A DNA stretch of 64,000 bases from Armatimonadota bacterium (GTDB lineage: Bacteria; Armatimonadota; Zipacnadia; Zipacnadales; UBA11051): assembly GCA_013178155.1 (NCBI GenBank), contig JABLXH010000025.1, forward strand, positions 1 through 64,000. The letters run 5' to 3'. Each line of letters begins with the position of its first letter. The stretch's first letter is position 1. This document shows, piece after piece, positions 1 through 64,000 of this stretch. The position numbers were made by a program, and so were the translations under genes. The notes under the pieces are model-generated. The model was not told where the DNA came from, made no database searches, and was given only the letters and a program-made list of their open reading frames with translations.

Positions 1-65
1 TGACCGCCCAGCTCGTCTACCGGACAGCACGGGAGCGCGGTGTTGGCGTGGAGTTGCCGCTCTAG
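1..65 (+). CDS. 3' end of a gene truncated by the window edge, possibly Gfo/Idh/MocA-type oxidoreductase
   Basis: Frame starting at base 3 reads TAQLVYRTARERGVGVELPL then stop at 63-65; resembles C-terminal tails of Gfo/Idh oxidoreductases, but very short. Confidence 0.35.
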   Translation, partial: TAQLVYRTARERGVGVELPL

Positions 66-129
66 CAGCGGCCTGCGCCGGAGGAGGTAGCAGACCGCCC
101 GCTCTCGTGGCCTGCGTCCTGGTGTGAGT

Positions 130-948
130 CTACTCCGGCACTCCGCCCCAGGACCGGAGAATGGAGGCGTGCCGATCGCACAGCCCCGGATGGCCCCGGG
201 CCTGGGTGCGCAGGGCTTGAGCATGGCTGCTTGGCGTATGGAGGCGACAGCGAGGGCTGGGGCAGCCTGGGTCACCCGTTAGCTGCTGAAAGATGGCCTG
301 CAACACCAGGCCCTTGAGCACCTCGTTAAGCCGTTCGTCCCCGTATCCCAGAGCCTGGTCGCTGAACTGCTCCGCCAACTCGTCCAGCATGTCAGTCATC
401 CCGAACATCGCCACCTGCTGCCGCATGAAGTGGTACTGGCGCGGCAGGTCGAGGCCTTCGATGAGCGAGCTGATGGAGACGAGGTGCGGTCGCCCCGGCA
501 CCAGGACGCGCAGTCGCAGTAGAGTGCGGTCGGTCGGCCACTCCCCGAGATAGGACACCGTGAACACGATGTGGACGTCGCCCGCCCCGGACTCCTCGGG
601 GGGCAGTAGAGTGGCCAACGCGGTCTGCAGTGCCGTTCCCTCGTAGACCAGGTCCCAGCCACGGTCGGCCGGCAACTCGGTGGGCAAGCGGTCGCGGTCA
701 GCCGGGTTCACCAGGTTGGTCACCTCGGCTGCCCCCAGGTCACGTTGCAGACGCTCCAAGTGCGCCGCCCGCTCCAGGTCGCCCAGGCGTCCCAGATGGT
801 GGGTCAGGAAGTCGCGACGGGTCTCTACTGGCGTCCGCGGGAGGCGCTCGCGCAGCCAGTGGGCGAGGTAGTCCACATCCAGGCCTGCGGCGTCCGGGTC
901 GTCATACAGGTAGATGTCTTCCGGGGATGTCCCGCGTTTGCTGTTCAT
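130..948 (-). CDS. Conserved hypothetical protein, possibly a DUF6775-like putative metallopeptidase
   Basis: 272 aa ORF with ATGA overlap to the upstream yggU-like gene; C-terminal Cys/His motif CPSPRCRLHTPSSHAQALRTQ...LCDRH. Confidence 0.6.
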   Translation of the reverse strand: MNSKRGTSPEDIYLYDDPDAAGLDVDYLAHWLRERLPRTPVETRRDFLTHHLGRLGDLERAAHLERLQRDLGAAEVTNLVNPADRDRLPTELPADRGWDLVYEGTALQTALATLLPPEESGAGDVHIVFTVSYLGEWPTDRTLLRLRVLVPGRPHLVSISSLIEGLDLPRQYHFMRQQVAMFGMTDMLDELAEQFSDQALGYGDERLNEVLKGLVLQAIFQQLTGDPGCPSPRCRLHTPSSHAQALRTQARGHPGLCDRHASILRSWGGVPE

Positions 949-1253
949 GGTACTGCCAGTAGCCGCCTTCGGGCTTCTCTCTCATCGAGACCCTCAATAC
1001 GCACCCGCTTCTCCCGGCTGGTTTCGCCGCTGACAAGCGTCAGGCACCGCACCGGCAGGTCGAGACGCTGAGCCAGGAACTGCAGCAGCGCCTTGTTGGC
1101 CGCCCCCTTCACTGGCGGCGCCGTCAGCTTGACCACCAGCCGGTCACCCCGATCACCCACGACTTCGTCGCGGCGAGCGCGCGGGGTGACGCGGAGGCAT
1201 AGCAGACAGACATTGCCCTGGGTCTCGGTACCCATGCACCCATTGTAGGCCAC
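945..1253 (-). CDS. yggU: DUF167 / YggU family protein
   Basis: LRVTPRARRDEVVG...VKLTAPPVKGAANKALLQFLAQRL...VSGETSREKRVRIEGL is diagnostic of DUF167. Confidence 0.9.
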   Translation of the reverse strand: MAYNGCMGTETQGNVCLLCLRVTPRARRDEVVGDRGDRLVVKLTAPPVKGAANKALLQFLAQRLDLPVRCLTLVSGETSREKRVRIEGLDEREARRRLLAVP

Positions 1254-1291
1254 TGGTATGGCGCAAGTAAAGCTCCACAGCCAGTAGCCGG

Positions 1292-2713
1292 TCAGCGCGT
1301 GGCGACGATGACGGTCAGCACCAGGAGGTTGTGCAAGGCGTGGCAGATGAACGGGGGAAGCAGCGAACGCGTGCGCTCGTACAGGTTGGCCAGCACCGCG
1401 CCAATGATACCCATGGGCACCAGGGCCGTGACACTGTAGTGCATGACCGCAAACAGCAGGGCGCTGCCCAGAGTGGCGGAGATGACAGGGTAGCCCTGCC
1501 GCAGACCGGCATAGACGAAACCGCGGAAGATGATCTCCTCAACCAGCGGCACGATAGCACACACGAACAAATACAGCAGCACCACAGCGCGGGCGTCTTG
1601 GGTGACGGCGAGCAGGGGATCTGCGGCGCTTGCGGTCGGCAGCGCATTGAGTCCAACCAGGTTGGCCAGGATCAGCAGGCACAGGACCAGCCCGTAGCCG
1701 ACCATGCCGGAGGCGATGAGCGGAGCCAGGCGGCGCCCGCGAAGCCCAAGCAAGGCCAGACCCCGGCGGCCGGAGGGCAGTCGGGCCCAGATTAGGGCCA
1801 GCACCGCCGCCGCCAGTAGCAGGTACTGGAGGATTGCCAGGGCCACCCGCCCCACCGGGGGCGCGGACTGCAACAGGGGAAGACCCTGCAGCACGCCGGC
1901 CACAAGGGCCAGCGCTGCCGCAGCAAAGAAGGCCACACCGGCCGTCTCAACCGCATCCAGCGGTCCCCAGGGCAAGCTCATCGAAGGCTGACGGCGATTC
2001 TCCGGCGGCAGGAAGAAGGCCCATCGCACCACCCCCAGCGTCATCGTGACCAGGCCCACCAGACCAATAAGACCATACGTGAGCGTCAGGGCAGCCAGGA
2101 CCAGCCCGAAACGCAAGGTGCGAAGGTCTGCCTGGGCCCGGTACTGCCGCACCTGGGCCGCAGTCCCGAAGCGGTCAGCCCAGGCGATGAGGGCCATGTC
2201 GCCGAGCCACCCATCGTGCTCCAGCAGCGCTGGCGGCGGGCCGTCACCCTGTGATGATGGCGGAGGGTCGGGATCATAGACTCTGGCCACAGCTAACAAG
2301 GCCGCCGCCTGTTCGCCGGCCTGGGCCGCACCACGCCCGAGCATGTCGCGAGCCTGTGTGCTGTAGCCCCGGGCCCCGTAGATGAGCCCCAGGCGGTGCA
2401 GCGCGCCCGCCGAGTGGGGGCTACCCAGAGCCAGCCGCTCGTAGGCTGCTACAGCCCGCTCACGGAAATCATGGGACAGACCGTCAGTATCAAGAGACGA
2501 GCGGCGTCCGATCAGCTCCAGAACATCACCCAGGCGGTAGCTCAGGTCGGCACTGATGAGCGCCTGGCGCTTGCCATCAAACCACTCCGCGCTGGGCCGC
2601 AGACCAGGCCGCGCCCCGGCCTCCATCATAGCCAGTCCGGCGGCAAACAGCCCGACTATCAGGGCCAGTCGCCACAGCGGCGGGTGAACTCGGGGAAGGC
2701 GCCACTGCATCAT
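1292..2713 (-). CDS. CPBP family intramembrane glutamic endopeptidase with N-terminal TPR-like region
   Basis: EEIIFRGFVYAGLRQ and HALHNLLVL motifs; multiple TM segments; TPR-like helices around AAYERLALGSPHSAGALHRLGLIYGARG. Confidence 0.88.
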   Translation of the reverse strand: MMQWRLPRVHPPLWRLALIVGLFAAGLAMMEAGARPGLRPSAEWFDGKRQALISADLSYRLGDVLELIGRRSSLDTDGLSHDFRERAVAAYERLALGSPHSAGALHRLGLIYGARGYSTQARDMLGRGAAQAGEQAAALLAVARVYDPDPPPSSQGDGPPPALLEHDGWLGDMALIAWADRFGTAAQVRQYRAQADLRTLRFGLVLAALTLTYGLIGLVGLVTMTLGVVRWAFFLPPENRRQPSMSLPWGPLDAVETAGVAFFAAAALALVAGVLQGLPLLQSAPPVGRVALAILQYLLLAAAVLALIWARLPSGRRGLALLGLRGRRLAPLIASGMVGYGLVLCLLILANLVGLNALPTASAADPLLAVTQDARAVVLLYLFVCAIVPLVEEIIFRGFVYAGLRQGYPVISATLGSALLFAVMHYSVTALVPMGIIGAVLANLYERTRSLLPPFICHALHNLLVLTVIVATR

Positions 2714-2750
2714 GATAGCCTTGTCCAGCTTCCCTGGTAATGCGGGGCTT

Positions 2751-3029
2751 TCACAGCCCGGCTGTGATTCGCAAGAGAAGCCCCTGCACCAGCCCCAGTG
2801 CCAACATCAGCAGTAGCGGTGAGAAGTCTATGGGAACGCCGCCCTGATAGGGCCTCAGCACGTTGCGGATCGGGCGCAAGAGCGGCTCTGTCAGAGCGTA
2901 GACGATGGGGCCAACCGTGGCCGTGACCGGATTGGAGCTGGGAAGACGGACCCAGCTCATGACCACGCGCACCAGGAGCACGATGTAATAGGCCTCAAAG
3001 ATGAGATAGATGAGATTGGAGATGGGCAC
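2751..3029 (-). CDS. yggT: YggT family membrane protein
   Basis: 92 aa, two hydrophobic segments, VVMSWVRLPSSNPVTATVGPIVYALTEPLLRPIRNVLRP. Confidence 0.9.
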   Translation of the reverse strand: MPISNLIYLIFEAYYIVLLVRVVMSWVRLPSSNPVTATVGPIVYALTEPLLRPIRNVLRPYQGGVPIDFSPLLLMLALGLVQGLLLRITAGL

Positions 3030-3047
3030 GATACCACACTCGCGGCG

Positions 3048-3881
3048 TTACCCGCCGCCCAGTTCCCGGGAGCGCTGGGCAGCGGCCACTACCGCTTCTA
3101 TCGTAGCGCTCCGCAGTCCCCCCGCTTCCAGCGCCCGAAGACCGGCAATCGTGGTGCCCCCGGGAGACGTCACCTGTTCCCGAAGCTGCGCCGGGCTGCC
3201 GCCCGTGGCCAGCACCCATCGGCCGACGCCCAGTACGGTCTGTGCCGCCAGTCGCAGTGCATCGGCGCGCGGCAATCCGGCCGCGATGCCACCGTCCACC
3301 AGGCCTTCCAGAAACGTAGCAACGAAAGCCGGGCCACTGCCGGACAGGCCCGTTACAGCGTCCAGCAGTCGCTCCGGCACACTCACGGCTACGCCAACAC
3401 TGGCCAGAAGACGCTCCGCGAACTCCAACTGCGTCGCCGTCACCTGGTCGTTGTGCGCATAGGCGCTGGCGGCTTCGGCCACCGTAGCCAGGATGTTGGG
3501 CATGACCCGGATGATGGGCTGACCGGCCGCCGTCAAGGCCTGCAGGCGCTCCAGGTTGACTCCCGCCGCGATCGAGATGACAAGCTGTCCCGGCTGCCAC
3601 GGAAGGCCAGGCAAGACCTCCGGCAGTATCTGGGGCTTCAGTGCCACCAGCACGCTGCCGGCTTCACTCACGACCTGTGAGTTGGACTGGGCTGCATGCA
3701 CGCCCGTGGCTACCGCCAGGGCCTCGACTGCCTCAGCCCGCGCGTCCGCCACCAGGATCTCCGCGGCACTCACGACACCGCGTTGCACGAAGCCGCGCAC
3801 CAGCGCCCCCCCCATGGCGCCGGTGCCAATGACCCCGAGCGTATACTGCCCGGACATTACGCCATCTCCCTGTCCAGCCAA
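3048..3881 (-). CDS. proC: Pyrroline-5-carboxylate reductase
   Basis: GVIGTGAMGGALVRGF Rossmann motif; VTGLSGSGPAFV and SPGGTTIAGLRALE signatures. Confidence 0.95.
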   Translation of the reverse strand: MAGQGDGVMSGQYTLGVIGTGAMGGALVRGFVQRGVVSAAEILVADARAEAVEALAVATGVHAAQSNSQVVSEAGSVLVALKPQILPEVLPGLPWQPGQLVISIAAGVNLERLQALTAAGQPIIRVMPNILATVAEAASAYAHNDQVTATQLEFAERLLASVGVAVSVPERLLDAVTGLSGSGPAFVATFLEGLVDGGIAAGLPRADALRLAAQTVLGVGRWVLATGGSPAQLREQVTSPGGTTIAGLRALEAGGLRSATIEAVVAAAQRSRELGGG

Positions 3882-3947
3882 GACGGCTGACCCTCATTGG
3901 CAACCGCGGCCTGCGCCTTGACACCGCGCAGGCCTGCGTGGATCTGG

Positions 3948-4427
3948 CTACAACTCCTGCAGGCTGCGGTGGTCGCTGCTCTCGTAGCGGGGTCCCGCGC
4001 CCGACATGCCATCCAGGACCAGACGCTCTACCGGCATGTCGTAGGGGGCGCAAACAAAAACCCAGTCAGCGATGCGACGCATATAGCCGTTCAGGCCGTA
4101 CGTAACGCCCCCGATGAAGTCGCGGATGCGCTTGGCTTCGGTCTCCGGCGCCGCCTGCAGGTTGAGGACCACTGGCCGCCGCCGTTTGATCTCGTCGGCC
4201 ACGGCCGTCGCCTGATCCATATTCTTGGGGTCGGCTCGCACGATGCTCAGCCCGCTGACCTCCGCACGCTCGTCGCGGATGTGATGGACCCCTGCTTCCC
4301 GTCGATCGGCGACACGGTGCGCGCCGGCAGGCTCGTCAAACTCGTCGGCCGCGTAGTCGTCGTCCGCTTCGGTCTCGGGGTCGCCACCCCATCGCAGGTA
4401 GTCCAGCGCCGTCTGGAAGATCGACAT
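3948..4427 (-). CDS. sepF: Cell division protein SepF
   Basis: VRADPKNMDQATAVADEIKRRRPVVLNLQ...RIRDFIGGVTYGLNGYMRRIADWVFVCAP. Confidence 0.93.
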   Translation of the reverse strand: MSIFQTALDYLRWGGDPETEADDDYAADEFDEPAGAHRVADRREAGVHHIRDERAEVSGLSIVRADPKNMDQATAVADEIKRRRPVVLNLQAAPETEAKRIRDFIGGVTYGLNGYMRRIADWVFVCAPYDMPVERLVLDGMSGAGPRYESSDHRSLQEL

Positions 4428-4502
4428 CGGGGTCCCTCCTGTTGCTGTGTCGTGCTGCTATGTCTGCTGGTGCCAGGATGCCGTGTTGGGAGGGTGCGCG
4501 CG

Positions 4503-5204
4503 TCACTGCCTCGGCCCGAAGATCGCGGTCCCCACGCGCACCAGGGTCGCGCCTTCCTCAATGGCCACTTCGTAATCGTTGGACATGCCCATGGACAGAT
4601 GCCGAAGATTCCGAGCCGGCACTCCCCGCGCCGCCAAGGCGTCCCGAAGAGCGGCCAGACGCCGGTAATATGGCCGCGAGCTCTCGGGGTCTTCCGCGTA
4701 GGGCGTGATAGTCATCAGCCCCTGCCAGTCGAGCTCAGGCAGCCCCAGCACCGTCTCGACCAGGGCAGGAACCTGGTCTTCAGGGCAACCGCTCTTTGTG
4801 GCTTCGCCTGCCAGGTCAACCTGGATCAGCACCGGCTGCGGGTCCGCAGGCGGTACGGCGCGTCGCGCGATTTCCTCGGCCAATCGCGGGCTGTCCAACG
4901 AATGTATCAAGGTGCAGAGTCCGGACAGATACTTCACCTTGTTGCGCTGCAGGTGCCCGATGAAGTGCCAGCGAACCGGTGCGCCGGTGACCCCCCTGAG
5001 CTGCTCGGCCTTCGCCACCAGCTCCTGGACGTAGTTCTCCCCCAGGTCCAGAACCCCGCTTTCCACAGCCGCAGCTATCTCTTCGACAGACCGCGTCTTG
5101 GAGACAGCGACCAGGGTGATGTCTTCAGTACGGCGGTTACTACGCGCAGCAGCCGCCGCGATCCGTTCGCGGACGGCAGTCAAGTTAGCAGCCAGGTCCG
5201 TCAT
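4503..5204 (-). CDS. yggS: YggS family pyridoxal-phosphate homeostasis protein
   Basis: ITLVAVSKTRSVEEI, GENYVQELVAKAE, WHFIGHLQRNK, LSMGMSNDYEVAIEEGATLVRVGTAIFG; start MTDLAANL chosen at 5204. Confidence 0.95.
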   Translation of the reverse strand: MTDLAANLTAVRERIAAAAARSNRRTEDITLVAVSKTRSVEEIAAAVESGVLDLGENYVQELVAKAEQLRGVTGAPVRWHFIGHLQRNKVKYLSGLCTLIHSLDSPRLAEEIARRAVPPADPQPVLIQVDLAGEATKSGCPEDQVPALVETVLGLPELDWQGLMTITPYAEDPESSRPYYRRLAALRDALAARGVPARNLRHLSMGMSNDYEVAIEEGATLVRVGTAIFGPRQ

Positions 5205-5217
5205 CGCACGGTCGCAG

Positions 5218-5970
5218 TTAGCTGGACTCCTTCCCCTCTTCTTCCTGCTCCTCGGGGAAGTCCAGCGACCAATCGCCAAAATCCTCTTCCTCGGCCTCGG
5301 CACTTGCCTGCGCCAGCGGGTCAATCAGTCCGGCAGCGGAGAGGTCCGCAGACTCTTTGATCTCGGCTGGCTTGGCGGCGGGCTTGGGCGTGGCGGGAGC
5401 CTCCGGCGTGAACGCCGCTGCGGGCGGTGGCGGCGGTGGGAGCTCGAAGTCCTCGTCCTCCAGGCCAACGGCGGCGGGGGGCGGCGGGGGCGGCAGTTCA
5501 TCCTCCTCATCCGCCACGACCGCAGCAGCCGGTGGGGGTGCCGCGGCCTCCTGCAGGTCGAGGGCACTGGGCGGCATGACTACTTCCTCCTCCTCGACGG
5601 GAGGGGGAGCGGCGGGCGCCGGGGGAGGCGCGACATAGGCTTCGTGAGCTTCTTCCTCAGAGATGCCGCCGAGGCCGCCCAGGTAGTCCTCTTCTTCCTC
5701 CTCATGGCGGGCCGTCAGCCCAGCCACTCCGCCATGGAGGACCGCCAGGGCACTTTCGACGAGGCCCGGTACGCGCGTCGCACCGGCCGCGAAGGGGTTA
5801 CCGCAGTTGCTGCAGAACCGCGCATCCTTGGAGTTGTCATGACCGCACGCCGGGCAGGGGAGCCCGCCACCAGCCTCGCCCAGGCAGGCATAGCAAAGCA
5901 GACAGGCTCCGCGGGTGGCAGGGTTCTCAGCGCCGCAGTTGCTGCAAAAGACAGTGGGCTTGGAGGTCAT
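5218..5970 (-). CDS. Zinc-ribbon protein with long Pro/Glu-rich disordered tail
   Basis: CSNCGAENP, CLLCYAC, CPACGHDNSKDARFCSNCGNPF followed by PPPPPP/EEEE low-complexity blocks; start MTSKPTV at 5970. Confidence 0.8.
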   Translation of the reverse strand: MTSKPTVFCSNCGAENPATRGACLLCYACLGEAGGGLPCPACGHDNSKDARFCSNCGNPFAAGATRVPGLVESALAVLHGGVAGLTARHEEEEEDYLGGLGGISEEEAHEAYVAPPPAPAAPPPVEEEEVVMPPSALDLQEAAAPPPAAAVVADEEDELPPPPPPAAVGLEDEDFELPPPPPPAAAFTPEAPATPKPAAKPAEIKESADLSAAGLIDPLAQASAEAEEEDFGDWSLDFPEEQEEEGKESS

Positions 5971-6134
5971 GGTGACTGTGTCCCGCTGCGTGAATCGCCG
6001 ACGTTGCCACCCCTCGCCCAGCCACTGAACCGCCGGCTTCTCACGGAGGAATGAAAAGCCGCTTTCCGGCGACATGATGGGCATCGTTGCCCCGTTGCCG
6101 ACGCCGGAAAGCCAGGCACAAGGCCGCTGGGTCG

Positions 6135-6163
6135 AGTATACCAGCGTCGCTGGCGAGTGTCAA
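6135..6163 (-). promoter_or_regulatory. Sigma70-like promoter for the zinc-ribbon/yggS/sepF cluster
   Basis: Minus strand TTGACA (6163-6158), 17 nt spacer, TATACT (6140-6135). Confidence 0.65.
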
Positions 6164-6244
6164 GCCAACGGGCGCCAGGCTTCGCCCTGCCGCCGCCAGA
6201 CTCTGACAGGCGCTGCGGCATCCCCGGTTCTCAGGCGACCGAGG

Positions 6245-6667
6245 CTACTTGATAACGAGGACGCTGCACGGCGCCAGACGCGTCAGATTCTGGGAGGTGC
6301 TGCCCCAGATGCGTCCGAAGAGGGCAGAATGACCCATGAAGCCGATCACCAGCAGGTCGAACTGCCCTTCCTGGCAGTAGGTCACGATGGTCTCGACTTC
6401 GTGGCCGGCGCGCACCTCGCAGTGTAGCTCAAGGCCTCGCTCGCGAGCCAGTTGCTGGGCTTCGGCGTTGACCTGGCGGAAGTACCCGTTGCGCTGCAAC
6501 TTGACCTCCTCCACCTCACCGATAGTGCCCGCATACCGCGGCAAGTCCTCTTCGACGCAGATCGAGTGAAGCTCCGCACCGTGGGCCACGGCCAGCTCCA
6601 CCGCCGCCGCGACCGCTTTGCGGGCACTCGCCGAGCCATCGTTGGCAACCAGTATCTTGCGGAACAT
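6245..6667 (-). CDS. Universal stress protein UspA family
   Basis: ILVANDGSASARKAVAAAVELA, VIGFMGHSALFGRIWGSTSQNLTRLAPCSVLVIK. Confidence 0.93.
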   Translation of the reverse strand: MFRKILVANDGSASARKAVAAAVELAVAHGAELHSICVEEDLPRYAGTIGEVEEVKLQRNGYFRQVNAEAQQLARERGLELHCEVRAGHEVETIVTYCQEGQFDLLVIGFMGHSALFGRIWGSTSQNLTRLAPCSVLVIK

Positions 6668-6669
6668 GT

Positions 6670-7839
6670 CTACTCTCCCTCTGCCTGTTTCAGGCCCCCG
6701 CCAGGCTCACCAAAGCTGTCTGCCTCTTCGCGAGTCGGTCGGAACCACGCCTGCGCGATTAGTGTCGGCACCACGGCGCTGGCGATGACCACGGACACCA
6801 GCACCGTGTACTGTGCCTGCGTTATGAGACCTCGGTTGAACCCAAAGAGCGCTGAGATGCTGCCAAAGGTGAGACCGGTCGACATGAGCAGGGTCGTGTA
6901 GGAGCCTTGTTTGCTGGTGAAACGGAAGGCCCGGGTCCAGGGCCAGACACCCATGAACTTGGCAACCACCTTGACGAACAACAGCACTAGCGCCAGGCCG
7001 GCTGCACCGGCCAGAGCAGGGAGCGATACGAGAGCGCCAGCGCGCAGGAAGTAGAACGGGGTCAGAAACGCGAAAACTGTGGTTCTCAACCGCCGGACCA
7101 TCTCGCGCTGCTGCGCAAACACCGTGGCCACCGCAAGGCCCAGAAGGTAGGCAGGCAGGACCGCTTCGCTGTTTGCCTTCAGGGCGACGCCTCCCAGGGC
7201 GAATAGGAGCAGGAAAATGAGTTTGGTGCCAGGCTCGGACACATGGCTGCCATACCGCTCCACGAGCCGTTCGATGAGACGGGGAGCGAAAAGCAGCGTC
7301 AGGACCGTCACGGCGGCAAACATGATCAGCCAGAGATTGTAGTTGGCGAAGATCACGCCCAGCGCCAGTACGGTGCCCAGGTCCGTGATGAAGCAGGCGG
7401 CCAGTATCACTTTCCCCAGAGGAGTCTCATTGAGCCGCGTCTCGACCATCACCGCGTACACGACGGCTACCGAGGTCGTGGACAGGGCGATGCCGCCGAT
7501 CCAGGAGGCGGCAGGGGTCCATCCGGCGACGTAGTAGCAGTAAGCGGCAGCCCCCAGAAACGGCATGAGAAAGGAGAAGAAACCGATGGCCAGGCTCTCC
7601 TTCAGGTACCGCCTGAGGGTGTTGGGCTCTACCTCCGCGCCGGCCATGAAGGTCAGCAGGATGCTGCCGAAGCCCGCGAGGAAGGTGATCCACTCGGCGG
7701 TGGGGAGCTGAAGAAAGTTACCGGCGACGACGCCGACCAGGATCTCTACCAGCGCAACGGAGACCGCTGTCCTGATCGAGATCAGGCTGGCCGCAAAAGC
7801 GAGGCCAACCCAGGCGGCGGCGATGAACCACTGATTCAT
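6670..7839 (-). CDS. Cation:proton antiporter (CPA2/KefB-like Na+/H+ exchanger)
   Basis: Polytopic membrane protein; LAGFGSILLTFMAGAEVEPNTLRRYLKES, ALSTTSVAVVYAVMVE; start MNQWFIAAA at 7839. Confidence 0.9.
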   Translation of the reverse strand: MNQWFIAAAWVGLAFAASLISIRTAVSVALVEILVGVVAGNFLQLPTAEWITFLAGFGSILLTFMAGAEVEPNTLRRYLKESLAIGFFSFLMPFLGAAAYCYYVAGWTPAASWIGGIALSTTSVAVVYAVMVETRLNETPLGKVILAACFITDLGTVLALGVIFANYNLWLIMFAAVTVLTLLFAPRLIERLVERYGSHVSEPGTKLIFLLLFALGGVALKANSEAVLPAYLLGLAVATVFAQQREMVRRLRTTVFAFLTPFYFLRAGALVSLPALAGAAGLALVLLFVKVVAKFMGVWPWTRAFRFTSKQGSYTTLLMSTGLTFGSISALFGFNRGLITQAQYTVLVSVVIASAVVPTLIAQAWFRPTREEADSFGEPGGGLKQAEGE

Positions 7840-8011
7840 GGACCTACCCTCCAGATCCAAAGGGCAGGCGGTGGGATAGTCCGCTCTGCCGGAGTGTCGG
7901 GTGGCAGGGCGGAGGAGACAAAGACTCCTACGCACCTGCTGGTGGTAGGAGTCATCAGTCGCGAAGACAATGCCGGGCCGTAAGCCCGCGGCGAACTCCA
8001 TCGCCGGCAGT

Positions 8012-8041
8012 ACTATAGCAGCCACGCCCGGCCACTGTCAA
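8012..8041 (-). promoter_or_regulatory. Sigma70-like promoter for antiporter/UspA genes
   Basis: Minus strand TTGACA (8041-8036), 18 nt spacer, TATAGT (8017-8012). Confidence 0.65.
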
Positions 8042-8058
8042 CGCACGCCGACGCAGGA

Positions 8059-8088
8059 TTGACCCGCCCTCTCAACGAAACGTATAAT
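8059..8088 (+). promoter_or_regulatory. Sigma70-like promoter for TolB-like lipoprotein, divergent to the antiporter promoter
   Basis: TTGACC (8059-8064), 18 nt, TATAAT (8083-8088). Confidence 0.7.
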
Positions 8089-8194
8089 CCCACCCGGGAC
8101 GAAACCCGGGGGGGTGATGACTGTCCTAAAGAGGCAGCGACAATGCCCAGCGGCGGCTTTCTGCCCGCATGGTGCGAAGGGAGTCCATCCATTC

Positions 8195-9130
8195 ATGAAG
8201 TGCGTAGACTTGCGCTGGGGCACCGTTGTGGTGACAGGCTTGTTGGTGGCGGTGCTGGCAGGCTGTAGTGGTTCCGGTGGCCAGATCGTCTATCAGTACG
8301 TATCAGAGCGTGTCAGCTACAATCCCGATGGCACTCGACTGGCCTTCGCGGCTCTGGGTGGGAATGGCCTGCAGTACACTTACACCATCTACAACAACGG
8401 TGGGGCGCTCACACTGCTTACACCATCAGACAACGACACCGACCTCACTGACGAGGGAGGCAAGCACCCCGCCTGGTCGCCCGACGGGCAGGACATCTGC
8501 TTCGCCTCGCGGCGCGGGGGCAGTCAGGCGCTGTTTCTCATGGACCCGACTGTTGGTGACCGGCTGCGCCTGTCCAAGCTTACCGATGACAGCGGCGCCG
8601 GCGCCGACGACCAGCCCAGTTGGTCACCTGACAGCCAGCGTATCGTCTTCGTGAGCAACCGGCGGGCCGGAGGCGATGCCTGGGACATCGTCATCATCAA
8701 CCGGGATGGCAGCGGCCGGACCGAGCTCGTCACGGATGGGGCAATGAACCAGTGGCCCGTGTTCTCACCCGATGGCACCAAGATCGCTTACCAGAGCAAC
8801 GCTGCCGGCAACAGCGACATCCTCGTCCTGGACCTGGCGACCATGGTGGCCACCAACCTGACCGGCCCGAATGGCTTCCGGGAGGAAGCGCCTAGCTGGT
8901 CTCCCGACGGCAGCACCATCGCCTTCCACTCCAATCGCGCCGGCGACTTCGATATCTGGTTCATGAACGCCGATGGCACTAACGTGCGCCAGTTCACCCG
9001 CGATGCTCGCTCCGACGGTTACCCGGTGTGGAACCACGACGGCTCCCGCCTGGCCATCACGCGCGATCGGGAGATCTGGACCATACGGGCTGACGGCACT
9101 GACCCGCGCCAGCTCACCCGCCGGTTCTAG
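8195..9130 (+). CDS. TolB-like PD40 beta-propeller lipoprotein
   Basis: Lipobox LAGC after signal peptide; repeated HPAWSPDGQDICFAS, QPSWSPDSQRIVFVS, WPVFSPDGTKIAY, APSWSPDGSTIAFHS. Confidence 0.9.
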   Translation: MKCVDLRWGTVVVTGLLVAVLAGCSGSGGQIVYQYVSERVSYNPDGTRLAFAALGGNGLQYTYTIYNNGGALTLLTPSDNDTDLTDEGGKHPAWSPDGQDICFASRRGGSQALFLMDPTVGDRLRLSKLTDDSGAGADDQPSWSPDSQRIVFVSNRRAGGDAWDIVIINRDGSGRTELVTDGAMNQWPVFSPDGTKIAYQSNAAGNSDILVLDLATMVATNLTGPNGFREEAPSWSPDGSTIAFHSNRAGDFDIWFMNADGTNVRQFTRDARSDGYPVWNHDGSRLAITRDREIWTIRADGTDPRQLTRRF

Positions 9131-9155
9131 TCGCGCCGCCAGCGTCTGACACAAC

Positions 9156-9188
9156 GGGGAACCGCCTGATGCCGGCGGTTCCCCTTTT
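9156..9188 (+). terminator. Rho-independent-type terminator after TolB-like gene
   Basis: GGGGAACCGCC (9156-9166) / GGCGGTTCCCC (9174-9184) stem followed by TTTT. Confidence 0.85.
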
Positions 9189-9266
9189 CGCTGGCCGTTG
9201 CGGTGAACTGCCGAATGTGCTATACCACTGACCTGACAGCCTATCCCTCACTGGAAGTGATCCCCC

Positions 9267-10088
9267 ATGTCCTGCAAGCTGATGATTGGCGTGATGCTGC
9301 ACCTGCACGAGGGCGGCGCCGACGAGGCGATGGCCAAGGTCCGCGGACTCGATCTGCCATCGTGCCAGGTCGGCTGGCCGCCGTTTGGCAGCCTGGAGAC
9401 CGGCGAGGCTCTACGGGCAGCCGCTGACGCCCATGACGTGACCATCACGACACTGTGGGCCGCGCTCCCGGGCCCTGCGGTGTGGAACTTCACCGAGGGG
9501 CCGTCCACCATCGGCCTGGTGCCGGGCGAATGGCGTGCCGAGCGGGTGAAGGCCCTGCAGGCCGCGGCCGAGGTGGCGGGCAAGATCGGGGTGCAGTCTA
9601 TCACCACCCATTGCGGGTTCATTCCCTTTTGGCCCGGTGACCGGCTGTATATTGAAACAGTCGCGGCCCTGAAGGACGTCTGCGCCGCCTGCCAGGACAA
9701 CGGTGTGGAGTTCTGGTACGAGACCGGCCAGGAGACACCCATCACGCTTCTGCGCACTATCCAGGATGTCGGCTATGACAAGCAGGGCATCAACCTGGAT
9801 CCCGCCAACCTGCTGATGTATGGCAATGGCAATCCTGTGGACGCGTTGGACGTGTTTGGGCAATGGGTCCGCGGCGTTCACGCCAAGGATGGGGAGTACC
9901 CCACTGACGGGGCGAACCTGGGAGTGGAGAAACCCATGGGCGAAGGCCGGGTCAACTTCCCGGTGCTGGTACCGAAGCTCAAGTCGCTGGGCTACTGTGG
10001 GGCCCTGACCATCGAACGCGAGATCAGTGGCGAGCAGCAGATCGCGGACATCAAGCGCGCCATCGCCATTCTCGAACCCCTGTGCTGA
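9267..10088 (+). CDS. Sugar phosphate isomerase/epimerase (TIM barrel, xylose isomerase-like)
   Basis: SITTHCGFIPF, EFWYETGQETPITLLRTI, GINLDPANLLMYG, VRGVHAKDGEYP, LGYCGALTIEREI. Confidence 0.9.
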   Translation: MSCKLMIGVMLHLHEGGADEAMAKVRGLDLPSCQVGWPPFGSLETGEALRAAADAHDVTITTLWAALPGPAVWNFTEGPSTIGLVPGEWRAERVKALQAAAEVAGKIGVQSITTHCGFIPFWPGDRLYIETVAALKDVCAACQDNGVEFWYETGQETPITLLRTIQDVGYDKQGINLDPANLLMYGNGNPVDALDVFGQWVRGVHAKDGEYPTDGANLGVEKPMGEGRVNFPVLVPKLKSLGYCGALTIEREISGEQQIADIKRAIAILEPLC

Positions 10089-10122
10089 AGCCGCCGGCCA
10101 CCGTTGGCGATGCCGAAGTCAG

Positions 10123-10148
10123 CGGGCCTCCCCGTCTGGGGAGGCCCG
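10123..10148. terminator. Intergenic 11-bp perfect hairpin between convergent genes
   Basis: CGGGCCTCCCC-GTCT-GGGGAGGCCCG. Confidence 0.75.
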
Positions 10149-10173
10149 TTACTTCACTCCGCCGTGGGACCAC

Positions 10174-10296
10174 CTAGTCCTGCGCCGCTGGCCGCTCCTG
10201 GGCCTTGTCCGCCTCGGCCGCCTGCTCTGCCGCCATGTCGCGGTTGGCTTCCTTTCCAGCCACGGGCTTGGGTAAGCAGGTGCAGGAGGAAGTCAT
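10174..10296 (-). pseudogene. Remnant of the 3' end of a GH4 gene (40-codon ORF matching the tail of the GH4 gene at 12243-13748)
   Basis: Minus-strand translation MTSSCTCLPKPVAGKEANRDMAAEQAAEADKAQERPAAQD*; the GH4 gene at 12243 ends ...TKQAAEADKAQERPAAEE*; DNA near-identical over about 55 bp. Confidence 0.75.
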
Positions 10297-10335
10297 CGCC
10301 CGGACAGAGTCCGCGGAGGCCTGGCCTCGGCCCCG

Positions 10336-12216
10336 TCAGGGGTACACCGGAACCGTGTGGACCACCTCGACCGTATGGGCAGGGTCGCTGACTTGCACCC
10401 GGAAGCGGTACTCGCCCGGGACAGTCATGCCTGTCACCTTGCACTCCGCCTTGTTCGGCGTCTCCAGGGTCGCCGTCGCGCCTCGTGGCTGCTGGACTAC
10501 GCTCCAGCGGAAGGCTGTCGGATCACCCTCCACATCCCACGCCCCCGCTCGCAGCAGCGTCCCACCATCGGCCACCGTGACCCGCACCGGGATGCGGTTG
10601 TGCACATCGATGGGCACCGGCGGCTGGTTCCCCGCGAAGACCTTCAGGCGCACCTCGCGGGTCACCGCCTGCTGCCCGTCGCTGACCTGCACCGCAAACG
10701 CGTACTCACCGGGGACCGCCAGACCGTCGACCGTGGCTGTCGCCTGGGTTGGCTCGGCCAGCGTCACAGTGGCCCCCTGCGGCTGCGCCCGCACGGACCA
10801 CCGACATGCCAGCGTGTCGCGGTCAGGGTCCGTCGCTGCGGCCGTCAGTGTCACCTTACTGGCGGGCAGCGTCAGGTAGTCCGGGTGCGACTGCCAGGCT
10901 ACGACGTTTGGCGCCAGGTTGGCCTCGTCCCGCGGGTAGATGGTGAGCACCGCGTCCCCGGGCACCGTCACCCGTAGGGCTTCGCCGCCGCCAAGCGGTT
11001 GCGGCCCCAGCTCCGCGTACGCCTGCCGCCCGACCGTCTGACACACTCCGTACAGCCCCGGCGGCAGGCCAGCGACTGCCACGGTCTGCGCCGTGGCGCC
11101 CGGGCCCGTGTTGATGAGCACCACCGTGAGCCGTCCGCCGGCGTCAAAGGCCAGCGCCCGCACCGAGGGCGCCGAGACCTCCGTGCCGATGCGCACCGCC
11201 CCCGGCCGAACGTAGTGCGAGACCTGCCGGAAGCGCCAGTACCACTGTCCGCCGTTGAAGGTCGTACTGCTGATGTGGCTCAGCGCCGCCTGGTAGTCCG
11301 GGCCGGCCAGGCCATAGACCTCCCAGTAGGAGGTCCCGCCGATGGTGAGGTCGTCATACAGGTGGTCAATGGTCAGGTCCATGAACTCGGTTTGTGCGGT
11401 AGGCAGGCCCCTGGCGAGTGCGAAGTCGCGCAGCCGAGCCATGTAGGCCTGGTTGTCGTTGCCGTACCAGTGGTATGACACTAACCCGATCCAGTCCCAC
11501 AGGTCAGCCTCGCTGCGCAGCGCCTGGACGTAATCCCACGCGACCTGGGCGTTCACGCACTCGGGGAACTGCAGCCGCGTCGGAAACCCCAGCGCCCTGA
11601 GCCGTGGCACGGTCGCCCGCGCCATCCGCAGCACGAACTGCGGGCTGAAGACGTTGTTATTGCCAGCCTCGTTACAGATGCTCAGGAAGTCGGGGTTGAT
11701 GCCATGCGTGTCGCGCAGGCGAAGAAACATCGCGACGATCCACTCGGCATACTCCTGGGGGTCGGCGCCCATCCAGGGCGGCAGGTCGCCGCTGCTCCCG
11801 CCCTGGAAGAAGGAGGGGCTGACATAGAGGTTGAGCTTCTCACCACGCGCCTCGACCGCCTGCTTCCAGGGCACGACCCACGCAGCGACCCGCGCGTCCA
11901 GGTCCGCCACGCTGAAGCCGGACCAGTTGATGTCCTGGGGGTCGGCGTTGTCATTCTCCCACTCCCAACTCCGGAGCCCGACCTTGTTGCCGCACATGCC
12001 CTCGAAACGCAGCCGGTTGAGTCCGAGGTCGTTGACCGCCCGGTCAATGACCTGGTCCCGTAGCAGCGCCGGGGCGGGCAGCCACGGCGTGGTCTTCCCC
12101 CAGCCGAGGATGGTCTGGTACCGCGTCTGCGGGTCCAGGCGCAGCGCCAGGTCCTGGGCCTGCCCGCAGCCCCCGAAGACTACCAGCATCAGGGCGACGC
12201 CAGCTAACCTTGGCAT
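10336..12216 (-). CDS. Secreted glycoside hydrolase, GH30-like, with two C-terminal PKD/Ig-like domains
   Basis: Lipobox-like VFGGC; QTILGWG, ISICNEAGN-like SICNEAGNNNVF, QTEFMD; two DPDRDTLACRWSV / DVEGDPTAFRWSV PKD-type repeats. Confidence 0.78.
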   Translation of the reverse strand: MPRLAGVALMLVVFGGCGQAQDLALRLDPQTRYQTILGWGKTTPWLPAPALLRDQVIDRAVNDLGLNRLRFEGMCGNKVGLRSWEWENDNADPQDINWSGFSVADLDARVAAWVVPWKQAVEARGEKLNLYVSPSFFQGGSSGDLPPWMGADPQEYAEWIVAMFLRLRDTHGINPDFLSICNEAGNNNVFSPQFVLRMARATVPRLRALGFPTRLQFPECVNAQVAWDYVQALRSEADLWDWIGLVSYHWYGNDNQAYMARLRDFALARGLPTAQTEFMDLTIDHLYDDLTIGGTSYWEVYGLAGPDYQAALSHISSTTFNGGQWYWRFRQVSHYVRPGAVRIGTEVSAPSVRALAFDAGGRLTVVLINTGPGATAQTVAVAGLPPGLYGVCQTVGRQAYAELGPQPLGGGEALRVTVPGDAVLTIYPRDEANLAPNVVAWQSHPDYLTLPASKVTLTAAATDPDRDTLACRWSVRAQPQGATVTLAEPTQATATVDGLAVPGEYAFAVQVSDGQQAVTREVRLKVFAGNQPPVPIDVHNRIPVRVTVADGGTLLRAGAWDVEGDPTAFRWSVVQQPRGATATLETPNKAECKVTGMTVPGEYRFRVQVSDPAHTVEVVHTVPVYP

Positions 12217-12241
12217 ACCAGAGCACCTCTGACCCGCGCTA

Positions 12242-12346
12242 CCTACTCCTCCGCCGCTGGCCGCTCCTGGGCCTTGTCCGCCTCAGCCGCCTGCTTCGTC
12301 GCAGCCGCACGGTCGGCTTCCATTTCCTCCACGGTCTTGGTATGCA
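12242..12346. repeat. Direct repeat copy B; copy A lies at about 10173-10276
   Basis: CCGCCGCTGGCCGCTCCTGGGCCTTGTCCGCCTC shared almost identically with 10182-10215. Confidence 0.8.
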
Positions 12347-13748
12347 GGCGCACGCCCGGAGTCGGCCGGTGAGGCACCTGCAGCCCGGCCGCCAACCGCG
12401 CCTTGGCCTCAGCGATGGCGCGGCCGTACTGCGGCAGCCACGGCTCCATTGCTACCAGCATCTCGTCCACCATCTGCCAGATCTCCGGCGGGGTGCACAC
12501 CGCTCCGGTGAGCGGGTCCATCATCATGGCCTGGCGCAGGAGCTGGTCGTCGCCGTGCACCGCCGCTTCCACCGCCAGGCGCTGCACACTGACGCTGGCG
12601 TTGCAGACCGCGGCGCAACCCAACGGCAGGTCACCGATGACCGGCATGTGCAGACCCAGAGCATCCACGAAACCCGGCGCCTCGATGACGCAGTCGTCCG
12701 GCAGGTTGGTGATCACGCCATTATTCCGGACATTGAAGTGCCCACGGTAAATACGGCCCGTCTCCAGCGACTCGATGATGTAAGACCCGTGTTCATGGCC
12801 GCGGTGTTGTGGGTCAAAGCTCCAGGGCTCAGCCTTCATCCAGTTGGGAAAGTCGTGCTCAAACCAGTTGCGCCCCTCGGTGCACACCCGCAGGTACCCG
12901 CCGGTCTCGCCGTTGATCCACGAGCCCAGGTCAATCCAGTTGGGGATCTCCTCTGGACGCTTCCGGTACCACGGCACGTACTCGCTCAGATGCCCGTTGC
13001 TCTCGGTGCTGAAATAGCCGAAGCGGCGCATCATATCAATGCGTACCTTCTCGGTCTTGCTGAGCGTGGGGTGCCGCTCGAAAGCCTCCAGTAGCTTCCC
13101 GGTCAGATCCTCCCCCTTGTGCTGCACCTTGATATACCAGGTCTGGTGGTTGATGCCGGCGCAGATGATGTCGATCTCTGAGGCCGGAATGCCCAGTGCC
13201 TCGCCGATCATCCAATGCCCGCCCTCCACGCCGTGGCACAGACCGATGACCTGTACCCCCCCGCCGTACTTGTTGCAGGCCCAGGTGTTCATGGCCATGG
13301 GGTTGGAGTGGTTGATGAGGATGCAACCGGGTTTGGCGACCTCGCTGATGTCCCGGCAGAACTCCAGCAGCACCGGTATGGTGCGCTGGGCGTACATGAT
13401 CCCGCCGGGCGCCAGGGTGTCACCCACGCACTGGTCCACGCCGTACTTGAGTGGGATGTCAATGTCCAGCGCAAAGGCTTCCAGGCCTCCCACACGCACG
13501 AAGGAGTAGACATAGTCGGCGTCGCGGAAAGCTTCACGCCGGTCCGTGGTGGCCGTGACGCTCGCCGGCAGGCCCGAGTGCTCGATGTCGCGCCGGCATA
13601 GCTGATAGACCATGTCCAGGTTGCGTTCGTTGATGTCGGTGAAGGCGAACTGCGTGTCGCGAAGCTCCGGAACGCACAGGATGTCCCGGACCTGAGCGCG
13701 GGTGAAACCGATGGAACCGGCTCCGACGATGGCGACTTTGATAGGCAT
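12243..13748 (-). CDS. Glycoside hydrolase family 4 (alpha-glucosidase/galactosidase, NAD-dependent)
   Basis: KVAIVGAGSIGFTRAQVRDIL, HSNPMAMNTWACNKYGGGVQVIGLCHGVEGG, GINHQTWYI; start at 13748. Confidence 0.93.
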   Translation of the reverse strand: MPIKVAIVGAGSIGFTRAQVRDILCVPELRDTQFAFTDINERNLDMVYQLCRRDIEHSGLPASVTATTDRREAFRDADYVYSFVRVGGLEAFALDIDIPLKYGVDQCVGDTLAPGGIMYAQRTIPVLLEFCRDISEVAKPGCILINHSNPMAMNTWACNKYGGGVQVIGLCHGVEGGHWMIGEALGIPASEIDIICAGINHQTWYIKVQHKGEDLTGKLLEAFERHPTLSKTEKVRIDMMRRFGYFSTESNGHLSEYVPWYRKRPEEIPNWIDLGSWINGETGGYLRVCTEGRNWFEHDFPNWMKAEPWSFDPQHRGHEHGSYIIESLETGRIYRGHFNVRNNGVITNLPDDCVIEAPGFVDALGLHMPVIGDLPLGCAAVCNASVSVQRLAVEAAVHGDDQLLRQAMMMDPLTGAVCTPPEIWQMVDEMLVAMEPWLPQYGRAIAEAKARLAAGLQVPHRPTPGVRLHTKTVEEMEADRAAATKQAAEADKAQERPAAEE

Positions 13749-14032
13749 GGGGGACCTCCGTAATGGTATGCGCTTGTTCGTGAGACACGCCCCCCGCTGC
13801 GCTGGGTGAAGTGGCATGCCCACAGAGAAAGGCATCCCCGCCCCAGCAGGAGGGCGTATCCTGCGTCACCGATGCCGAGAAGCCGCGATCGCCCGCCGAG
13901 CGCAGCGGCTGGGGGAGCCCCCGACGCATCTCGGGGAACCCACCAGACTGAACAGGAAGGGCGTTCGCTTTGTTCCGAGGGCGCCGAGATACCCCCTCGA
14001 CGAACCCCTTGCCCCCTGTTCGCTGCCCTCCG

Positions 14033-15067
14033 TTACGGCACCAGCACCGCCTTCAGGGCACTCAGGTTCTCCACTGCCTCAAACGCCGCCTCCCACTCCT
14101 GCAGTGGAAACTCATGGGTGATGATGGCCCGGGCGTTGACTTTCCCGAGGGCCAACATGGACAGCGCCCGGTCCCAACTCGTGTAGAAGGTGGACATGTT
14201 GAAAGTGATAGTGCAGACCTTGGTCTGGAACTTGTCCCAGTCCAGTTGCACCGGCTTCTTGCCGGTCAGGCCGATGGCGCAAATGCGGCCGAGTTTGCGC
14301 ACATAGTCCACCGTGCTGGCGATGGCCGGGGCCGCACCGGAACACTCTACGACGAGGTCCGCACCGCGGCCCCCGGTCAGCTCCAGACACCTGGCGACGG
14401 GGTCCTCCCGCTGGAGATTCACCACGTGCTCGACGCCGACCGCGCGGGCGGTCTTGAGCCGCAACGCCTCGTCGGCATCGGTACCTACTACCATGACTGC
14501 CCGGGCGCCTTCGGCCCGGGCGGCCATGGCGGCGATGAGGCCGATAGGGCCGGGGCCGAGCACCACCACGAAGTCCTCCGGCTCGACCTTCCCGCGTTCC
14601 AGCATGTCGGTCACGATGTTGGCGGTGGGCTCGGCCAGAGCCGCCTCCACGAAGGAAAGACCCTCCGGGATGCGGTGCAGCAAGTGTGGCGGATACGCCA
14701 GGTACCGGGCAAAGGCCCCGTCAATGCCCCAGCCGGGCGAGCGCTTCTCGGGGCAGACCTGGATATTGCCGGTCCGGCACAGCCAGCACTTCCCGCAGGC
14801 CAGCGTATGCGGCTCACCGACCACGCGGTCCCCGACTTGCCAGCCTGTCACTTCGCTACCGACCTGTACCACTTCGCCCGCAAACTCGTGGCCCAGGATG
14901 ACTGGGGGCCAGTACGGGAACTCATCGTGCTTCACGTGGATGTCGGTGCCGCAGATGCCGGCAGCCTTGACCTCGATGAGCACCTGGTCGGGTCGCGGCT
15001 GCGGCTCGGGGACCTCGCGTAGCTCGAGATGACCGACGCCCTTCGCGGTCTTGAGGAGAGCTTGCAT
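14033..15067 (-). CDS. Zinc-dependent alcohol/sorbitol dehydrogenase (MDR family)
   Basis: AAGICGTDIHVKHDEFP, ILGHEFAGEVVQVGSEV, CGKCWLCRTGNIQVC, VLGPGPIGLIAAMAARAEGA. Confidence 0.93.
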   Translation of the reverse strand: MQALLKTAKGVGHLELREVPEPQPRPDQVLIEVKAAGICGTDIHVKHDEFPYWPPVILGHEFAGEVVQVGSEVTGWQVGDRVVGEPHTLACGKCWLCRTGNIQVCPEKRSPGWGIDGAFARYLAYPPHLLHRIPEGLSFVEAALAEPTANIVTDMLERGKVEPEDFVVVLGPGPIGLIAAMAARAEGARAVMVVGTDADEALRLKTARAVGVEHVVNLQREDPVARCLELTGGRGADLVVECSGAAPAIASTVDYVRKLGRICAIGLTGKKPVQLDWDKFQTKVCTITFNMSTFYTSWDRALSMLALGKVNARAIITHEFPLQEWEAAFEAVENLSALKAVLVP

Positions 15068-15200
15068 GGGGTCACTCCCTGCTTGGATTCGCTGTCCTGG
15101 AGGGGGCAGAGCAGGGCGATTATACCAGCCCGCCGGAGAAGTGGAAAGGGCCGCCAAGCGGCAGCCCCTTCGGTCACCACTTCGGTTCAGCGGAGACGAT

Positions 15201-16706
15201 TCATCCGCAGGAACCGCTCGGCTTGCGTTTCTGCGAGCAGACGACCTTGGCCACCACTGGTGTCGCCGTGTTGCCTGCGCGGTCGGCAGCGCTGAGGGTG
15301 ATCAGATACCGTCGCCCGTCGCGGTCACGGGGCCAACGTGATGCCCGCAGTTTCAGCATGACGCAAAACGAACCATCGCGCTTGAGCTTCGGCAGGAGGT
15401 CAATGACCTGGTTCTCCTGGCCGTACTCGTCTTCGACGGTCAGTTGGGCCATTGCCAGACCGCTCTCCGTGTCTCGCGCCGAGCCCTTCACCAGAACCGG
15501 CATCCGCGCCCCCAGGGCTGGCCAGAGCACCGTCGTGCTGGGACGACACAACTTGATGACTGGTGGTGTCACATCGCCCGACGACGGCTGGGGATCGGGA
15601 GTCGGTGCCGGGTCAGGGGCGGGCTGAGGGTCAGGAGTGGGCTCCGGGTCAGGCTCCGGCTCGGGGTCGCTACGCAAGGCGACTGTGGCCAGGCCCACGG
15701 CATTACCGGTGCCGACCATGTACAGCTTCAACTCGTTGTCGTCAGCAAAGGCGCCAGGAGCCCCTATCTGTGAACTGCGCCAGGGGATCGCGCTGTCAGG
15801 CACGAAGACCGGAGCAGCCGTCTTGATCCAGTTCAGCCCGTCCGCGCTGCTGGCGTAACCGATGCCCTGGCTGGCCGAGGTTGTGCCACCCCCGTAGTAC
15901 ATGTGGTACATCCCCGCGTGATATATCACCGTACAGTCGGTGGCGCGGCCCGAGTCCCACGACCCCGCTGGGCCTACCTCGACAACCCCGGTGCGCTCCA
16001 CCGGCGCACCCCAGGTGATGCCATCGGGCGAGACGGCCAGACCCACCACCCGCTTCCCGTCCGCTTGACGTGACATGTGGTAGAACATCACGTAGCGGTT
16101 GGCCATGGGGTTGGCGTAGTCAGGGGCGGTCAGCGACGCACCTTCGTTGAAGAGGACATGGCAGGGGCCGTAGGTCCCCACGGAATCGCCGAAGAGCGTG
16201 TAGACGGGCCGATGCGGCGAGCCATAGGCGGCGCAACTGCGGTTGTCCTGCCAGTTCAGCCCATCGGTCGAGATGGCGTGGTAGATGGCGCCGAAGCTGT
16301 ATTCGTTGGCGCCATTCCAGGCCCAGATCTCGAAGCGGTCGCTGTCGGCGTCATAGATGACGCGCGGGCGAACGGCACGGGTGTTCAGGCCACCGCACTG
16401 CTGCGGCGTTCCCCATGAGAGGCCATCGGCAGAGGTCGAGAGGAACACGGTGTCGCCGGAGCCGTTCGTCCACATCATGAACTGCCCCCGGGCGAACAGC
16501 ACACAGGGAAACAGGTTATTGGCGGCAGCTGGCCGGACCGGGTTGCCGGGGTTCTCCTCCGGGGCGGTGAAGTCCGGCTCACCGGCCGCAAGGGTACCCA
16601 TCATAGGGGCAAAGGCAGGGGGGGAGATGGCGTGGCCGCCGCATCCCCCCAGGGCGACGACGGCCAGGACACAAAGGGCGAGTGAAGCGGTTCTGAAGGT
16701 ACACAT
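15201..16706 (-). CDS. Secreted lipoprotein with GH43/GH32/GH130-like beta-propeller and Pro/Asp-rich linker
   Basis: Lipobox LGGC; STSADGLSWGTPQ, AISTDGLNWQDN, AVSPDGITWGAP, YASSADGLNWIK repeats; linker PEPEPDPEPTPDPQPAPDPAPTPDPQP. Confidence 0.75.
   Translation of the reverse strand: MCTFRTASLALCVLAVVALGGCGGHAISPPAFAPMMGTLAAGEPDFTAPEENPGNPVRPAAANNLFPCVLFARGQFMMWTNGSGDTVFLSTSADGLSWGTPQQCGGLNTRAVRPRVIYDADSDRFEIWAWNGANEYSFGAIYHAISTDGLNWQDNRSCAAYGSPHRPVYTLFGDSVGTYGPCHVLFNEGASLTAPDYANPMANRYVMFYHMSRQADGKRVVGLAVSPDGITWGAPVERTGVVEVGPAGSWDSGRATDCTVIYHAGMYHMYYGGGTTSASQGIGYASSADGLNWIKTAAPVFVPDSAIPWRSSQIGAPGAFADDNELKLYMVGTGNAVGLATVALRSDPEPEPDPEPTPDPQPAPDPAPTPDPQPSSGDVTPPVIKLCRPSTTVLWPALGARMPVLVKGSARDTESGLAMAQLTVEDEYGQENQVIDLLPKLKRDGSFCVMLKLRASRWPRDRDGRRYLITLSAADRAGNTATPVVAKVVCSQKRKPSGSCG
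15584..15669. repeat. Low-complexity tandem region encoding the Pro-Glu/Asp linker
   Basis: Iterated GGGTCAGG(A/G)(G/C) units on plus strand. Confidence 0.7.
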
Positions 16707-16886
16707 CCCTGGTGGCCTCCCCCACCAGGCAGGGATACGATGTAGGCTGGGGGTCGCCTGGCAAGAAACTGAGAGAGCCACAAACCGCGGCCGGGCACCT
16801 ATCCCCCAGGAGGAGTATGCCAACCGCAGTGTAGCGCCGGCAGTTCTGGGCCGGCTCAAGGTCTCATCCAGACCCGCTCCAGCCGC

Positions 16887-18122
16887 TCAGCCACACCACT
16901 CACACACGAACCGATACAGCACCTCAACACCCTTCAGCACATCGTCCACGGCGATCTGCTCCTGGTCGCTGTGGGCCACGCCGAGGGTGCCGGGCCCGAA
17001 CCAGCAGGTCGGGATGTGAAGCTGGTTGTTGTACATCCAGGCATCGCAGGAAGCGGTCATGGCCGAGATCCGCTTCTCGCGCCCGGAGGCGACGACGGCC
17101 CGCCCCAGCGCTTCCACCAGCGGGTGATCCGGTGCGATGACACTGGCGTCGTGGCGGTAGGTGAACTCGATCTCGAAGTGGTCGCGCAGCCACTCATCGC
17201 CACAGTTGGCAACCGCCTCGCGCATCTCGGCCATGACCTGCTCCTTGCTGCGGTCGGGCAGGATGCCCAGCACGCCCCGGAAGACGCACTTCTGGGGCGC
17301 CTGCGCCGGCCAATCGCCGGCCTCAAGCTGGCCGATGGTCAGCGGCGCTGGGTTCTCGAACTGGTCAAAGAGCGGGTACTTCCCCCGACTCTCGGCGATG
17401 CAGCGGTCGTGGTACGCGGTGAAGACCTCGATGACCCTGATGGCCTTGAGCAGCGCGCTGACCGTCCCGCCGGGCTTGCCGGAGTGCCCGGACTGCCCGG
17501 TGACCGTGGCCTCGAACCAGACCGCGCCGCGGATCTGCGGGTAGAGCGTGAAGTCCGAAGGCTCCAGTACGATGGCCGCTTCGGCAGTGTCGCCGGTCTT
17601 GCGGACCATGGTCACGGTGCCGTTGCCCCCGACCTCCTCCTCAATGACCAGGTGGCCGATGACATCGCCGCGCAGGTCGGGCCGCAGGTCGCGCAACGCC
17701 CTCATCAGGAAGTACATGGTCGCGATCTGCCCCTTGGCGTCGCACGCCCCACGCCCGAAGACGACCCCGTCGCGCAGTTGTGGCTCAAAGGGCTTCTCCT
17801 GCATGGAGGATGGCGGCACCACGTCCATGTGGGTGTTCATCAGCAGCGACTTGCCCCCACCCGTACCCCTCTGTGCCACCCGCACATTGGGCCGATCGGT
17901 GTAGTCCAGCCCCTTGACCGGTGAGGAGTAGTCCGGGTCCTCCCGCAGCGAGTTGTCATTGGGCACGAAGTCGCACTCGTCGCAGAACTCCTGCATCCTG
18001 GCGTGCAGGTACTCCGCCACCGGCCCCTCCTGGCCCACCGTGGACGGGAAGGCAATCAGGTCCGAGAGCACCTGCGTGACCTCGGGCTTGAGGGATTGGA
18101 GGTAGCTGGTGATGTTGGGCAT
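16887..18122 (-). CDS. M20 family metallopeptidase (ArgE/DapE-like)
   Basis: LMNTHMDVVPP, FGRGACDAKGQIATMYFLM, IEEEVGGNGT, SGHSGKPGGTVSAL; start MPNITSYL at 18122. Confidence 0.92.
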   Translation of the reverse strand: MPNITSYLQSLKPEVTQVLSDLIAFPSTVGQEGPVAEYLHARMQEFCDECDFVPNDNSLREDPDYSSPVKGLDYTDRPNVRVAQRGTGGGKSLLMNTHMDVVPPSSMQEKPFEPQLRDGVVFGRGACDAKGQIATMYFLMRALRDLRPDLRGDVIGHLVIEEEVGGNGTVTMVRKTGDTAEAAIVLEPSDFTLYPQIRGAVWFEATVTGQSGHSGKPGGTVSALLKAIRVIEVFTAYHDRCIAESRGKYPLFDQFENPAPLTIGQLEAGDWPAQAPQKCVFRGVLGILPDRSKEQVMAEMREAVANCGDEWLRDHFEIEFTYRHDASVIAPDHPLVEALGRAVVASGREKRISAMTASCDAWMYNNQLHIPTCWFGPGTLGVAHSDQEQIAVDDVLKGVEVLYRFVCEWCG

Positions 18123-18149
18123 GGCTAGTCCTTTGTCGTTGATCGCAGG

Positions 18150-18213
18150 CCTTTGGTCCCTGGCTTTTGGCCCTTGGCCTTCGGTTCGTTGGCCTTCGGT
18201 TGGTTGGTCTTGG
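18150..18213. repeat. Degenerate heptanucleotide tandem array (about 9 units, NNNNNGG period 7-8)
   Basis: CCTTTGG TCCCTGG CTTTTGG CCCTTGG CCTTCGG TTCGTTGG CCTTCGG TTGGTTGG TCTTGG. Confidence 0.8.
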
Positions 18214-18243
18214 TAGGAGCGCTCACCAGAGCGCGATGCCGTC
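18212..18243 (+). repeat. REP element 1 (GTAG-headed hairpin)
   Basis: GGTAGGAGCGCTCACCAGAGCGCGATGCCGTC; stem GCGCTC-ACCA-GAGCGC. Confidence 0.85.
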
Positions 18244-18249
18244 AGGCTC

Positions 18250-18726
18250 TCAAGCCGTTGGGGCCTCCCACGGCCCCACGCGCCCCCACGGACACTCATC
18301 TATCCTGTTCGCCAACCCGGCCCGCACCGGATTTCCAAGCATGTACTCCAAGTATCGGCGATAGTCCTCTTCGCCACGAATCGCGTGGTCGAAGCACCCC
18401 CTCTGCCACAGACGTCCGCTTCGCCCCAGCGCAGCATTGATGCGCCGGGCAATGTACTTCTTCAGGTCCCCAACGGCCCCGGCCAGGTCCTTGCCGGCAC
18501 CCAACTCGAACACAAGACGCAGGTGGTCAGGCATGATGACATACCCGTCAAGCCGTGCGAAGCCGCGTCCCAGCATCCCTTGGACAGCCTCCGCGACGAT
18601 CACCTTGGCGGCGTCCGAGACAAGCAATGGCTGCCGATCCAGGCAACAGATGGTCACCGAGTAGGTTACACCGGTAGCTGAGTAGCGGCCCAAGCGCAGG
18701 CGGTGTTGAGCGGGTTGTCTGCCCAT
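18250..18726 (-). CDS. REP-associated tyrosine transposase (RAYT, IS200/Y1 family-like)
   Basis: YSVTICCLDRQPLL, GYVIMPDHLRLVFEL, LKKYIARRINAALG, LWQRGCFDHAIRGEEDYRRYLEYMLGNPVRAGL; flanked by REP hairpins. Confidence 0.88.
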   Translation of the reverse strand: MGRQPAQHRLRLGRYSATGVTYSVTICCLDRQPLLVSDAAKVIVAEAVQGMLGRGFARLDGYVIMPDHLRLVFELGAGKDLAGAVGDLKKYIARRINAALGRSGRLWQRGCFDHAIRGEEDYRRYLEYMLGNPVRAGLANRIDECPWGRVGPWEAPTA

Positions 18727-18748
18727 GCCAGTCCCCCGGTCAGATGCG

Positions 18749-18780
18749 GGTAGGAGCGCTCGCCAGAGTGCGATGCCGTT
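18749..18780 (+). repeat. REP element 2 (same orientation as REP1)
   Basis: GGTAGGAGCGCTCGCCAGAGTGCGATGCCGTT. Confidence 0.85.
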
Positions 18781-18813
18781 GACGTTGGGACCGCGGACGA
18801 CAGACGGCGGTAA

Positions 18814-18843
18814 GGCAATCGCGCTCTGGTGGGCGCTCCTACC
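18814..18843 (-). repeat. REP element 3 (inverted relative to REP1/2; forms BIME-like pair with REP2)
   Basis: Reverse complement reads GGTAGGAGCGCCCACCAGAGCGCGATTGCC. Confidence 0.85.
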
Positions 18844-18855
18844 ACGCCCAAGATC

Positions 18856-20166
18856 TTACCCCCCCATCTCCCCCAGCGTCGTCTCCAGCGCATCCAGGCT
18901 CTGCTCGGCCTGCTCCATCGTGATGACCAGGGGCGGGGCGATGCGAAGGACCTGGCCCCACCAGCCGACCCGGCCACAGATGACGCCATTGGCCACCAAG
19001 CCCTCGCACAGGGCCTTGCAGAAGTCGCCAGCGGGCTCCTTGGTCTGCTTGTCCGTGACGAACTCCAGGCCCATGACCAGACCCTTGCCACGGGCGTCGC
19101 CGCAGACTTCGTACTTCTCCACCATCTGCTTGAGACGGCCCAGCATGTAGGCCCCGACCGCGCGGCAGTTGGCCAGCAGGTCCTCCTCGGTGATGATGTC
19201 CAGGACTGCCAGGGCCGCAGCACACGACACCGGGTTGCCGCCGCTGGTGGAGGACATCTCGCCGATGCCGTCCAGCAGGCGGCTCTCAAACATCGTCGCC
19301 GCGCAGGGGATGCCCGAGCCGATGCCCTTGCCCAGGCACAGCATGTTCGGGCTCAGGTTCTCGTGCTCGATGCAGTACATCAAGCCGGTGCGTCCGAAGC
19401 TGGCCTGCACCTCGTCCACGATGAACAGCACGTGGTGGTCGCGACACCATTGCTGGACGGCGGTCAGCCAGCCATCGGGCGGGAAGATGAAGCCGGCGCC
19501 GCCCTGGTAGGGTTCCAGGATTAGGGCCGCAATGTCGCCGATGGACTCGGTCTCGGCGATATGGTCCAGCCACCCGGCGCAGAAGTTGCCGCAGGTCTCC
19601 GGTTGCATCTGAAAGGGGCAGCGATAGCAGTAGGCATAAGGGCTATAGAGCGTGCCGGGCATGAGTGGGCCCCATTGCTGCTTGGTGCCCTGCTTCCCGG
19701 CCATGGACATGGCACCCCAGGTGCGGCCGTGGAAGCCACCCCAGAAGCTGATGATCTCATGCTTGCCGGTGGCGCGCTTTGCCACGCGCATGGCGGCCTC
19801 GGTGGCCTCGGAGCCGGTCGTGAGCAGGAACGCGCTGTCAAGGTTCTTCGCACAGGCGGGCATGCTTTCGACCAGCCGCTTGGCCAGTTCCGATCGCACC
19901 GAGGTGCGGTAGTCGTAGGGGCACATGAGCTTCGCGACCTGGTCCTGGATGGCTTGGACGTGCCTGGGGTGGCAGTGACCCACGTTGGTCACCAGCACCC
20001 CGGAGGTCCAGTCGAGGTACTCGTTGCCGTCCACGTCGCGGACGACGCAGCCCTGGGCGGACTCCCAGATGACGGGCGGCTGGCTGCTGGTGCAGCCCTT
20101 CTCGTACTCCGCGGACATCTGGAGGTATTCGGCCGACTTGGGGCCGGGGATTTGGTACTTGGGCAT
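18856..20166 (-). CDS. Class III aminotransferase (aspartate aminotransferase family)
   Basis: DVDGNEYLDWTSGVLVTNVGHCHP, FLLTTGSEATEAAMRVAK, VLFIVDEVQASFGRTG, LCLGKGIGSGIP. Confidence 0.93.
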   Translation of the reverse strand: MPKYQIPGPKSAEYLQMSAEYEKGCTSSQPPVIWESAQGCVVRDVDGNEYLDWTSGVLVTNVGHCHPRHVQAIQDQVAKLMCPYDYRTSVRSELAKRLVESMPACAKNLDSAFLLTTGSEATEAAMRVAKRATGKHEIISFWGGFHGRTWGAMSMAGKQGTKQQWGPLMPGTLYSPYAYCYRCPFQMQPETCGNFCAGWLDHIAETESIGDIAALILEPYQGGAGFIFPPDGWLTAVQQWCRDHHVLFIVDEVQASFGRTGLMYCIEHENLSPNMLCLGKGIGSGIPCAATMFESRLLDGIGEMSSTSGGNPVSCAAALAVLDIITEEDLLANCRAVGAYMLGRLKQMVEKYEVCGDARGKGLVMGLEFVTDKQTKEPAGDFCKALCEGLVANGVICGRVGWWGQVLRIAPPLVITMEQAEQSLDALETTLGEMGG

Positions 20167-20208
20167 GGCGATGCTCCTTCTTGGTTGGCGCGTCAGTCGG
20201 ACCTGGCT

Positions 20209-20853
20209 TCAGCGCAGGATGAGCGGCTGGGCGAAGTTCAGCCCGTAGCCGAGGGCAACGATGGCCGCGACGTAGATCACGACCGTAAGGATGAGCACTG
20301 CAACTTTCCACGGGTGGTCAGAGCCCGGCAGGAGTCGCCACAGCGCCCGGCTCTCCAGACCGAAGGCCGCCAGGGCACAGATCAGCATCGCCGCCGGCAG
20401 GTAGGGCAGTGTGTACACATTGCGGTGGCGCAGGCAGACAGACACGAAGTCCGCCCAGGCCCAGTGCCCTTCCGGACGGCCGACGTGCCAGGCGAGGGTC
20501 GGTATCGGCAGCAAGAGCGGCCAGCACGACAGCCCCAGCCGCGCCGTGACGGAGCCGAAGGGCCGCCGTATGGCGCGGTACTCCGCGCTGACCAAGCCCG
20601 GCACGTAGGCCACGCCCAGCCGCCATAGCAGTCCAGCCAGCGGGAAGCAGAGCATCCATAGCCAAGCCTGGACCACGGTGCTGTAGTCCTCGACGACCGC
20701 CACGTAGTACGCGAAGGGCGCACCCAGAGCCACGTAGCCTGGCAGCGGCAGCAGGGCGCGACCGTAGTAGGTGATCGTGTAGTACAGCCCCAGCGACAAG
20801 CCCAGGGCGAGGTCGAAGAGAGAGGCAAACACCACCGCCCGCCAGGCCTTCAC
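20209..20853 (-). CDS. Polytopic membrane protein of unknown function
   Basis: GTG start at 20853 overlapping the stop of the upstream glycosyltransferase gene (GTGA); multiple hydrophobic segments. Confidence 0.65.
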   Translation of the reverse strand: MKAWRAVVFASLFDLALGLSLGLYYTITYYGRALLPLPGYVALGAPFAYYVAVVEDYSTVVQAWLWMLCFPLAGLLWRLGVAYVPGLVSAEYRAIRRPFGSVTARLGLSCWPLLLPIPTLAWHVGRPEGHWAWADFVSVCLRHRNVYTLPYLPAAMLICALAAFGLESRALWRLLPGSDHPWKVAVLILTVVIYVAAIVALGYGLNFAQPLILR

Positions 20854-22418
20854 GGTTCGCTGCTCCCCGGTTTCCACCGTTCCATCAGATACACCTTCAC
20901 GTAGGCGTCCCACGCCGGACGGCGCAGCACCAGCGTGCGCATGCGCTGCTCCTGGGGTGAGCGTGGCATGACGGAGAAGGGAGTCTCGCGCCAACCGGCG
21001 GCGAGCAGTTGGCGACGCGCCTCCTGAGTCTGGTCAAGGGGTCCTGTGGCCCCCCGGTCGCGGGCGATGAGCCAGATGCGGCCGCGGGACGTGTAGGTCC
21101 CGGCGGCCATCTGAGCCAGGGCCAACTCCATTTGATCCGGTCGCAGCACCGGCGCAGCGCCCGCATAGTAGCTCGGGAAACCCTCGTCGTAGAGCCAGAT
21201 GGTGTCGCCGGGCTGTTCGTGCTCTTGGATGAGCGCGGCCACCTGTCGCCAGGGCGGGGCGTAGCCGGGGTTCAGGAGCTGCTGGCGTTTGAAGTAGTTG
21301 GCGAGGCCGTAGGTGTAGAACACGATCAGCAGCCCCAGCATGGCAGGCGCGCTCCACCGGCCCCGTGGGCCTAGCATACCCCGCGCCAGGGCCAGGAAGG
21401 CCAGGGGCATGGTCGGCAGTGACAGGCTCATGACGCGGTTGGGCGGGATGTTGGCGGCGACGGTGGACATAGCCAGCGCCGCCACCAGCACGTTCAGCGG
21501 GAAGAGCAGGGCCATCAGGCGCGGCCAGAACCCCAGCCGCCAGAGCGACACCGTACCCGCCAGCAGCAACCCGGCGGTCAGCCCGACAGCGGGCAGCGAC
21601 ACCCACCATCGCCACGGGTCAATGCACTCGCCGGTCGCCAGGGCGTAGAGAACGAAACCAAGCTTCACGCCCAGTCCCCAGAGCGACTTTGCGAGCGGGT
21701 CCGCGGCGATGGCGGCCACGGTGCCCACGTCGCACAACAGCCGCAGGCCGATGGGCAGACTGAGCGCGAGCGCCGCCAGACAGGCGCACAACAAGGGGCG
21801 CAGGGCTGTCCAGTTCCGTCGCCATGCCAGTCCGGTGACGGGAACCAGTACGGCCAGCAGGACGACCGCTGCCGCCACATAGTCCACGTAGCCGACGGCC
21901 GCCAGACTCAACCCCAAGGCGACCACGCCGCCCCGCGTCGGGCGTCGCGCCAGTCGCACCAGCAGGTAGAGCGCCAGCATGGTCGCGGCCGTGGCTAGCG
22001 AATAGTAGCGCCCCAAACGGAAGTACAGCGCTACCAGCGGTGAAAGGGCCATGAGCCACTGCGCCACCAGCCCCTCGCGTCGCAGGCCTGACTCGCCGGC
22101 CAGCAGGCCGCAAAGCAGCCAGGCCAGCACCGCCCAGGGCACCGAGAAGGCCCGGAGCCAGCCGTCTGACTGTCCCAGTTTGAGCCAGTAGTGCAGCAGC
22201 GTGTAGTAACCGGGGGGATGGGAGGCATCGCCGGCGCTGATGTGCAGAGGCTGCAGCCCAGCCTGAAGAGAGTAAACCTCATCGGTCCACAGCTCGCGCC
22301 CCCCCAGATCCAGAGTGAGGACTGTCACCAGGACTGCAAGCGCCATGGCCGACAGAAGCCCCTCTCGGCCATGGCGCAAGGCCACCGTTTCCACCGATGG
22401 GCCCGGAGCTGCGGCCAC
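20850..22418 (-). CDS. Glycosyltransferase family 39-like (PMT/ArnT-type) membrane protein
   Basis: LDLGGRELWTDEVYSLQAGL...HPPGYYTLLHYWLKL, many TM helices. Confidence 0.85.
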   Translation of the reverse strand: MAAAPGPSVETVALRHGREGLLSAMALAVLVTVLTLDLGGRELWTDEVYSLQAGLQPLHISAGDASHPPGYYTLLHYWLKLGQSDGWLRAFSVPWAVLAWLLCGLLAGESGLRREGLVAQWLMALSPLVALYFRLGRYYSLATAATMLALYLLVRLARRPTRGGVVALGLSLAAVGYVDYVAAAVVLLAVLVPVTGLAWRRNWTALRPLLCACLAALALSLPIGLRLLCDVGTVAAIAADPLAKSLWGLGVKLGFVLYALATGECIDPWRWWVSLPAVGLTAGLLLAGTVSLWRLGFWPRLMALLFPLNVLVAALAMSTVAANIPPNRVMSLSLPTMPLAFLALARGMLGPRGRWSAPAMLGLLIVFYTYGLANYFKRQQLLNPGYAPPWRQVAALIQEHEQPGDTIWLYDEGFPSYYAGAAPVLRPDQMELALAQMAAGTYTSRGRIWLIARDRGATGPLDQTQEARRQLLAAGWRETPFSVMPRSPQEQRMRTLVLRRPAWDAYVKVYLMERWKPGSSEP

Positions 22419-22423
22419 CCCAC

Positions 22424-23449
22424 TCAGACCTCCCGGTACACCTTGTCGCCCAGGAGAGCGTCAATCTCCTTGTTGACGGTGTTGGCGGGCGGCTGCCCGG
22501 CCATGCAGGCCTTGATGTCATCCATGATCTTGTAGCGGATATGCCAGCCCGCCTCCACGGACATCCAGCCAATGTGCGCCGACAGCGTGGCGTTGGGGCA
22601 GTCAAACAGCGGCATGTCGGGGGGTGGGGGCTCCTTTTCGTAGACATCAATGCCCGCGCCACCGATCCAGCCTTCCTTGAGAGCCTTTGCCAGAGCCGCA
22701 GTGTTGACCACGCCACCGCGGGCGGTATTCACCAGGATGGCATGGGGCTTCATCATGCGGAACTGCGGCTCGTCGAACATGTAGCGCGTCTCGTCATTCA
22801 GCGGCGTGTGGATGGTGAGGATGTCCGCTTCCCTGAGCACCGTCTCCAGGTCGTAGGTTTCGCCGATGCCGAGGGCGCCCTTCTGGCGCTCGTCAAGGTA
22901 CGGGTCACACACCATGATGCGCATACCGAAGCTGCTCATCATCCGGCAGACGCGCCCACCAATCCGCCCGGCGCCGATGATGCCCAGGGTCTGGCCGAAC
23001 ACGCGATGCACCTCACCCATGGGCGCAAAGTTCCAGATCTGGTTGGCCGAGGCGTCCTTGAGCACCTCGCGGCTGGCGAAGAGCTTGCGGGCGCAGGCCA
23101 TGATGAGAGCCACGGCTGTCTCGGCCACTTCAGTGGCGCAGTAGTCGGGCTGGTAGGCGAAGCGGATGTGATTGGCCGTGCAGGCCGCCACGTCCACATT
23201 GTCATACCCGATGCCATGTCGGATCAGCAGCCGACACTTCTCCAACTGCCCCAGCACCTCGGCGTCGAAGGTGGCCATGTTGACCACGATGATGTCGGCA
23301 TCGCGGATCTTGGCGACGAGCTCGGTCTTGGGAGCCTGTTTGAGCTGGTAGTACTCAAAGGTGACGTTGGGCATCTGTGAGAACTGCTCGACTTCCCAGT
23401 CAAGGTCGTTCTCAATGTAGTCGGTCACAACGACCTTCCATTGTTTCAC
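22424..23449 (-). CDS. D-2-hydroxyacid dehydrogenase / C-terminal binding protein family
   Basis: LGIIGAGRIGGRVCRMMSSFGM, DILTIHTPLNDETRYMFDE, ILVNTARGGVVNTAAL, GGAGIDVYEKEPPP. Confidence 0.93.
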   Translation of the reverse strand: MKQWKVVVTDYIENDLDWEVEQFSQMPNVTFEYYQLKQAPKTELVAKIRDADIIVVNMATFDAEVLGQLEKCRLLIRHGIGYDNVDVAACTANHIRFAYQPDYCATEVAETAVALIMACARKLFASREVLKDASANQIWNFAPMGEVHRVFGQTLGIIGAGRIGGRVCRMMSSFGMRIMVCDPYLDERQKGALGIGETYDLETVLREADILTIHTPLNDETRYMFDEPQFRMMKPHAILVNTARGGVVNTAALAKALKEGWIGGAGIDVYEKEPPPPDMPLFDCPNATLSAHIGWMSVEAGWHIRYKIMDDIKACMAGQPPANTVNKEIDALLGDKVYREV

Positions 23450-23530
23450 AGCTTATCTCTCCTTTGACGGGAGCGCCCATGGGGGGCACGGGGCCCCAGG
23501 TCATCGGCCCCGGCAGCGGGGCGCAAAACG

Positions 23531-23552
23531 GCGGGAGCAGCGCTGCTCCCGC
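23531..23552. repeat. Perfect 22-bp intergenic palindrome
   Basis: GCGGGAGCAGCGCTGCTCCCGC. Confidence 0.9.
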
Positions 23553-23595
23553 GCGGGGACTACCGAGCCAAGACGTTCGCCGAAGCACCTGCAGT

Positions 23596-25359
23596 CTACT
23601 GGCCGTCTGTGAGCATCCACCGGCCGCCGGCCAGACTGAACTGGGGGTAGTGGCTGAGGATGCTGGCCACCTGCAACCGGGTCGAGCGGACAATGAGATT
23701 GACCTGTGCCCAGAGCTGATCGAAGGGGAGGCCCTTCTCACTCTGCCCGAGCAGTTCGGTGATGGTCTCCAGCCGGAAGGCACGGCGTCGGCGCAAGCGC
23801 TCGCCCAGGTCCAGCACTTGTGCGAAGCGTTCGCGCCCGATGTAAGTGCCGGGATCGGTCTCGCCATTGTACTCCAGCGCAAACGCTCCCACCCGCGCCG
23901 GCAGCCGCCGGATGGTCAGCAGGCTGCCCGTGGGATGCAGCCACTCCCGGTACCAGGGCAGCAGACCGTATAGCAGACGTGTCTCCGTATTCACCCAGAC
24001 CGGGAAGAGGGTTTCGTCGGGACTCTGGAACCATACCATGGCAACCGGCGCTGGTACATTGAACAGGCGCCGGTCGCAGAGCCGCAGTTTGGCGGTGCCC
24101 AGGCGGTAGTGATGGTGGGCAATCGCCATCTGGGTGCTGTCGGCGCTCTCCTCACCCAGGGCGACGTCCGGCTCTCCCTGATCCTCATAGAAGGGCGAGC
24201 GCACCTGTTCCCGCAGATCCGCCTCCAGTTCATCGGGTTGCAGCACCACGTCCGGGCTGACTTCGCGCGGTCCCACGGTCAGGGCCTCCGGGATCAGGGA
24301 CCCCGGGACCGACCGCACCCATGCCGGCACGTTCTGCCGAGGCAGGTACTGGCCGCGCTGCACGCGGGCCAGCCGCAAGTCGCTGTTGAGGAGTTCCTCC
24401 AGGGCGTAGGCCGCGGGGCCGAAGTTGCGCTGCTTCGGCCGCAGCTTCAGGACGTCGCGCAGGATCTCGTCCACGGTGACGGGCTGGCGACTGCTTCCCA
24501 CCAGATGGAGCACCGCCCGCAGCTCCTCGTCATTGAGGCGCAGCCGCTGGGCTGGCGCCGTCTGCAGCAGGGCGTTGAGGTCAACGGCCTCCGACTGCTC
24601 CGTCGGTTCACCCCGCAGCTTACCTGCCGCCTTCTCCAGCGTCCGGGCCTGGCCTGCACCCAGCCACTGCGGTCCACTCAGCGCCACAAAGCGCTCATCA
24701 GCCAGCATCGCGCTGAGCACTGTGGCTGCATCGAAACGGTCACCGTGGTGGCACCAGAGCACGAGGCCGAGCCCACGGTTATCGAGGCCCCCACCATAGG
24801 CCTTCAGCACCGCCTCCGCGGTGTCCAGCGGTGTCCGACCCTTGAGGCCCGGCGCCAACAGCTTCTTTTGGGCCTTCAGGAACGCCTCGTCATTGTGCAA
24901 GCCGTTGAGGTACAGCAGGCGCTGCTCTTCGGTAGCGGAGGTGTTGACCAGCCAGCGTGTCAGGTAGTAGTACTGGCCGTCGAACCCCACATTGCGATTG
25001 CCTTCCAGCAGACGGGCCAGGAGAGTCCGGAACTCCTCCGGATCACCCTGTTTGCTCAGGCACAGCTCCGTCAGCAGCAGTGGCTCTGGCACCGGACGGC
25101 CGTAGGCCTGCACGATGAGCTCCAGGGCTCCCCCCAGCGGCCGCTCACTGAGGTCCTGCCGGTGCCTGAGATCCCAACGCGTCTCGCACGGCGCAAACCG
25201 GGGATCAGCGCCCATCAGTTCCTGGGCCGCGGCGTCGCTCATCCGCATCGTGGGCGGCAAAGCGCCCATGATGTCAGATAGCCGCGAGGGCCCGGGCAAC
25301 CGGAAGAGGGCGTCGCACAGGGCGTCAGCAAGGTATCGGCGCACCAGTTGCTCGTCCAA
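23596..25359 (-). CDS. Multi-winged-helix (HARE-HTH-like) protein of unknown function
   Basis: 587 aa with at least four similar segments of helix-helix-helix plus hairpin ending in YYYLTRWL, GPQWLGA, RGQYLPR, GRWMLTDGQ. Confidence 0.6.
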   Translation of the reverse strand: MDEQLVRRYLADALCDALFRLPGPSRLSDIMGALPPTMRMSDAAAQELMGADPRFAPCETRWDLRHRQDLSERPLGGALELIVQAYGRPVPEPLLLTELCLSKQGDPEEFRTLLARLLEGNRNVGFDGQYYYLTRWLVNTSATEEQRLLYLNGLHNDEAFLKAQKKLLAPGLKGRTPLDTAEAVLKAYGGGLDNRGLGLVLWCHHGDRFDAATVLSAMLADERFVALSGPQWLGAGQARTLEKAAGKLRGEPTEQSEAVDLNALLQTAPAQRLRLNDEELRAVLHLVGSSRQPVTVDEILRDVLKLRPKQRNFGPAAYALEELLNSDLRLARVQRGQYLPRQNVPAWVRSVPGSLIPEALTVGPREVSPDVVLQPDELEADLREQVRSPFYEDQGEPDVALGEESADSTQMAIAHHHYRLGTAKLRLCDRRLFNVPAPVAMVWFQSPDETLFPVWVNTETRLLYGLLPWYREWLHPTGSLLTIRRLPARVGAFALEYNGETDPGTYIGRERFAQVLDLGERLRRRRAFRLETITELLGQSEKGLPFDQLWAQVNLIVRSTRLQVASILSHYPQFSLAGGRWMLTDGQ

Positions 25360-25406
25360 GACAATGCCCCCTTTGCTGGCAGTCTTGGCCTGCTCGCCAG
25401 ATCGGT

Positions 25407-26753
25407 TCAGCCCAGTTCAGCTTCCAGATCGTGGACCTCCGCTCGTGTCACTCGCACCTCCACGAGGTCCCCCGGTGATACCTGCAGTAGCGCTTGCCTG
25501 TCTCCCCTCACCTTCACCTCCCCGTCCACCTCCGGGGCATCGCGGTAACTCCGCCCCACCAGCAATTGCTCGACCCGCGACTCTACCAGTACCCGCAGGC
25601 GCTGCCCCACCAGTCGCTCGTTGGTGGCCCGGGAGATTGGCTCCTGGACCTCCAGTAGGCGAGCCAGACGCTCCTCGCGCTCATCCTCGGGCACCGGGTC
25701 TGGCAGGGAGGCCGCCGGAGTTCCTTTCTCGTCCCAGTATCGAAAGGCCGACACGCGGTCGAGTCTGGCCTCCTCGAGGAATCCCAGCAGTTCCGCGAAG
25801 TCCGCCTCCGATTCGCCCGGAAAACCGACGATGAAGGTCGTTCGCAGGGCTACGTCCGGCAGCTTCCGACGGATATTCGCCAGCAGCCGCAGATACTCCT
25901 GCCTCCCGCCAGCGCGGCCCATGCGCCGCAACACGGGGGTGCTGACATGCTGCAGCGGGATGTCCAGGTAGGGCACCACTGCCGGAACCTCGGCCATGGC
26001 GTCGAGGAGTTGGTCGGTAACATGCTGAGGGTGTCCGTACAAGACCCGGATCCATCCGTCGAAGGACCGTTCACCCATGGCCCGCAGGAGGTCGGCCAGG
26101 CTGGGCCTCCCGGGCAGGTCGCGTCCGTAGGCCGTCGTGTCCTGGGCTATCAGGCATACTTCTCGCTTGCCGGACGTCACGTGTTGGTCGAACTCGGTCA
26201 GCACATCCTCCAGCGGACGACTGCGGTAAGCGCCACGGATGGTGGGGATGGTGCAGAACGTGCACCGATGCGAGCAGCCGTCAGCGATGCGCAGGTATGC
26301 CAGCCACTGGGGGCCTGACTGCCACCGCGGCAGGTGGGCATCGGGAGAGAAGCTCAGGTCACCACAGATGAAGAGCCTTTCGCCGGCCAGAGCCCGCCGG
26401 ACCAGCTCGCCGATTCGTGGCAAGGCCCCCACTCCCAGGAAGCCATCCACCTCCGGCAGGGCTTCCAGCAGCTCCTCGCCGTGGCGCTGCGCCAGACAAC
26501 CTGTGCAGAGCAGGACGCGACACTGCCCCTCCTGCTTGAGGTCAGCCATGTCCAGCAGCGCCTCGATGGCTTCCTCCTCCGCCGGCTCGATAAAAGCGCA
26601 GGTGTTGACGATGATGACCTCAGCCCGCTGTGCATCCTCCTCCACGGCAAAGCCGTCCTGCTCCAGCAGCCCCAGCAGATGCTCGGCATCCACCAGGTTC
26701 TTGGGGCAACCCAGTGAGATCAGGGCAACAGTTGTCGGGGGGGCAGGAGGCAT
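25407..26753 (-). CDS. rimO: Ribosomal protein S12 methylthiotransferase RimO
   Basis: LISLGCPKNLVDAEHLLGLL, VNTCAFIEPAEEEAIEALL, ADGCSHRCTFCTIPTIRGAYRSR, C-terminal TRAM-like domain. Confidence 0.95.
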   Translation of the reverse strand: MPPAPPTTVALISLGCPKNLVDAEHLLGLLEQDGFAVEEDAQRAEVIIVNTCAFIEPAEEEAIEALLDMADLKQEGQCRVLLCTGCLAQRHGEELLEALPEVDGFLGVGALPRIGELVRRALAGERLFICGDLSFSPDAHLPRWQSGPQWLAYLRIADGCSHRCTFCTIPTIRGAYRSRPLEDVLTEFDQHVTSGKREVCLIAQDTTAYGRDLPGRPSLADLLRAMGERSFDGWIRVLYGHPQHVTDQLLDAMAEVPAVVPYLDIPLQHVSTPVLRRMGRAGGRQEYLRLLANIRRKLPDVALRTTFIVGFPGESEADFAELLGFLEEARLDRVSAFRYWDEKGTPAASLPDPVPEDEREERLARLLEVQEPISRATNERLVGQRLRVLVESRVEQLLVGRSYRDAPEVDGEVKVRGDRQALLQVSPGDLVEVRVTRAEVHDLEAELG

Positions 26754-26778
26754 AGCCCGCCACCATCGGCTTTTCCTA

Positions 26779-27723
26779 CTACCTGTGGTACGCCTGGCGC
26801 TTCCGGAAGATCAGGCAGTAGTGATGATGATAGTTGGGCACAAAGACGGTCGGGTACCCCCAGATGCCCAGGGCCTTGCTGTTTTGGCACCAGATGCGCT
26901 CTCCCTGAAAGCTCAGGGTCTGTGCAATCCGGCGCTGCAAATCCCAGGCAAGGGGGCGGACCTCCCCATCTACGTCCCGCATGTTCTGCACCACGACCAC
27001 CAGATACCGCTTCGGCTTCAGCACGACAGCGCAGGCGTCGAAGATCCGGCCCACCGCCTCGATGTAGTGGTCGTAGTCATCCACGTTGCCCAGGTCGCGG
27101 GCGTCGTTGCTGTAGTGGGTGTCCAGACCAGCCTGCGCCCGCTTCTTGTGGTTCGACAGTACGCCCCCCCGGCTCTTGCGGAGCATGTTGAAGTAGGGCG
27201 GCGAGGTCATGATGAAGTCGAACTGCGGCAGACCCCCCGTGTCCGCCAGGTGGGGTAACTGGCTCCACAGGGCCGGGTCCGCTAACCGGTTGGCATCGGC
27301 ATGCAGCACCCAGCATCCGTTCTCAGCGTCCAGCGCGCCCAGCTCTGCCAGTCTTTCCTGACAGATCCGTGAGTAGCGGCCAGAGAGCTCAATCCCCACG
27401 GCGCGTCGGCCCGTCTCATGGCAGCTTACGAGGGTGGCCCCACTGCCACAGAACGGGTCGAGGACGATGTCGCCCGCCTTGGTAAAGAACTGCACGAACT
27501 CACTGACAAGCTCCTCGGGGTACCGTGCAGGGTGCAGTTCGGTGCGTCTGTTCTGCTGGTAGCGGCGCGAATCACAGATCAGCCAGGACTTGGTGAACTT
27601 GATCCAGTCCTTGCCCTGCAGGTCATTGAGTGTATTGCGGGGATGCGTCAGCGGCGGTTCGGGGGCCACAGGACGCGCCGTGCTGGCGGGGCGCCTGCGC
27701 CGCAGTGACCGGGCTTCGGCCAT
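26779..27723 (-). CDS. Site-specific DNA methyltransferase (N4-C/N6-A type), no adjacent nuclease
   Basis: LDPFCGSGATLVSCHETGRRAVGIE (motif I) upstream of FIMTSPPYFNML (motif IV); HPARYPEELVSEFVQFFTKAGD motif X-like. Confidence 0.88.
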   Translation of the reverse strand: MAEARSLRRRRPASTARPVAPEPPLTHPRNTLNDLQGKDWIKFTKSWLICDSRRYQQNRRTELHPARYPEELVSEFVQFFTKAGDIVLDPFCGSGATLVSCHETGRRAVGIELSGRYSRICQERLAELGALDAENGCWVLHADANRLADPALWSQLPHLADTGGLPQFDFIMTSPPYFNMLRKSRGGVLSNHKKRAQAGLDTHYSNDARDLGNVDDYDHYIEAVGRIFDACAVVLKPKRYLVVVVQNMRDVDGEVRPLAWDLQRRIAQTLSFQGERIWCQNSKALGIWGYPTVFVPNYHHHYCLIFRKRQAYHR

Positions 27724-27790
27724 GGTGGTGCCTCAGTTACTGTGATGTGGGCTGCGTTGTCTGGTGCCAGGGGCGCACGGCCGTGCGTCC

Positions 27791-30520
27791 CTACTCGTCG
27801 TCCGCAACGGGTACAAAGTCTTGCGGTATGTTCGGGTCGGGCGGCGGCAGCGCCGCCAGAGCGTCATCGTTCTCCACAGGCAGAGAGGCTGCGGTCCCGC
27901 CCAGCGCCGCCTCCACCATGCCGGCACCAATCAGCACCTGCCGCGGCTTCGGGCCCTGACTGGGCCCCACCACCCCGCGTTGGGCCATCATGTCAATGAG
28001 CCGGCCAGCGCGGGCATAGCCCACCTTGAAGCGACGCTGGATCATCGAGACCGAGGCCTCGCCCTCCGAGACTACATAACGCACCGCGTCGGCGTACAGT
28101 TCGTCGGTCGGCTCGACGTCACTGGAGTAGTCCTCTTCCTCGGGCACCTCCGGGATGATACTGTAGCTCGGCTCGCCCTGGCTACGGCAGTACTCGGCCA
28201 CTGCCTCAATCTCCTGCCGCGACACGAAGGCACCCTGGACCCGGCGAGGCTTGCTGGCGTCAATCGGTGCGTAGAGCATATCTCCGCGCCCGATCAGCCG
28301 CTCCGCGCCCACGCCATCCAGGATGGTCCGCGAATCCACCTGCGACGCCACCGACAGGGCGATGCGCGAGGGGATGTTGGCCTTGATGTTGCCCGTCACC
28401 ACCTTCACCGAGGGGCGCTGGGTCGCCACGACCAGGTGAATGCCGGTAGCTCGTGCCAACTGCGCGATGCGGCACAGTGAGAACTCAAACTCCGCTCGCG
28501 CCTGCATCATCAGGTCAGCCAGCTCGTCAATGATGATGACGACCCGCGGCAGGGCGCGGGTGCGATGGTCCTCGGGTCCAATGACCACACGCCACGGCTC
28601 GATGGGGTCGTCATTCTCCAGCACCACTCCCCCCCACTCCATCATGTCCATGAGCCGCTTGGCCTGGCCCTCGTCCAGCTTCAGGCGTTTCTGCAGCTCC
28701 TCCAGCGTAATGGTCTGTCGTCCCGCGGCCAGACGCGCCCCGGCGGCAAAGAAGTTGTACTCAGAGATGTTGGCCGCACTCACCTTCGCAAACTGGTCCA
28801 GGCGCTTCTCCATCTCGCGGATGGCCTTGCGCAGCACGTCAGCGGCCTGCTGCACCGTGTTGACGACGGGAGACATCAGGTGCGGGATGCCCTCATAGAG
28901 GTTCAGCTCGACGCGCTTGGGGTCCACCATGATGAGCTGAACATCGTGGGGCCGGGAATGCATGAGCAGGCTGACGATGATGGAGTGCAGACACACGCTC
29001 TTACCCGAGTTGGTAGCCCCCGCGATCAGCAGATGAGGCATATGCGCCAGGTCGGCGATCACCGGGTGCCCGGCAATGTCACGGCCCAGGGCCACCGCCA
29101 GGGGCGAGGGGTGATGGGCGAACTCGGGACATTCGATAAGCGGCCGCAGCCCCACCGTCACCTTTTTCTTGTTGGGCACCTCGATGCCCACGGCTGATTT
29201 GCCCGGGATGGGCGCCTCGACCCGCACGTCCCAGGCTGCCAGGGCCATGCGCAGGTCGTCGGTGTGCCGCGCCACCTGGTTGACGCGAATGCCCCGCTCC
29301 GGCTCCACTTCATAGCGCGTCAGCACAGGACCGCGCTCATAGTGGGTGACCTTCGCGTGGATACCGAAGCTCTCGAGTGTGTCCTCGAGTTTGATGATGG
29401 CCTCCGCCGCCACCTCCCGGTCCTCGCGAGTCTCCTCCTGGTCGGGGTACTCGATCAACAGCCCCGGTGAGGGGAGTTGGTAAAGAGCCTCGTCATCCAG
29501 CAGCGATTGCTGCTTGGAGCGGGTGTTTGCCCGGCCGCTGGAACCCCCAGCTTTCCTCGCGGCGACCGCGGGGGACGGCCTCGCCGCTGGTCGCCCGTCA
29601 GCACTGGGCACTGGGTCGGTGTCGCTGGCTGGCGGCCCGACCGGGGCGGCGGCTTCGGCTTGCGGCTCTGGCTCCGGTCCGGGCGCAGGTTCTGTCCTGC
29701 TTTCGGGCTCCGGTTCCGGAACACGCATTGGCAGTTCTCCGGCACCGTTGTCAAGGTCCACAATGGGCCCGCGGGATGGGGCCGCTGACCCGCGGCGAGG
29801 TCGCGGCCGTTTGCTGCTGGGTGTGCGCGGTCCTGGCTCGCGCCGCCGACGCTGGACCAGCCCCACCCCACCGGAAGCTGCCCGCAGGCCCTGACCCGCC
29901 GCCCGGCGCATCCATCCCAGCACCAGCGGCAGGCTGGCCTGGGTGATGAGAACGAGCGACGCCGCGGCCACGCCGGCCAGGATAATGTACGCTACGGGCG
30001 CCCCGACCGCCGCCAGAAGCAGGAAAGCCACCGCCGCGCCGAGGTAGCCGCCGCGCGAGAGCAGCGCCTCTTCGGCAAACAGGTATCGGAAGCGCGCAAG
30101 GCCACGGGAAGGCTGGGGAGCTGGGGTTGTGCTCGCGGCCCCCTCGTCGTCGCTCGCCACCTTGCCCTCGATGGCTTTGAGTGGCGGCGACGTGCGGGGG
30201 GGGCGCGGCGTGCTCAGGTGCACTGTGGCCAGGACCGCCACATAGAGCAGCGCGATGCCGATGAGTGCGCGGTTGGGTGCGACCGGGGGATTCTCCAGAC
30301 CGTAGAAGGCGGCCAGGCAGAAGGCGACAAGCGGCACACCGAAGGCGCCAATGCCCAGCACCAGGGTCATACCCCGCGCCATGGCGCGGGTCAGGCCATA
30401 GCCCTCGCCCCCCAACACCAGAGCCGCCAGGAGGAAGGCGCCCAGAGTGATGAAGGCGATGGCCAGGAGGTCCTTGTGGAGCCGGTCAGAGCCGGCCGCC
30501 GGTGCGGCACGCTTCGGCAA
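27791..30520 (-). CDS. ftsK: DNA translocase FtsK/SpoIIIE
   Basis: N-terminal TM segments; HLLIAGATNSGKSVCLHSIIVSLL Walker A; MVDPKRVELNLYEGIPHL; VVIIIDELADLMMQ; C-terminal gamma winged helix SMIQRRFKVGYARAGRLIDMMAQRGVVG. Confidence 0.95.
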   Translation of the reverse strand: MPKRAAPAAGSDRLHKDLLAIAFITLGAFLLAALVLGGEGYGLTRAMARGMTLVLGIGAFGVPLVAFCLAAFYGLENPPVAPNRALIGIALLYVAVLATVHLSTPRPPRTSPPLKAIEGKVASDDEGAASTTPAPQPSRGLARFRYLFAEEALLSRGGYLGAAVAFLLLAAVGAPVAYIILAGVAAASLVLITQASLPLVLGWMRRAAGQGLRAASGGVGLVQRRRREPGPRTPSSKRPRPRRGSAAPSRGPIVDLDNGAGELPMRVPEPEPESRTEPAPGPEPEPQAEAAAPVGPPASDTDPVPSADGRPAARPSPAVAARKAGGSSGRANTRSKQQSLLDDEALYQLPSPGLLIEYPDQEETREDREVAAEAIIKLEDTLESFGIHAKVTHYERGPVLTRYEVEPERGIRVNQVARHTDDLRMALAAWDVRVEAPIPGKSAVGIEVPNKKKVTVGLRPLIECPEFAHHPSPLAVALGRDIAGHPVIADLAHMPHLLIAGATNSGKSVCLHSIIVSLLMHSRPHDVQLIMVDPKRVELNLYEGIPHLMSPVVNTVQQAADVLRKAIREMEKRLDQFAKVSAANISEYNFFAAGARLAAGRQTITLEELQKRLKLDEGQAKRLMDMMEWGGVVLENDDPIEPWRVVIGPEDHRTRALPRVVIIIDELADLMMQARAEFEFSLCRIAQLARATGIHLVVATQRPSVKVVTGNIKANIPSRIALSVASQVDSRTILDGVGAERLIGRGDMLYAPIDASKPRRVQGAFVSRQEIEAVAEYCRSQGEPSYSIIPEVPEEEDYSSDVEPTDELYADAVRYVVSEGEASVSMIQRRFKVGYARAGRLIDMMAQRGVVGPSQGPKPRQVLIGAGMVEAALGGTAASLPVENDDALAALPPPDPNIPQDFVPVADDE

Positions 30521-30666
30521 AGGCGGTTCACCCTCCGATGGCGTCGTCGTAGCGAGTGCGAAGGTGGGCGGGTGACATGCCGGACGCCCTGCCGCCCGAG
30601 GCGGTAGAGCACTCCTGCGGCATTATAGCACAGTACTCCCCAAAAGCAAGTGGCGGCCCAAAGCAA

Positions 30667-30694
30667 GGGGCCGCCGTGGCAGATCGGCGGCCCC
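30667..30694 (-). terminator. Terminator-like hairpin after the riboswitch-linked pseudopilin gene
   Basis: GGGGCCGCC (30667-30675) / GGCGGCCCC (30686-30694); T-containing tract follows on minus strand. Confidence 0.65.
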
Positions 30695-30724
30695 CTGTGC
30701 GGCGGGTGCGACTGGGAAAACCCG

Positions 30725-31438
30725 TTAGTAGAGATCGTAGGCGCTGGCGTCAGCCGAAAGGTCACCCAGGTCGGGCTGACCAGCCATCACGTTGTACTTG
30801 CGTGCCTCGGCTTTGGCGTGGCCATCCACATAGACGACGTTGGCGGTGCCGTTGTGACGGTAGTGCACCTGCGGGCCGTAGTAGTCCACTTCATACGGTG
30901 CCTTGAGCAGGTTGTTGCCGATGATCGAGTTGGACCACCAGCTATAGATGGCGCTGTCGCACATCATCACGGTCGCCACCGGGTTGTTCACCGAGCCAAG
31001 GCTGGCGGGGCCGCGGCGGGGGCCCCACATGTCCACGGGATTGGAGCCCAGAAACGATGTGTTGTAGGCGTAGCCCGTGTACTTGCGGTCGCTTCCGCTG
31101 ATGCGGAAGCTGGGACACCCGCGGATCTGGCCGTTGCGCGTGTAGGCCTCCAGCAGGCCCGGCCCCGCTTCGGTCCACGTCATCGGGTCCAGCGAGCAGT
31201 CCCAGTAGTGCAGCCAGTCCTCATAGTAGGCCAGTGGCATCGTCTCGTCGTAATCCTGGCAGTACATTAAGGCCGCCAGCCCCAACTGCTTGAGGTTTGA
31301 CAGACAGCTGGTCTGGCGGGCCTTCTCCCGTGCTTTAGCAAAGACCGGGAAGAGGATCGCCGCGAGAATGGCGATAATGGCGATGACGACGAGCAACTCG
31401 ATGAGCGTGAAACCGGTGCGACGGCGGACGTGGAACAT
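30725..31438 (-). CDS. Type II secretion/prepilin-type N-terminal cleavage protein, DUF1559-like pseudopilin
   Basis: [60 protein letters not shown]-terminal [30 protein letters not shown] upstream. Confidence 0.95.
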
Positions 31439-31588
31439 GAAAGACCTCCTTACGGCCACCCTGGAGCCGTAGTCTGGTAAGCCGGCTGCATCGGGTCGAG
31501 GAGCGAGAGGGGGCGTCCAGAGAAGACAAAACGCCCATCCCCTCCCCTCGAGAGGATGAAACCGGTCGCGCTCCACGGAGGAGCGCAA

Positions 31589-31759
31589 GGGCTCGTGGCG
31601 TCGTCTCCTGGCTTCCGGCTAAGCCTACCGGTCCGCACCTTCCCAACCGACCTGGAGGTCAGTCAGTGGCTTGGCGCTGACTGCAGCGCGCGGACTTTCG
31701 TACCGGTTACAGTTGCGGGGCAGCGACGGCTTGTACCGTCTTCCGACCTCCGCGAGCCC
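31589..31759 (-). ncRNA. Cobalamin (B12) riboswitch
   Basis: Minus strand: P1 GGGCTCG...CGAGCCC; GCTGCCCCGCAACTGTAACCGG; AAGCCACTG; GTTGGGAAGGTGCGGACCGGTAGGCTTAGCCGGAAGCCAGGAGAC (B12 box). Confidence 0.95.
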
Positions 31760-31783
31760 GGGGGTGCAGCAATTGTGTCCGAT

Positions 31784-31812
31784 AGTCTACCAACAGCGCT
31801 CCGGTAAGTCAA
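31784..31812 (-). promoter_or_regulatory. Sigma70-like promoter driving the riboswitch-pseudopilin transcript
   Basis: Minus strand TTGACT (31812-31807), 17 nt, TAGACT (31789-31784). Confidence 0.55.
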
Positions 31813-32291
31813 GGGCGTCTGGTGCCACCCGCAGCAACTGGTCGCAGGGCTTTCGCGACCAATTCGTCCGCTGACAGGGCACCCTCGTGGCGCCACAACT
31901 CATGGCCCGCAGCATCCACCATTATCTGGGTCGGAACGATCCGGAGTCGCCAGCGCTGGGCCTCCGCGAGGTGCACATCGGTGTCCACGCGCACAATGTC
32001 CAGCTTGTCCTTCAAACAGGGTGCTGCTTCCGCCAGCACCTTGTCCATCGCCTGACACTCGGCACACTCGTCGGAGCCGAACTCCACCAGACACGGCCGA
32101 CCGGAGCCAGTGGGGATGGCGGGCGCCTCCTGGGCGTGACCGTCAGCGGATGCGGGCAGGCGGCAGGTATCGCAGCCCGCACTCGCCATCATCTCCGCTG
32201 GTGGCGACCCGCCTCGGCCCAGCCGCAGGCCAGCGGCCATTGCGACAACGGCCACCACGACCACGAGCCCAACCACCCGGTAACGCGCCAT
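31809..32291 (-). CDS. Membrane-anchored thioredoxin-like protein
   Basis: N-terminal TM; PCLVEFGSDECAECQAMDKVL, IVRVDTDVHLAEAQRWRLRIVPTQIMVDAAG; extra CDTC motif near N-terminus. Confidence 0.85.
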   Translation of the reverse strand: MARYRVVGLVVVVAVVAMAAGLRLGRGGSPPAEMMASAGCDTCRLPASADGHAQEAPAIPTGSGRPCLVEFGSDECAECQAMDKVLAEAAPCLKDKLDIVRVDTDVHLAEAQRWRLRIVPTQIMVDAAGHELWRHEGALSADELVAKALRPVAAGGTRRP

Positions 32292-32334
32292 TGTGTGCCT
32301 CCAGAGTCTCAGATCCTTTGGTGCCGTCGCGGCC

Positions 32335-32979
32335 TTACGGCAGGTTCTTCCACATGTTGCGCGGCGCAATCGTCTGCTCATACCGTGCCCACTTGGCGTG
32401 GCCGTCGAAGAACAGGTAGTTGCTACCGCCCTGATGCCGCCGCTCAACCCTCCAGACTGGAGGGAAGGAATGAGTGTGATAGTCAGGGCATACCCGACAG
32501 GTGGCCTTCACCGACTCACCCAGCATGATCAGTTCGGCGGGGCGGTGCAGTGAAGACATCGGATAAACCCCGCCGAAGGGCAGACCCGTGAAATTGGGGT
32601 CCGATGGATTGAGGGTGAAACCATCGCACAGGTAGCCATAGCTGCCGACAAAGTTGTGGCCGCCGATGGCGCCCTTGTGCGAGGGACAGCAGAACACCTG
32701 GCTGTTTTTCACATAGGGCATACTCACCTCGAACCAGTACGAGTACACCAGGCCGTTGGGATCGTGGAAGTCGCGGAAGCAGTGCGGCAGGGCCATCTCG
32801 TCATAGTCCTGGCTGTACATCAGTGCCGCTGTGCCGAGCTGCTTGAGGTTGCTGAGGCAAGAGATGCTGCGCGCCTTCTCCCTTGCCTGAGCGAACACCG
32901 GCATGAGTATGGCGGCCAGAATCGCGATGATGGCGATGACAACAAGTAGCTCGATCAGTGTGAAGCCCCGGGTCCGCAT
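32335..32979 (-). CDS. Prepilin-type N-terminal cleavage protein, DUF1559-like pseudopilin
   Basis: [88 protein letters not shown]. Confidence 0.95.
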
Positions 32980-33004
32980 GGCTTCTCTGCCCCTTTCTTT
33001 CATC

Positions 33005-33034
33005 CATCATAACGCATCATAACGTATCATTACG
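33005..33034. repeat. Three tandem 10-bp direct repeats upstream of the pseudopilin gene
   Basis: CATCATAACG CATCATAACG TATCATTACG. Confidence 0.8.
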
Positions 33035-33204
33035 TATATATCCATCGCGGCCCAGTGTCAATGCAAAGCGGCGGCCTGGCACGATTATTCCTTGTTTCTT
33101 ACTATGTCTTACCCGTGCTCGGCGTCTCGTCGCGGAGAAGGAGCCCGCCAGTCTCGCAGCGAACAGACTGCGCTGACCAACCACATATCCCAAGGAGACT
33201 CTCC

Positions 33205-34188
33205 ATGCCCTACAAGGTCGCCATCATTGGCCTGGGAGGTATCTCGGGCACGCACATTGCACAGTGGCAGAAGCTGGCTGACGAAGCAGCCATTGTGGCG
33301 GGAGCGGATGTCAACGCGGAAGCGGTCAGCAACGCCGAGGCCGCGCACGGCTTCAAGGGCTACACCGACTGGCGGGCCATGCTCGAGGCTGAGCGCCCTG
33401 ACATTGTCAGCATCTGCACCCCACCCTTCCTACACCGCGAGATGGCCGTGGATTGCCTGCAGCGGGGCATCCACGTACTGTGCGAGAAGCCCATCGCGGC
33501 CACCGTTGAGGATGCCGAGGCCATGGCGGCCGCCGCCGACGCGGCCGAGGCCAAATTGATGATCGCCTACTGCCACCGCTTCCACGGGCCCATGATGAAG
33601 CTCAAGGAGGTCCTGGACAGCGGGATCATCGGCCAGCCCATTTTCTTCCGGGGGGCCTTCACGGGCATGGTCCGTTTCGACACCAACCACCGCGCCAGCA
33701 AGCAGATGGCGGGCGGGGGAGCGCTGATGGACAATGGTTCTCATGCCGCCGACTTGTACCAGTACCTGCTGGGCAAGATGACCCGCGTCTCTTGTCGGGC
33801 GGGTACTTTCATTGGCCAGATGGAGACCGAGGATGTGGGCATCATCCTCTTCACTGGCGAAAACGGCTGCTTCGGTGAGATCATCGCGGGCTATGCCCTG
33901 CCGGGCGACTTCACGCAGTGGATTGTCACGGGAGAGAAGGGGGTGCTGGAGGTGGCGGACTACTGGGGCGGTCCCATTCGCTTCCGCCCCCATGAGGGTG
34001 AGGGCGCCCAGGACTTCGCGTGCGACAACAGCGCCTCACGCTTCGACCGCATGTTTGACCACTTCCTGGACTGCGTGAAGACCGGCACGGAGCCCAGCAC
34101 CAACGCCCACACGGCGTTGCATATCGCGCGGGTGATGGACGCAGCCTACCGGGAGGCGCAGGAACCCGGCTTGCCCGTGAAGCTGTAG
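33205..34188 (+). CDS. Gfo/Idh/MocA family oxidoreductase
   Basis: KVAIIGLGGISGTHIAQW, GIHVLCEKPIAATVEDAE, GGGALMDNGSHAADLYQYLLG; start at 33205 with upstream AAGGAG. Confidence 0.93.
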   Translation: MPYKVAIIGLGGISGTHIAQWQKLADEAAIVAGADVNAEAVSNAEAAHGFKGYTDWRAMLEAERPDIVSICTPPFLHREMAVDCLQRGIHVLCEKPIAATVEDAEAMAAAADAAEAKLMIAYCHRFHGPMMKLKEVLDSGIIGQPIFFRGAFTGMVRFDTNHRASKQMAGGGALMDNGSHAADLYQYLLGKMTRVSCRAGTFIGQMETEDVGIILFTGENGCFGEIIAGYALPGDFTQWIVTGEKGVLEVADYWGGPIRFRPHEGEGAQDFACDNSASRFDRMFDHFLDCVKTGTEPSTNAHTALHIARVMDAAYREAQEPGLPVKL

Positions 34189-34306
34189 GTCCCTGCAGGG
34201 CTCTGTCCCCTGTCGTGACAGCAGGACTGCTGCATGGGCGCGAGCCTTTCTCTCAGTCTGCCGCACTACGACGCGTTGGTGCCGTGAGACAGCCTCTGCC
34301 CACTGA

Positions 34307-34348
34307 CCCTGGCGCCCCGGTGACAAGTGAGTCGCCGGAGCGCCAGGG
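34307..34348. terminator. Strong intergenic hairpin, terminator- or leader-like
   Basis: CCCTGGCGC (34307-34315) / GCGCCAGGG (34340-34348) with inner CCGG/CCGG pairing; no T tract. Confidence 0.5.
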
Positions 34349-34643
34349 CCGACAGCAACCCCCTCGGGCCGGGCCCACAGGTTGCGACTACCCGTGTCCG
34401 AGCGCTCTGCCCGCTCGCGATTCCACGTCCGTTCGTCGTCTCGCCTCTCTGACCGCCTGTAGGCCTAGTCGAGCTGATCTTTCCCCGGTTAGAGCCTTCC
34501 GCTGATACAGTCCGAGCTAACTTGCGCGCTTCTTGAGCAAGGCCGACAGGCAATGTGAAGCCTGGGGGGCTATACAGTGCATGGTGGAGAATGGGGTGAT
34601 TCCCCGACCTGAAGGCGATCCGATCGGGAGAAAGGACCTACTG

Positions 34644-36422
34644 ATGGCCACAGCCAGCCCCCCGTCGGCCCGCGATTCCTCCGCGGAACCCAACGCGCCG
34701 TTCGTCGGGGCGACGGATGAGACTTTGGCGTCATCAGCGCCGCGTTTCATCGAGGTGACGTACGCGGGCGACACCGAGGTTCCCGGCGACGGCGACGATG
34801 CGGATGCCGTTGACCTGGAACAGCGGCCGGGCCGCTATGACTACAGCGCGCAGCTAGCCCACCTGGCGGTGTTGGCGAGTCTGTACTATGCGAGTATCGT
34901 GCTTGGCGCGCCTGCCGTGGCGACCCCGGGCTTCCTGGCCCTTGTCCTCGGTGGGGTCGTGCTTGTCGCCCTCTCGCTGCTGGTCGTGCCTATGCTGCCA
35001 CCGGGTACGCGTCGGGCTGGCGTGCTCCTGGTGGACCTGGCCTGGCTGCTGACTGCGCTATGGCTGGGTCAAGGTCTGCAGCACCTGGTCCTGCCTCTTC
35101 TCTTTGTTACTGTGGCCGCTGCAGCCTGGCGGGGTGAGCGATGGGAGTTGGCAGCGGTGCTTCTGCTCGTCACCGGTGGCCTGGTGGTGCTGGCGGCGCT
35201 TGGGCTATCGTCTACAAGCCTCACCATGGTCGCCGTGCAGGCGGTGGCCCTGGCCGCGACCGGTGTTGCCGTTCGCCTGCTTATGCGCGGCGGCAGCGCC
35301 CTGCCAGGTGAGACGGGCGGTCCGGCCGACACCGCCTACGAGGCCCTGCTGCAGGCCAGCCCGGACGCCGTCTTTGCCCTCGAGCCACGCACCTTCCGCA
35401 TTCGCTCCTGCAACCCGGCCGCGGTGAGCCGGTTCGGCGATGACCACAGTGGTGAGAGCCTGGTCGGACGCACCCTTGAGCAGGTGATACCCTTCCGCGA
35501 CCCGGCCTTCCTGGCCACCTGCCGCGAGCGCCTGGACCGGGGTGAGGCCGTCCACGCCGCCGCAACTCCCGCCGTCGGACCAGATGGACAGGAACAGGAC
35601 CTATTGCTGGATCTGACGCCGAGCGCCTCCAGCGGGACGGGGCGGTATATCCAGGCTATTGTCCGCGTTCCGGAGCAGGCGTGCGGCTCCGAACCCGAGC
35701 CTTCAGCCTGGCCGGACTACGACTTCACCAGCCATTACATTCCCTCCCTGACCCACGAACTGAACAACCATCTGGGAGCCATTCGCCTGAGCGCGGAACT
35801 CGCTGCGAGCACCGGCGTTCCTCCCGACTGCGCCATGATCCAAAGCGAGGTTGACCACTGCCAGCAGGTTCTCCAAACGGTGGTCACGCAGATGCTGCGG
35901 GCCAGTCGGCCCCCGGTAACCAACGTCGCCGCCCGGCCGCAGTGTGACCTGGGGCAGGCCATTGAGAACTGCCTGCTGCTCGCCCAACCCCAGATTCTTA
36001 GCGAGGGCATCCAGTTCCGCCTCAGTCTGCCGTCCAGTGGTCTCCCCACGGTCATCGGCAACACCCACGAGATCCAGGAGGGCCTGGTGCGAATCATCCT
36101 GCGCTCGGCCCGGGCGTTACGCGAACGCGACCATCCACGAGTCCTGAAGTGCCATGCTTCGGTGCATGCCGATGAGGTGACGATTACCTTCTCACACGGG
36201 GGTTCGGGCTTGACCTGGGGGGAACTGGCGGCGGTGAACGGGCAGACGGGTGTGGTGCCCCGTGGCGAACACCGCATGTGGAGCGTCGTCAGGGAAGGCA
36301 TCACGCGCTATGGCGGCACGATGAGCGCCTCCAACAGCGTTGCCCGTGGCGTGCAGTTCCGCATCACCCTCAAAGTGGCTGACGCACATGGGGAGGGCAG
36401 CGTCTATGAACAGGCCAACTGA
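34644..36422 (+). CDS. PAS-containing membrane sensor histidine kinase-like protein with divergent ATPase domain
   Basis: Six or so N-terminal TM segments; PAS DTAYEALLQASPDAVFALEPRTFRIRSCNPAAVSRFG; H-box PSLTHELNNHLGAIRLSAEL; no clear DxGxG/GTGLGL G boxes. Confidence 0.75.
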   Translation: MATASPPSARDSSAEPNAPFVGATDETLASSAPRFIEVTYAGDTEVPGDGDDADAVDLEQRPGRYDYSAQLAHLAVLASLYYASIVLGAPAVATPGFLALVLGGVVLVALSLLVVPMLPPGTRRAGVLLVDLAWLLTALWLGQGLQHLVLPLLFVTVAAAAWRGERWELAAVLLLVTGGLVVLAALGLSSTSLTMVAVQAVALAATGVAVRLLMRGGSALPGETGGPADTAYEALLQASPDAVFALEPRTFRIRSCNPAAVSRFGDDHSGESLVGRTLEQVIPFRDPAFLATCRERLDRGEAVHAAATPAVGPDGQEQDLLLDLTPSASSGTGRYIQAIVRVPEQACGSEPEPSAWPDYDFTSHYIPSLTHELNNHLGAIRLSAELAASTGVPPDCAMIQSEVDHCQQVLQTVVTQMLRASRPPVTNVAARPQCDLGQAIENCLLLAQPQILSEGIQFRLSLPSSGLPTVIGNTHEIQEGLVRIILRSARALRERDHPRVLKCHASVHADEVTITFSHGGSGLTWGELAAVNGQTGVVPRGEHRMWSVVREGITRYGGTMSASNSVARGVQFRITLKVADAHGEGSVYEQAN

Positions 36423-36834
36423 ACCACGGAAGGGTCCACGCAAGCGAGCGCTGGTGGTTGAGGACCTCGATAGCCTCGGGCACACCATCTGCTCCTTGCT
36501 CCAGAAGCTGGGCTATGAGGTAGACCGGGCTCTCGATGGGGTGGAGGCGCTCAATATGGGCCGCGAAAGCCACTACGATGCGGTGGTTTGCGACCTGCTA
36601 ATGCCGCGCATGGGGGGACGGAGGCTTTTTGAGACCTGGCTCACGGAGAACCCGGACCTCGCCGGGAGGGTCGTGTTCGTGACCGGCGACAACATCAGCG
36701 CCGAGACCCGCGCCTTCCTGGCCCGCGCCGGGCGGCCCAGCATATACAAGCCCTTCCGCCTGGAGCAGCTCGCAGACCTGATTGTCGGCATGGACCGTGG
36801 CGCTTCCATCCTCTGCAAGAAGGAAGCCTCCTGA
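36406..36834 (+). CDS. Single-domain response regulator
   Basis: RALVVEDLDSLGHTICSLLQKLGYEVDRALDGVEAL, YDAVVCDLLMPRMGGRRLFE, GRPSIYKPFRLEQL; overlaps upstream sensor gene by 17 nt. Confidence 0.9.
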   Translation: MNRPTEPRKGPRKRALVVEDLDSLGHTICSLLQKLGYEVDRALDGVEALNMGRESHYDAVVCDLLMPRMGGRRLFETWLTENPDLAGRVVFVTGDNISAETRAFLARAGRPSIYKPFRLEQLADLIVGMDRGASILCKKEAS

Positions 36835-36876
36835 CCCATCGCGAAGGGGATGTCATCTGCGGAATCGAGGTGCGCC

Positions 36877-37242
36877 ATGCCCCCCTTCGCCGAGAAGTTC
36901 GTGCACTGGTCGCCCCGCGTTCTGGGGCTGCTATTTGCCGCGTTCATCAGCCTGTTCGCGCTCGACGTCTTCGGCGAAGCCCACTCGCTGGGGGAGACCC
37001 TGCTGGCGCTCGCCCACCACCTCATCCCCACCGCGCTCATTCTCGTCGCCGTATTGCTGGGCTGGCGCTGGCCGTGGGCCGGGGCGTTGGGCTTCGTGGC
37101 TCTGGCGGCGGCCTACGGATTGATGATGGGCGGCCACTTCCGATGGGACTGGTTCGCGCTGGTCGGCGGGCCGGCGCTGCTGACGGCGGCCCTCTTTGCG
37201 GCAGACGCGTTCCTCCGCACGCCACCTGTGCCTTCCCCTTGA
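36877..37242 (+). CDS. Small polytopic membrane protein
   Basis: MPPFAEKFVHWSPRVLGLLFAAFISLFALDVFGE, four hydrophobic segments. Confidence 0.75.
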   Translation: MPPFAEKFVHWSPRVLGLLFAAFISLFALDVFGEAHSLGETLLALAHHLIPTALILVAVLLGWRWPWAGALGFVALAAAYGLMMGGHFRWDWFALVGGPALLTAALFAADAFLRTPPVPSP

Positions 37243-37248
37243 CGCGGC

Positions 37249-38208
37249 TCACCCCGTTACGATGGGCCCCGTATCCACCGCCTCGAAGGCGCTGCCTGGA
37301 ACTTGCTTGAGGGTCTCGTAGTCGGTCACGTCCCAGCGCGGGTCGTGGGCGCCGGTGATGAACCAGTCGCCGCCGTTGTCGGCCAGGATCAGGCCATAGC
37401 GCTTGAGGGCGCGCAAGATGACCTGTGCGTGCTCCGGGAAGCGAGAGATATCGTAGTCGGTCTTCAGCCGCAGGCGCAGGCCCATTGGCGGGAGGTTGGA
37501 GTCATTGCTGCTGCTGGCCCAGTGGGTGGCCGGGGCGATGTAGCCGCGCTGGGTGCGTCGGGTCGTGAACCGCAGAGCGTGACGGATCTCGCCCGCCAGG
37601 ACCTCTTCGCGGCGCACCAGACCGGGCAGGATCGGCAGTCCGGCGGCGTCGGCGGAGGTCCAGCCGGCAGGGCGCAGGGCGTTGGTGGTCAGATCGAAGA
37701 TGGCTCCCGAGCCGGCGCGCCAACTCCCGTCAGGCTGGGGGTAGGCGGCGAACAGCTCGTAAAGCTTTCGGTTGTCCTTGTCCAGGACCAGCACATGACG
37801 GTCGCCCTCGGCGTCCGGTCCGCCTTCGATGGGGGCATCTGGAGGGATGGGGTAAGGGCCGGGGTCGCTCTCGTCCGGGTAGCCAAATACAACGGGGACT
37901 CTGGGCTGGTCACCACCGACGACCACGTAAGGGATTCCCGCCGGGCGCCCCTGCCAGAAACCTCCCCAGTCCGGGTGCAGATGCTTGTCGGCTCCGATCG
38001 AGCTGATGAAGGCCGATGATCGGGGATGCACCGGGAGGGTCGAGATGTCCGTGTTCCACGGGTTGTCCCGGGGGAAGATCGGGCAACCGGCCAGGAGCGG
38101 GGAGCCGGCGAAACGCTCGTCTACCGGCACCTCCCCCTGGCCGCCACAGCCTCCGGCAAAAGCGACGCAACCCAGCAAGTTGAGCGTTGGCAGGGCCAGG
38201 ACACGCAC
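37249..38208 (-). CDS. Secreted hypothetical protein
   Basis: GTG start VRVLALPTLNLLGCVAFAGGCGG signal/lipobox-like; GCPIFPRDNPWNTDISTLPVHPRS. Confidence 0.7.
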   Translation of the reverse strand: MRVLALPTLNLLGCVAFAGGCGGQGEVPVDERFAGSPLLAGCPIFPRDNPWNTDISTLPVHPRSSAFISSIGADKHLHPDWGGFWQGRPAGIPYVVVGGDQPRVPVVFGYPDESDPGPYPIPPDAPIEGGPDAEGDRHVLVLDKDNRKLYELFAAYPQPDGSWRAGSGAIFDLTTNALRPAGWTSADAAGLPILPGLVRREEVLAGEIRHALRFTTRRTQRGYIAPATHWASSSNDSNLPPMGLRLRLKTDYDISRFPEHAQVILRALKRYGLILADNGGDWFITGAHDPRWDVTDYETLKQVPGSAFEAVDTGPIVTG

Positions 38209-38227
38209 TTTACGGCCTCCTCTTTCG

Positions 38228-39406
38228 TCAAGTCTGGTCGGGGGCCACGCGAATGTAGGACGGGGTGAGTTCATAGCGGGTACGCTTGCGGTCGCGAGCC
38301 CGCGCGGTGATCCGATACACTCGCCCGTCGGACCAGTAGGTCTCCAGGGCGCCTCCGTCAAAGGAGTTGAGGATGCGCGGCACTGCCCCCGGGTCCTCGA
38401 TCTTCAGCTCCGCCAGGGTAGCGGGATTCACCCACAGCGGGTAGCGGTACTCACCCTCCATGTTCACCTGGATGAGGTGGAGGGCCGACTGGGCTCGCGA
38501 CCGGCGAGCCGTATCAATGGATCCGACGAACCAACTGCACTTGCCGATCCCCAGGATGTTGAGTGGCGCGTCAAGGGTCTGGGTGAAGGTGAGCCCGATC
38601 AGCGTGTACCAGGGCTCCGGTCGGATGATCTGGTTGAGGGACGGGTGTGCAAAGGCGGTCATCTCCGCCTGCGGAACGCCGGTCGGGCGTTGGGGAGCGC
38701 CGCCAGGCTGGCACTCGGCGGCAGTGGCGGGTGTGACGAAGGTGCTTTGGCCAGTGAAGCCCTGGACCGCCACGGCGCCATCGCCACAGACAGTCCGGGC
38801 TCGTGTGCCATCGCGCGGAACTACCACGCTGAAACGCGTCCCCCGCACCGCAGCGACGCAGGCGGGGGTGTAGACCGTGAACTTGGAGTCGCGGCCGAAG
38901 TTCTCTCCGACACGGGCGAAGACGCGGCCGAACATGAGGTAGATGCTGCGCGTCCGCCAGGCCGCGGCCCGGTTGTACTCCAGGCGTTTGATGCGGAAAG
39001 CGGTGTTGAAGTCAATCGCCATGGTGCTGCCGTCCGGGAAGGACAGTTCGGCCCAGCCCGTGGGACCGGTCATGACGATGTTGCCGTCCTCCAGCTTCTG
39101 GTTGAGCTGCAGGGCCAGGAGGGGCGAACGGTCGTCAGCCTGGTACTGCACCTGTCCACCCAGGCCGGTGACCCGGGCGTAGAACTCCTGGTTCTCCCGC
39201 CAGATGCCGTCAATGAGCAACAGCAGCAAGATAACCACGATCCCGATGCCGACGCGGCGGTCTATCCAGTCCGGCCACCACCGGACCCAGCGCCGCTTGC
39301 GGCGCCTGGCCTTGACCTCCTGGTCGTGACGCAGGTCAGCGATAGCCTCGCGCAGCAGTGCCGCGTCGGTGGTCGGTGCGCTGATCTTCTTCCGTTTGCG
39401 GAACAT
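38228..39406 (-). CDS. FecR domain-containing membrane protein
   Basis: LQLNQKLEDGNIVMTGPTGWAELSFPDGSTMAIDFNTAFRI, VYTPACVAAVRGTRFSV. Confidence 0.87.
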   Translation of the reverse strand: MFRKRKKISAPTTDAALLREAIADLRHDQEVKARRRKRRWVRWWPDWIDRRVGIGIVVILLLLLIDGIWRENQEFYARVTGLGGQVQYQADDRSPLLALQLNQKLEDGNIVMTGPTGWAELSFPDGSTMAIDFNTAFRIKRLEYNRAAAWRTRSIYLMFGRVFARVGENFGRDSKFTVYTPACVAAVRGTRFSVVVPRDGTRARTVCGDGAVAVQGFTGQSTFVTPATAAECQPGGAPQRPTGVPQAEMTAFAHPSLNQIIRPEPWYTLIGLTFTQTLDAPLNILGIGKCSWFVGSIDTARRSRAQSALHLIQVNMEGEYRYPLWVNPATLAELKIEDPGAVPRILNSFDGGALETYWSDGRVYRITARARDRKRTRYELTPSYIRVAPDQT

Positions 39407-41318
39407 CCTGCCCTACCCCCTCAGAAGGCTGGACAAGCCTGAAAACCCGCAGGGGTTGCTCGCGGCCGCGGATGACGGCGGTGCCGACTTCATCAAGCGC
39501 GATCTGCCCTGTCACCTGCCGGGCGGTTGTCTCGCTTAACAGGAGCGGCAGCCCGAACTCCTTGGTCAGGGACTCGACGCGCGAGGCGACATTTACCGCA
39601 TCACCGATAGCGGTGTATTGGGCCCTGCGGTCTGAACCCACATTGCCGACGATGGCCTCTCCGGTGTGGAGGCCAATCCCTGCCCGCAGAGGCACACGGT
39701 CCGGCTGTTGCTCCCACTGGCGGTTTAGCTCCTCCAGGCGCAACCCCATCTGCACCGCCGCTTTCACCGCCAGCTCCGCGTGGTTCGGCTGGTTGCCGAA
39801 AGCGTTCCACACCGCCATGATGCCATCGCCGAGGAACTTGTCCAGATAGCCGTCGTAGTCGAATATGGCATCGCTCATCTCAGACAGGTACTCGTTGAGT
39901 TGCGCGATCCAGATGTGGGGAGCGGTCTGTTCACAGAGGGTCGTGGATCCCCGGATATCTGAAAACAGCAGGGTCACGACACGCCGCTGGCCCCGTCGCA
40001 CCATCTCCGGACTGCGGCTCAACTCGTGCAGCACGTCCGGCGAGACGTAGGTGGCGAACTGGTGCTCGATCTCACGCTTCTCCACGCCCAGACGCTCATA
40101 AAGCGCCATCGCCATGGGCACCGCCACAGCCCACACGATCGCACCGTAGGGCACTACCTGGTGCAATAGCTCCATGCCCACCCAGAAGGTCGGCAGCGCC
40201 AGGACCGCCAGGGTGCCCACCCCGATGAACGTCGCCAGCCATTCGCGGCTATGCCAGATGGCCCAGCCCACGAAGCTGCCAACGACGGCAGCATAGACAG
40301 CCCATAGCCAACTGCCGCGGGCGTCGCGCAGCGGTTCGGCGTCAAGCAACGTCCGGGCAATGTTGGCATTGGTCTCAACGCCGAAGAAGACCCGGCTACC
40401 CCGGCGGAAGGGTGCTGGGCGCACGTCGTAGAGGGCCGCTGCCGTCGCACCTACGAGCACCACCTTGTCGCGGAAGGTCTCCGGGGGCACCTCGCCAGCC
40501 ACGACCCTCGCAAACGAGACTCGCGGTACGGTGCCGTTGGGCCCAGCGTAGTTGATGAGCGCAGCGCCGTGGCTCAGGGGCAGAGGCCGGCCCCCGAAGG
40601 CGATGGAACCGGCCGCCGCGGAAGCGGCTATTTGCTCCGCGGCCGCGCCGGTAGCGACCCGGGCGAGTTCCGACCCGAAGTGCGGGTAAAGGTTACCGCG
40701 GCGATCCACCAGCAGGGGCCGGAAACGGCGGTACACGCCGTCGGTGTCGGGCTCGATGTCCACATAGCCCACGCCGGCTGCGGCGGCAGTGAGCACCGGC
40801 ACCGGTGGCACGAACTCGTCAGAGGGTGGACAGCGCGGCAGGCGGCCCCGCGGCGCTGGTCCGTAGCCCTCCCAGGAAGGCTCGGCGGCCCCGTTGCCGG
40901 CGGTGCGGCGCCGATGGGCAGCCAGCACCACGCGGCCGTGGCGCGCTATGGCTCGCGCAAGCTCCCGATCGTGAGCTTCGCTCTCGGCAAGTATGATGTC
41001 CAGACCAACCACCCTGGCCGCGGAGAGATGCTCGAGCAACCGGACGTAGATGGAGCGGTCCCAGGGGAAGCGACCCAGGGCGGTCAGGCTGGCCTCGTCT
41101 ATGGCCACGATGAGGTAGTCCTCGACCTGCCGGACGGGCCGCAGGTCGAAATAGGTGTCATAGGCGAAGTGCTCCAGGAGGGAGAAGGCCGACAGTTGTG
41201 AAGTCAGCGGCACGAAGCGCAGGGCCACGATCACGACCGCCGTGATGGCGGCGGCCTGGACCCCCTTCGCACGGCGACGACCAAGCGCCGCGCCCAGCGA
41301 GTCAGTGCCCACAGCCAA
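39336..41318 (-). CDS. CHASE2 domain-containing adenylate/guanylate cyclase
   Basis: CHASE2: YDTYFDLRPVRQVEDYLIVAIDEASLTALGRFPWDRSIYVRLLEHL; cyclase: VTLLFSDIRGSTTLCEQ, KFLGDGIMAVWNAFGN, RAGIGLHTGEAIVGNVGSDRRAQYTAIGDAVNVASRVE. Confidence 0.95.
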   Translation of the reverse strand: MAVGTDSLGAALGRRRAKGVQAAAITAVVIVALRFVPLTSQLSAFSLLEHFAYDTYFDLRPVRQVEDYLIVAIDEASLTALGRFPWDRSIYVRLLEHLSAARVVGLDIILAESEAHDRELARAIARHGRVVLAAHRRRTAGNGAAEPSWEGYGPAPRGRLPRCPPSDEFVPPVPVLTAAAAGVGYVDIEPDTDGVYRRFRPLLVDRRGNLYPHFGSELARVATGAAAEQIAASAAAGSIAFGGRPLPLSHGAALINYAGPNGTVPRVSFARVVAGEVPPETFRDKVVLVGATAAALYDVRPAPFRRGSRVFFGVETNANIARTLLDAEPLRDARGSWLWAVYAAVVGSFVGWAIWHSREWLATFIGVGTLAVLALPTFWVGMELLHQVVPYGAIVWAVAVPMAMALYERLGVEKREIEHQFATYVSPDVLHELSRSPEMVRRGQRRVVTLLFSDIRGSTTLCEQTAPHIWIAQLNEYLSEMSDAIFDYDGYLDKFLGDGIMAVWNAFGNQPNHAELAVKAAVQMGLRLEELNRQWEQQPDRVPLRAGIGLHTGEAIVGNVGSDRRAQYTAIGDAVNVASRVESLTKEFGLPLLLSETTARQVTGQIALDEVGTAVIRGREQPLRVFRLVQPSEGVGQDVPQTEEDQRTDHRRGTAARGYR

Positions 41319-41414
41319 CCTCCGGGGAAGGTGGAGACTCTGGTTATGGTCTGATTATGACACAGGTCACGAGGGGATTCCTACTCCGAAAACCCAAGAA
41401 AAGCGCAAGGACCT

Positions 41415-42515
41415 CTATTCGTGGCCAAGGCGGCCGCGGAACGAGGCTCTCACGGCCGGATGGACGATCTGTCCGCCCCGGACGTTCAGACCCAGGGCCA
41501 GCGCGGGGTCCTCGGCCACAGCGCGGTCCACTCCCAGCCGGGCGAGGCGGCTGACGTAGGGCAGGGTTGCGTTGGTCAGGGCGAATGTCGAGGTCCGGGG
41601 AACGGCTGCCGGCATATTGGGGACCGCATAGTGAACCACGCCGTACTTCACGTAGATGGGCTGTGAGTGGCTGGTGGGCCGAATAGTGGCCACACAGCCG
41701 CCCTGATCCACGGCCACGTCCACGATCACCGCGCCAGGCTTCATGGCCTTGACGGCCTCAGTGGTCACCACCTTGGGGGCGCGAGCACCGGGGATCAGGA
41801 CCGCGCCGATCAGCAGGTCAGCCCAGGCCGCGGCGCGGGCGACGTTGTAGGGATTGGAGTACAACGTGGTCACGTTACCGTGCATCACGTCGTCAAGATA
41901 CTTCAGGCGGTCATGATTGATGTCCACGACCGTCACATGAGCACCCATGCCAATGGCAATCTTGGCCGCCGAGATGCCCACCGAGCCACACCCGATGATC
42001 ACGACCTCGGCCGGAGGCACCCCGGGCACGCCGCCCAGCAGGATGCCCCGGCCGCCCTGGTGTTTCTCCAGACACCAGGCGCCGAACTGGACTGCCAGTT
42101 TGCCAGCCACCTCGCTCATGGGCATCAGCAGCGGCAGACGCCCGTCTGGCGTCTGGATGGTCTCATAGGCGATGCCCGTCAGACCGATGTCAAGCAGCGC
42201 CCGCGTGAGCTCGCTGGACGAGGCCATGTGCAAGTAGGTGAAAAGCACATGATGGGTTCGCAGCAGGTCATACTCGGCCTCCAACGGCTCCTTCACCTTG
42301 ACGATGAGCTCCGCCTCACGGTAGACATCGGCCGCCCTGCGGGCGAGGCGTGCCCCGGCGGCACGGTACTCAGCGTCACTGATGCCGCTGCCTGCCCCGG
42401 CGCCGCTCTGAACGATCACCGTGTGTCCTTCGCGGCTGAGGGTATACACCCCGGCCGGCGTGGCGGCGACACGGTTCTCTCCGTCTTTGATCTCAGTCGG
42501 TATGCCGATGATCAC
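41415..42515 (-). CDS. ald: Alanine dehydrogenase
   Basis: MIIGIPTEIKDGENRVAATPAGV, LFTYLHMASSSELTRALLDIGLTGIAYETIQ, YVKYGVVHYAVPNMPAAVPRTSTFALTNATLPYV. Confidence 0.95.
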   Translation of the reverse strand: MIIGIPTEIKDGENRVAATPAGVYTLSREGHTVIVQSGAGAGSGISDAEYRAAGARLARRAADVYREAELIVKVKEPLEAEYDLLRTHHVLFTYLHMASSSELTRALLDIGLTGIAYETIQTPDGRLPLLMPMSEVAGKLAVQFGAWCLEKHQGGRGILLGGVPGVPPAEVVIIGCGSVGISAAKIAIGMGAHVTVVDINHDRLKYLDDVMHGNVTTLYSNPYNVARAAAWADLLIGAVLIPGARAPKVVTTEAVKAMKPGAVIVDVAVDQGGCVATIRPTSHSQPIYVKYGVVHYAVPNMPAAVPRTSTFALTNATLPYVSRLARLGVDRAVAEDPALALGLNVRGGQIVHPAVRASFRGRLGHE

Positions 42516-43426
42516 TTGCCATCGTCCCTCCCGGAGGCGTCATCCGGCCCCATGACCAGCCACAGCGACCGCGGCACAACCTCCACCGACACCGGGGTCA
42601 TCCCCCCCACGTCGCCCTCCACCTGCCAGGGCACCGGAGGGTCGGCCGCGATGCTGAGTCGCCCCACCCGCAGGACGGTGGCATTGGGGTGCCCCTCCGC
42701 GGTCTCGCCCTCGATGAACATCCGAGCGGTGAGGTCAATGAGGTCGAGAAAGCCCGTCCGGTGGATGAGCACAGCGTCCAGCAGTCCGTCGTCCTCGCGG
42801 GCGCCAGCAGATGGACGCATGCGCCAGGTGTACTCATTCGTGTTGCAGATGAGCACTCCCCACATGGGTCCGGTAATGGCCTCGCCGTCCGCCTCGACCC
42901 GGAAGGTGCGAGGCTCGGCCACCATGACCGTGCGAAAGAACTCGCCGAAGTACGCCAGACGGCCCAGGTGCCTTTTCCAGCGGGGGTCCAGGTTCAGCGC
43001 CACCTGGGCATCGAGGCCCGCTCCGGCGGTCGCAGCGAAGTAGCGGGGGCCCATGCGTCCGACGTCAATCAGCTTGGCCTCGCCCGTCGCCGCCACCCGA
43101 CAGGCCTGGCGCAGGTCGCGCTCATCCAGGCCCATGGAACGAGCCATCACATTGCCGGTACCCAGGGGCAGCAACGCCAGTTCCACGTCACGGCCCACCA
43201 GGGCCTGCAGCACCTCGTTGAGAGTGCCATCGCCACCCGCGGCGATGATGCGCGTGGCGCCCTGGTCTATCGCCTCGCGAGCCAGGCGCTCGCCATCGCC
43301 GGCGGTGGCCGTCACCCGCAGGTCAGCATGGACCCCTTCCGCCGCCAGCCATTCGACGAGTTGCGACAGCGGCACCTCGGTCTCGACACGCCGAGCAGCC
43401 GGGTTAGCAATCAGAACAGCCCACAT
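42512..43426 (-). CDS. Diacylglycerol kinase family lipid kinase
   Basis: ANPAARR, IIAAGGDGTLNEVLQALVG, LALLPLGTGNVMARSMGL; ATGA overlap with ald. Confidence 0.93.
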   Translation of the reverse strand: MWAVLIANPAARRVETEVPLSQLVEWLAAEGVHADLRVTATAGDGERLAREAIDQGATRIIAAGGDGTLNEVLQALVGRDVELALLPLGTGNVMARSMGLDERDLRQACRVAATGEAKLIDVGRMGPRYFAATAGAGLDAQVALNLDPRWKRHLGRLAYFGEFFRTVMVAEPRTFRVEADGEAITGPMWGVLICNTNEYTWRMRPSAGAREDDGLLDAVLIHRTGFLDLIDLTARMFIEGETAEGHPNATVLRVGRLSIAADPPVPWQVEGDVGGMTPVSVEVVPRSLWLVMGPDDASGRDDGK

Positions 43427-43474
43427 GGCGGTCCTCAGTGGCGGGACAGGTATCGGAAGCCCTGCACCCGGCCC

Positions 43475-44398
43475 TCAGTGGGGCAGCAAGAAGAGCCAAA
43501 GGTAGAGGTAGGCCAGCGGCATGGTGAACATGGGCGCGTCCAGGCGGTCAAGCACCCCCCCATGCGGGCCAAAGAGATTGCCGAAATCCTTGATGCCAAG
43601 GTCGCGTTTGAGCACCGACTTGCCCAGGTCGCCAAGCTGTCCCACTGCCCCGATCAGGGCGCCCAGGGCCAAAGCATGGTACCACGGCATGCCCAGCCAG
43701 ACCCCCATGGCGAGGGTCCCAACGACTGCCGAGACGAAGCCCGCGACCGCTCCCTCGACGGTCTTTCCCGGGCTGATGGTCGGCGCCAGCTTGCGCGACC
43801 CCCACGCCCTACCGACCGTCTGGGCCATGGAGTCGCAAAGCCACACCGGAATCAGGACCATGAGCAGAGCACCGGTGCGGTGCCAAAATTCGTCCACACC
43901 AGCGTAGTTGAGCGCTGCCGGCAGGTCGCACTGGCGCAGACGCAGCATGAACGATAGCATCAGCGGGATGTAGATTACCCCAAAACAGGTGATGGCGGTG
44001 TTGTTCACCGCCGACTGCTCGGGGCCATTGCCGAACTGCGCCAGGAGAGTGAAGCCCACCAGGAAGATAATCACGGCCAGGAGGGCGCCCTCGCGAAGAC
44101 CCGCATCAACGGGCAGCAGCGTTGTGTCGGGGCCCAGGGTGGTGGCGGCGACGGTGGGCACGGCCGACCCGCGGATGAACTCGGTGACCAGGAGAATCAT
44201 CGTGCCGGCCAGGAACCCCAACGCTACAGCCGGGCGATGCCCCTTGCGGAAAGTAGCCGTGTAGTACTCCCCGAGGCCAATCACCGACACCAGGATCAGA
44301 GGGACCAGCAGGAACCAGCCACCCAGATAGCAGATGCCCACGAAAACGGGCAGCATGATGAGAGTGAACAGAGCCTTGCGCCAGTACAGACTACCCAT
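43475..44398 (-). CDS. cdsA: Phosphatidate cytidylyltransferase
   Basis: CDSMAQTVGRAWGSRKLAPTISPGKTVEGAVAGF, GQLGDLGKSVLKRDLGIKDFGNLFGPHGGVLDRLDAPMF. Confidence 0.95.
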   Translation of the reverse strand: MGSLYWRKALFTLIMLPVFVGICYLGGWFLLVPLILVSVIGLGEYYTATFRKGHRPAVALGFLAGTMILLVTEFIRGSAVPTVAATTLGPDTTLLPVDAGLREGALLAVIIFLVGFTLLAQFGNGPEQSAVNNTAITCFGVIYIPLMLSFMLRLRQCDLPAALNYAGVDEFWHRTGALLMVLIPVWLCDSMAQTVGRAWGSRKLAPTISPGKTVEGAVAGFVSAVVGTLAMGVWLGMPWYHALALGALIGAVGQLGDLGKSVLKRDLGIKDFGNLFGPHGGVLDRLDAPMFTMPLAYLYLWLFLLPH

Positions 44399-44565
44399 GG
44401 CCCTCCAGCCACCCACATGGCTTAGTGATAACCCTTCTCGTTGTAGGATTGGGCACGGGCTGCGGAGATTCCTCCCTGCCGCCTTCGCCGGCATCAGTTG
44501 CAGCTCAAGCAGTGCTGTGTTAGTATGCCCGCGCCAGGCGGCCCCAACCCGCGGAGGAGCGATCC

Positions 44566-45495
44566 ATGTCTGAGACCACCCACGACTGCGTCATCATCGG
44601 CGGCGGCATCGCTGGCTGCACGGCCGGGATGTACGCGAAACGTTACAGCCTTGAGGTCTGCGTCCTCGACAGCATGGGTGGCGGTGGGGGCAACACGGCC
44701 CTGGCCTCCCTCATTGAGAACTACCCCGGTTTCCCCGGCGGCATCAGCGGCGTCGAGCTGGCCATGCGGGTCAAGCAGCAGGCCGAGGAGGTGGGCGTGC
44801 CGTTCATGGCTGGTACCGCCGACCGCATCGTCCGCGAGGGCGACCTGTGGCGTGTCGCTGGCGGCGACTGCTCGGCCCTGACCCGCACTGTGATTCTCGC
44901 CATGGGCGCCTTCCCCCGTAGTCTCCAGGTACCCGGTGAAGTGGACCTCCGTGGCAAGGGGGTCTCGTACTGCGCTACCTGCGACGGCTTTTTCTACCGG
45001 GGCAAGACGGTGGCGGTGGTGGGCGGCGGCAACTCGGCCGTGGACGAGGCCTGTTACCTGGCCAGCCTCGCCCAGAAGGTGTACCTGATCCACCGTCGCG
45101 ATGAGCTGCGCGCCGAAAGCTACATGCAGCAGCGCGCCTTCGCCACCTCAAACCTGGAGATCATCTGGGATACGGTGGTCACCCGGGTGCTGGGCGAGGA
45201 CGCGGTGACTGGCGTGGAGCTGCGCAACGTCAAGACCGGGGCCGTGTCGGAATTGCCGCTTGATGGCCTGTTCGTCGCCATCGGCCACATCGCGAAGACC
45301 GAGTGGCTGGAGGGGCTACTGGAAATGGAGGATGGCTTCATCAAGACTGACGCGATGATGGCCACCAACCAGCCCGGCATCTTCGCCTGCGGCGACATTC
45401 GAGTCACGCCCCTGCGCCAGATTACCACGGCCGTCGGCGACGCCACGCTGGCGGCCTACGCGGCCTACCAGTACGTCCTGGCGCACAGACAGTGA
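44566..45495 (+). CDS. trxB: Thioredoxin-disulfide reductase
   Basis: CVIIGGGIAGCTAGMYAKRYSL, VSYCATCDGFFYRGKTVAVVGGGNSAVDEA, GIFACGDIR. Confidence 0.93.
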   Translation: MSETTHDCVIIGGGIAGCTAGMYAKRYSLEVCVLDSMGGGGGNTALASLIENYPGFPGGISGVELAMRVKQQAEEVGVPFMAGTADRIVREGDLWRVAGGDCSALTRTVILAMGAFPRSLQVPGEVDLRGKGVSYCATCDGFFYRGKTVAVVGGGNSAVDEACYLASLAQKVYLIHRRDELRAESYMQQRAFATSNLEIIWDTVVTRVLGEDAVTGVELRNVKTGAVSELPLDGLFVAIGHIAKTEWLEGLLEMEDGFIKTDAMMATNQPGIFACGDIRVTPLRQITTAVGDATLAAYAAYQYVLAHRQ

Positions 45496-45534
45496 GCCGG
45501 TTATAGCGCCCCACCCCCCACCAAGGAGCCTGCC

Positions 45535-46767
45535 ATGTCCACCTCCGCCGACGTCGCCATCCTCCGCGACCTGGCCCAGCAGGTCGCCGACATCGCCGCC
45601 GACCCTATCCAGGAAGAGCGGCGCGAGCTGTGGCGAGCGCACAACAGCTTTGAGCGCACGCGACCGCTCATCTGCTGCATGTGGGAGGCCGCGTGGTTCG
45701 AGCACCCCGAGGCCCCCAGCAGGTGTGAGGACCCGTTCTTTCAGCACTTCGAGACGGTCCTTAAGCAGCTCATCTTCAAGCAGAGCCTGGGCGATGACAC
45801 CGTCATCGAGCCGTGGATCAGCCTGCGCGCGGCGGTGATCTCGCCGCCCGACGGTATCTGGGGCGTCGGCCACACCTACACCCACAGTGGCGTGGCCGGG
45901 GGGGCCTGGAAGCACCAGCCGGCGCTGAAGGAGCTCTCCGACATCGAGAAGATGGTCGTTCCGAGGCACGAGATAGACGAGGCGGCGACCCAGGCCAATC
46001 TGGACAGGCTTCAGGACGCCATCGGCGACATTCTCACGATCACCGTCAACCGCGCGCCGTTGTGGACTGACTGGTGGGCCGACATCTCCACGGCCCTGTT
46101 TTACCTGCGCGGCCTGGACCAGTTCATGCTGGACATAAGCGACAATCCGGAGTGGTTCCATCGGTTATTGGCCTTCATGCGCGACGGCATCCTCAAGGCC
46201 CAGGACGAGGCCGAAGCCGCCGGCGACTTCAGCCTCGACAACGGCAGCAATCAGGCCATGTGCTATTCGCGGGAGCTGCCCGACCCTGCCCCAAACGTCT
46301 ACGGAGTCAAACGCGACCAGCTCTGGGTCTTCTGCGCCGCCCAGGAGTACGCGCTGGTCGGTCCCAGGCACCATGACGAGTTCCTGCTGCAGTACCAGCT
46401 CCCGATCATCGTCAAGTACGGCCTGTCGGCGTACGGCTGTTGCGAAGACCTGACCCACAAGATTGACATCCTGCGGCAGATCCCGAACCTGCGGCGCATC
46501 GCCGTCACCCCGGTGGCCGACCCCGGCAAATGCGCCGAGCAGATAGGGACCGACTACGTCATCTCCTGGCGGCCCAACCCGGCGGACATGATTTGCTGTG
46601 GCTACGACCCCGCAAAGATCGCGCGCATCGTCCGCGAGGCCATGGAGGCCATGAAGGGCTGTCATGTGGACATCAACCTGAAGGACGTGCAGACCACGGG
46701 CGGCCGTCCCGAGCTGCTGCGCGACTGGGTGAAGCTGGTCCGAAGCATCACCGACGAGTACTGCTGA
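45535..46767 (+). CDS. Uroporphyrinogen decarboxylase (URO-D) family protein
   Basis: TIM-barrel protein with ISWRPNPADMICCGYDPAKIARIVREAMEAMKGCHVDINLKDVQTTGG; YGLSAYGCCEDLTHKIDILRQIPNLRRIAV. Confidence 0.72.
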   Translation: MSTSADVAILRDLAQQVADIAADPIQEERRELWRAHNSFERTRPLICCMWEAAWFEHPEAPSRCEDPFFQHFETVLKQLIFKQSLGDDTVIEPWISLRAAVISPPDGIWGVGHTYTHSGVAGGAWKHQPALKELSDIEKMVVPRHEIDEAATQANLDRLQDAIGDILTITVNRAPLWTDWWADISTALFYLRGLDQFMLDISDNPEWFHRLLAFMRDGILKAQDEAEAAGDFSLDNGSNQAMCYSRELPDPAPNVYGVKRDQLWVFCAAQEYALVGPRHHDEFLLQYQLPIIVKYGLSAYGCCEDLTHKIDILRQIPNLRRIAVTPVADPGKCAEQIGTDYVISWRPNPADMICCGYDPAKIARIVREAMEAMKGCHVDINLKDVQTTGGRPELLRDWVKLVRSITDEYC

Positions 46768-46792
46768 GCCCGCTGTCTGTCGCTATCCCCGG

Positions 46793-46828
46793 TCACCGGC
46801 CGGATCTCCTGTTGCGCACGGCCGGTGA
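46793..46828 (+). terminator. Hairpin after the URO-D-like gene
   Basis: TCACCGGCC (46793-46801) / GGCCGGTGA (46820-46828); no strong T tract. Confidence 0.5.
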
Positions 46829-46840
46829 TGGTGCTATGAT
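46812..46840 (+). promoter_or_regulatory. Sigma70-like promoter for caspase-fold-like lipoprotein gene
   Basis: TTGCGC (46812-46817), 17 nt, TATGAT (46835-46840). Confidence 0.6.
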
Positions 46841-46846
46841 GCCTTG

Positions 46847-46866
46847 GTGTGCTGCTGACAGCACAC
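46847..46866. repeat. Perfect 8-bp inverted repeat in 5' leader/operator position
   Basis: GTGTGCTG-CTGA-CAGCACAC just downstream of the -10 element. Confidence 0.8.
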
Positions 46867-46993
46867 GCCGGAGTGGGAGGGGGGCCTTCCTCTACGCTGT
46901 CGCCCTCGGCGGCGCCTTTCCTACGCCACATACGCCGTGCCGCAGCATCGTCGGAACTCGGCCTGGGCCCGCATGTGGACAAGGAGGCGCCCT

Positions 46994-49033
46994 ATGCACC
47001 GCCCGTCTCGTATCGCCTGCGCTGTTGTGCTCCTCGCCGTGCTCGCCGCGCTCCTGTTTGCCGGTTGCGGCGGCGACAACGCCGGGCCTTCGGCCCTGCC
47101 GACGGCCGCCGTAAGCCCCGCCCAGCGCATCGCCGCCATGAGCCTGGCGGAGACGAAGCTGGAGTCCCTGACCGGTACGCCCGCGCAGCAGAACGCCGCG
47201 CTGGCGGCGTACATGCAGACCCTTACCCAGTTTCAGAACGTCCGGACCTACGGCCCCGTCGGCAACCGCGGCGTGTACGCCGAGTTCCGTGATGGGCAGC
47301 CTTACTACATCAGCAACGAACGCAACATCGCCAACGTGACGCCCGTCGTGACCCAGGCAGCGCCCGAGACCATGGACACCGCCGCCCGCTCCGGTGTCCC
47401 CCGGGGCAAGACTGCCATCCTGATGCGGGCCATGGGCTCCGGCTGGCCCGACACCCGCAACGACACCAAGGCGATGCTGATCAAGGCCGGGTACAACGTG
47501 GTGCTGAAGGAAGGCACCATTGAGGCCATCCGCGGTCTGCGCAATGCGGCCGTTTTCTACTTCGACACTCACGGCACGTATGACTCCGATAGCGGCTCCC
47601 TGACCGCCTCGGCCTGGACCACAACACCGGTGACGACGGCCAATGAGACCACCTACGCCGCCGACCTCTCCAGCGGTGGCCTTGTGCGCTGGTCGGCCTA
47701 CGACTACTACGACACGACGAGCAAGAAGTGGAAGGTCAGCAAAAAGTACGCGGTGACGTCCAAGTTCATCGCCGACAACGGCATCACTTTCGGCAGCAAC
47801 ACCCTGGTCTACATGGACTGCTGCTTCCTGGACGCAGCGCCCTTCAAGGCTGCCTGCACGGCCGCCGGAGCTTCACTCTACATCGGCTGGACCGACGCTG
47901 TCGCTGGCAGCGCCAGCGCTCGCGCCGCCAGGTTCGTCTTCGACCGCCTCACCGGGGCCAACTCCTCCGCCACGGTGAAGGAGGACCCCAAGCAGCGGCC
48001 CTTCGACTATGCGAAGGTCTGGGATGACCTGAAGCGGCTCAGCTACGATGTCTCCGGAGCGGCGAAGCTGATCTTCACCCCCGGCGCCAAGGGTGATGCG
48101 GGCATGCTGGCCCCCAGCATCCGCAACATCGTGATGACCGAGGCCACGGAACTCGACCTGGGCATCGCCATGATGGAGATCAAGGGCCTGTTCGGCAAAG
48201 ACCCCGGCCCGCAGAAGCGCAAGGTGACCGTCGGCGGAACGATGATCCAGGCCTATGAGTGGAAGCCCGATGCGGTCAAGTGCGTCATCCCGCGCTTCGG
48301 TCAGGGTTCGGTGGGTGACGTCATCGTCGAGGTCTGCGAGCACAAGAGCAATGCGGTGCCGCTGACCGAATGGACCGTGCCCTTCGTCTGGACCCGCACC
48401 TCCTTCGGCAACTTGCGCGACGTGATGCGCATGAACATCCACTTCCGCGCGGACGTGCACTCCTACCGCAACAAGCCCCACGAGACACCGATCAAACCAA
48501 CCGCAGTGGAGTTCAAGTCCATGGTGGACTCGGATGGCACCTGGCTATCGGCGGGCGCCGGCACAGACAACACCAATGAAGACAACCCCATCAAGCTGGT
48601 CTGGTCGGGCTCCGGGAACATGTACAACCAGACGCCGCGAGACCCCAAACTGCCCTATGGCGCCCTTCGCGCTTACGGCAAGATCAACGTCGAGACCCGT
48701 ACCATCCAGTTCACGGTGGCCGGCTCGGCGACAGTCAAGCACGTGGACTGCACCGACAAGGACGGAAACCACTGGGAGCAGGACGGAGGTATCTCCAACG
48801 AGGATGGGCGACCCTATGATGCTCTCAACAGCATCGGCGTGCCCTATGTGCGGGTGAAGTTCGACGAGAGCTTCCGCATCCTCAGTGGCTCGGTCACAGG
48901 TACCAACCCTGACCGCCCCGAGGAGACGCTCACTCTCAGATGGTCCGGCGCCGATGCCAGCTTCGCCCCGCTGCCGGACATGACCCTGAGTGACTATGCG
49001 CGTCTGCTGGGCCAGTTCTGGTCTCCCGCCTAG
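46994..49033 (+). CDS. Secreted lipoprotein with caspase/gingipain-fold-like cysteine peptidase domain
   Basis: Lipobox LFAGC; AAVFYFDTHGTYDSDSG (His-Gly) and NTLVYMDCCFLDAAPFKAACTAAGASLYIGWTDAV (Asp-Cys) in caspase-like order; SD AAGGAGG. Confidence 0.65.
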   Translation: MHRPSRIACAVVLLAVLAALLFAGCGGDNAGPSALPTAAVSPAQRIAAMSLAETKLESLTGTPAQQNAALAAYMQTLTQFQNVRTYGPVGNRGVYAEFRDGQPYYISNERNIANVTPVVTQAAPETMDTAARSGVPRGKTAILMRAMGSGWPDTRNDTKAMLIKAGYNVVLKEGTIEAIRGLRNAAVFYFDTHGTYDSDSGSLTASAWTTTPVTTANETTYAADLSSGGLVRWSAYDYYDTTSKKWKVSKKYAVTSKFIADNGITFGSNTLVYMDCCFLDAAPFKAACTAAGASLYIGWTDAVAGSASARAARFVFDRLTGANSSATVKEDPKQRPFDYAKVWDDLKRLSYDVSGAAKLIFTPGAKGDAGMLAPSIRNIVMTEATELDLGIAMMEIKGLFGKDPGPQKRKVTVGGTMIQAYEWKPDAVKCVIPRFGQGSVGDVIVEVCEHKSNAVPLTEWTVPFVWTRTSFGNLRDVMRMNIHFRADVHSYRNKPHETPIKPTAVEFKSMVDSDGTWLSAGAGTDNTNEDNPIKLVWSGSGNMYNQTPRDPKLPYGALRAYGKINVETRTIQFTVAGSATVKHVDCTDKDGNHWEQDGGISNEDGRPYDALNSIGVPYVRVKFDESFRILSGSVTGTNPDRPEETLTLRWSGADASFAPLPDMTLSDYARLLGQFWSPA

Positions 49034-49056
49034 AGCGCTCCCAACCACCGACGAAA

Positions 49057-49084
49057 CGGGGCCGGCTGCTGTCAGCCGGCCCCG
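49057..49084. terminator. Strong hairpin between convergent genes
   Basis: CGGGGCCGGCTG-CTGT-CAGCCGGCCCCG (12-bp perfect stem). Confidence 0.8.
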
Positions 49085-49130
49085 CGGCCAAGCGCAAGCC
49101 TTTGCGGTCAGAGACCGCTCCCGCTGCGGC

Positions 49131-50279
49131 TCACTCCCGCTCCAGACTCGCCGCTATCTCCTTCAACCGCTCCATGCGCCGGGGGATTGGCAGGCTCTGG
49201 GGACAGGCCTCGACGCACTTCCCGCAGCCGGTGCACAGGCCCGGATCCATGTTGCCGGTCATGGCCGCAATCTGGGTCGCCATGTTCGTCATGCCGAAGA
49301 TCTCATAGAGCTGGTACGTGGACATGTGCTGCGAGACCGGCAGGCCCTCGGGGCAGGCTCCGGCGCAGTAGCGACAGTTCGTGCATAGCCCCTCGCCGTG
49401 GGTGAACTCCTCGAAGGCCGCCATGAACCGCGCCCGCTGGTCGGCGGTCATCGGCTCCGCCATCGCCGCCACACGCGCGTTCTGCTCCAGCTCCGAGATG
49501 GCCTTCATGCCCGAGATGACCGTCGTCACTCCATCTGTCCCCAGGAGGAAGCGCAGCGCGACCTCCTGCACGGGTACCCCCGCCAGCTCCGGCAGCGCCC
49601 GCCCGAAGACCTCTGACTCCCCCACCAGGATGCCGCCCCGCAGCGGCCCCATGATCACGATGCCAACGCCGTGCTCCCGGGCGTAGGTCACGATCTCCTC
49701 ACTGGCGCGGTCGTTGAAGTTGTAGTAGATGGTGCAGATACGGAAGTCCGGGATGTCGCCCAGCCAACGTATGGCCTGCTCCGCCGAACCGTGGCAGGTG
49801 AAGCCCAGGTGCCGCACCAGCCCCTGGTCCCGCGCCTCACGCATGGCCTGCAGGGGCGAGTCCTGTCCCTCGCAAGCCGCCGCGAAATGGTCATCGGCGC
49901 TCATGTCCCAGAGTTGGTAGAAGTCGAAGTACTCCACCCCCACCCGCCGCAGGCTGTTTTCAATACACTGCCACATCTGGTCGCGGGTATGGATGCTCAG
50001 CCCCATCTCGACCCGCGCCTCGCCCAGCCGCGGCTGAGCCTTGGCCGACAGCACCATCCGCTCCCGCGGCACCCCGGCAATGGCCCGTCCGACCCAGGTC
50101 TCACCGTTCTCCTCGGGCGACCTCCAGTGGTAGGCCGACCCAATGTCGAAGTAGTTGACACCTAACTCCAGTCCGGCCTGGATGACCTCACGGGCGTTCT
50201 CCGGGCTGGTATATCGCATGGTCCCAAACCCCAGCGCCGACACCGACACTCCCGTATCACCAACGAGACGATATTGCAC
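49131..50279 (-). CDS. Aldo/keto reductase with C-terminal 4Fe-4S ferredoxin-like domain
   Basis: VSVSALGFGTMRYTS; CTNCRYCAGACPEGLP and CTGCGKCVEACPQSLPIP; GTG start at 50279. Confidence 0.92.
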   Translation of the reverse strand: MQYRLVGDTGVSVSALGFGTMRYTSPENAREVIQAGLELGVNYFDIGSAYHWRSPEENGETWVGRAIAGVPRERMVLSAKAQPRLGEARVEMGLSIHTRDQMWQCIENSLRRVGVEYFDFYQLWDMSADDHFAAACEGQDSPLQAMREARDQGLVRHLGFTCHGSAEQAIRWLGDIPDFRICTIYYNFNDRASEEIVTYAREHGVGIVIMGPLRGGILVGESEVFGRALPELAGVPVQEVALRFLLGTDGVTTVISGMKAISELEQNARVAAMAEPMTADQRARFMAAFEEFTHGEGLCTNCRYCAGACPEGLPVSQHMSTYQLYEIFGMTNMATQIAAMTGNMDPGLCTGCGKCVEACPQSLPIPRRMERLKEIAASLERE

Positions 50280-50376
50280 GAAGCACGACCTCCGAAAACA
50301 GGATGTGGACGCGCGGAGTTCGCGATGGGAGGCGACGGGACCTGCGCGCCGGGAACGCCAGCCTAACAACGGCTCA

Positions 50377-51414
50377 CTACCCCCTCACTTCCGCCAGCCA
50401 TCGCCTCCCGTCCTCCAGGTCCATCGCGCCGTGGACGAAGATAAACCGCGTGCCCTCCGCCGCCTGGGAGCGAAGATGGGCAATGAGAGCCGGGTCCAGC
50501 CAGCCCAGGACGTGCACCGGGGCGTCGGGACCCTGGAAGGCCGGCAGGAGCGTATCCCAGCCCCGGCGGCCGGCCACGCGGTTGAAGGCGTAGAAGTTCG
50601 GAATCTCACTTAAGGCCGGGAACTGATGCTCGGCGTCGGCGCAGCAGTGCATGCCGAAGCTCCCGAACCGCTCCGACAACTCCACCATCTCCGGCAGGCA
50701 GAACTCGCGGAACACCTGGGTGCCGAAGGCGCCGCACTCGTCATTGGACACCCACCAGCCCAGGTCCGGCGGGGCCCACAGGCGCGGGCAATGGGCCGGC
50801 ACCATACGCGGGAACTCGCGGCGCAGTTCGGCCAGGAAGCTGCTCAGCAAGCGCGCGCACTTGCCCACCAGACGATGCACCGCGGCAGGTTCCGCAATCA
50901 GCGCGGCGTAGAAGTCCGACTTGTCCCAGATGAGCGCGGCCGTGTCGAAGCCGGTCTGGATGTCCGGCGGGCCCAGCCAGACGTCCTCGCCCAGTTCCGC
51001 CTGCACCGCGTGGCCGAGCTCGAAGACGCGCACCAGGCCGCGGCAGGTCCACAGGTCCGGCTCGGGCACCGCCTCGGCCTCGGCGGCGCAGGTCGCGATG
51101 GGCAGGGCGGCGGGATTGGTGTCCTCGTACTCGTGGACCGGACAGCCGAAGGCGGCGGCGTAGAGGTGTGTCCCCGTGTTCAGGTGGGCGACCGGGACGG
51201 TGTCGTCATCCAGCGCCTCCAGCCAGCGCACCTGGGTCGCGTAGTGCTCCACGATGTCTGGCACCCAGTCGGTGACCGGCCGGTCCGACAGGGTATAGTC
51301 GCCGGGCGGCTCGTAGAGGGGCTTGAAGGGCGGCTGGACCAGGAACGCCGGGCCGGCGGCCTGGCCGCGGTAGATGCGGTCCAAGAGTGCGAGGTTCTCA
51401 GCTACACTGGGCAT
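50377..51414 (-). CDS. Uroporphyrinogen decarboxylase-like (URO-D) family protein
   Basis: HCPRLWAPPDLGWWVSNDECGAFGTQVFREFCLPEMVELSERFGSFGMHCCADAEHQFPALSEIPN. Confidence 0.7.
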   Translation of the reverse strand: MPSVAENLALLDRIYRGQAAGPAFLVQPPFKPLYEPPGDYTLSDRPVTDWVPDIVEHYATQVRWLEALDDDTVPVAHLNTGTHLYAAAFGCPVHEYEDTNPAALPIATCAAEAEAVPEPDLWTCRGLVRVFELGHAVQAELGEDVWLGPPDIQTGFDTAALIWDKSDFYAALIAEPAAVHRLVGKCARLLSSFLAELRREFPRMVPAHCPRLWAPPDLGWWVSNDECGAFGTQVFREFCLPEMVELSERFGSFGMHCCADAEHQFPALSEIPNFYAFNRVAGRRGWDTLLPAFQGPDAPVHVLGWLDPALIAHLRSQAAEGTRFIFVHGAMDLEDGRRWLAEVRG

Positions 51415-51430
51415 GGAGACCTCCTTCGGG

Positions 51431-52624
51431 TCAACCTCGGTGGCGTCTGAGTTCCCGTCGCAGCCATTGCGTTAGTCCCTGCCCTCCCAGCCACAGGGCC
51501 GTTCCGGCAGCGGCGGAGACCATTAGCTGCGGGATGTGGAAATAGTGGCCCGCATGGGTGTGGGTGCCCAGCATGGGTAGCCAGCAGACGACAGGCCAGG
51601 CAAGGATCAGCAGAGCGAACCGCCATTGCCAGCGCAAGAGCAGGCCCAGGGCAACGAGGGCCAACGCCAACTGCGCCAGCCGCACGGGCAGCCAAGACGT
51701 GAGGAGGTCACCCCAGGTGGGTTCGCTGAGCAGCCACATGGCAGTCACCCCCGCCGCCGGGGTGAACGCCACCAGGATCTGGTGCCAACTGCTGGCCACC
51801 AGCGGGAGAGCCGGATCCCCCGGCCGAGGCAGCCGCCCCGGCAGCACTGCCTGATAGAGCATGTACCAGCCGATGACCAGGGCCATCATCAGACAGGGGA
51901 CCACCAGGCGCCGCAGCCAGGGCCCCGGCCGCGGGGCCAGCAACAACACCACGGCCGCCAGCAGCGGCAGGACGAGGGCTAACTCCTTGGACAGGAGCGC
52001 GGCGGCACTGGCGAGCGCGCAGCCGGCCAGGGCGCCGGCGGTACCCCGTCGGCTGTAGCTCAGGCCGGAATGCAGGGCCACTAGCATCGCCAGGCCGCAA
52101 AGTAGCTCGGCCCGGGGGTTCACGAAGGCCAGCACGGTGGATCCACCCGTCAGGGGGAACCAGGCCAGGGACAGGAGCGCCGCCAGGCCGTACACGCGTC
52201 GCCCTGTGAACGAGGCCACAAAGGCCCCCAGTGCGGCCACCGTGGCGGTGTACAGCACCCAGGCGGTCAGCAGGTATCCCCACGGGTTCCAGCCCCAGAC
52301 CAGGTAATCCAGCCACAGCGACACGGAGGGCAGTGGTCGGTAGAAGCGGTTGCCTTCGGGCCAGTCGCCGTGCCACCATCCCAGGACCGCCCGCCAGTCG
52401 TGGCCGCGCTCAAGCCCGCGCAGAAGATGGTAGTCGTCCCAGGCCCATCCGGGCACATAGATGTTCGGGTATGTTGGGCGCAGCGCGAAGCGCAGGTTCG
52501 GCAAGTTGGCCAATAGCGCCAGCAACAGCAGGCCCCAGAGCCGACGGCCTCGCGGCACTGGGCCCAGACCCCGGCGTGTCCAGACCCAGAGATGACGTGA
52601 CGATCGGGGGCCAATGGCGACCAT
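51431..52624 (-). CDS. Polytopic glycosyltransferase-like membrane protein
   Basis: Many TM helices; WAWDDYHLLRGLERGHDW...FYRPLPSVSLWLDYLVWGWNPWGYLLTAWVLY typical of GT-C type proteins. Confidence 0.7.
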   Translation of the reverse strand: MVAIGPRSSRHLWVWTRRGLGPVPRGRRLWGLLLLALLANLPNLRFALRPTYPNIYVPGWAWDDYHLLRGLERGHDWRAVLGWWHGDWPEGNRFYRPLPSVSLWLDYLVWGWNPWGYLLTAWVLYTATVAALGAFVASFTGRRVYGLAALLSLAWFPLTGGSTVLAFVNPRAELLCGLAMLVALHSGLSYSRRGTAGALAGCALASAAALLSKELALVLPLLAAVVLLLAPRPGPWLRRLVVPCLMMALVIGWYMLYQAVLPGRLPRPGDPALPLVASSWHQILVAFTPAAGVTAMWLLSEPTWGDLLTSWLPVRLAQLALALVALGLLLRWQWRFALLILAWPVVCWLPMLGTHTHAGHYFHIPQLMVSAAAGTALWLGGQGLTQWLRRELRRHRG

Positions 52625-52766
52625 GGTGGCACTCCGGCCAGACAGGAAGCCTGTTCTCCACCTGGTCGCCGAACCCCTCCGGACCAGGCCTGTCCGGTAA
52701 CAGGATTCACCGGAAGCGAGGGGGAACAGACTGCCGTCAGCGTGCGTACCTCGTGGGAGGCGCGAC

Positions 52767-55700
52767 ATGAGACAATGGCTGCTAGTGGCAATCCTGCTGC
52801 TGGAGGTACACGCCGTGAGCGAGGCTCAGCGCCGCCCGGAGGACGAGCCGCTCCTGGACTGGACGGCATGCGAACAATACCGTGCCACCATCGCCCACCC
52901 CGCTGGCGTCATAAAGCCCGCCGACGTGGCCCGCGCCCACGCGAACATCGCGCGCTATGCCTGGGCGCAGCGGTACGCGGCGGGTGTCGAGGGCCAGGCG
53001 CGGGCCAGACTGCCCGAACTGACCCCCGAGTACCTCGTCCGGATGATCCCGGAGACTACTCCCGGTGACACCCTTTTCACCCCCTGCCCCGCCTGTCGCG
53101 ATCAGGGCAAACCGGCTCACCCCCACGGGCAGTGGCACTGGCCTGTCGAGGACCCCGATCACCTCATCTGCAAGGTCTGCGGGACCGTCTTTCCCAATGA
53201 CCAGTACCCGGAGAGCATCGTCCTGCGTACCACTTACGGCAAGCCCCAGGAGCTTTCCTTCTACGGCGGGCCGGGCTTTCAGATCTTCAGCTATGTGGGC
53301 CGTCCCAGCTTCAGCGGCAACATCCGGGCCTGCAAGGTGGCCTACATGGTTGGGGTGTTGCGCAACTGCGCCGAGGCCTACCTGCTGACCGGCGATATGG
53401 AGTTTGCCGCTGCGGTGCGCGCCATTTTGCTGCGCCTCGCCGACGTATACCCCAACTGGCTGGTTCACGTGGGCTACGGCGAATACGCCGACATGGACCC
53501 CCACATCGCTGCCCTCAACATTGACAACCTGCCCGCCGACGAGCTCACTCCGGGGCCCACGAAGCCAGACCGCAAGCTGCACACGGGCTACTGGTCTGCG
53601 GGGCGCTCGTCGGCCGTCGGCATGGACGCGGGCTTCGTGCGCGCCGTGACGGAGGCCTACGACTTCACGTGCGAAGCGGAGCGCGACGGGGAGCCCCTGT
53701 ATACGGAAGACGAGCGCCGCCGGATTGAGCGCAACCTCATCCTCGAGAGCACTGTCCTGCTGGTGGCCGACAAGAGTGTCAACAATAAGTCCGTGGGTAA
53801 CGCTACGGCAGTGGCCCTGGTCGGGATGACCCTGGGACATCCGGGGATGGTGCGCTTCGGCCTGGACGTGTTCATGGACACGGTGAACGAGTGGTTCCTC
53901 GCGGACGGCGGCACCTCGGAGTCCTGGAGCTACGCCAGCATGACGCTCAGCGGCATTTGGGCCCTGGGACAGGCCTTCCGGGGCTACAGCGACCCGCCGG
54001 GATACGCGGATGCCGCTGGGCAGCGTCTGCGGGGCATTGACCTTTATCATGACACCAACTACAAGCTGGCCTGGCAGGCGATGTTCAACGGCCTGCAGGG
54101 AGACCTGCGCTACCCGCCGCTGGCCGACGGGCACACGACCAGTGCCCTCGGCGCCGACTTCGTTGAGCTGATGGCCGCCAACTACCCGGAGAACGAGCAG
54201 TACCTGGCCCTGCTGAGGGAGGTCGCGGGACCCGACCTCGCCCGGGGCCACGCCCACCATGCTCTCTATTTCCGCGAGCCCGGCCTGGAGGAGAAACCCT
54301 CGCCGCCGCTCACCCTCCCGGACTACGTGTTCCCGGCGCTGCAGATCGGCTACCTGCGGAGCGGTGAGACCGGCCGCGACAGCGCGCTGGTGCTCAGCGC
54401 CAGCGACTGGGGCGGGCACCACCACAACGACAGCCTGAGCCTGTACTACTGGCAACAGGGCCGGGAGCTGCTGTCGGACCTGGGCTACCTGTGGGACCAC
54501 CCGCAGAGCCACATGACCCGTCGCACCTTCGCTCACAATACCGTCATGGTGGATGGCCGAGAGCAGCAGACGGTGGGCCGCGGGGGCAAGTTCACGTTGT
54601 TTGCCACCACTGACCGTGTCAAGGTCATGGAGGCCGAGTCCCAGGCCTATCCCCAGACCAGCCTCTATCGGCGGACGGTGGCCCAGGTGAGCTACGCCCC
54701 GGGCCGGCAATACGTGCTGGACGTCTTCCGCGTTCGGGGCGGCCAGCGCCATGAGTACGTCTTCCACGGGCCGAACAACGCCATGACCGTCGAGGCCCCC
54801 GACCTGGTCCAGGGCGGGCCGGCGGTCCAGCCCGTTCGGGGCTGTGTGCGCCTGTGGGTGAATCAGGAAGACGTGGCGTTCCAGGTTGATGACGTCACTC
54901 TGAGCGGTCCGGAGGGGACGAATATCTTCCCCAACTCTCAGGCGACCGGCCTGGATGCGCAGAGCGGGAAGCCCGCGGGCTTCGGCTACTACCGCGGCGA
55001 CGGTGAGGCGGAGTGGGGGGCAGTGACCGAGGGACACGGGGACGACGCAAGCGTGGGCCTACGGGTCACGCGACCAGGCGCCCAAAGGGTCAACGTGGCT
55101 CTGTTGCTGGGCGATAGCGACGGCTACACCGGCCCGCGCGCCCTGGAGTTGCTGCCCGGAGCCGAGTACCGCCTCAGCTTCTGGATCAAGGGCACGGCGC
55201 CGAACGTCCAGGTCGAGCTGGTCTACTGGCCCAGTGACCCCAACGACGCCAATAACCGTGTCTACCGGGCCCTGTCCGGCGCCCGGGTCGTGTCCGCAGG
55301 AGCGGAGTGGCAGCAAGTTGAGGCGACCTTCACCATCCCTGATGTCCTTGACATGAAAAACGTCCGCCAGGCGGCGGTGGTGGCGCCGTGGCGTCTGTCG
55401 TGGGAACTGGACGACCAGTTCGCCTTCAGCGCCTTCTGGACCAACGAAAGCGGCCAGACGACGCTCCTGGGGGACGGCTGGGGACAGCGCGATTACCGCA
55501 ACTCGGACGTCGGCGCTACCCTCCCCTACATCGTCCGCCGCGCGCCGGCCTGGGAACAGGCAACCGTCTTTGCCACCGTCTTCGAAGGGCACGCGCCGGG
55601 GGAGGGCCTGGTCCGGTCGGTGCGTCTTGTCCCGGTACCCGAGGCGCAGGCCCCCAATGCGGTGGTGGTGGCGGTGGCAACCGGGGAGGGGACCGACTAC

Positions 55701-55835
55701 TTCATCTCCTGCCTCGAGCCACGTCCGCTTACGGTATCCCTGCCGGAGGGGCCCGTGGACTTTGCCGGCCGCTTCGCGATGGTCTCGGCCCGCGATGGCC
55801 GCCTGACTGAGGCCGCGGTCGTGCAAGGGCAGTAG
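52767..55835 (+). CDS. Heparinase II/III family polysaccharide lyase-like protein
   Basis: Signal peptide; DWGGHHHNDSLSLYYWQQGRELLSDLGYLWDHPQSHMTRRTFAHNTVMVDGREQ; long alpha-toroid N-terminal region. Confidence 0.88.
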   Translation: MRQWLLVAILLLEVHAVSEAQRRPEDEPLLDWTACEQYRATIAHPAGVIKPADVARAHANIARYAWAQRYAAGVEGQARARLPELTPEYLVRMIPETTPGDTLFTPCPACRDQGKPAHPHGQWHWPVEDPDHLICKVCGTVFPNDQYPESIVLRTTYGKPQELSFYGGPGFQIFSYVGRPSFSGNIRACKVAYMVGVLRNCAEAYLLTGDMEFAAAVRAILLRLADVYPNWLVHVGYGEYADMDPHIAALNIDNLPADELTPGPTKPDRKLHTGYWSAGRSSAVGMDAGFVRAVTEAYDFTCEAERDGEPLYTEDERRRIERNLILESTVLLVADKSVNNKSVGNATAVALVGMTLGHPGMVRFGLDVFMDTVNEWFLADGGTSESWSYASMTLSGIWALGQAFRGYSDPPGYADAAGQRLRGIDLYHDTNYKLAWQAMFNGLQGDLRYPPLADGHTTSALGADFVELMAANYPENEQYLALLREVAGPDLARGHAHHALYFREPGLEEKPSPPLTLPDYVFPALQIGYLRSGETGRDSALVLSASDWGGHHHNDSLSLYYWQQGRELLSDLGYLWDHPQSHMTRRTFAHNTVMVDGREQQTVGRGGKFTLFATTDRVKVMEAESQAYPQTSLYRRTVAQVSYAPGRQYVLDVFRVRGGQRHEYVFHGPNNAMTVEAPDLVQGGPAVQPVRGCVRLWVNQEDVAFQVDDVTLSGPEGTNIFPNSQATGLDAQSGKPAGFGYYRGDGEAEWGAVTEGHGDDASVGLRVTRPGAQRVNVALLLGDSDGYTGPRALELLPGAEYRLSFWIKGTAPNVQVELVYWPSDPNDANNRVYRALSGARVVSAGAEWQQVEATFTIPDVLDMKNVRQAAVVAPWRLSWELDDQFAFSAFWTNESGQTTLLGDGWGQRDYRNSDVGATLPYIVRRAPAWEQATVFATVFEGHAPGEGLVRSVRLVPVPEAQAPNAVVVAVATGEGTDYFISCLEPRPLTVSLPEGPVDFAGRFAMVSARDGRLTEAAVVQGQ

Positions 55836-55903
55836 GACTGGCGCGGGACCACCGGCAACAGATGCTATTGCCAGGCGCGCTGGCAGTGCAAGGAGGGCCG
55901 AAC

Positions 55904-57436
55904 ATGCAGGGCTTTGCGCCGCTGGACTACATCGTCTTCACCGTCTACGTGGCCGCCTCGGTGCTCATTGGCGTCTACTTTGTCAAGGAGCAGCGCACGG
56001 TCAAGGACTACTTCCTGGCCGGGCAGACCATGAACTGGTTCGTGGTGGCTATCTCGGTCATCGCGGCTCTTTTCAGCGGCATCAGCTACCTGGCGGCGCC
56101 CACCGAAGTCTTCAAGAACGACATGACCTACGCGGTCACTCTGCTGGCCTTCTTCGTGGCCACACCAGTGACCACCGTCGTTTTCCTGCCCTTCTTCTAT
56201 CGCTTGAAACTCTACACCGCCTACGAGTATTTCGAGAAGCGTTTTGATGGGCGTCTGCGCTATCTGGCCTCGGCGCTCTTTATCATCCGCGTCGTCTTCT
56301 GGCTGGCGGCGGCCATCTACGCGCCGGCACTGGCCGTGGCCGAGGTGACCGGGATGCCGCTGTGGTTCTCGGTGGTGGTCATTGGTCTTCTGACCACCAT
56401 CTACACCACCCTCGGCGGCATGAAGGCGGTCATCTGGACCGATGTGATGCAGTTCTTCGTGCTGGTCGGCGGACAGGTACTGGTGGCGTGGATCGCCATC
56501 TCTCGCGTGCCGGGCGGCTGGAGCGAAACGCTCCGCATCGCCGACGAGGGCGGCAAGTTCAACTTCCTGAACCTGGACTGGGACCTGACCGTGCGTGTCA
56601 CCTTCTGGTCGGCGCTCATTGGTGGCGTCTTCAGCAACCTTGTGCAGATGGCCACCGACCAGGTCTCCGTGCAGCGCTACCTGACCGCCAAGAGCCTGCG
56701 CGAGGCCCAGCGCTCCCTGTGGTTCAAGCTGGCCGTGACCGTGCCGGTTGTGATTGTCTTCTACCTCATGGGTGCAGTACTCTACGCGTTCTACCAGGCC
56801 CATCCCGAGGCGCTGGCCGCCTTTGGCGACAAGAAGCCCGACCGCATCCTCCCCTACTTCGTCATCAACGAGCTGCCCGTCGGCATTCCCGGCGTGCTCA
56901 TCGCCGCCATCTTCGCGGCGACCATGTCCACCGTCAGCTCCGGCATCAATGCCCTGTCCACCGCCACCATCATGGACTTCTACCGCCGCAACCTGAAGGT
57001 CGAGCCGGAGGCCGAGCGGCTGCTGAGCCTGTCCAAGTGGCTGACTCTCGTCTACGGCCTCCTGGCCACGGCCGCAGGGTTTGTGGTGCCGCTGCTGGGG
57101 ACGCTGATCGAGGCCACCAACAAGATCATGGGCATCTTCGGCGGGCCACTCCTGGGGGTCTTCCTGCTGGGGCTGCTGACCAGGCGCGCCACTTCGCGGG
57201 GGGCGTTGCTGGGCGGCCTGGTGGGCTCTGCGGCGCTCGCTTACGTCGTCTTCGCCACCAAGGTCTCCTTCATGTGGTACGCGGCCTTTGGCACCATCGC
57301 CACTTTCGCGCTGGGCTACGTCTTCAGTCTGCTGGAGCCCGCGCCCGCCAGGGACAAGACGGATGGCCTGGTGTGGTCGCCGGAGACCATGCACCATACG
57401 CTGGAGGACAAGGCCGAGGTGTCCGCCGCCGACTGA
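55904..57436 (+). CDS. Sodium:solute symporter (SSS family)
   Basis: DYIVFTVYVAASVLIGVYFVKEQRTVKDYFLAGQTMNWFVVAISVIAALFSGISYLAAPTEVF; 12 or more TM helices; AAIFAATMSTVSSGINALSTATIMDFYRR. Confidence 0.93.
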   Translation: MQGFAPLDYIVFTVYVAASVLIGVYFVKEQRTVKDYFLAGQTMNWFVVAISVIAALFSGISYLAAPTEVFKNDMTYAVTLLAFFVATPVTTVVFLPFFYRLKLYTAYEYFEKRFDGRLRYLASALFIIRVVFWLAAAIYAPALAVAEVTGMPLWFSVVVIGLLTTIYTTLGGMKAVIWTDVMQFFVLVGGQVLVAWIAISRVPGGWSETLRIADEGGKFNFLNLDWDLTVRVTFWSALIGGVFSNLVQMATDQVSVQRYLTAKSLREAQRSLWFKLAVTVPVVIVFYLMGAVLYAFYQAHPEALAAFGDKKPDRILPYFVINELPVGIPGVLIAAIFAATMSTVSSGINALSTATIMDFYRRNLKVEPEAERLLSLSKWLTLVYGLLATAAGFVVPLLGTLIEATNKIMGIFGGPLLGVFLLGLLTRRATSRGALLGGLVGSAALAYVVFATKVSFMWYAAFGTIATFALGYVFSLLEPAPARDKTDGLVWSPETMHHTLEDKAEVSAAD

Positions 57437-57449
57437 GGAGTCCGTCACG

Positions 57450-59606
57450 ATGCGCAGACAATGGACGACAGGAGTGTGCCTGACCATGCTGATCGCCGCT
57501 GTGCCGGTGGCCGGAGAAGGTGACCCGGAGACCTGGAGCGCCTGGCCGCCACGAGCGTACCTGGTGCAGTGCCTGGCCGATGGCATCGAGCCCATTCTCA
57601 AGACCCAGGACCCGGCTACCGGACGCTTCGGCACACAGCCGTGGATCTGCACGGACCAGAATGTGCTGCTGGCCCTGGCCTGCGCGTGGGCGCTGGAGGA
57701 CCCCCGGAACCCCTGGTACCACGACGCGCGCCTGCTGCAGGGCATTGCCAGAGGCGGCGAGGCGCTGGTGGATGACCAGGACGCCCAGGGGATGTGGATC
57801 TTCCGCAAGAAGGACAACTCCACCTGGGGCCAGATCCACATGCCCTGGACCTACAGCCGCTGGATCCGGGCCTATGAGCTGGTCAAGGATGCCCTGCCGC
57901 CGGACAGCCGGGCCAAGTGGGAGGCAGGGCTGCGTTTGGGCTTCGCCGGCATCCGCAAGTACATGGACGGCGGCGTCCATAATATCCCGTGCCATCACGC
58001 TATGGCGCTGTACGTCGCCGGCAAGGTCTTTGACGAGCCGGAGTGGCAGGAGGCCGCCGCCGGCATGATGGCGCGGGTGGTGGCCAAGCAGGACCCGGCG
58101 GGTTACTGGTCCGAGAACTTCGGGCCGGTGGTCGGGTACAACCACGTCTACATCGAGGCGCTGGGAGTCTACTACAGCTACTCACAGGACCCGGTGGCGC
58201 TGGAGGCCCTGCGGCGGGGCGCCCTGTTCCACGCCGGAGTGCTGTGGCCGGATGGCTCCAGCGTGGCCTGTATAGACGAGCGGCAGATCTACCATAAGGG
58301 TCGTGACTACGGCAACGTGGGCTTCACCTGGACGCCCGAGGGGCGCGGTTTCCTGCTGCAGCAGTGGTCGGCCTACGCGACCGAGGGCGGCAAAGTCGGC
58401 ACGGACATGGCAGCGCAGATGCTGCTGTACGGCGGCGAGGGGACAGGGGTCGCACCGGCGTCCGCGGGCGACCGGGGTCAGACCGTCCTCGGCGCCAACG
58501 GTGCCCTCATCAAGCGCGACAAGCCATGGTCCTGGGCCTTCTCGGCCTACACCTGCCCGGTGCCGCAGAACCGCTGGATCCAGGACCGCCACAACTACGT
58601 GGACGTCTTCCAGGACGACCTGGGTTTGGTCATCGGCGGCGGGAACACGAAGCTGCAGCCCTACTGGTCCACCTTTACCGTCGGGGACCCGGAGCTGCTG
58701 AAGCACCAGCCCGGCGACGAGAACCCCGACTTCGCCCCGGATATCCCCCTGAAGTGGTTAGCCGATCGGGCGGCGCTGGACCTGCAGGCGGGCCGGCTGG
58801 ACCTGACCTACGGCGAGGCCCAGGCCAGCGTCAGCGCCACACGTGAACGGCAGGACCTGGTGCTGACCTATCGAGCGCCGTCGGACCAGGTGGTGGAGGC
58901 ACACGTGCCTCTGCTGTGGCGCGGCGGTAAGGTGACACTGGCCGACGGACTGTCGGTGAGGCTGACCGAGGAGCCATTGGCGCTGACGGCGGCCGAAATC
59001 GGCCAGCACTTTGTCTACGCGGGGCTGAAAGTGACAGTGCCGGCCGGCGCGCGCTTGCTGTGGCCTTGCCGCCAGCATGACCCCTACACCAAGGATGGCC
59101 GCTCGGCGCTCAGCAACGCCAAATTGGTGCTCTGTCTGCCCTTCGCCGGCGGTGTGGTCGAGCAGCAGGTAAGGCTCAGCCTGGCGCCCGAGGAGCCGTT
59201 CCGCGGCCTGGTTTTCGAGGCACGCGACCTGCCCTTCGCGTTCACGGGAGAAGGGTACACCAAACGCCTGGACAGCCTCGGCGCCCAACTCCTGGCAGCC
59301 GCCAAGCCCGGCGAGAGTCTCACCTTCACCCTGCCGTCGGTAAAGCCTGGACGCTACGAGCTGCTGGCGGAGTTTGTGCTGGCCGACGTCTACGGGGTCG
59401 TGCGAGTGCTCCTGGACGGGCGGCGCGTGGGCGAGCCGTTCGATGCCTACACCCCGGGTGTGGACGCCGAGGGCGAGCGGGTGTCCTTTGGCCCCGTGGA
59501 CCTGACCGAGGGGACGCACACGCTGACCCTCAAAGTCGTGACCAGGAACCCGAAGGCCAGCAAGCACTTCATCGGTGTCAAGCGCTGGCTCCTGCGGCCA
59601 CTGTAG
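57450..59606 (+). CDS. Secreted alpha/alpha-toroid polysaccharide-processing protein (lyase/hydrolase-like)
   Basis: Signal peptide; TDQNVLLALACAWALED, WTYSRWIRAYELVKDALP, GPVVGYNHVYIEALGVYYSYSQDPVALEALRRG. Confidence 0.65.
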   Translation: MRRQWTTGVCLTMLIAAVPVAGEGDPETWSAWPPRAYLVQCLADGIEPILKTQDPATGRFGTQPWICTDQNVLLALACAWALEDPRNPWYHDARLLQGIARGGEALVDDQDAQGMWIFRKKDNSTWGQIHMPWTYSRWIRAYELVKDALPPDSRAKWEAGLRLGFAGIRKYMDGGVHNIPCHHAMALYVAGKVFDEPEWQEAAAGMMARVVAKQDPAGYWSENFGPVVGYNHVYIEALGVYYSYSQDPVALEALRRGALFHAGVLWPDGSSVACIDERQIYHKGRDYGNVGFTWTPEGRGFLLQQWSAYATEGGKVGTDMAAQMLLYGGEGTGVAPASAGDRGQTVLGANGALIKRDKPWSWAFSAYTCPVPQNRWIQDRHNYVDVFQDDLGLVIGGGNTKLQPYWSTFTVGDPELLKHQPGDENPDFAPDIPLKWLADRAALDLQAGRLDLTYGEAQASVSATRERQDLVLTYRAPSDQVVEAHVPLLWRGGKVTLADGLSVRLTEEPLALTAAEIGQHFVYAGLKVTVPAGARLLWPCRQHDPYTKDGRSALSNAKLVLCLPFAGGVVEQQVRLSLAPEEPFRGLVFEARDLPFAFTGEGYTKRLDSLGAQLLAAAKPGESLTFTLPSVKPGRYELLAEFVLADVYGVVRVLLDGRRVGEPFDAYTPGVDAEGERVSFGPVDLTEGTHTLTLKVVTRNPKASKHFIGVKRWLLRPL

Positions 59607-59609
59607 GGC

Positions 59610-60743
59610 TCAGGTCAACGGATCGTCCAGCGCTACCAGGAACCAATCCGGCACTTCTGCGGCCCAGACCTGTCCCAGGCCCCTGCGGTCAGAGTTGAAG
59701 ATCACGTGCCGGCTGCCGGGCGTCAGATAGGGATGCGGGTGGGTGTACTGCGGGCTGGCGCAGGTGGCCCCGGTGTCGCAGAGAGGCAGCAAGCGGCCGG
59801 TAGCGATGCTGCCCACGTAGATACGGCCATTGGTGAAGTCGTCCACCACGAAGTACCGCCCGTTCACTGAGGCGGAGATGTGACCGAAGCCGAGACCACG
59901 CCACAGGCAGCGCGCGCGCTCGTCACCCGGCGCAACCAGATACACCGCCCCGCGCAGGGCGTCGCTGGTGGTCAGGATGATGCGCCCGGTGTCGCCGACC
60001 CAGCACTCGTGGCCAGTGACCGGGCCGGTGTGGGGCTTGCCGACGGGCAAGTACTGCACGGCGCCGGTCTCGATGTCCAGCACATACAGCGTGGCTCCCT
60101 GTTCACCCACCAGTTGCAGGAAGTTGTACTCCTCATCCACGATGCTGCCCCAGTTGAGCTGCACCAGCACCTGCCGCCCGTGGCGTGGCTCAAACTGCTG
60201 GTGCGGGTTACAGATGTGCTCATGGGTGTGGATAACCTCCCACGAGCCGTTGCTCAGGTCCACACGGTACAGCCCCCAGATGTCGCCCTCGACCCGGAAG
60301 TTGCCCAGGAAGTAGCGCTCATCGGGCGAGACGCTGCAGACACCGTAGCGCGTCCGCGGACAAGCGCTCAGGTCGCCGACCTCCTCCAGTTCCCACTTGG
60401 CCAGGTCCAGGCGCATCAACAGCCGGTCCGAGGTCGCGGTCCGGGTCTCAAAGAACAGGGCATCGCTGAATAGGTTCGAGGCCGGGTAGCCGTTGATGAG
60501 GCACCCAGTCGGCGCGACCTGACCGGTCTCCAGGTCGGCGATCCAGAGCTGCTCGTCGGGCTCAGTGCCCACGGCACTGCGCAGGATGGCCAGGTATCGC
60601 CCGTCGGCGGAGGTGTAGCGCTCCTCGCAGTAGACGTTGTGGCTGATGAGCGCAGCACTGGTCACCTGAACGAGACGCGCACCGACGTTTGTGTCACTGC
60701 CGCGTGCGATGGTCTCGGGCTGCCAGTGGAGCCTGAGCTGCAT
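59610..60743 (-). CDS. Oligogalacturonate lyase-like beta-propeller protein
   Basis: HNVYCEERYTSADGRYLAILRS, CSVSPDERYFLGNFRV, HICNPHQQFEPRHGRQVLVQLNWGS. Confidence 0.65.
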   Translation of the reverse strand: MQLRLHWQPETIARGSDTNVGARLVQVTSAALISHNVYCEERYTSADGRYLAILRSAVGTEPDEQLWIADLETGQVAPTGCLINGYPASNLFSDALFFETRTATSDRLLMRLDLAKWELEEVGDLSACPRTRYGVCSVSPDERYFLGNFRVEGDIWGLYRVDLSNGSWEVIHTHEHICNPHQQFEPRHGRQVLVQLNWGSIVDEEYNFLQLVGEQGATLYVLDIETGAVQYLPVGKPHTGPVTGHECWVGDTGRIILTTSDALRGAVYLVAPGDERARCLWRGLGFGHISASVNGRYFVVDDFTNGRIYVGSIATGRLLPLCDTGATCASPQYTHPHPYLTPGSRHVIFNSDRRGLGQVWAAEVPDWFLVALDDPLT

Positions 60744-60756
60744 GGGTATCTCCGCT

Positions 60757-62157
60757 TCAGCGCAAGGTCACGGCCCAAGGCGTGACCGTCTCGCGGCTGA
60801 GTGTCGCCTCACAATCCGCGACCAGGCCCTTGTGGCGCACCGTGATGCGGTAGTCACCCAGGAAGGCTCGCAGCCGCACACGTCCGCGGCTGTCGGTGGT
60901 GAGGGCCTCGTCGGTCCACCATTCACCCCTCACCAGCCGCAGCAGCTCGGTGTAGACGGGCTTGGGGGACATGTCCTTGCGCACCATACCGGCCGGGGCG
61001 CCCTGCCAGGCAGCGGCGTCGCTGAAATCCCACCAGGTAATGGCCTGCACGGCCCGGTGACTGAACAGGATCCGGTACAGGCTGGTCACATAACGGGCCT
61101 GGCGCTGCTCCCCCTCGGGCGTCGTTTCCCATCCCGGGTGATGGCTCATCCAGTCGCTGTCGGTCTTCAGCGCCCCGCTCAGAACGGTCATCTCGGTGAA
61201 GTGCAGGGGCTTGCCGTAGCGGGCATAGCGTTCGCACAGCTTCCACCAAGTATCGAGAGGCGGCGTGCCGGCGTGCATGTGGCTCTGAATACCTACAGCG
61301 TCGTAGGACACATCTCTGTCGTTCAGGTATCGTAGCTGGCTGGTGTACAGCCGGGGCCAGACGTTGAAGTCGTTCACCAGCAGCTTCGCCTGTGGCCCCG
61401 CCTCGCGCGCCCAGCTCAGCGCCCGGGCCACCGCTTCCTCGTGGCCCAGGCTCTTCACCCAGGCCCCTACGCCGTTAGCGACGAGGGCCGAGACCGTCGC
61501 CTCATTGATGACATCCCAGTACTCGATCTTCCCCGCGAAGGCCGGGATGATGCTCCGCACGCGCCTTTCGAGCAGCCCCTCAACCACCTTCGCCGCTTGC
61601 GCCGGCTCAAGGCCCGCTACCTTGGCTGCCAGCCAGGCTGGCGGCACTTCGTGCCACACCAGGGGATGTCCCTTGGCACGAATGCCGTGGGCCACGCACC
61701 AGTCGGCCATCCGCTGGAGGCGCTGCTCGGAGGTTCTGCCCTCCTCCGGCTCGTACGATCCCCAGTAGAAGGGCAGCGTGGCGTAGTTGAACAGCGCAGC
61801 GAACTGCTGCTCGTAGGCGCGGTTGAGCTTCGCGTCGGGGAGCGCGCCCAGAGCATAGGCGTTGCAGCCGAACAAGAAGGCATGGCGCGTCTGCTGAACC
61901 CGGACCTGCGCCCCCGGCACGGGACGTCCCTGCGCGTCGCGCACCTCGACCGTCAGGTCCGCCATGCGATGCAGTCGAATGCGACGGTCACAGCCGGCCA
62001 GCAGCTTCTGCTCGGCGTCAGACCGCCCCTGGGGGTCGGTGAGAGCTGGCATCAGCGACGCTCCTTCTCCAAAAACAGGCGATAGGGCAGCCATACACAG
62101 CAGGGCGAACAGCCCCACCGATAGCTTGACGAGACCCCGCGTTGGTGCTCCACCCAT
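60757..62157 (-). CDS. Endo-1,4-beta-xylanase-like glycoside hydrolase family 10
   Basis: GHPLVWHEVPPAWL, IEYWDVINEATVS (acid/base Glu), LHFTEMTVLSG (nucleophile Glu), TWWDFSDAAAW. Confidence 0.9.
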   Translation of the reverse strand: MGGAPTRGLVKLSVGLFALLCMAALSPVFGEGASLMPALTDPQGRSDAEQKLLAGCDRRIRLHRMADLTVEVRDAQGRPVPGAQVRVQQTRHAFLFGCNAYALGALPDAKLNRAYEQQFAALFNYATLPFYWGSYEPEEGRTSEQRLQRMADWCVAHGIRAKGHPLVWHEVPPAWLAAKVAGLEPAQAAKVVEGLLERRVRSIIPAFAGKIEYWDVINEATVSALVANGVGAWVKSLGHEEAVARALSWAREAGPQAKLLVNDFNVWPRLYTSQLRYLNDRDVSYDAVGIQSHMHAGTPPLDTWWKLCERYARYGKPLHFTEMTVLSGALKTDSDWMSHHPGWETTPEGEQRQARYVTSLYRILFSHRAVQAITWWDFSDAAAWQGAPAGMVRKDMSPKPVYTELLRLVRGEWWTDEALTTDSRGRVRLRAFLGDYRITVRHKGLVADCEATLSRETVTPWAVTLR

Positions 62158-62235
62158 ATGGTCGTCTCCAGCAGGGGGCAGGACGATGGCTCAACGCCGA
62201 CGAACCGTTCAGAACGCAACGGCATTTCGCTGCTG

Positions 62236-64000
62236 ATGCACTCGGACCTCTACCGCTTCCGAAGGAGGCTTGTCGCTGTGTGTGCCTGTCGTGTTCACAC
62301 CCCCGCCCTGCTGACTACGGCCCTTGCCATAGTAGCCGCGTGTGCTCTGCCGCGTCCGGGCTTCGCTCAGTCCCTGGACCTCAAATCCGGGTGGCAGGCG
62401 CTCGGCGAGACGGGCAACCTGAGCGCGACGGCGACCGGCGAACAGGCGGCCCCCCTGGCCCTGACGCTGTCGGCCACGCGAGGAAGCTTCGCGGCTGTCG
62501 GCCCCGCTTTGCCCATCAAGGCGTGGCGGGGCCGGGGGCTGAAGCTGCGCGCAATGGTGAAGCTCGAACAGGCGGTGGGCAAGACCTACCTGGCGGTGGA
62601 GCTCTTGCGCAGGCGGGAATCCCTCGGGCTGCTGGCGGAGAGCAATGCCCTGACCTCCGATACGCCTGGCTGGGTCGCACGCTGGCTGGTAACAGATGTC
62701 CCCGCTGACACGCCTGCCACGCACCTGCGGGTGCGCCTGCACAGCGACGACAACAGCGGACAGGCTCACTTCCGTCAGGTTTCGCTGACTCGGCTTCCGC
62801 CCAATCAGCCGGTCATAGACGGTCCGGTACGCCCCCCGCAGCGAGGGCAGATCATCGCCCGCGACGGTCACCTTGTGGACAGCCAGGGACAGCGCATTCG
62901 GCTCTGGGGCATCAACTGCGTGGACGAGCTGGGGCGCGACTACCGCCAGATCACTCAGATCGTCGCCCGCATCAAGCAGATGGGCTTCAACGCGGTGCGG
63001 CTCCACCTCTATGACAGCCGGTTCATAGACACCGAAGCCCGGACAGCGGCAGGCGAGCCAACCTCGCGCGTCTGGCGAGAGCCAGGTCAGAGGGGCGATG
63101 GCTCACTCCCTGACCGCATGGACTACTTCATCTACCGCGCCGAGAAGGCAGGTCTCTACCTGTATCTCACCTTCGATCGGGGAGGCGCAGCCTTTGGGCC
63201 CGGTGACTACGACGTCTTGCCCTCGGCGGGCCCCGAGGACGAGGCGGCGTGGAAGGAAGCCGTGGCGGCGACCAACCAGGGCTGGGCCAACGAGCATCTG
63301 TACTTCGTGGACGACCGGCTGCAGGCCCTTCAACTGGAGTACGCCCGGCGGCAGTTGCAGCACGTGAACGCCTATACGGGTACCCGCATCGGTGATGACC
63401 CGTACGTTGCGCTGTGGGAACTCACCAACGAGAATGGCTTCCCCTCGGCCATGGTGAGCGGCAGCTACCGCCAGTGGCCGGAGTACTTTCAGCGGAAGTT
63501 CCAGCAGCGCTGGAACACCTGGCTGCGCGAGAGGTATGCCTCCCAGACGCAGCTTCTGGCGAGCTGGGGCAGTATGCAGCCGGGTGAGAGCCTGAGCGAC
63601 GGCTCGATCCGCCCGGCGCCCCACATCGGCGAGGCCGCGGACTACCCCGCGGCCCGGCATGCCGACTTCCGGCGTTTTATCTACGATCTGACCATCGGCT
63701 TCAACCGAAAACTCGAGGCGGTACTGGCCACTGAAGGCAAGTGTTCACCGCGAGCCCCGGTGTCCCATGACACGGTCTTTGAGCACAAGCATGCCTGGTT
63801 TTACCCGGTTAGCCAGGGGACATTCCAGGCGATTGGGCAGTATGTCGCGGGCACTCCCGAACTGGCACGCAACCGCAGTTTCCTGGGCCGTCGGCCTCTG
63901 GACGCCTATGCCTACTCGGCCGCAACCATCGCTGACAAGCCGATGGTGGTCTACGAGAGCAACATCCACCTGCCCGCTGCCGACCGCGCTTACTACCCGA
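62236..64000 (+). CDS. Secreted GH5/GH-A clan-like cellulase family protein, truncated at the window end
   Basis: ATG at 62236, open to 64000 (absent from ORF track because it has no stop in the window): RIRLWGINCVDELGRDYRQI, MGFNAVRLHLYDSRFID, VALWELTNENGFPSAM. Confidence 0.85.
   Translation, partial: MHSDLYRFRRRLVAVCACRVHTPALLTTALAIVAACALPRPGFAQSLDLKSGWQALGETGNLSATATGEQAAPLALTLSATRGSFAAVGPALPIKAWRGRGLKLRAMVKLEQAVGKTYLAVELLRRRESLGLLAESNALTSDTPGWVARWLVTDVPADTPATHLRVRLHSDDNSGQAHFRQVSLTRLPPNQPVIDGPVRPPQRGQIIARDGHLVDSQGQRIRLWGINCVDELGRDYRQITQIVARIKQMGFNAVRLHLYDSRFIDTEARTAAGEPTSRVWREPGQRGDGSLPDRMDYFIYRAEKAGLYLYLTFDRGGAAFGPGDYDVLPSAGPEDEAAWKEAVAATNQGWANEHLYFVDDRLQALQLEYARRQLQHVNAYTGTRIGDDPYVALWELTNENGFPSAMVSGSYRQWPEYFQRKFQQRWNTWLRERYASQTQLLASWGSMQPGESLSDGSIRPAPHIGEAADYPAARHADFRRFIYDLTIGFNRKLEAVLATEGKCSPRAPVSHDTVFEHKHAWFYPVSQGTFQAIGQYVAGTPELARNRSFLGRRPLDAYAYSAATIADKPMVVYESNIHLPAADRAYYP

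Follow-up and report, generated by a model that had tools for sequence, protein, structure and literature searches.

The window analysed here, a 64,000-nucleotide stretch (C130) of an Armatimonadota MAG of the class Zipacnadia/WS1 (5.53 Mb, 211 contigs, 95.6% complete), carries on its minus strand a cobalamin riboswitch, a gene for a prepilin-type protein and, further downstream, ftsK. The aptamer, at 31580-31809 (-), matches Rfam RF00174 over all 189 model positions in an Infernal search of the window, and its score of 65.2 bits (E 7.6e-14) exceeds the curated gathering score of 31.5 bits. An earlier note on this DNA had proposed such a riboswitch on this strand and had named its core sequence boxes; the search bears out the identification and all of the named boxes are present, the B12 box (GCCAGGAGAC) and the conserved core being found in an alignment with 22 relatives. 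The core is closed by a perfect P1 helix, GGGCTCG/CGAGCCC, at about 31589-31759 (-), as the note had read it, and this is a better closing stem than that of the covariance model, which begins upstream of the promoter. A kissing-loop pairing between L5 and L13 (AAGCC/GGCUU) is possible in the window, with no significant covariation across 36 alignment rows in a crude register. The Rfam scan of the window returned one other match, a fluoride riboswitch (RF01734, 7939-8014 (-), 36.9 bits) located at the start of, or overlapping, a long frame (6670-8025) for an integral-membrane cation/proton-antiporter-like protein.

Transcription of the riboswitch may start from a sigma-70-like promoter, TTGACT-N17-TAGACT, at 31812-31784 (-), which overlaps the stop codon of the thioredoxin-like gene upstream (31809-32288 (-)), itself outside the riboswitch transcript. 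The promoter named in the earlier note is present and agrees with the consensus at 9 of 12 positions, with a TG ahead of the second hexamer; because chance would supply about 0.7 such sites in the region scanned, it is weak evidence when taken alone. Between the aptamer and the pilin gene lies a feature that the note had missed, a terminator-like hairpin of 11 pairs with a T-rich tail (CGTTTTGTCT) at 31534-31560 (-). This hairpin is the predicted expression platform, in its OFF state when B12 is bound. In isolation it is predicted to fold as drawn; the predicted minimum-energy fold of the whole 148-nt leader differs and does not contain it. A ribosome-binding site, AAGGAGG, can be read from the sequence at 31445-31451 (-), about 6 nt before the ATG.

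The first gene downstream of the riboswitch, as previously claimed, encodes a prepilin-type DUF1559/H-X9-DG pseudopilin of 237 aa (30725-31438 (-), ATG start). The protein possesses a class III signal peptide (GFTLIEL) followed by a hydrophobic N-helix, matches N_methyl (35.6 bits) and TIGR02532 (32.3 bits), and scores over the cut-offs of both PF07596 (DUF1559/SBP_bac_10, 39.2 bits, spanning profile positions 2-41 only) and TIGR04294 (H-X9-DG, 21.0 bits). The hairpin scan also recovered the terminator-like hairpin that the note had placed between this gene and ftsK, at 30652-30675 (-), and the window pilin is probably a single-gene transcript. Since a terminator follows the pilin gene and relatives show no linkage to ftsK, riboswitch control of ftsK (27791-30520 (-), with FtsK_SpoIIIE, alpha and gamma domains) is unlikely, and that gene is not considered part of the B12 unit. 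A second DUF1559 pseudopilin, at 32335-32979 (-), had been offered as an internal control lacking a riboswitch; the Rfam scan of the window found no RNA match upstream of it, and in a phylogenetic tree its product clusters with unlinked paralogs, as an ordinary member of the family. The host genome contains 48 DUF1559 hits and three RF00174 riboswitches, and the two sets coincide at one locus, that of the window; the other two riboswitches precede a btuF-like binding-protein gene and a long ORF resembling a ribonucleotide reductase gene. A plasmid search with the window pilin protein gave no match.

Dozens of bacterial species, from several phyla, have the same pairing of riboswitch and pilin gene, often beside B12-uptake genes. 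Among 46 genomes of the class, 38 of 79 RF00174 matches (37 riboswitches plus that of the window), in 33 genomes, precede a DUF1559-type prepilin gene lying within about 450 nt downstream; with a generously assumed base rate of 2% per gene, the binomial probability of such a count is about 1e-39. We also collected the best 80 named relatives from GTDB genomes, some of which come from genomes already counted in the class search. A riboswitch above the cut-off lies upstream on the coding strand in 55 of the best 60, and in 4 of the next 20. Of the five exceptions, L161 (where a partial match is kept), L165 and L201 fall at contig ends, L195 has an AdoCbl-II match below the threshold, and L198 has none. 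The best 60 take in Omnitrophota, Elusimicrobiota, candidate division TA06, Fimbriimonadales, Chthonomonadaceae and 'Hebobacteria', and the next 20 contribute single cases from Verrucomicrobiota and Phycisphaerae, although single phylum labels may be affected by errors of MAG binning. The synteny that the earlier note had proposed to look for in related genomes is therefore found in the class, in the phylum and in other phyla.

Several features set these linked pilins apart as a subfamily, which no curated model among those scanned names. Its members share a C-terminal 'LSxDDSAYDL' tail, and a profile (A2) built from riboswitch-linked pilins without the common N-helix ranks the linked genes at the top in the class. 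Within the host genome this profile gives the window pilin 265 bits and the next paralog 83.8, a gap that is partly by construction, because the profile was built from linked members. This circularity is addressed by a blind test in which the best hits were picked by protein alone, with the upstream DNA unseen and repeats of earlier loci dropped: 22 of the 26 new loci possess a riboswitch above the cut-off, one falls just below it and three have none. Several of these riboswitches belong to a second class, AdoCbl-II (RF01689), and the B12 wiring has therefore been kept or re-made with different aptamers. The profile that supplied these best hits, a wider one (A4), matches at E <=1e-30 in 198 of 291 genomes of the phylum. 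A quick maximum-likelihood tree was built from 118 sequences, row L256 being the window protein; in it every linked pilin falls in one clade (SH-aLRT 89; main subclade 98), separate from nearly all other paralogs of the host genome, and the linkage label changes 10 times on the tree, versus 38 in shuffles. Several rows in the clade that are labelled as lacking a riboswitch are contig-end or sub-threshold loci, or operons where further genes separate the riboswitch from the pilin (L225, in which DUF4465 comes first).

AlphaFold2, given the alignment of linked pilins, predicts (pLDDT 91, pTM 0.85) a long N-helix, residues 12-62, followed by a mostly beta C-terminal domain. A search of this model against solved structures returned matches to the pilin N-helix only (E 0.7) and no known B12-binding fold, and a profile search of solved structures likewise found pilin helices only; the structural comparisons speak neither for B12 binding nor against it. 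The DGH motif was considered as a base-off B12-binding DxHxxG motif and rejected; H-X9-DG is common to unlinked paralogs.

At individual loci the arrangement varies. Tandem cobalamin riboswitches precede a single pilin gene at three loci (G002:C269, L053; G005:C83, L058; G041:C229, L119), which suggests steeper or two-ligand control. One genome (G033:C11, L089/L210) has a second riboswitch-linked pilin copy broken by a TAG stop and an intact copy elsewhere. At two loci from two genomes (L154, L155) groES-groEL-like genes follow immediately downstream of the riboswitch-pilin unit.

The pilin travels with genes of B12 acquisition and salvage. A recurrent partner gene is present at 46 of 59 riboswitch loci, and within the taxonomic order many linked pilins head an operon that runs on with btuF, btuD and btuC. 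Among the 59 loci, btuF is within reach at 27, btuC at 18, btuD at 17, cobU, cobT and a methyltransferase at five each, and DUF4465, whose domains have been shown experimentally to bind B12 (PMC13398666), at three. The corresponding Pfam matches are Peripla_BP_2 (BtuF type), FecCD (BtuC type), CobU, CobT and DUF4465, along with CobQ-type amidotransferase, cobalamin adenosyltransferase and homocysteine S-methyltransferase. Also counted among the recurrent partners are two unnamed secreted families that are not known B12 genes, one at 12 loci and the other at six. The larger, called 'DFIVFGN' here after its motif, includes some PEP-CTERM proteins, is encoded downstream of the pilin in Fimbriimonadia/Chthonomonadia and some Zipacnadia (for example L199, L205, L197, L187, L204, L209 and L119), and has no Pfam or NCBIfam match beyond PEP-CTERM; it is a candidate for a new B12-scavenging protein. 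A diphthamide-synthase-like gene (PF01902) lies between btuF and btuD in four riboswitch-pilin operons, called by Pfam at L173 and by similarity at L175, L176 and L179. In the host genome btuF is absent beside the pilin; because the window pilin stands alone, its uptake role in the host is argued from homology.

In 48 of 64 pilin-linked leaders, versus 6.5 expected from shuffles, a terminator-like hairpin with a T-run separates the riboswitch from the pilin gene. Ligand binding should therefore halt transcription in most members, including that of the window, and the pilin would be made when B12 is scarce. Because of this terminator, the riboswitch transcript in the window probably ends before the pilin gene when B12 is plentiful, an early end that is the expected OFF state and no refutation of the pairing. 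The terminator scan found no visible terminator in many Fimbriimonadia/Chthonomonadia leaders; the expression platform thus varies, and where the terminator is missing, control may be exerted on translation.

B12 very likely regulates the pilin, and the pilin is likely to contribute to corrinoid acquisition. Adenosylcobalamin or a related cobamide would bind the nascent leader RNA, the ligand-bound leader would favour the terminator at 31560-31534, and the pseudopilin would be produced only during B12 shortage. It would then be processed by prepilin peptidase, handled by the apparatus of type IV pili or of type II secretion, and act together with BtuFCD at the cell envelope in acquiring corrinoids. 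Secretins are encoded in all 46 genomes of the class and the host encodes several PilB/GspE-type ATPases; assembly of the pilin is therefore feasible and an outer membrane likely. The explanation that we judge the probable one, reasoning from genomic sequence, is a pseudopilin which B12 represses and starvation induces, with a part in corrinoid acquisition, although both the direction of regulation and the uptake role are steps that we infer. The reading of the locus in the earlier note is supported, and the corrinoid capture that it had suggested would fit well with the linked subfamily and with the operons shared with B12 transport and salvage genes.

How the pilin would take part can be envisioned in more than one way. 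It is tentatively possible, and in our view somewhat doubtful, that the pseudopilin itself binds or delivers corrinoid as a subunit of a filament, such that a short B12-repressed pilus or pseudopilus captures external B12 and hands it across the outer membrane to BtuF, in place of BtuB/TonB where a lineage has no TonB-dependent receptors; direct corrinoid binding by the pilin is speculative. A rather unlikely account holds that a B12-regulated minor pseudopilin primes type II secretion of B12-scavenging proteins and never touches B12. The order of genes in Fimbriimonadia/Chthonomonadia, where the pilin is followed by the secreted 'DFIVFGN' family (12 loci), the second secreted family (6) or DUF4465 (3), is what this account would predict, and the class-wide secretins and the ATPases of the host would serve it as well, but the host and several other genomes keep the riboswitch without a secreted partner in the same transcript, and the conserved C-terminal domain and tail suggest more than priming.

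Adhesion is a common role of type IV pilins, and the linked pilin can form a transcript of its own, as it probably does in the window; shortage of B12 might accordingly induce a surface filament that alters attachment, for example to B12 producers, or biofilm formation, with no direct part in transport. We regard this as quite unlikely, as operon linkage to btuF, btuC, btuD, cobU, cobT and cobalamin adenosyltransferase across distant lineages is overly specific for a general behaviour. Finally, the riboswitch could serve another gene, with the pilin, one of many paralogs, lying beside it by accident. Some chance neighbours are indeed expected where DUF1559 genes are as abundant as in the host (48 hits), but against this stand the counts for the class (38 of 79 riboswitches), for the named relatives (55 of 60) and for the blind loci (22 of 26), and the clade is defined by the linkage. 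As a general account chance adjacency is rejected by the conservation and the blind test, and we hold it to be extremely improbable.

Most of what is understood about B12 passage across an outer membrane concerns BtuB and TonB. A TonB-receptor plug match is found in seven of the 46 class genomes, in four of them (G036, G037, G041, G042) just downstream of a cobalamin riboswitch. Across the class, pilin and plug come close to excluding one another: two genomes have both pilin and plug, 31 the pilin only, five the plug only and eight neither (p=0.014, uncorrected for relatedness); among genomes at least 88% complete the corresponding counts are 1, 25, 2 and 0 (p=0.008, likewise uncorrected), so that each of these genomes has at least one of the two. 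Phylum-wide, again with relatedness uncorrected, the association depends on the pilin cut-off (loose, p=0.31; strict, p=6e-6), and strict exclusivity of BtuB and pilin across the phylum is unsupported at the loose cut-off. Replacement of BtuB by the pilin can be hypothesized for Zipacnadia, short of an established rule. At five loci (L085, L086, L076, L118 and L121) riboswitches precede ExbB/ExbD/TonB-like or TonB-receptor genes instead, and the genomes concerned lack the pilin, apart from G041, where both occur.

The riboswitch adds a new member to a known class, and a pseudopilin as its conserved target is undescribed in the literature searched. Like other representatives of RF00174 and of AdoCbl-II (RF01689), that of the window has a full-length match, an adjacent terminator and, in relatives, B12-related genes downstream; unlike their known targets, the gene that it controls encodes a pseudopilin. 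No pseudopilin was described as a cobalamin-riboswitch target in the open-access journal papers searched; among these 'cobalamin riboswitch' combined with DUF1559 occurred in no paper, and combined with 'pseudopilin' only in an unrelated Klebsiella study. The window pilin shares with the PF07596/TIGR04294 type IV filament superfamily the N-methylation helix, the start of the DUF1559 domain and H-X9-DG, and the linked subfamily differs from the general PF07596 family in its 'LSxDDSAYDL' tail and its riboswitch.

The nearest functional parallels are the B12-binding surface proteins of Bacteroides (PMC8941943, PMC10404256) and a Legionella type IV pilin reportedly linked to iron acquisition (PMC13170364). 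In Bacteroides, BtuG, BtuH and BtuJ/DUF4465 are accessory B12-binding surface proteins that act with BtuB-BtuFCD (PMC8941943, PMC10404256, PMC13398666). Like the linked pilins, they are envelope proteins under riboswitch control whose genes lie beside btuF and btuCD, and the DUF4465 genes in three pilin operons add a likeness to BtuJ. They are, however, surface lipoproteins or jelly-roll proteins that act with BtuB, whereas the linked family is a pseudopilin usually found, in the class, without a TonB receptor. The Legionella protein is likewise a type IV pilin tied to nutrient acquisition, but the nutrient is iron rather than B12, and the part of the source available mentions no riboswitch (PMC13170364).

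The pairing points to an undescribed pilin-type component of B12 acquisition. Of the 46 Zipacnadia genomes, 39 are without a TonB-plug match although all have secretins, and they keep BtuF-type genes under B12 control. For the crossing of the outer membrane by B12 in these bacteria, a pilin family that two riboswitch classes place under B12 regulation in several phyla is a concrete candidate that can be put to the test. DUF1559 is a large, poorly characterised family in Planctomycetes-like bacteria, and the finding offers a specific handle on the function of one of its proteins.
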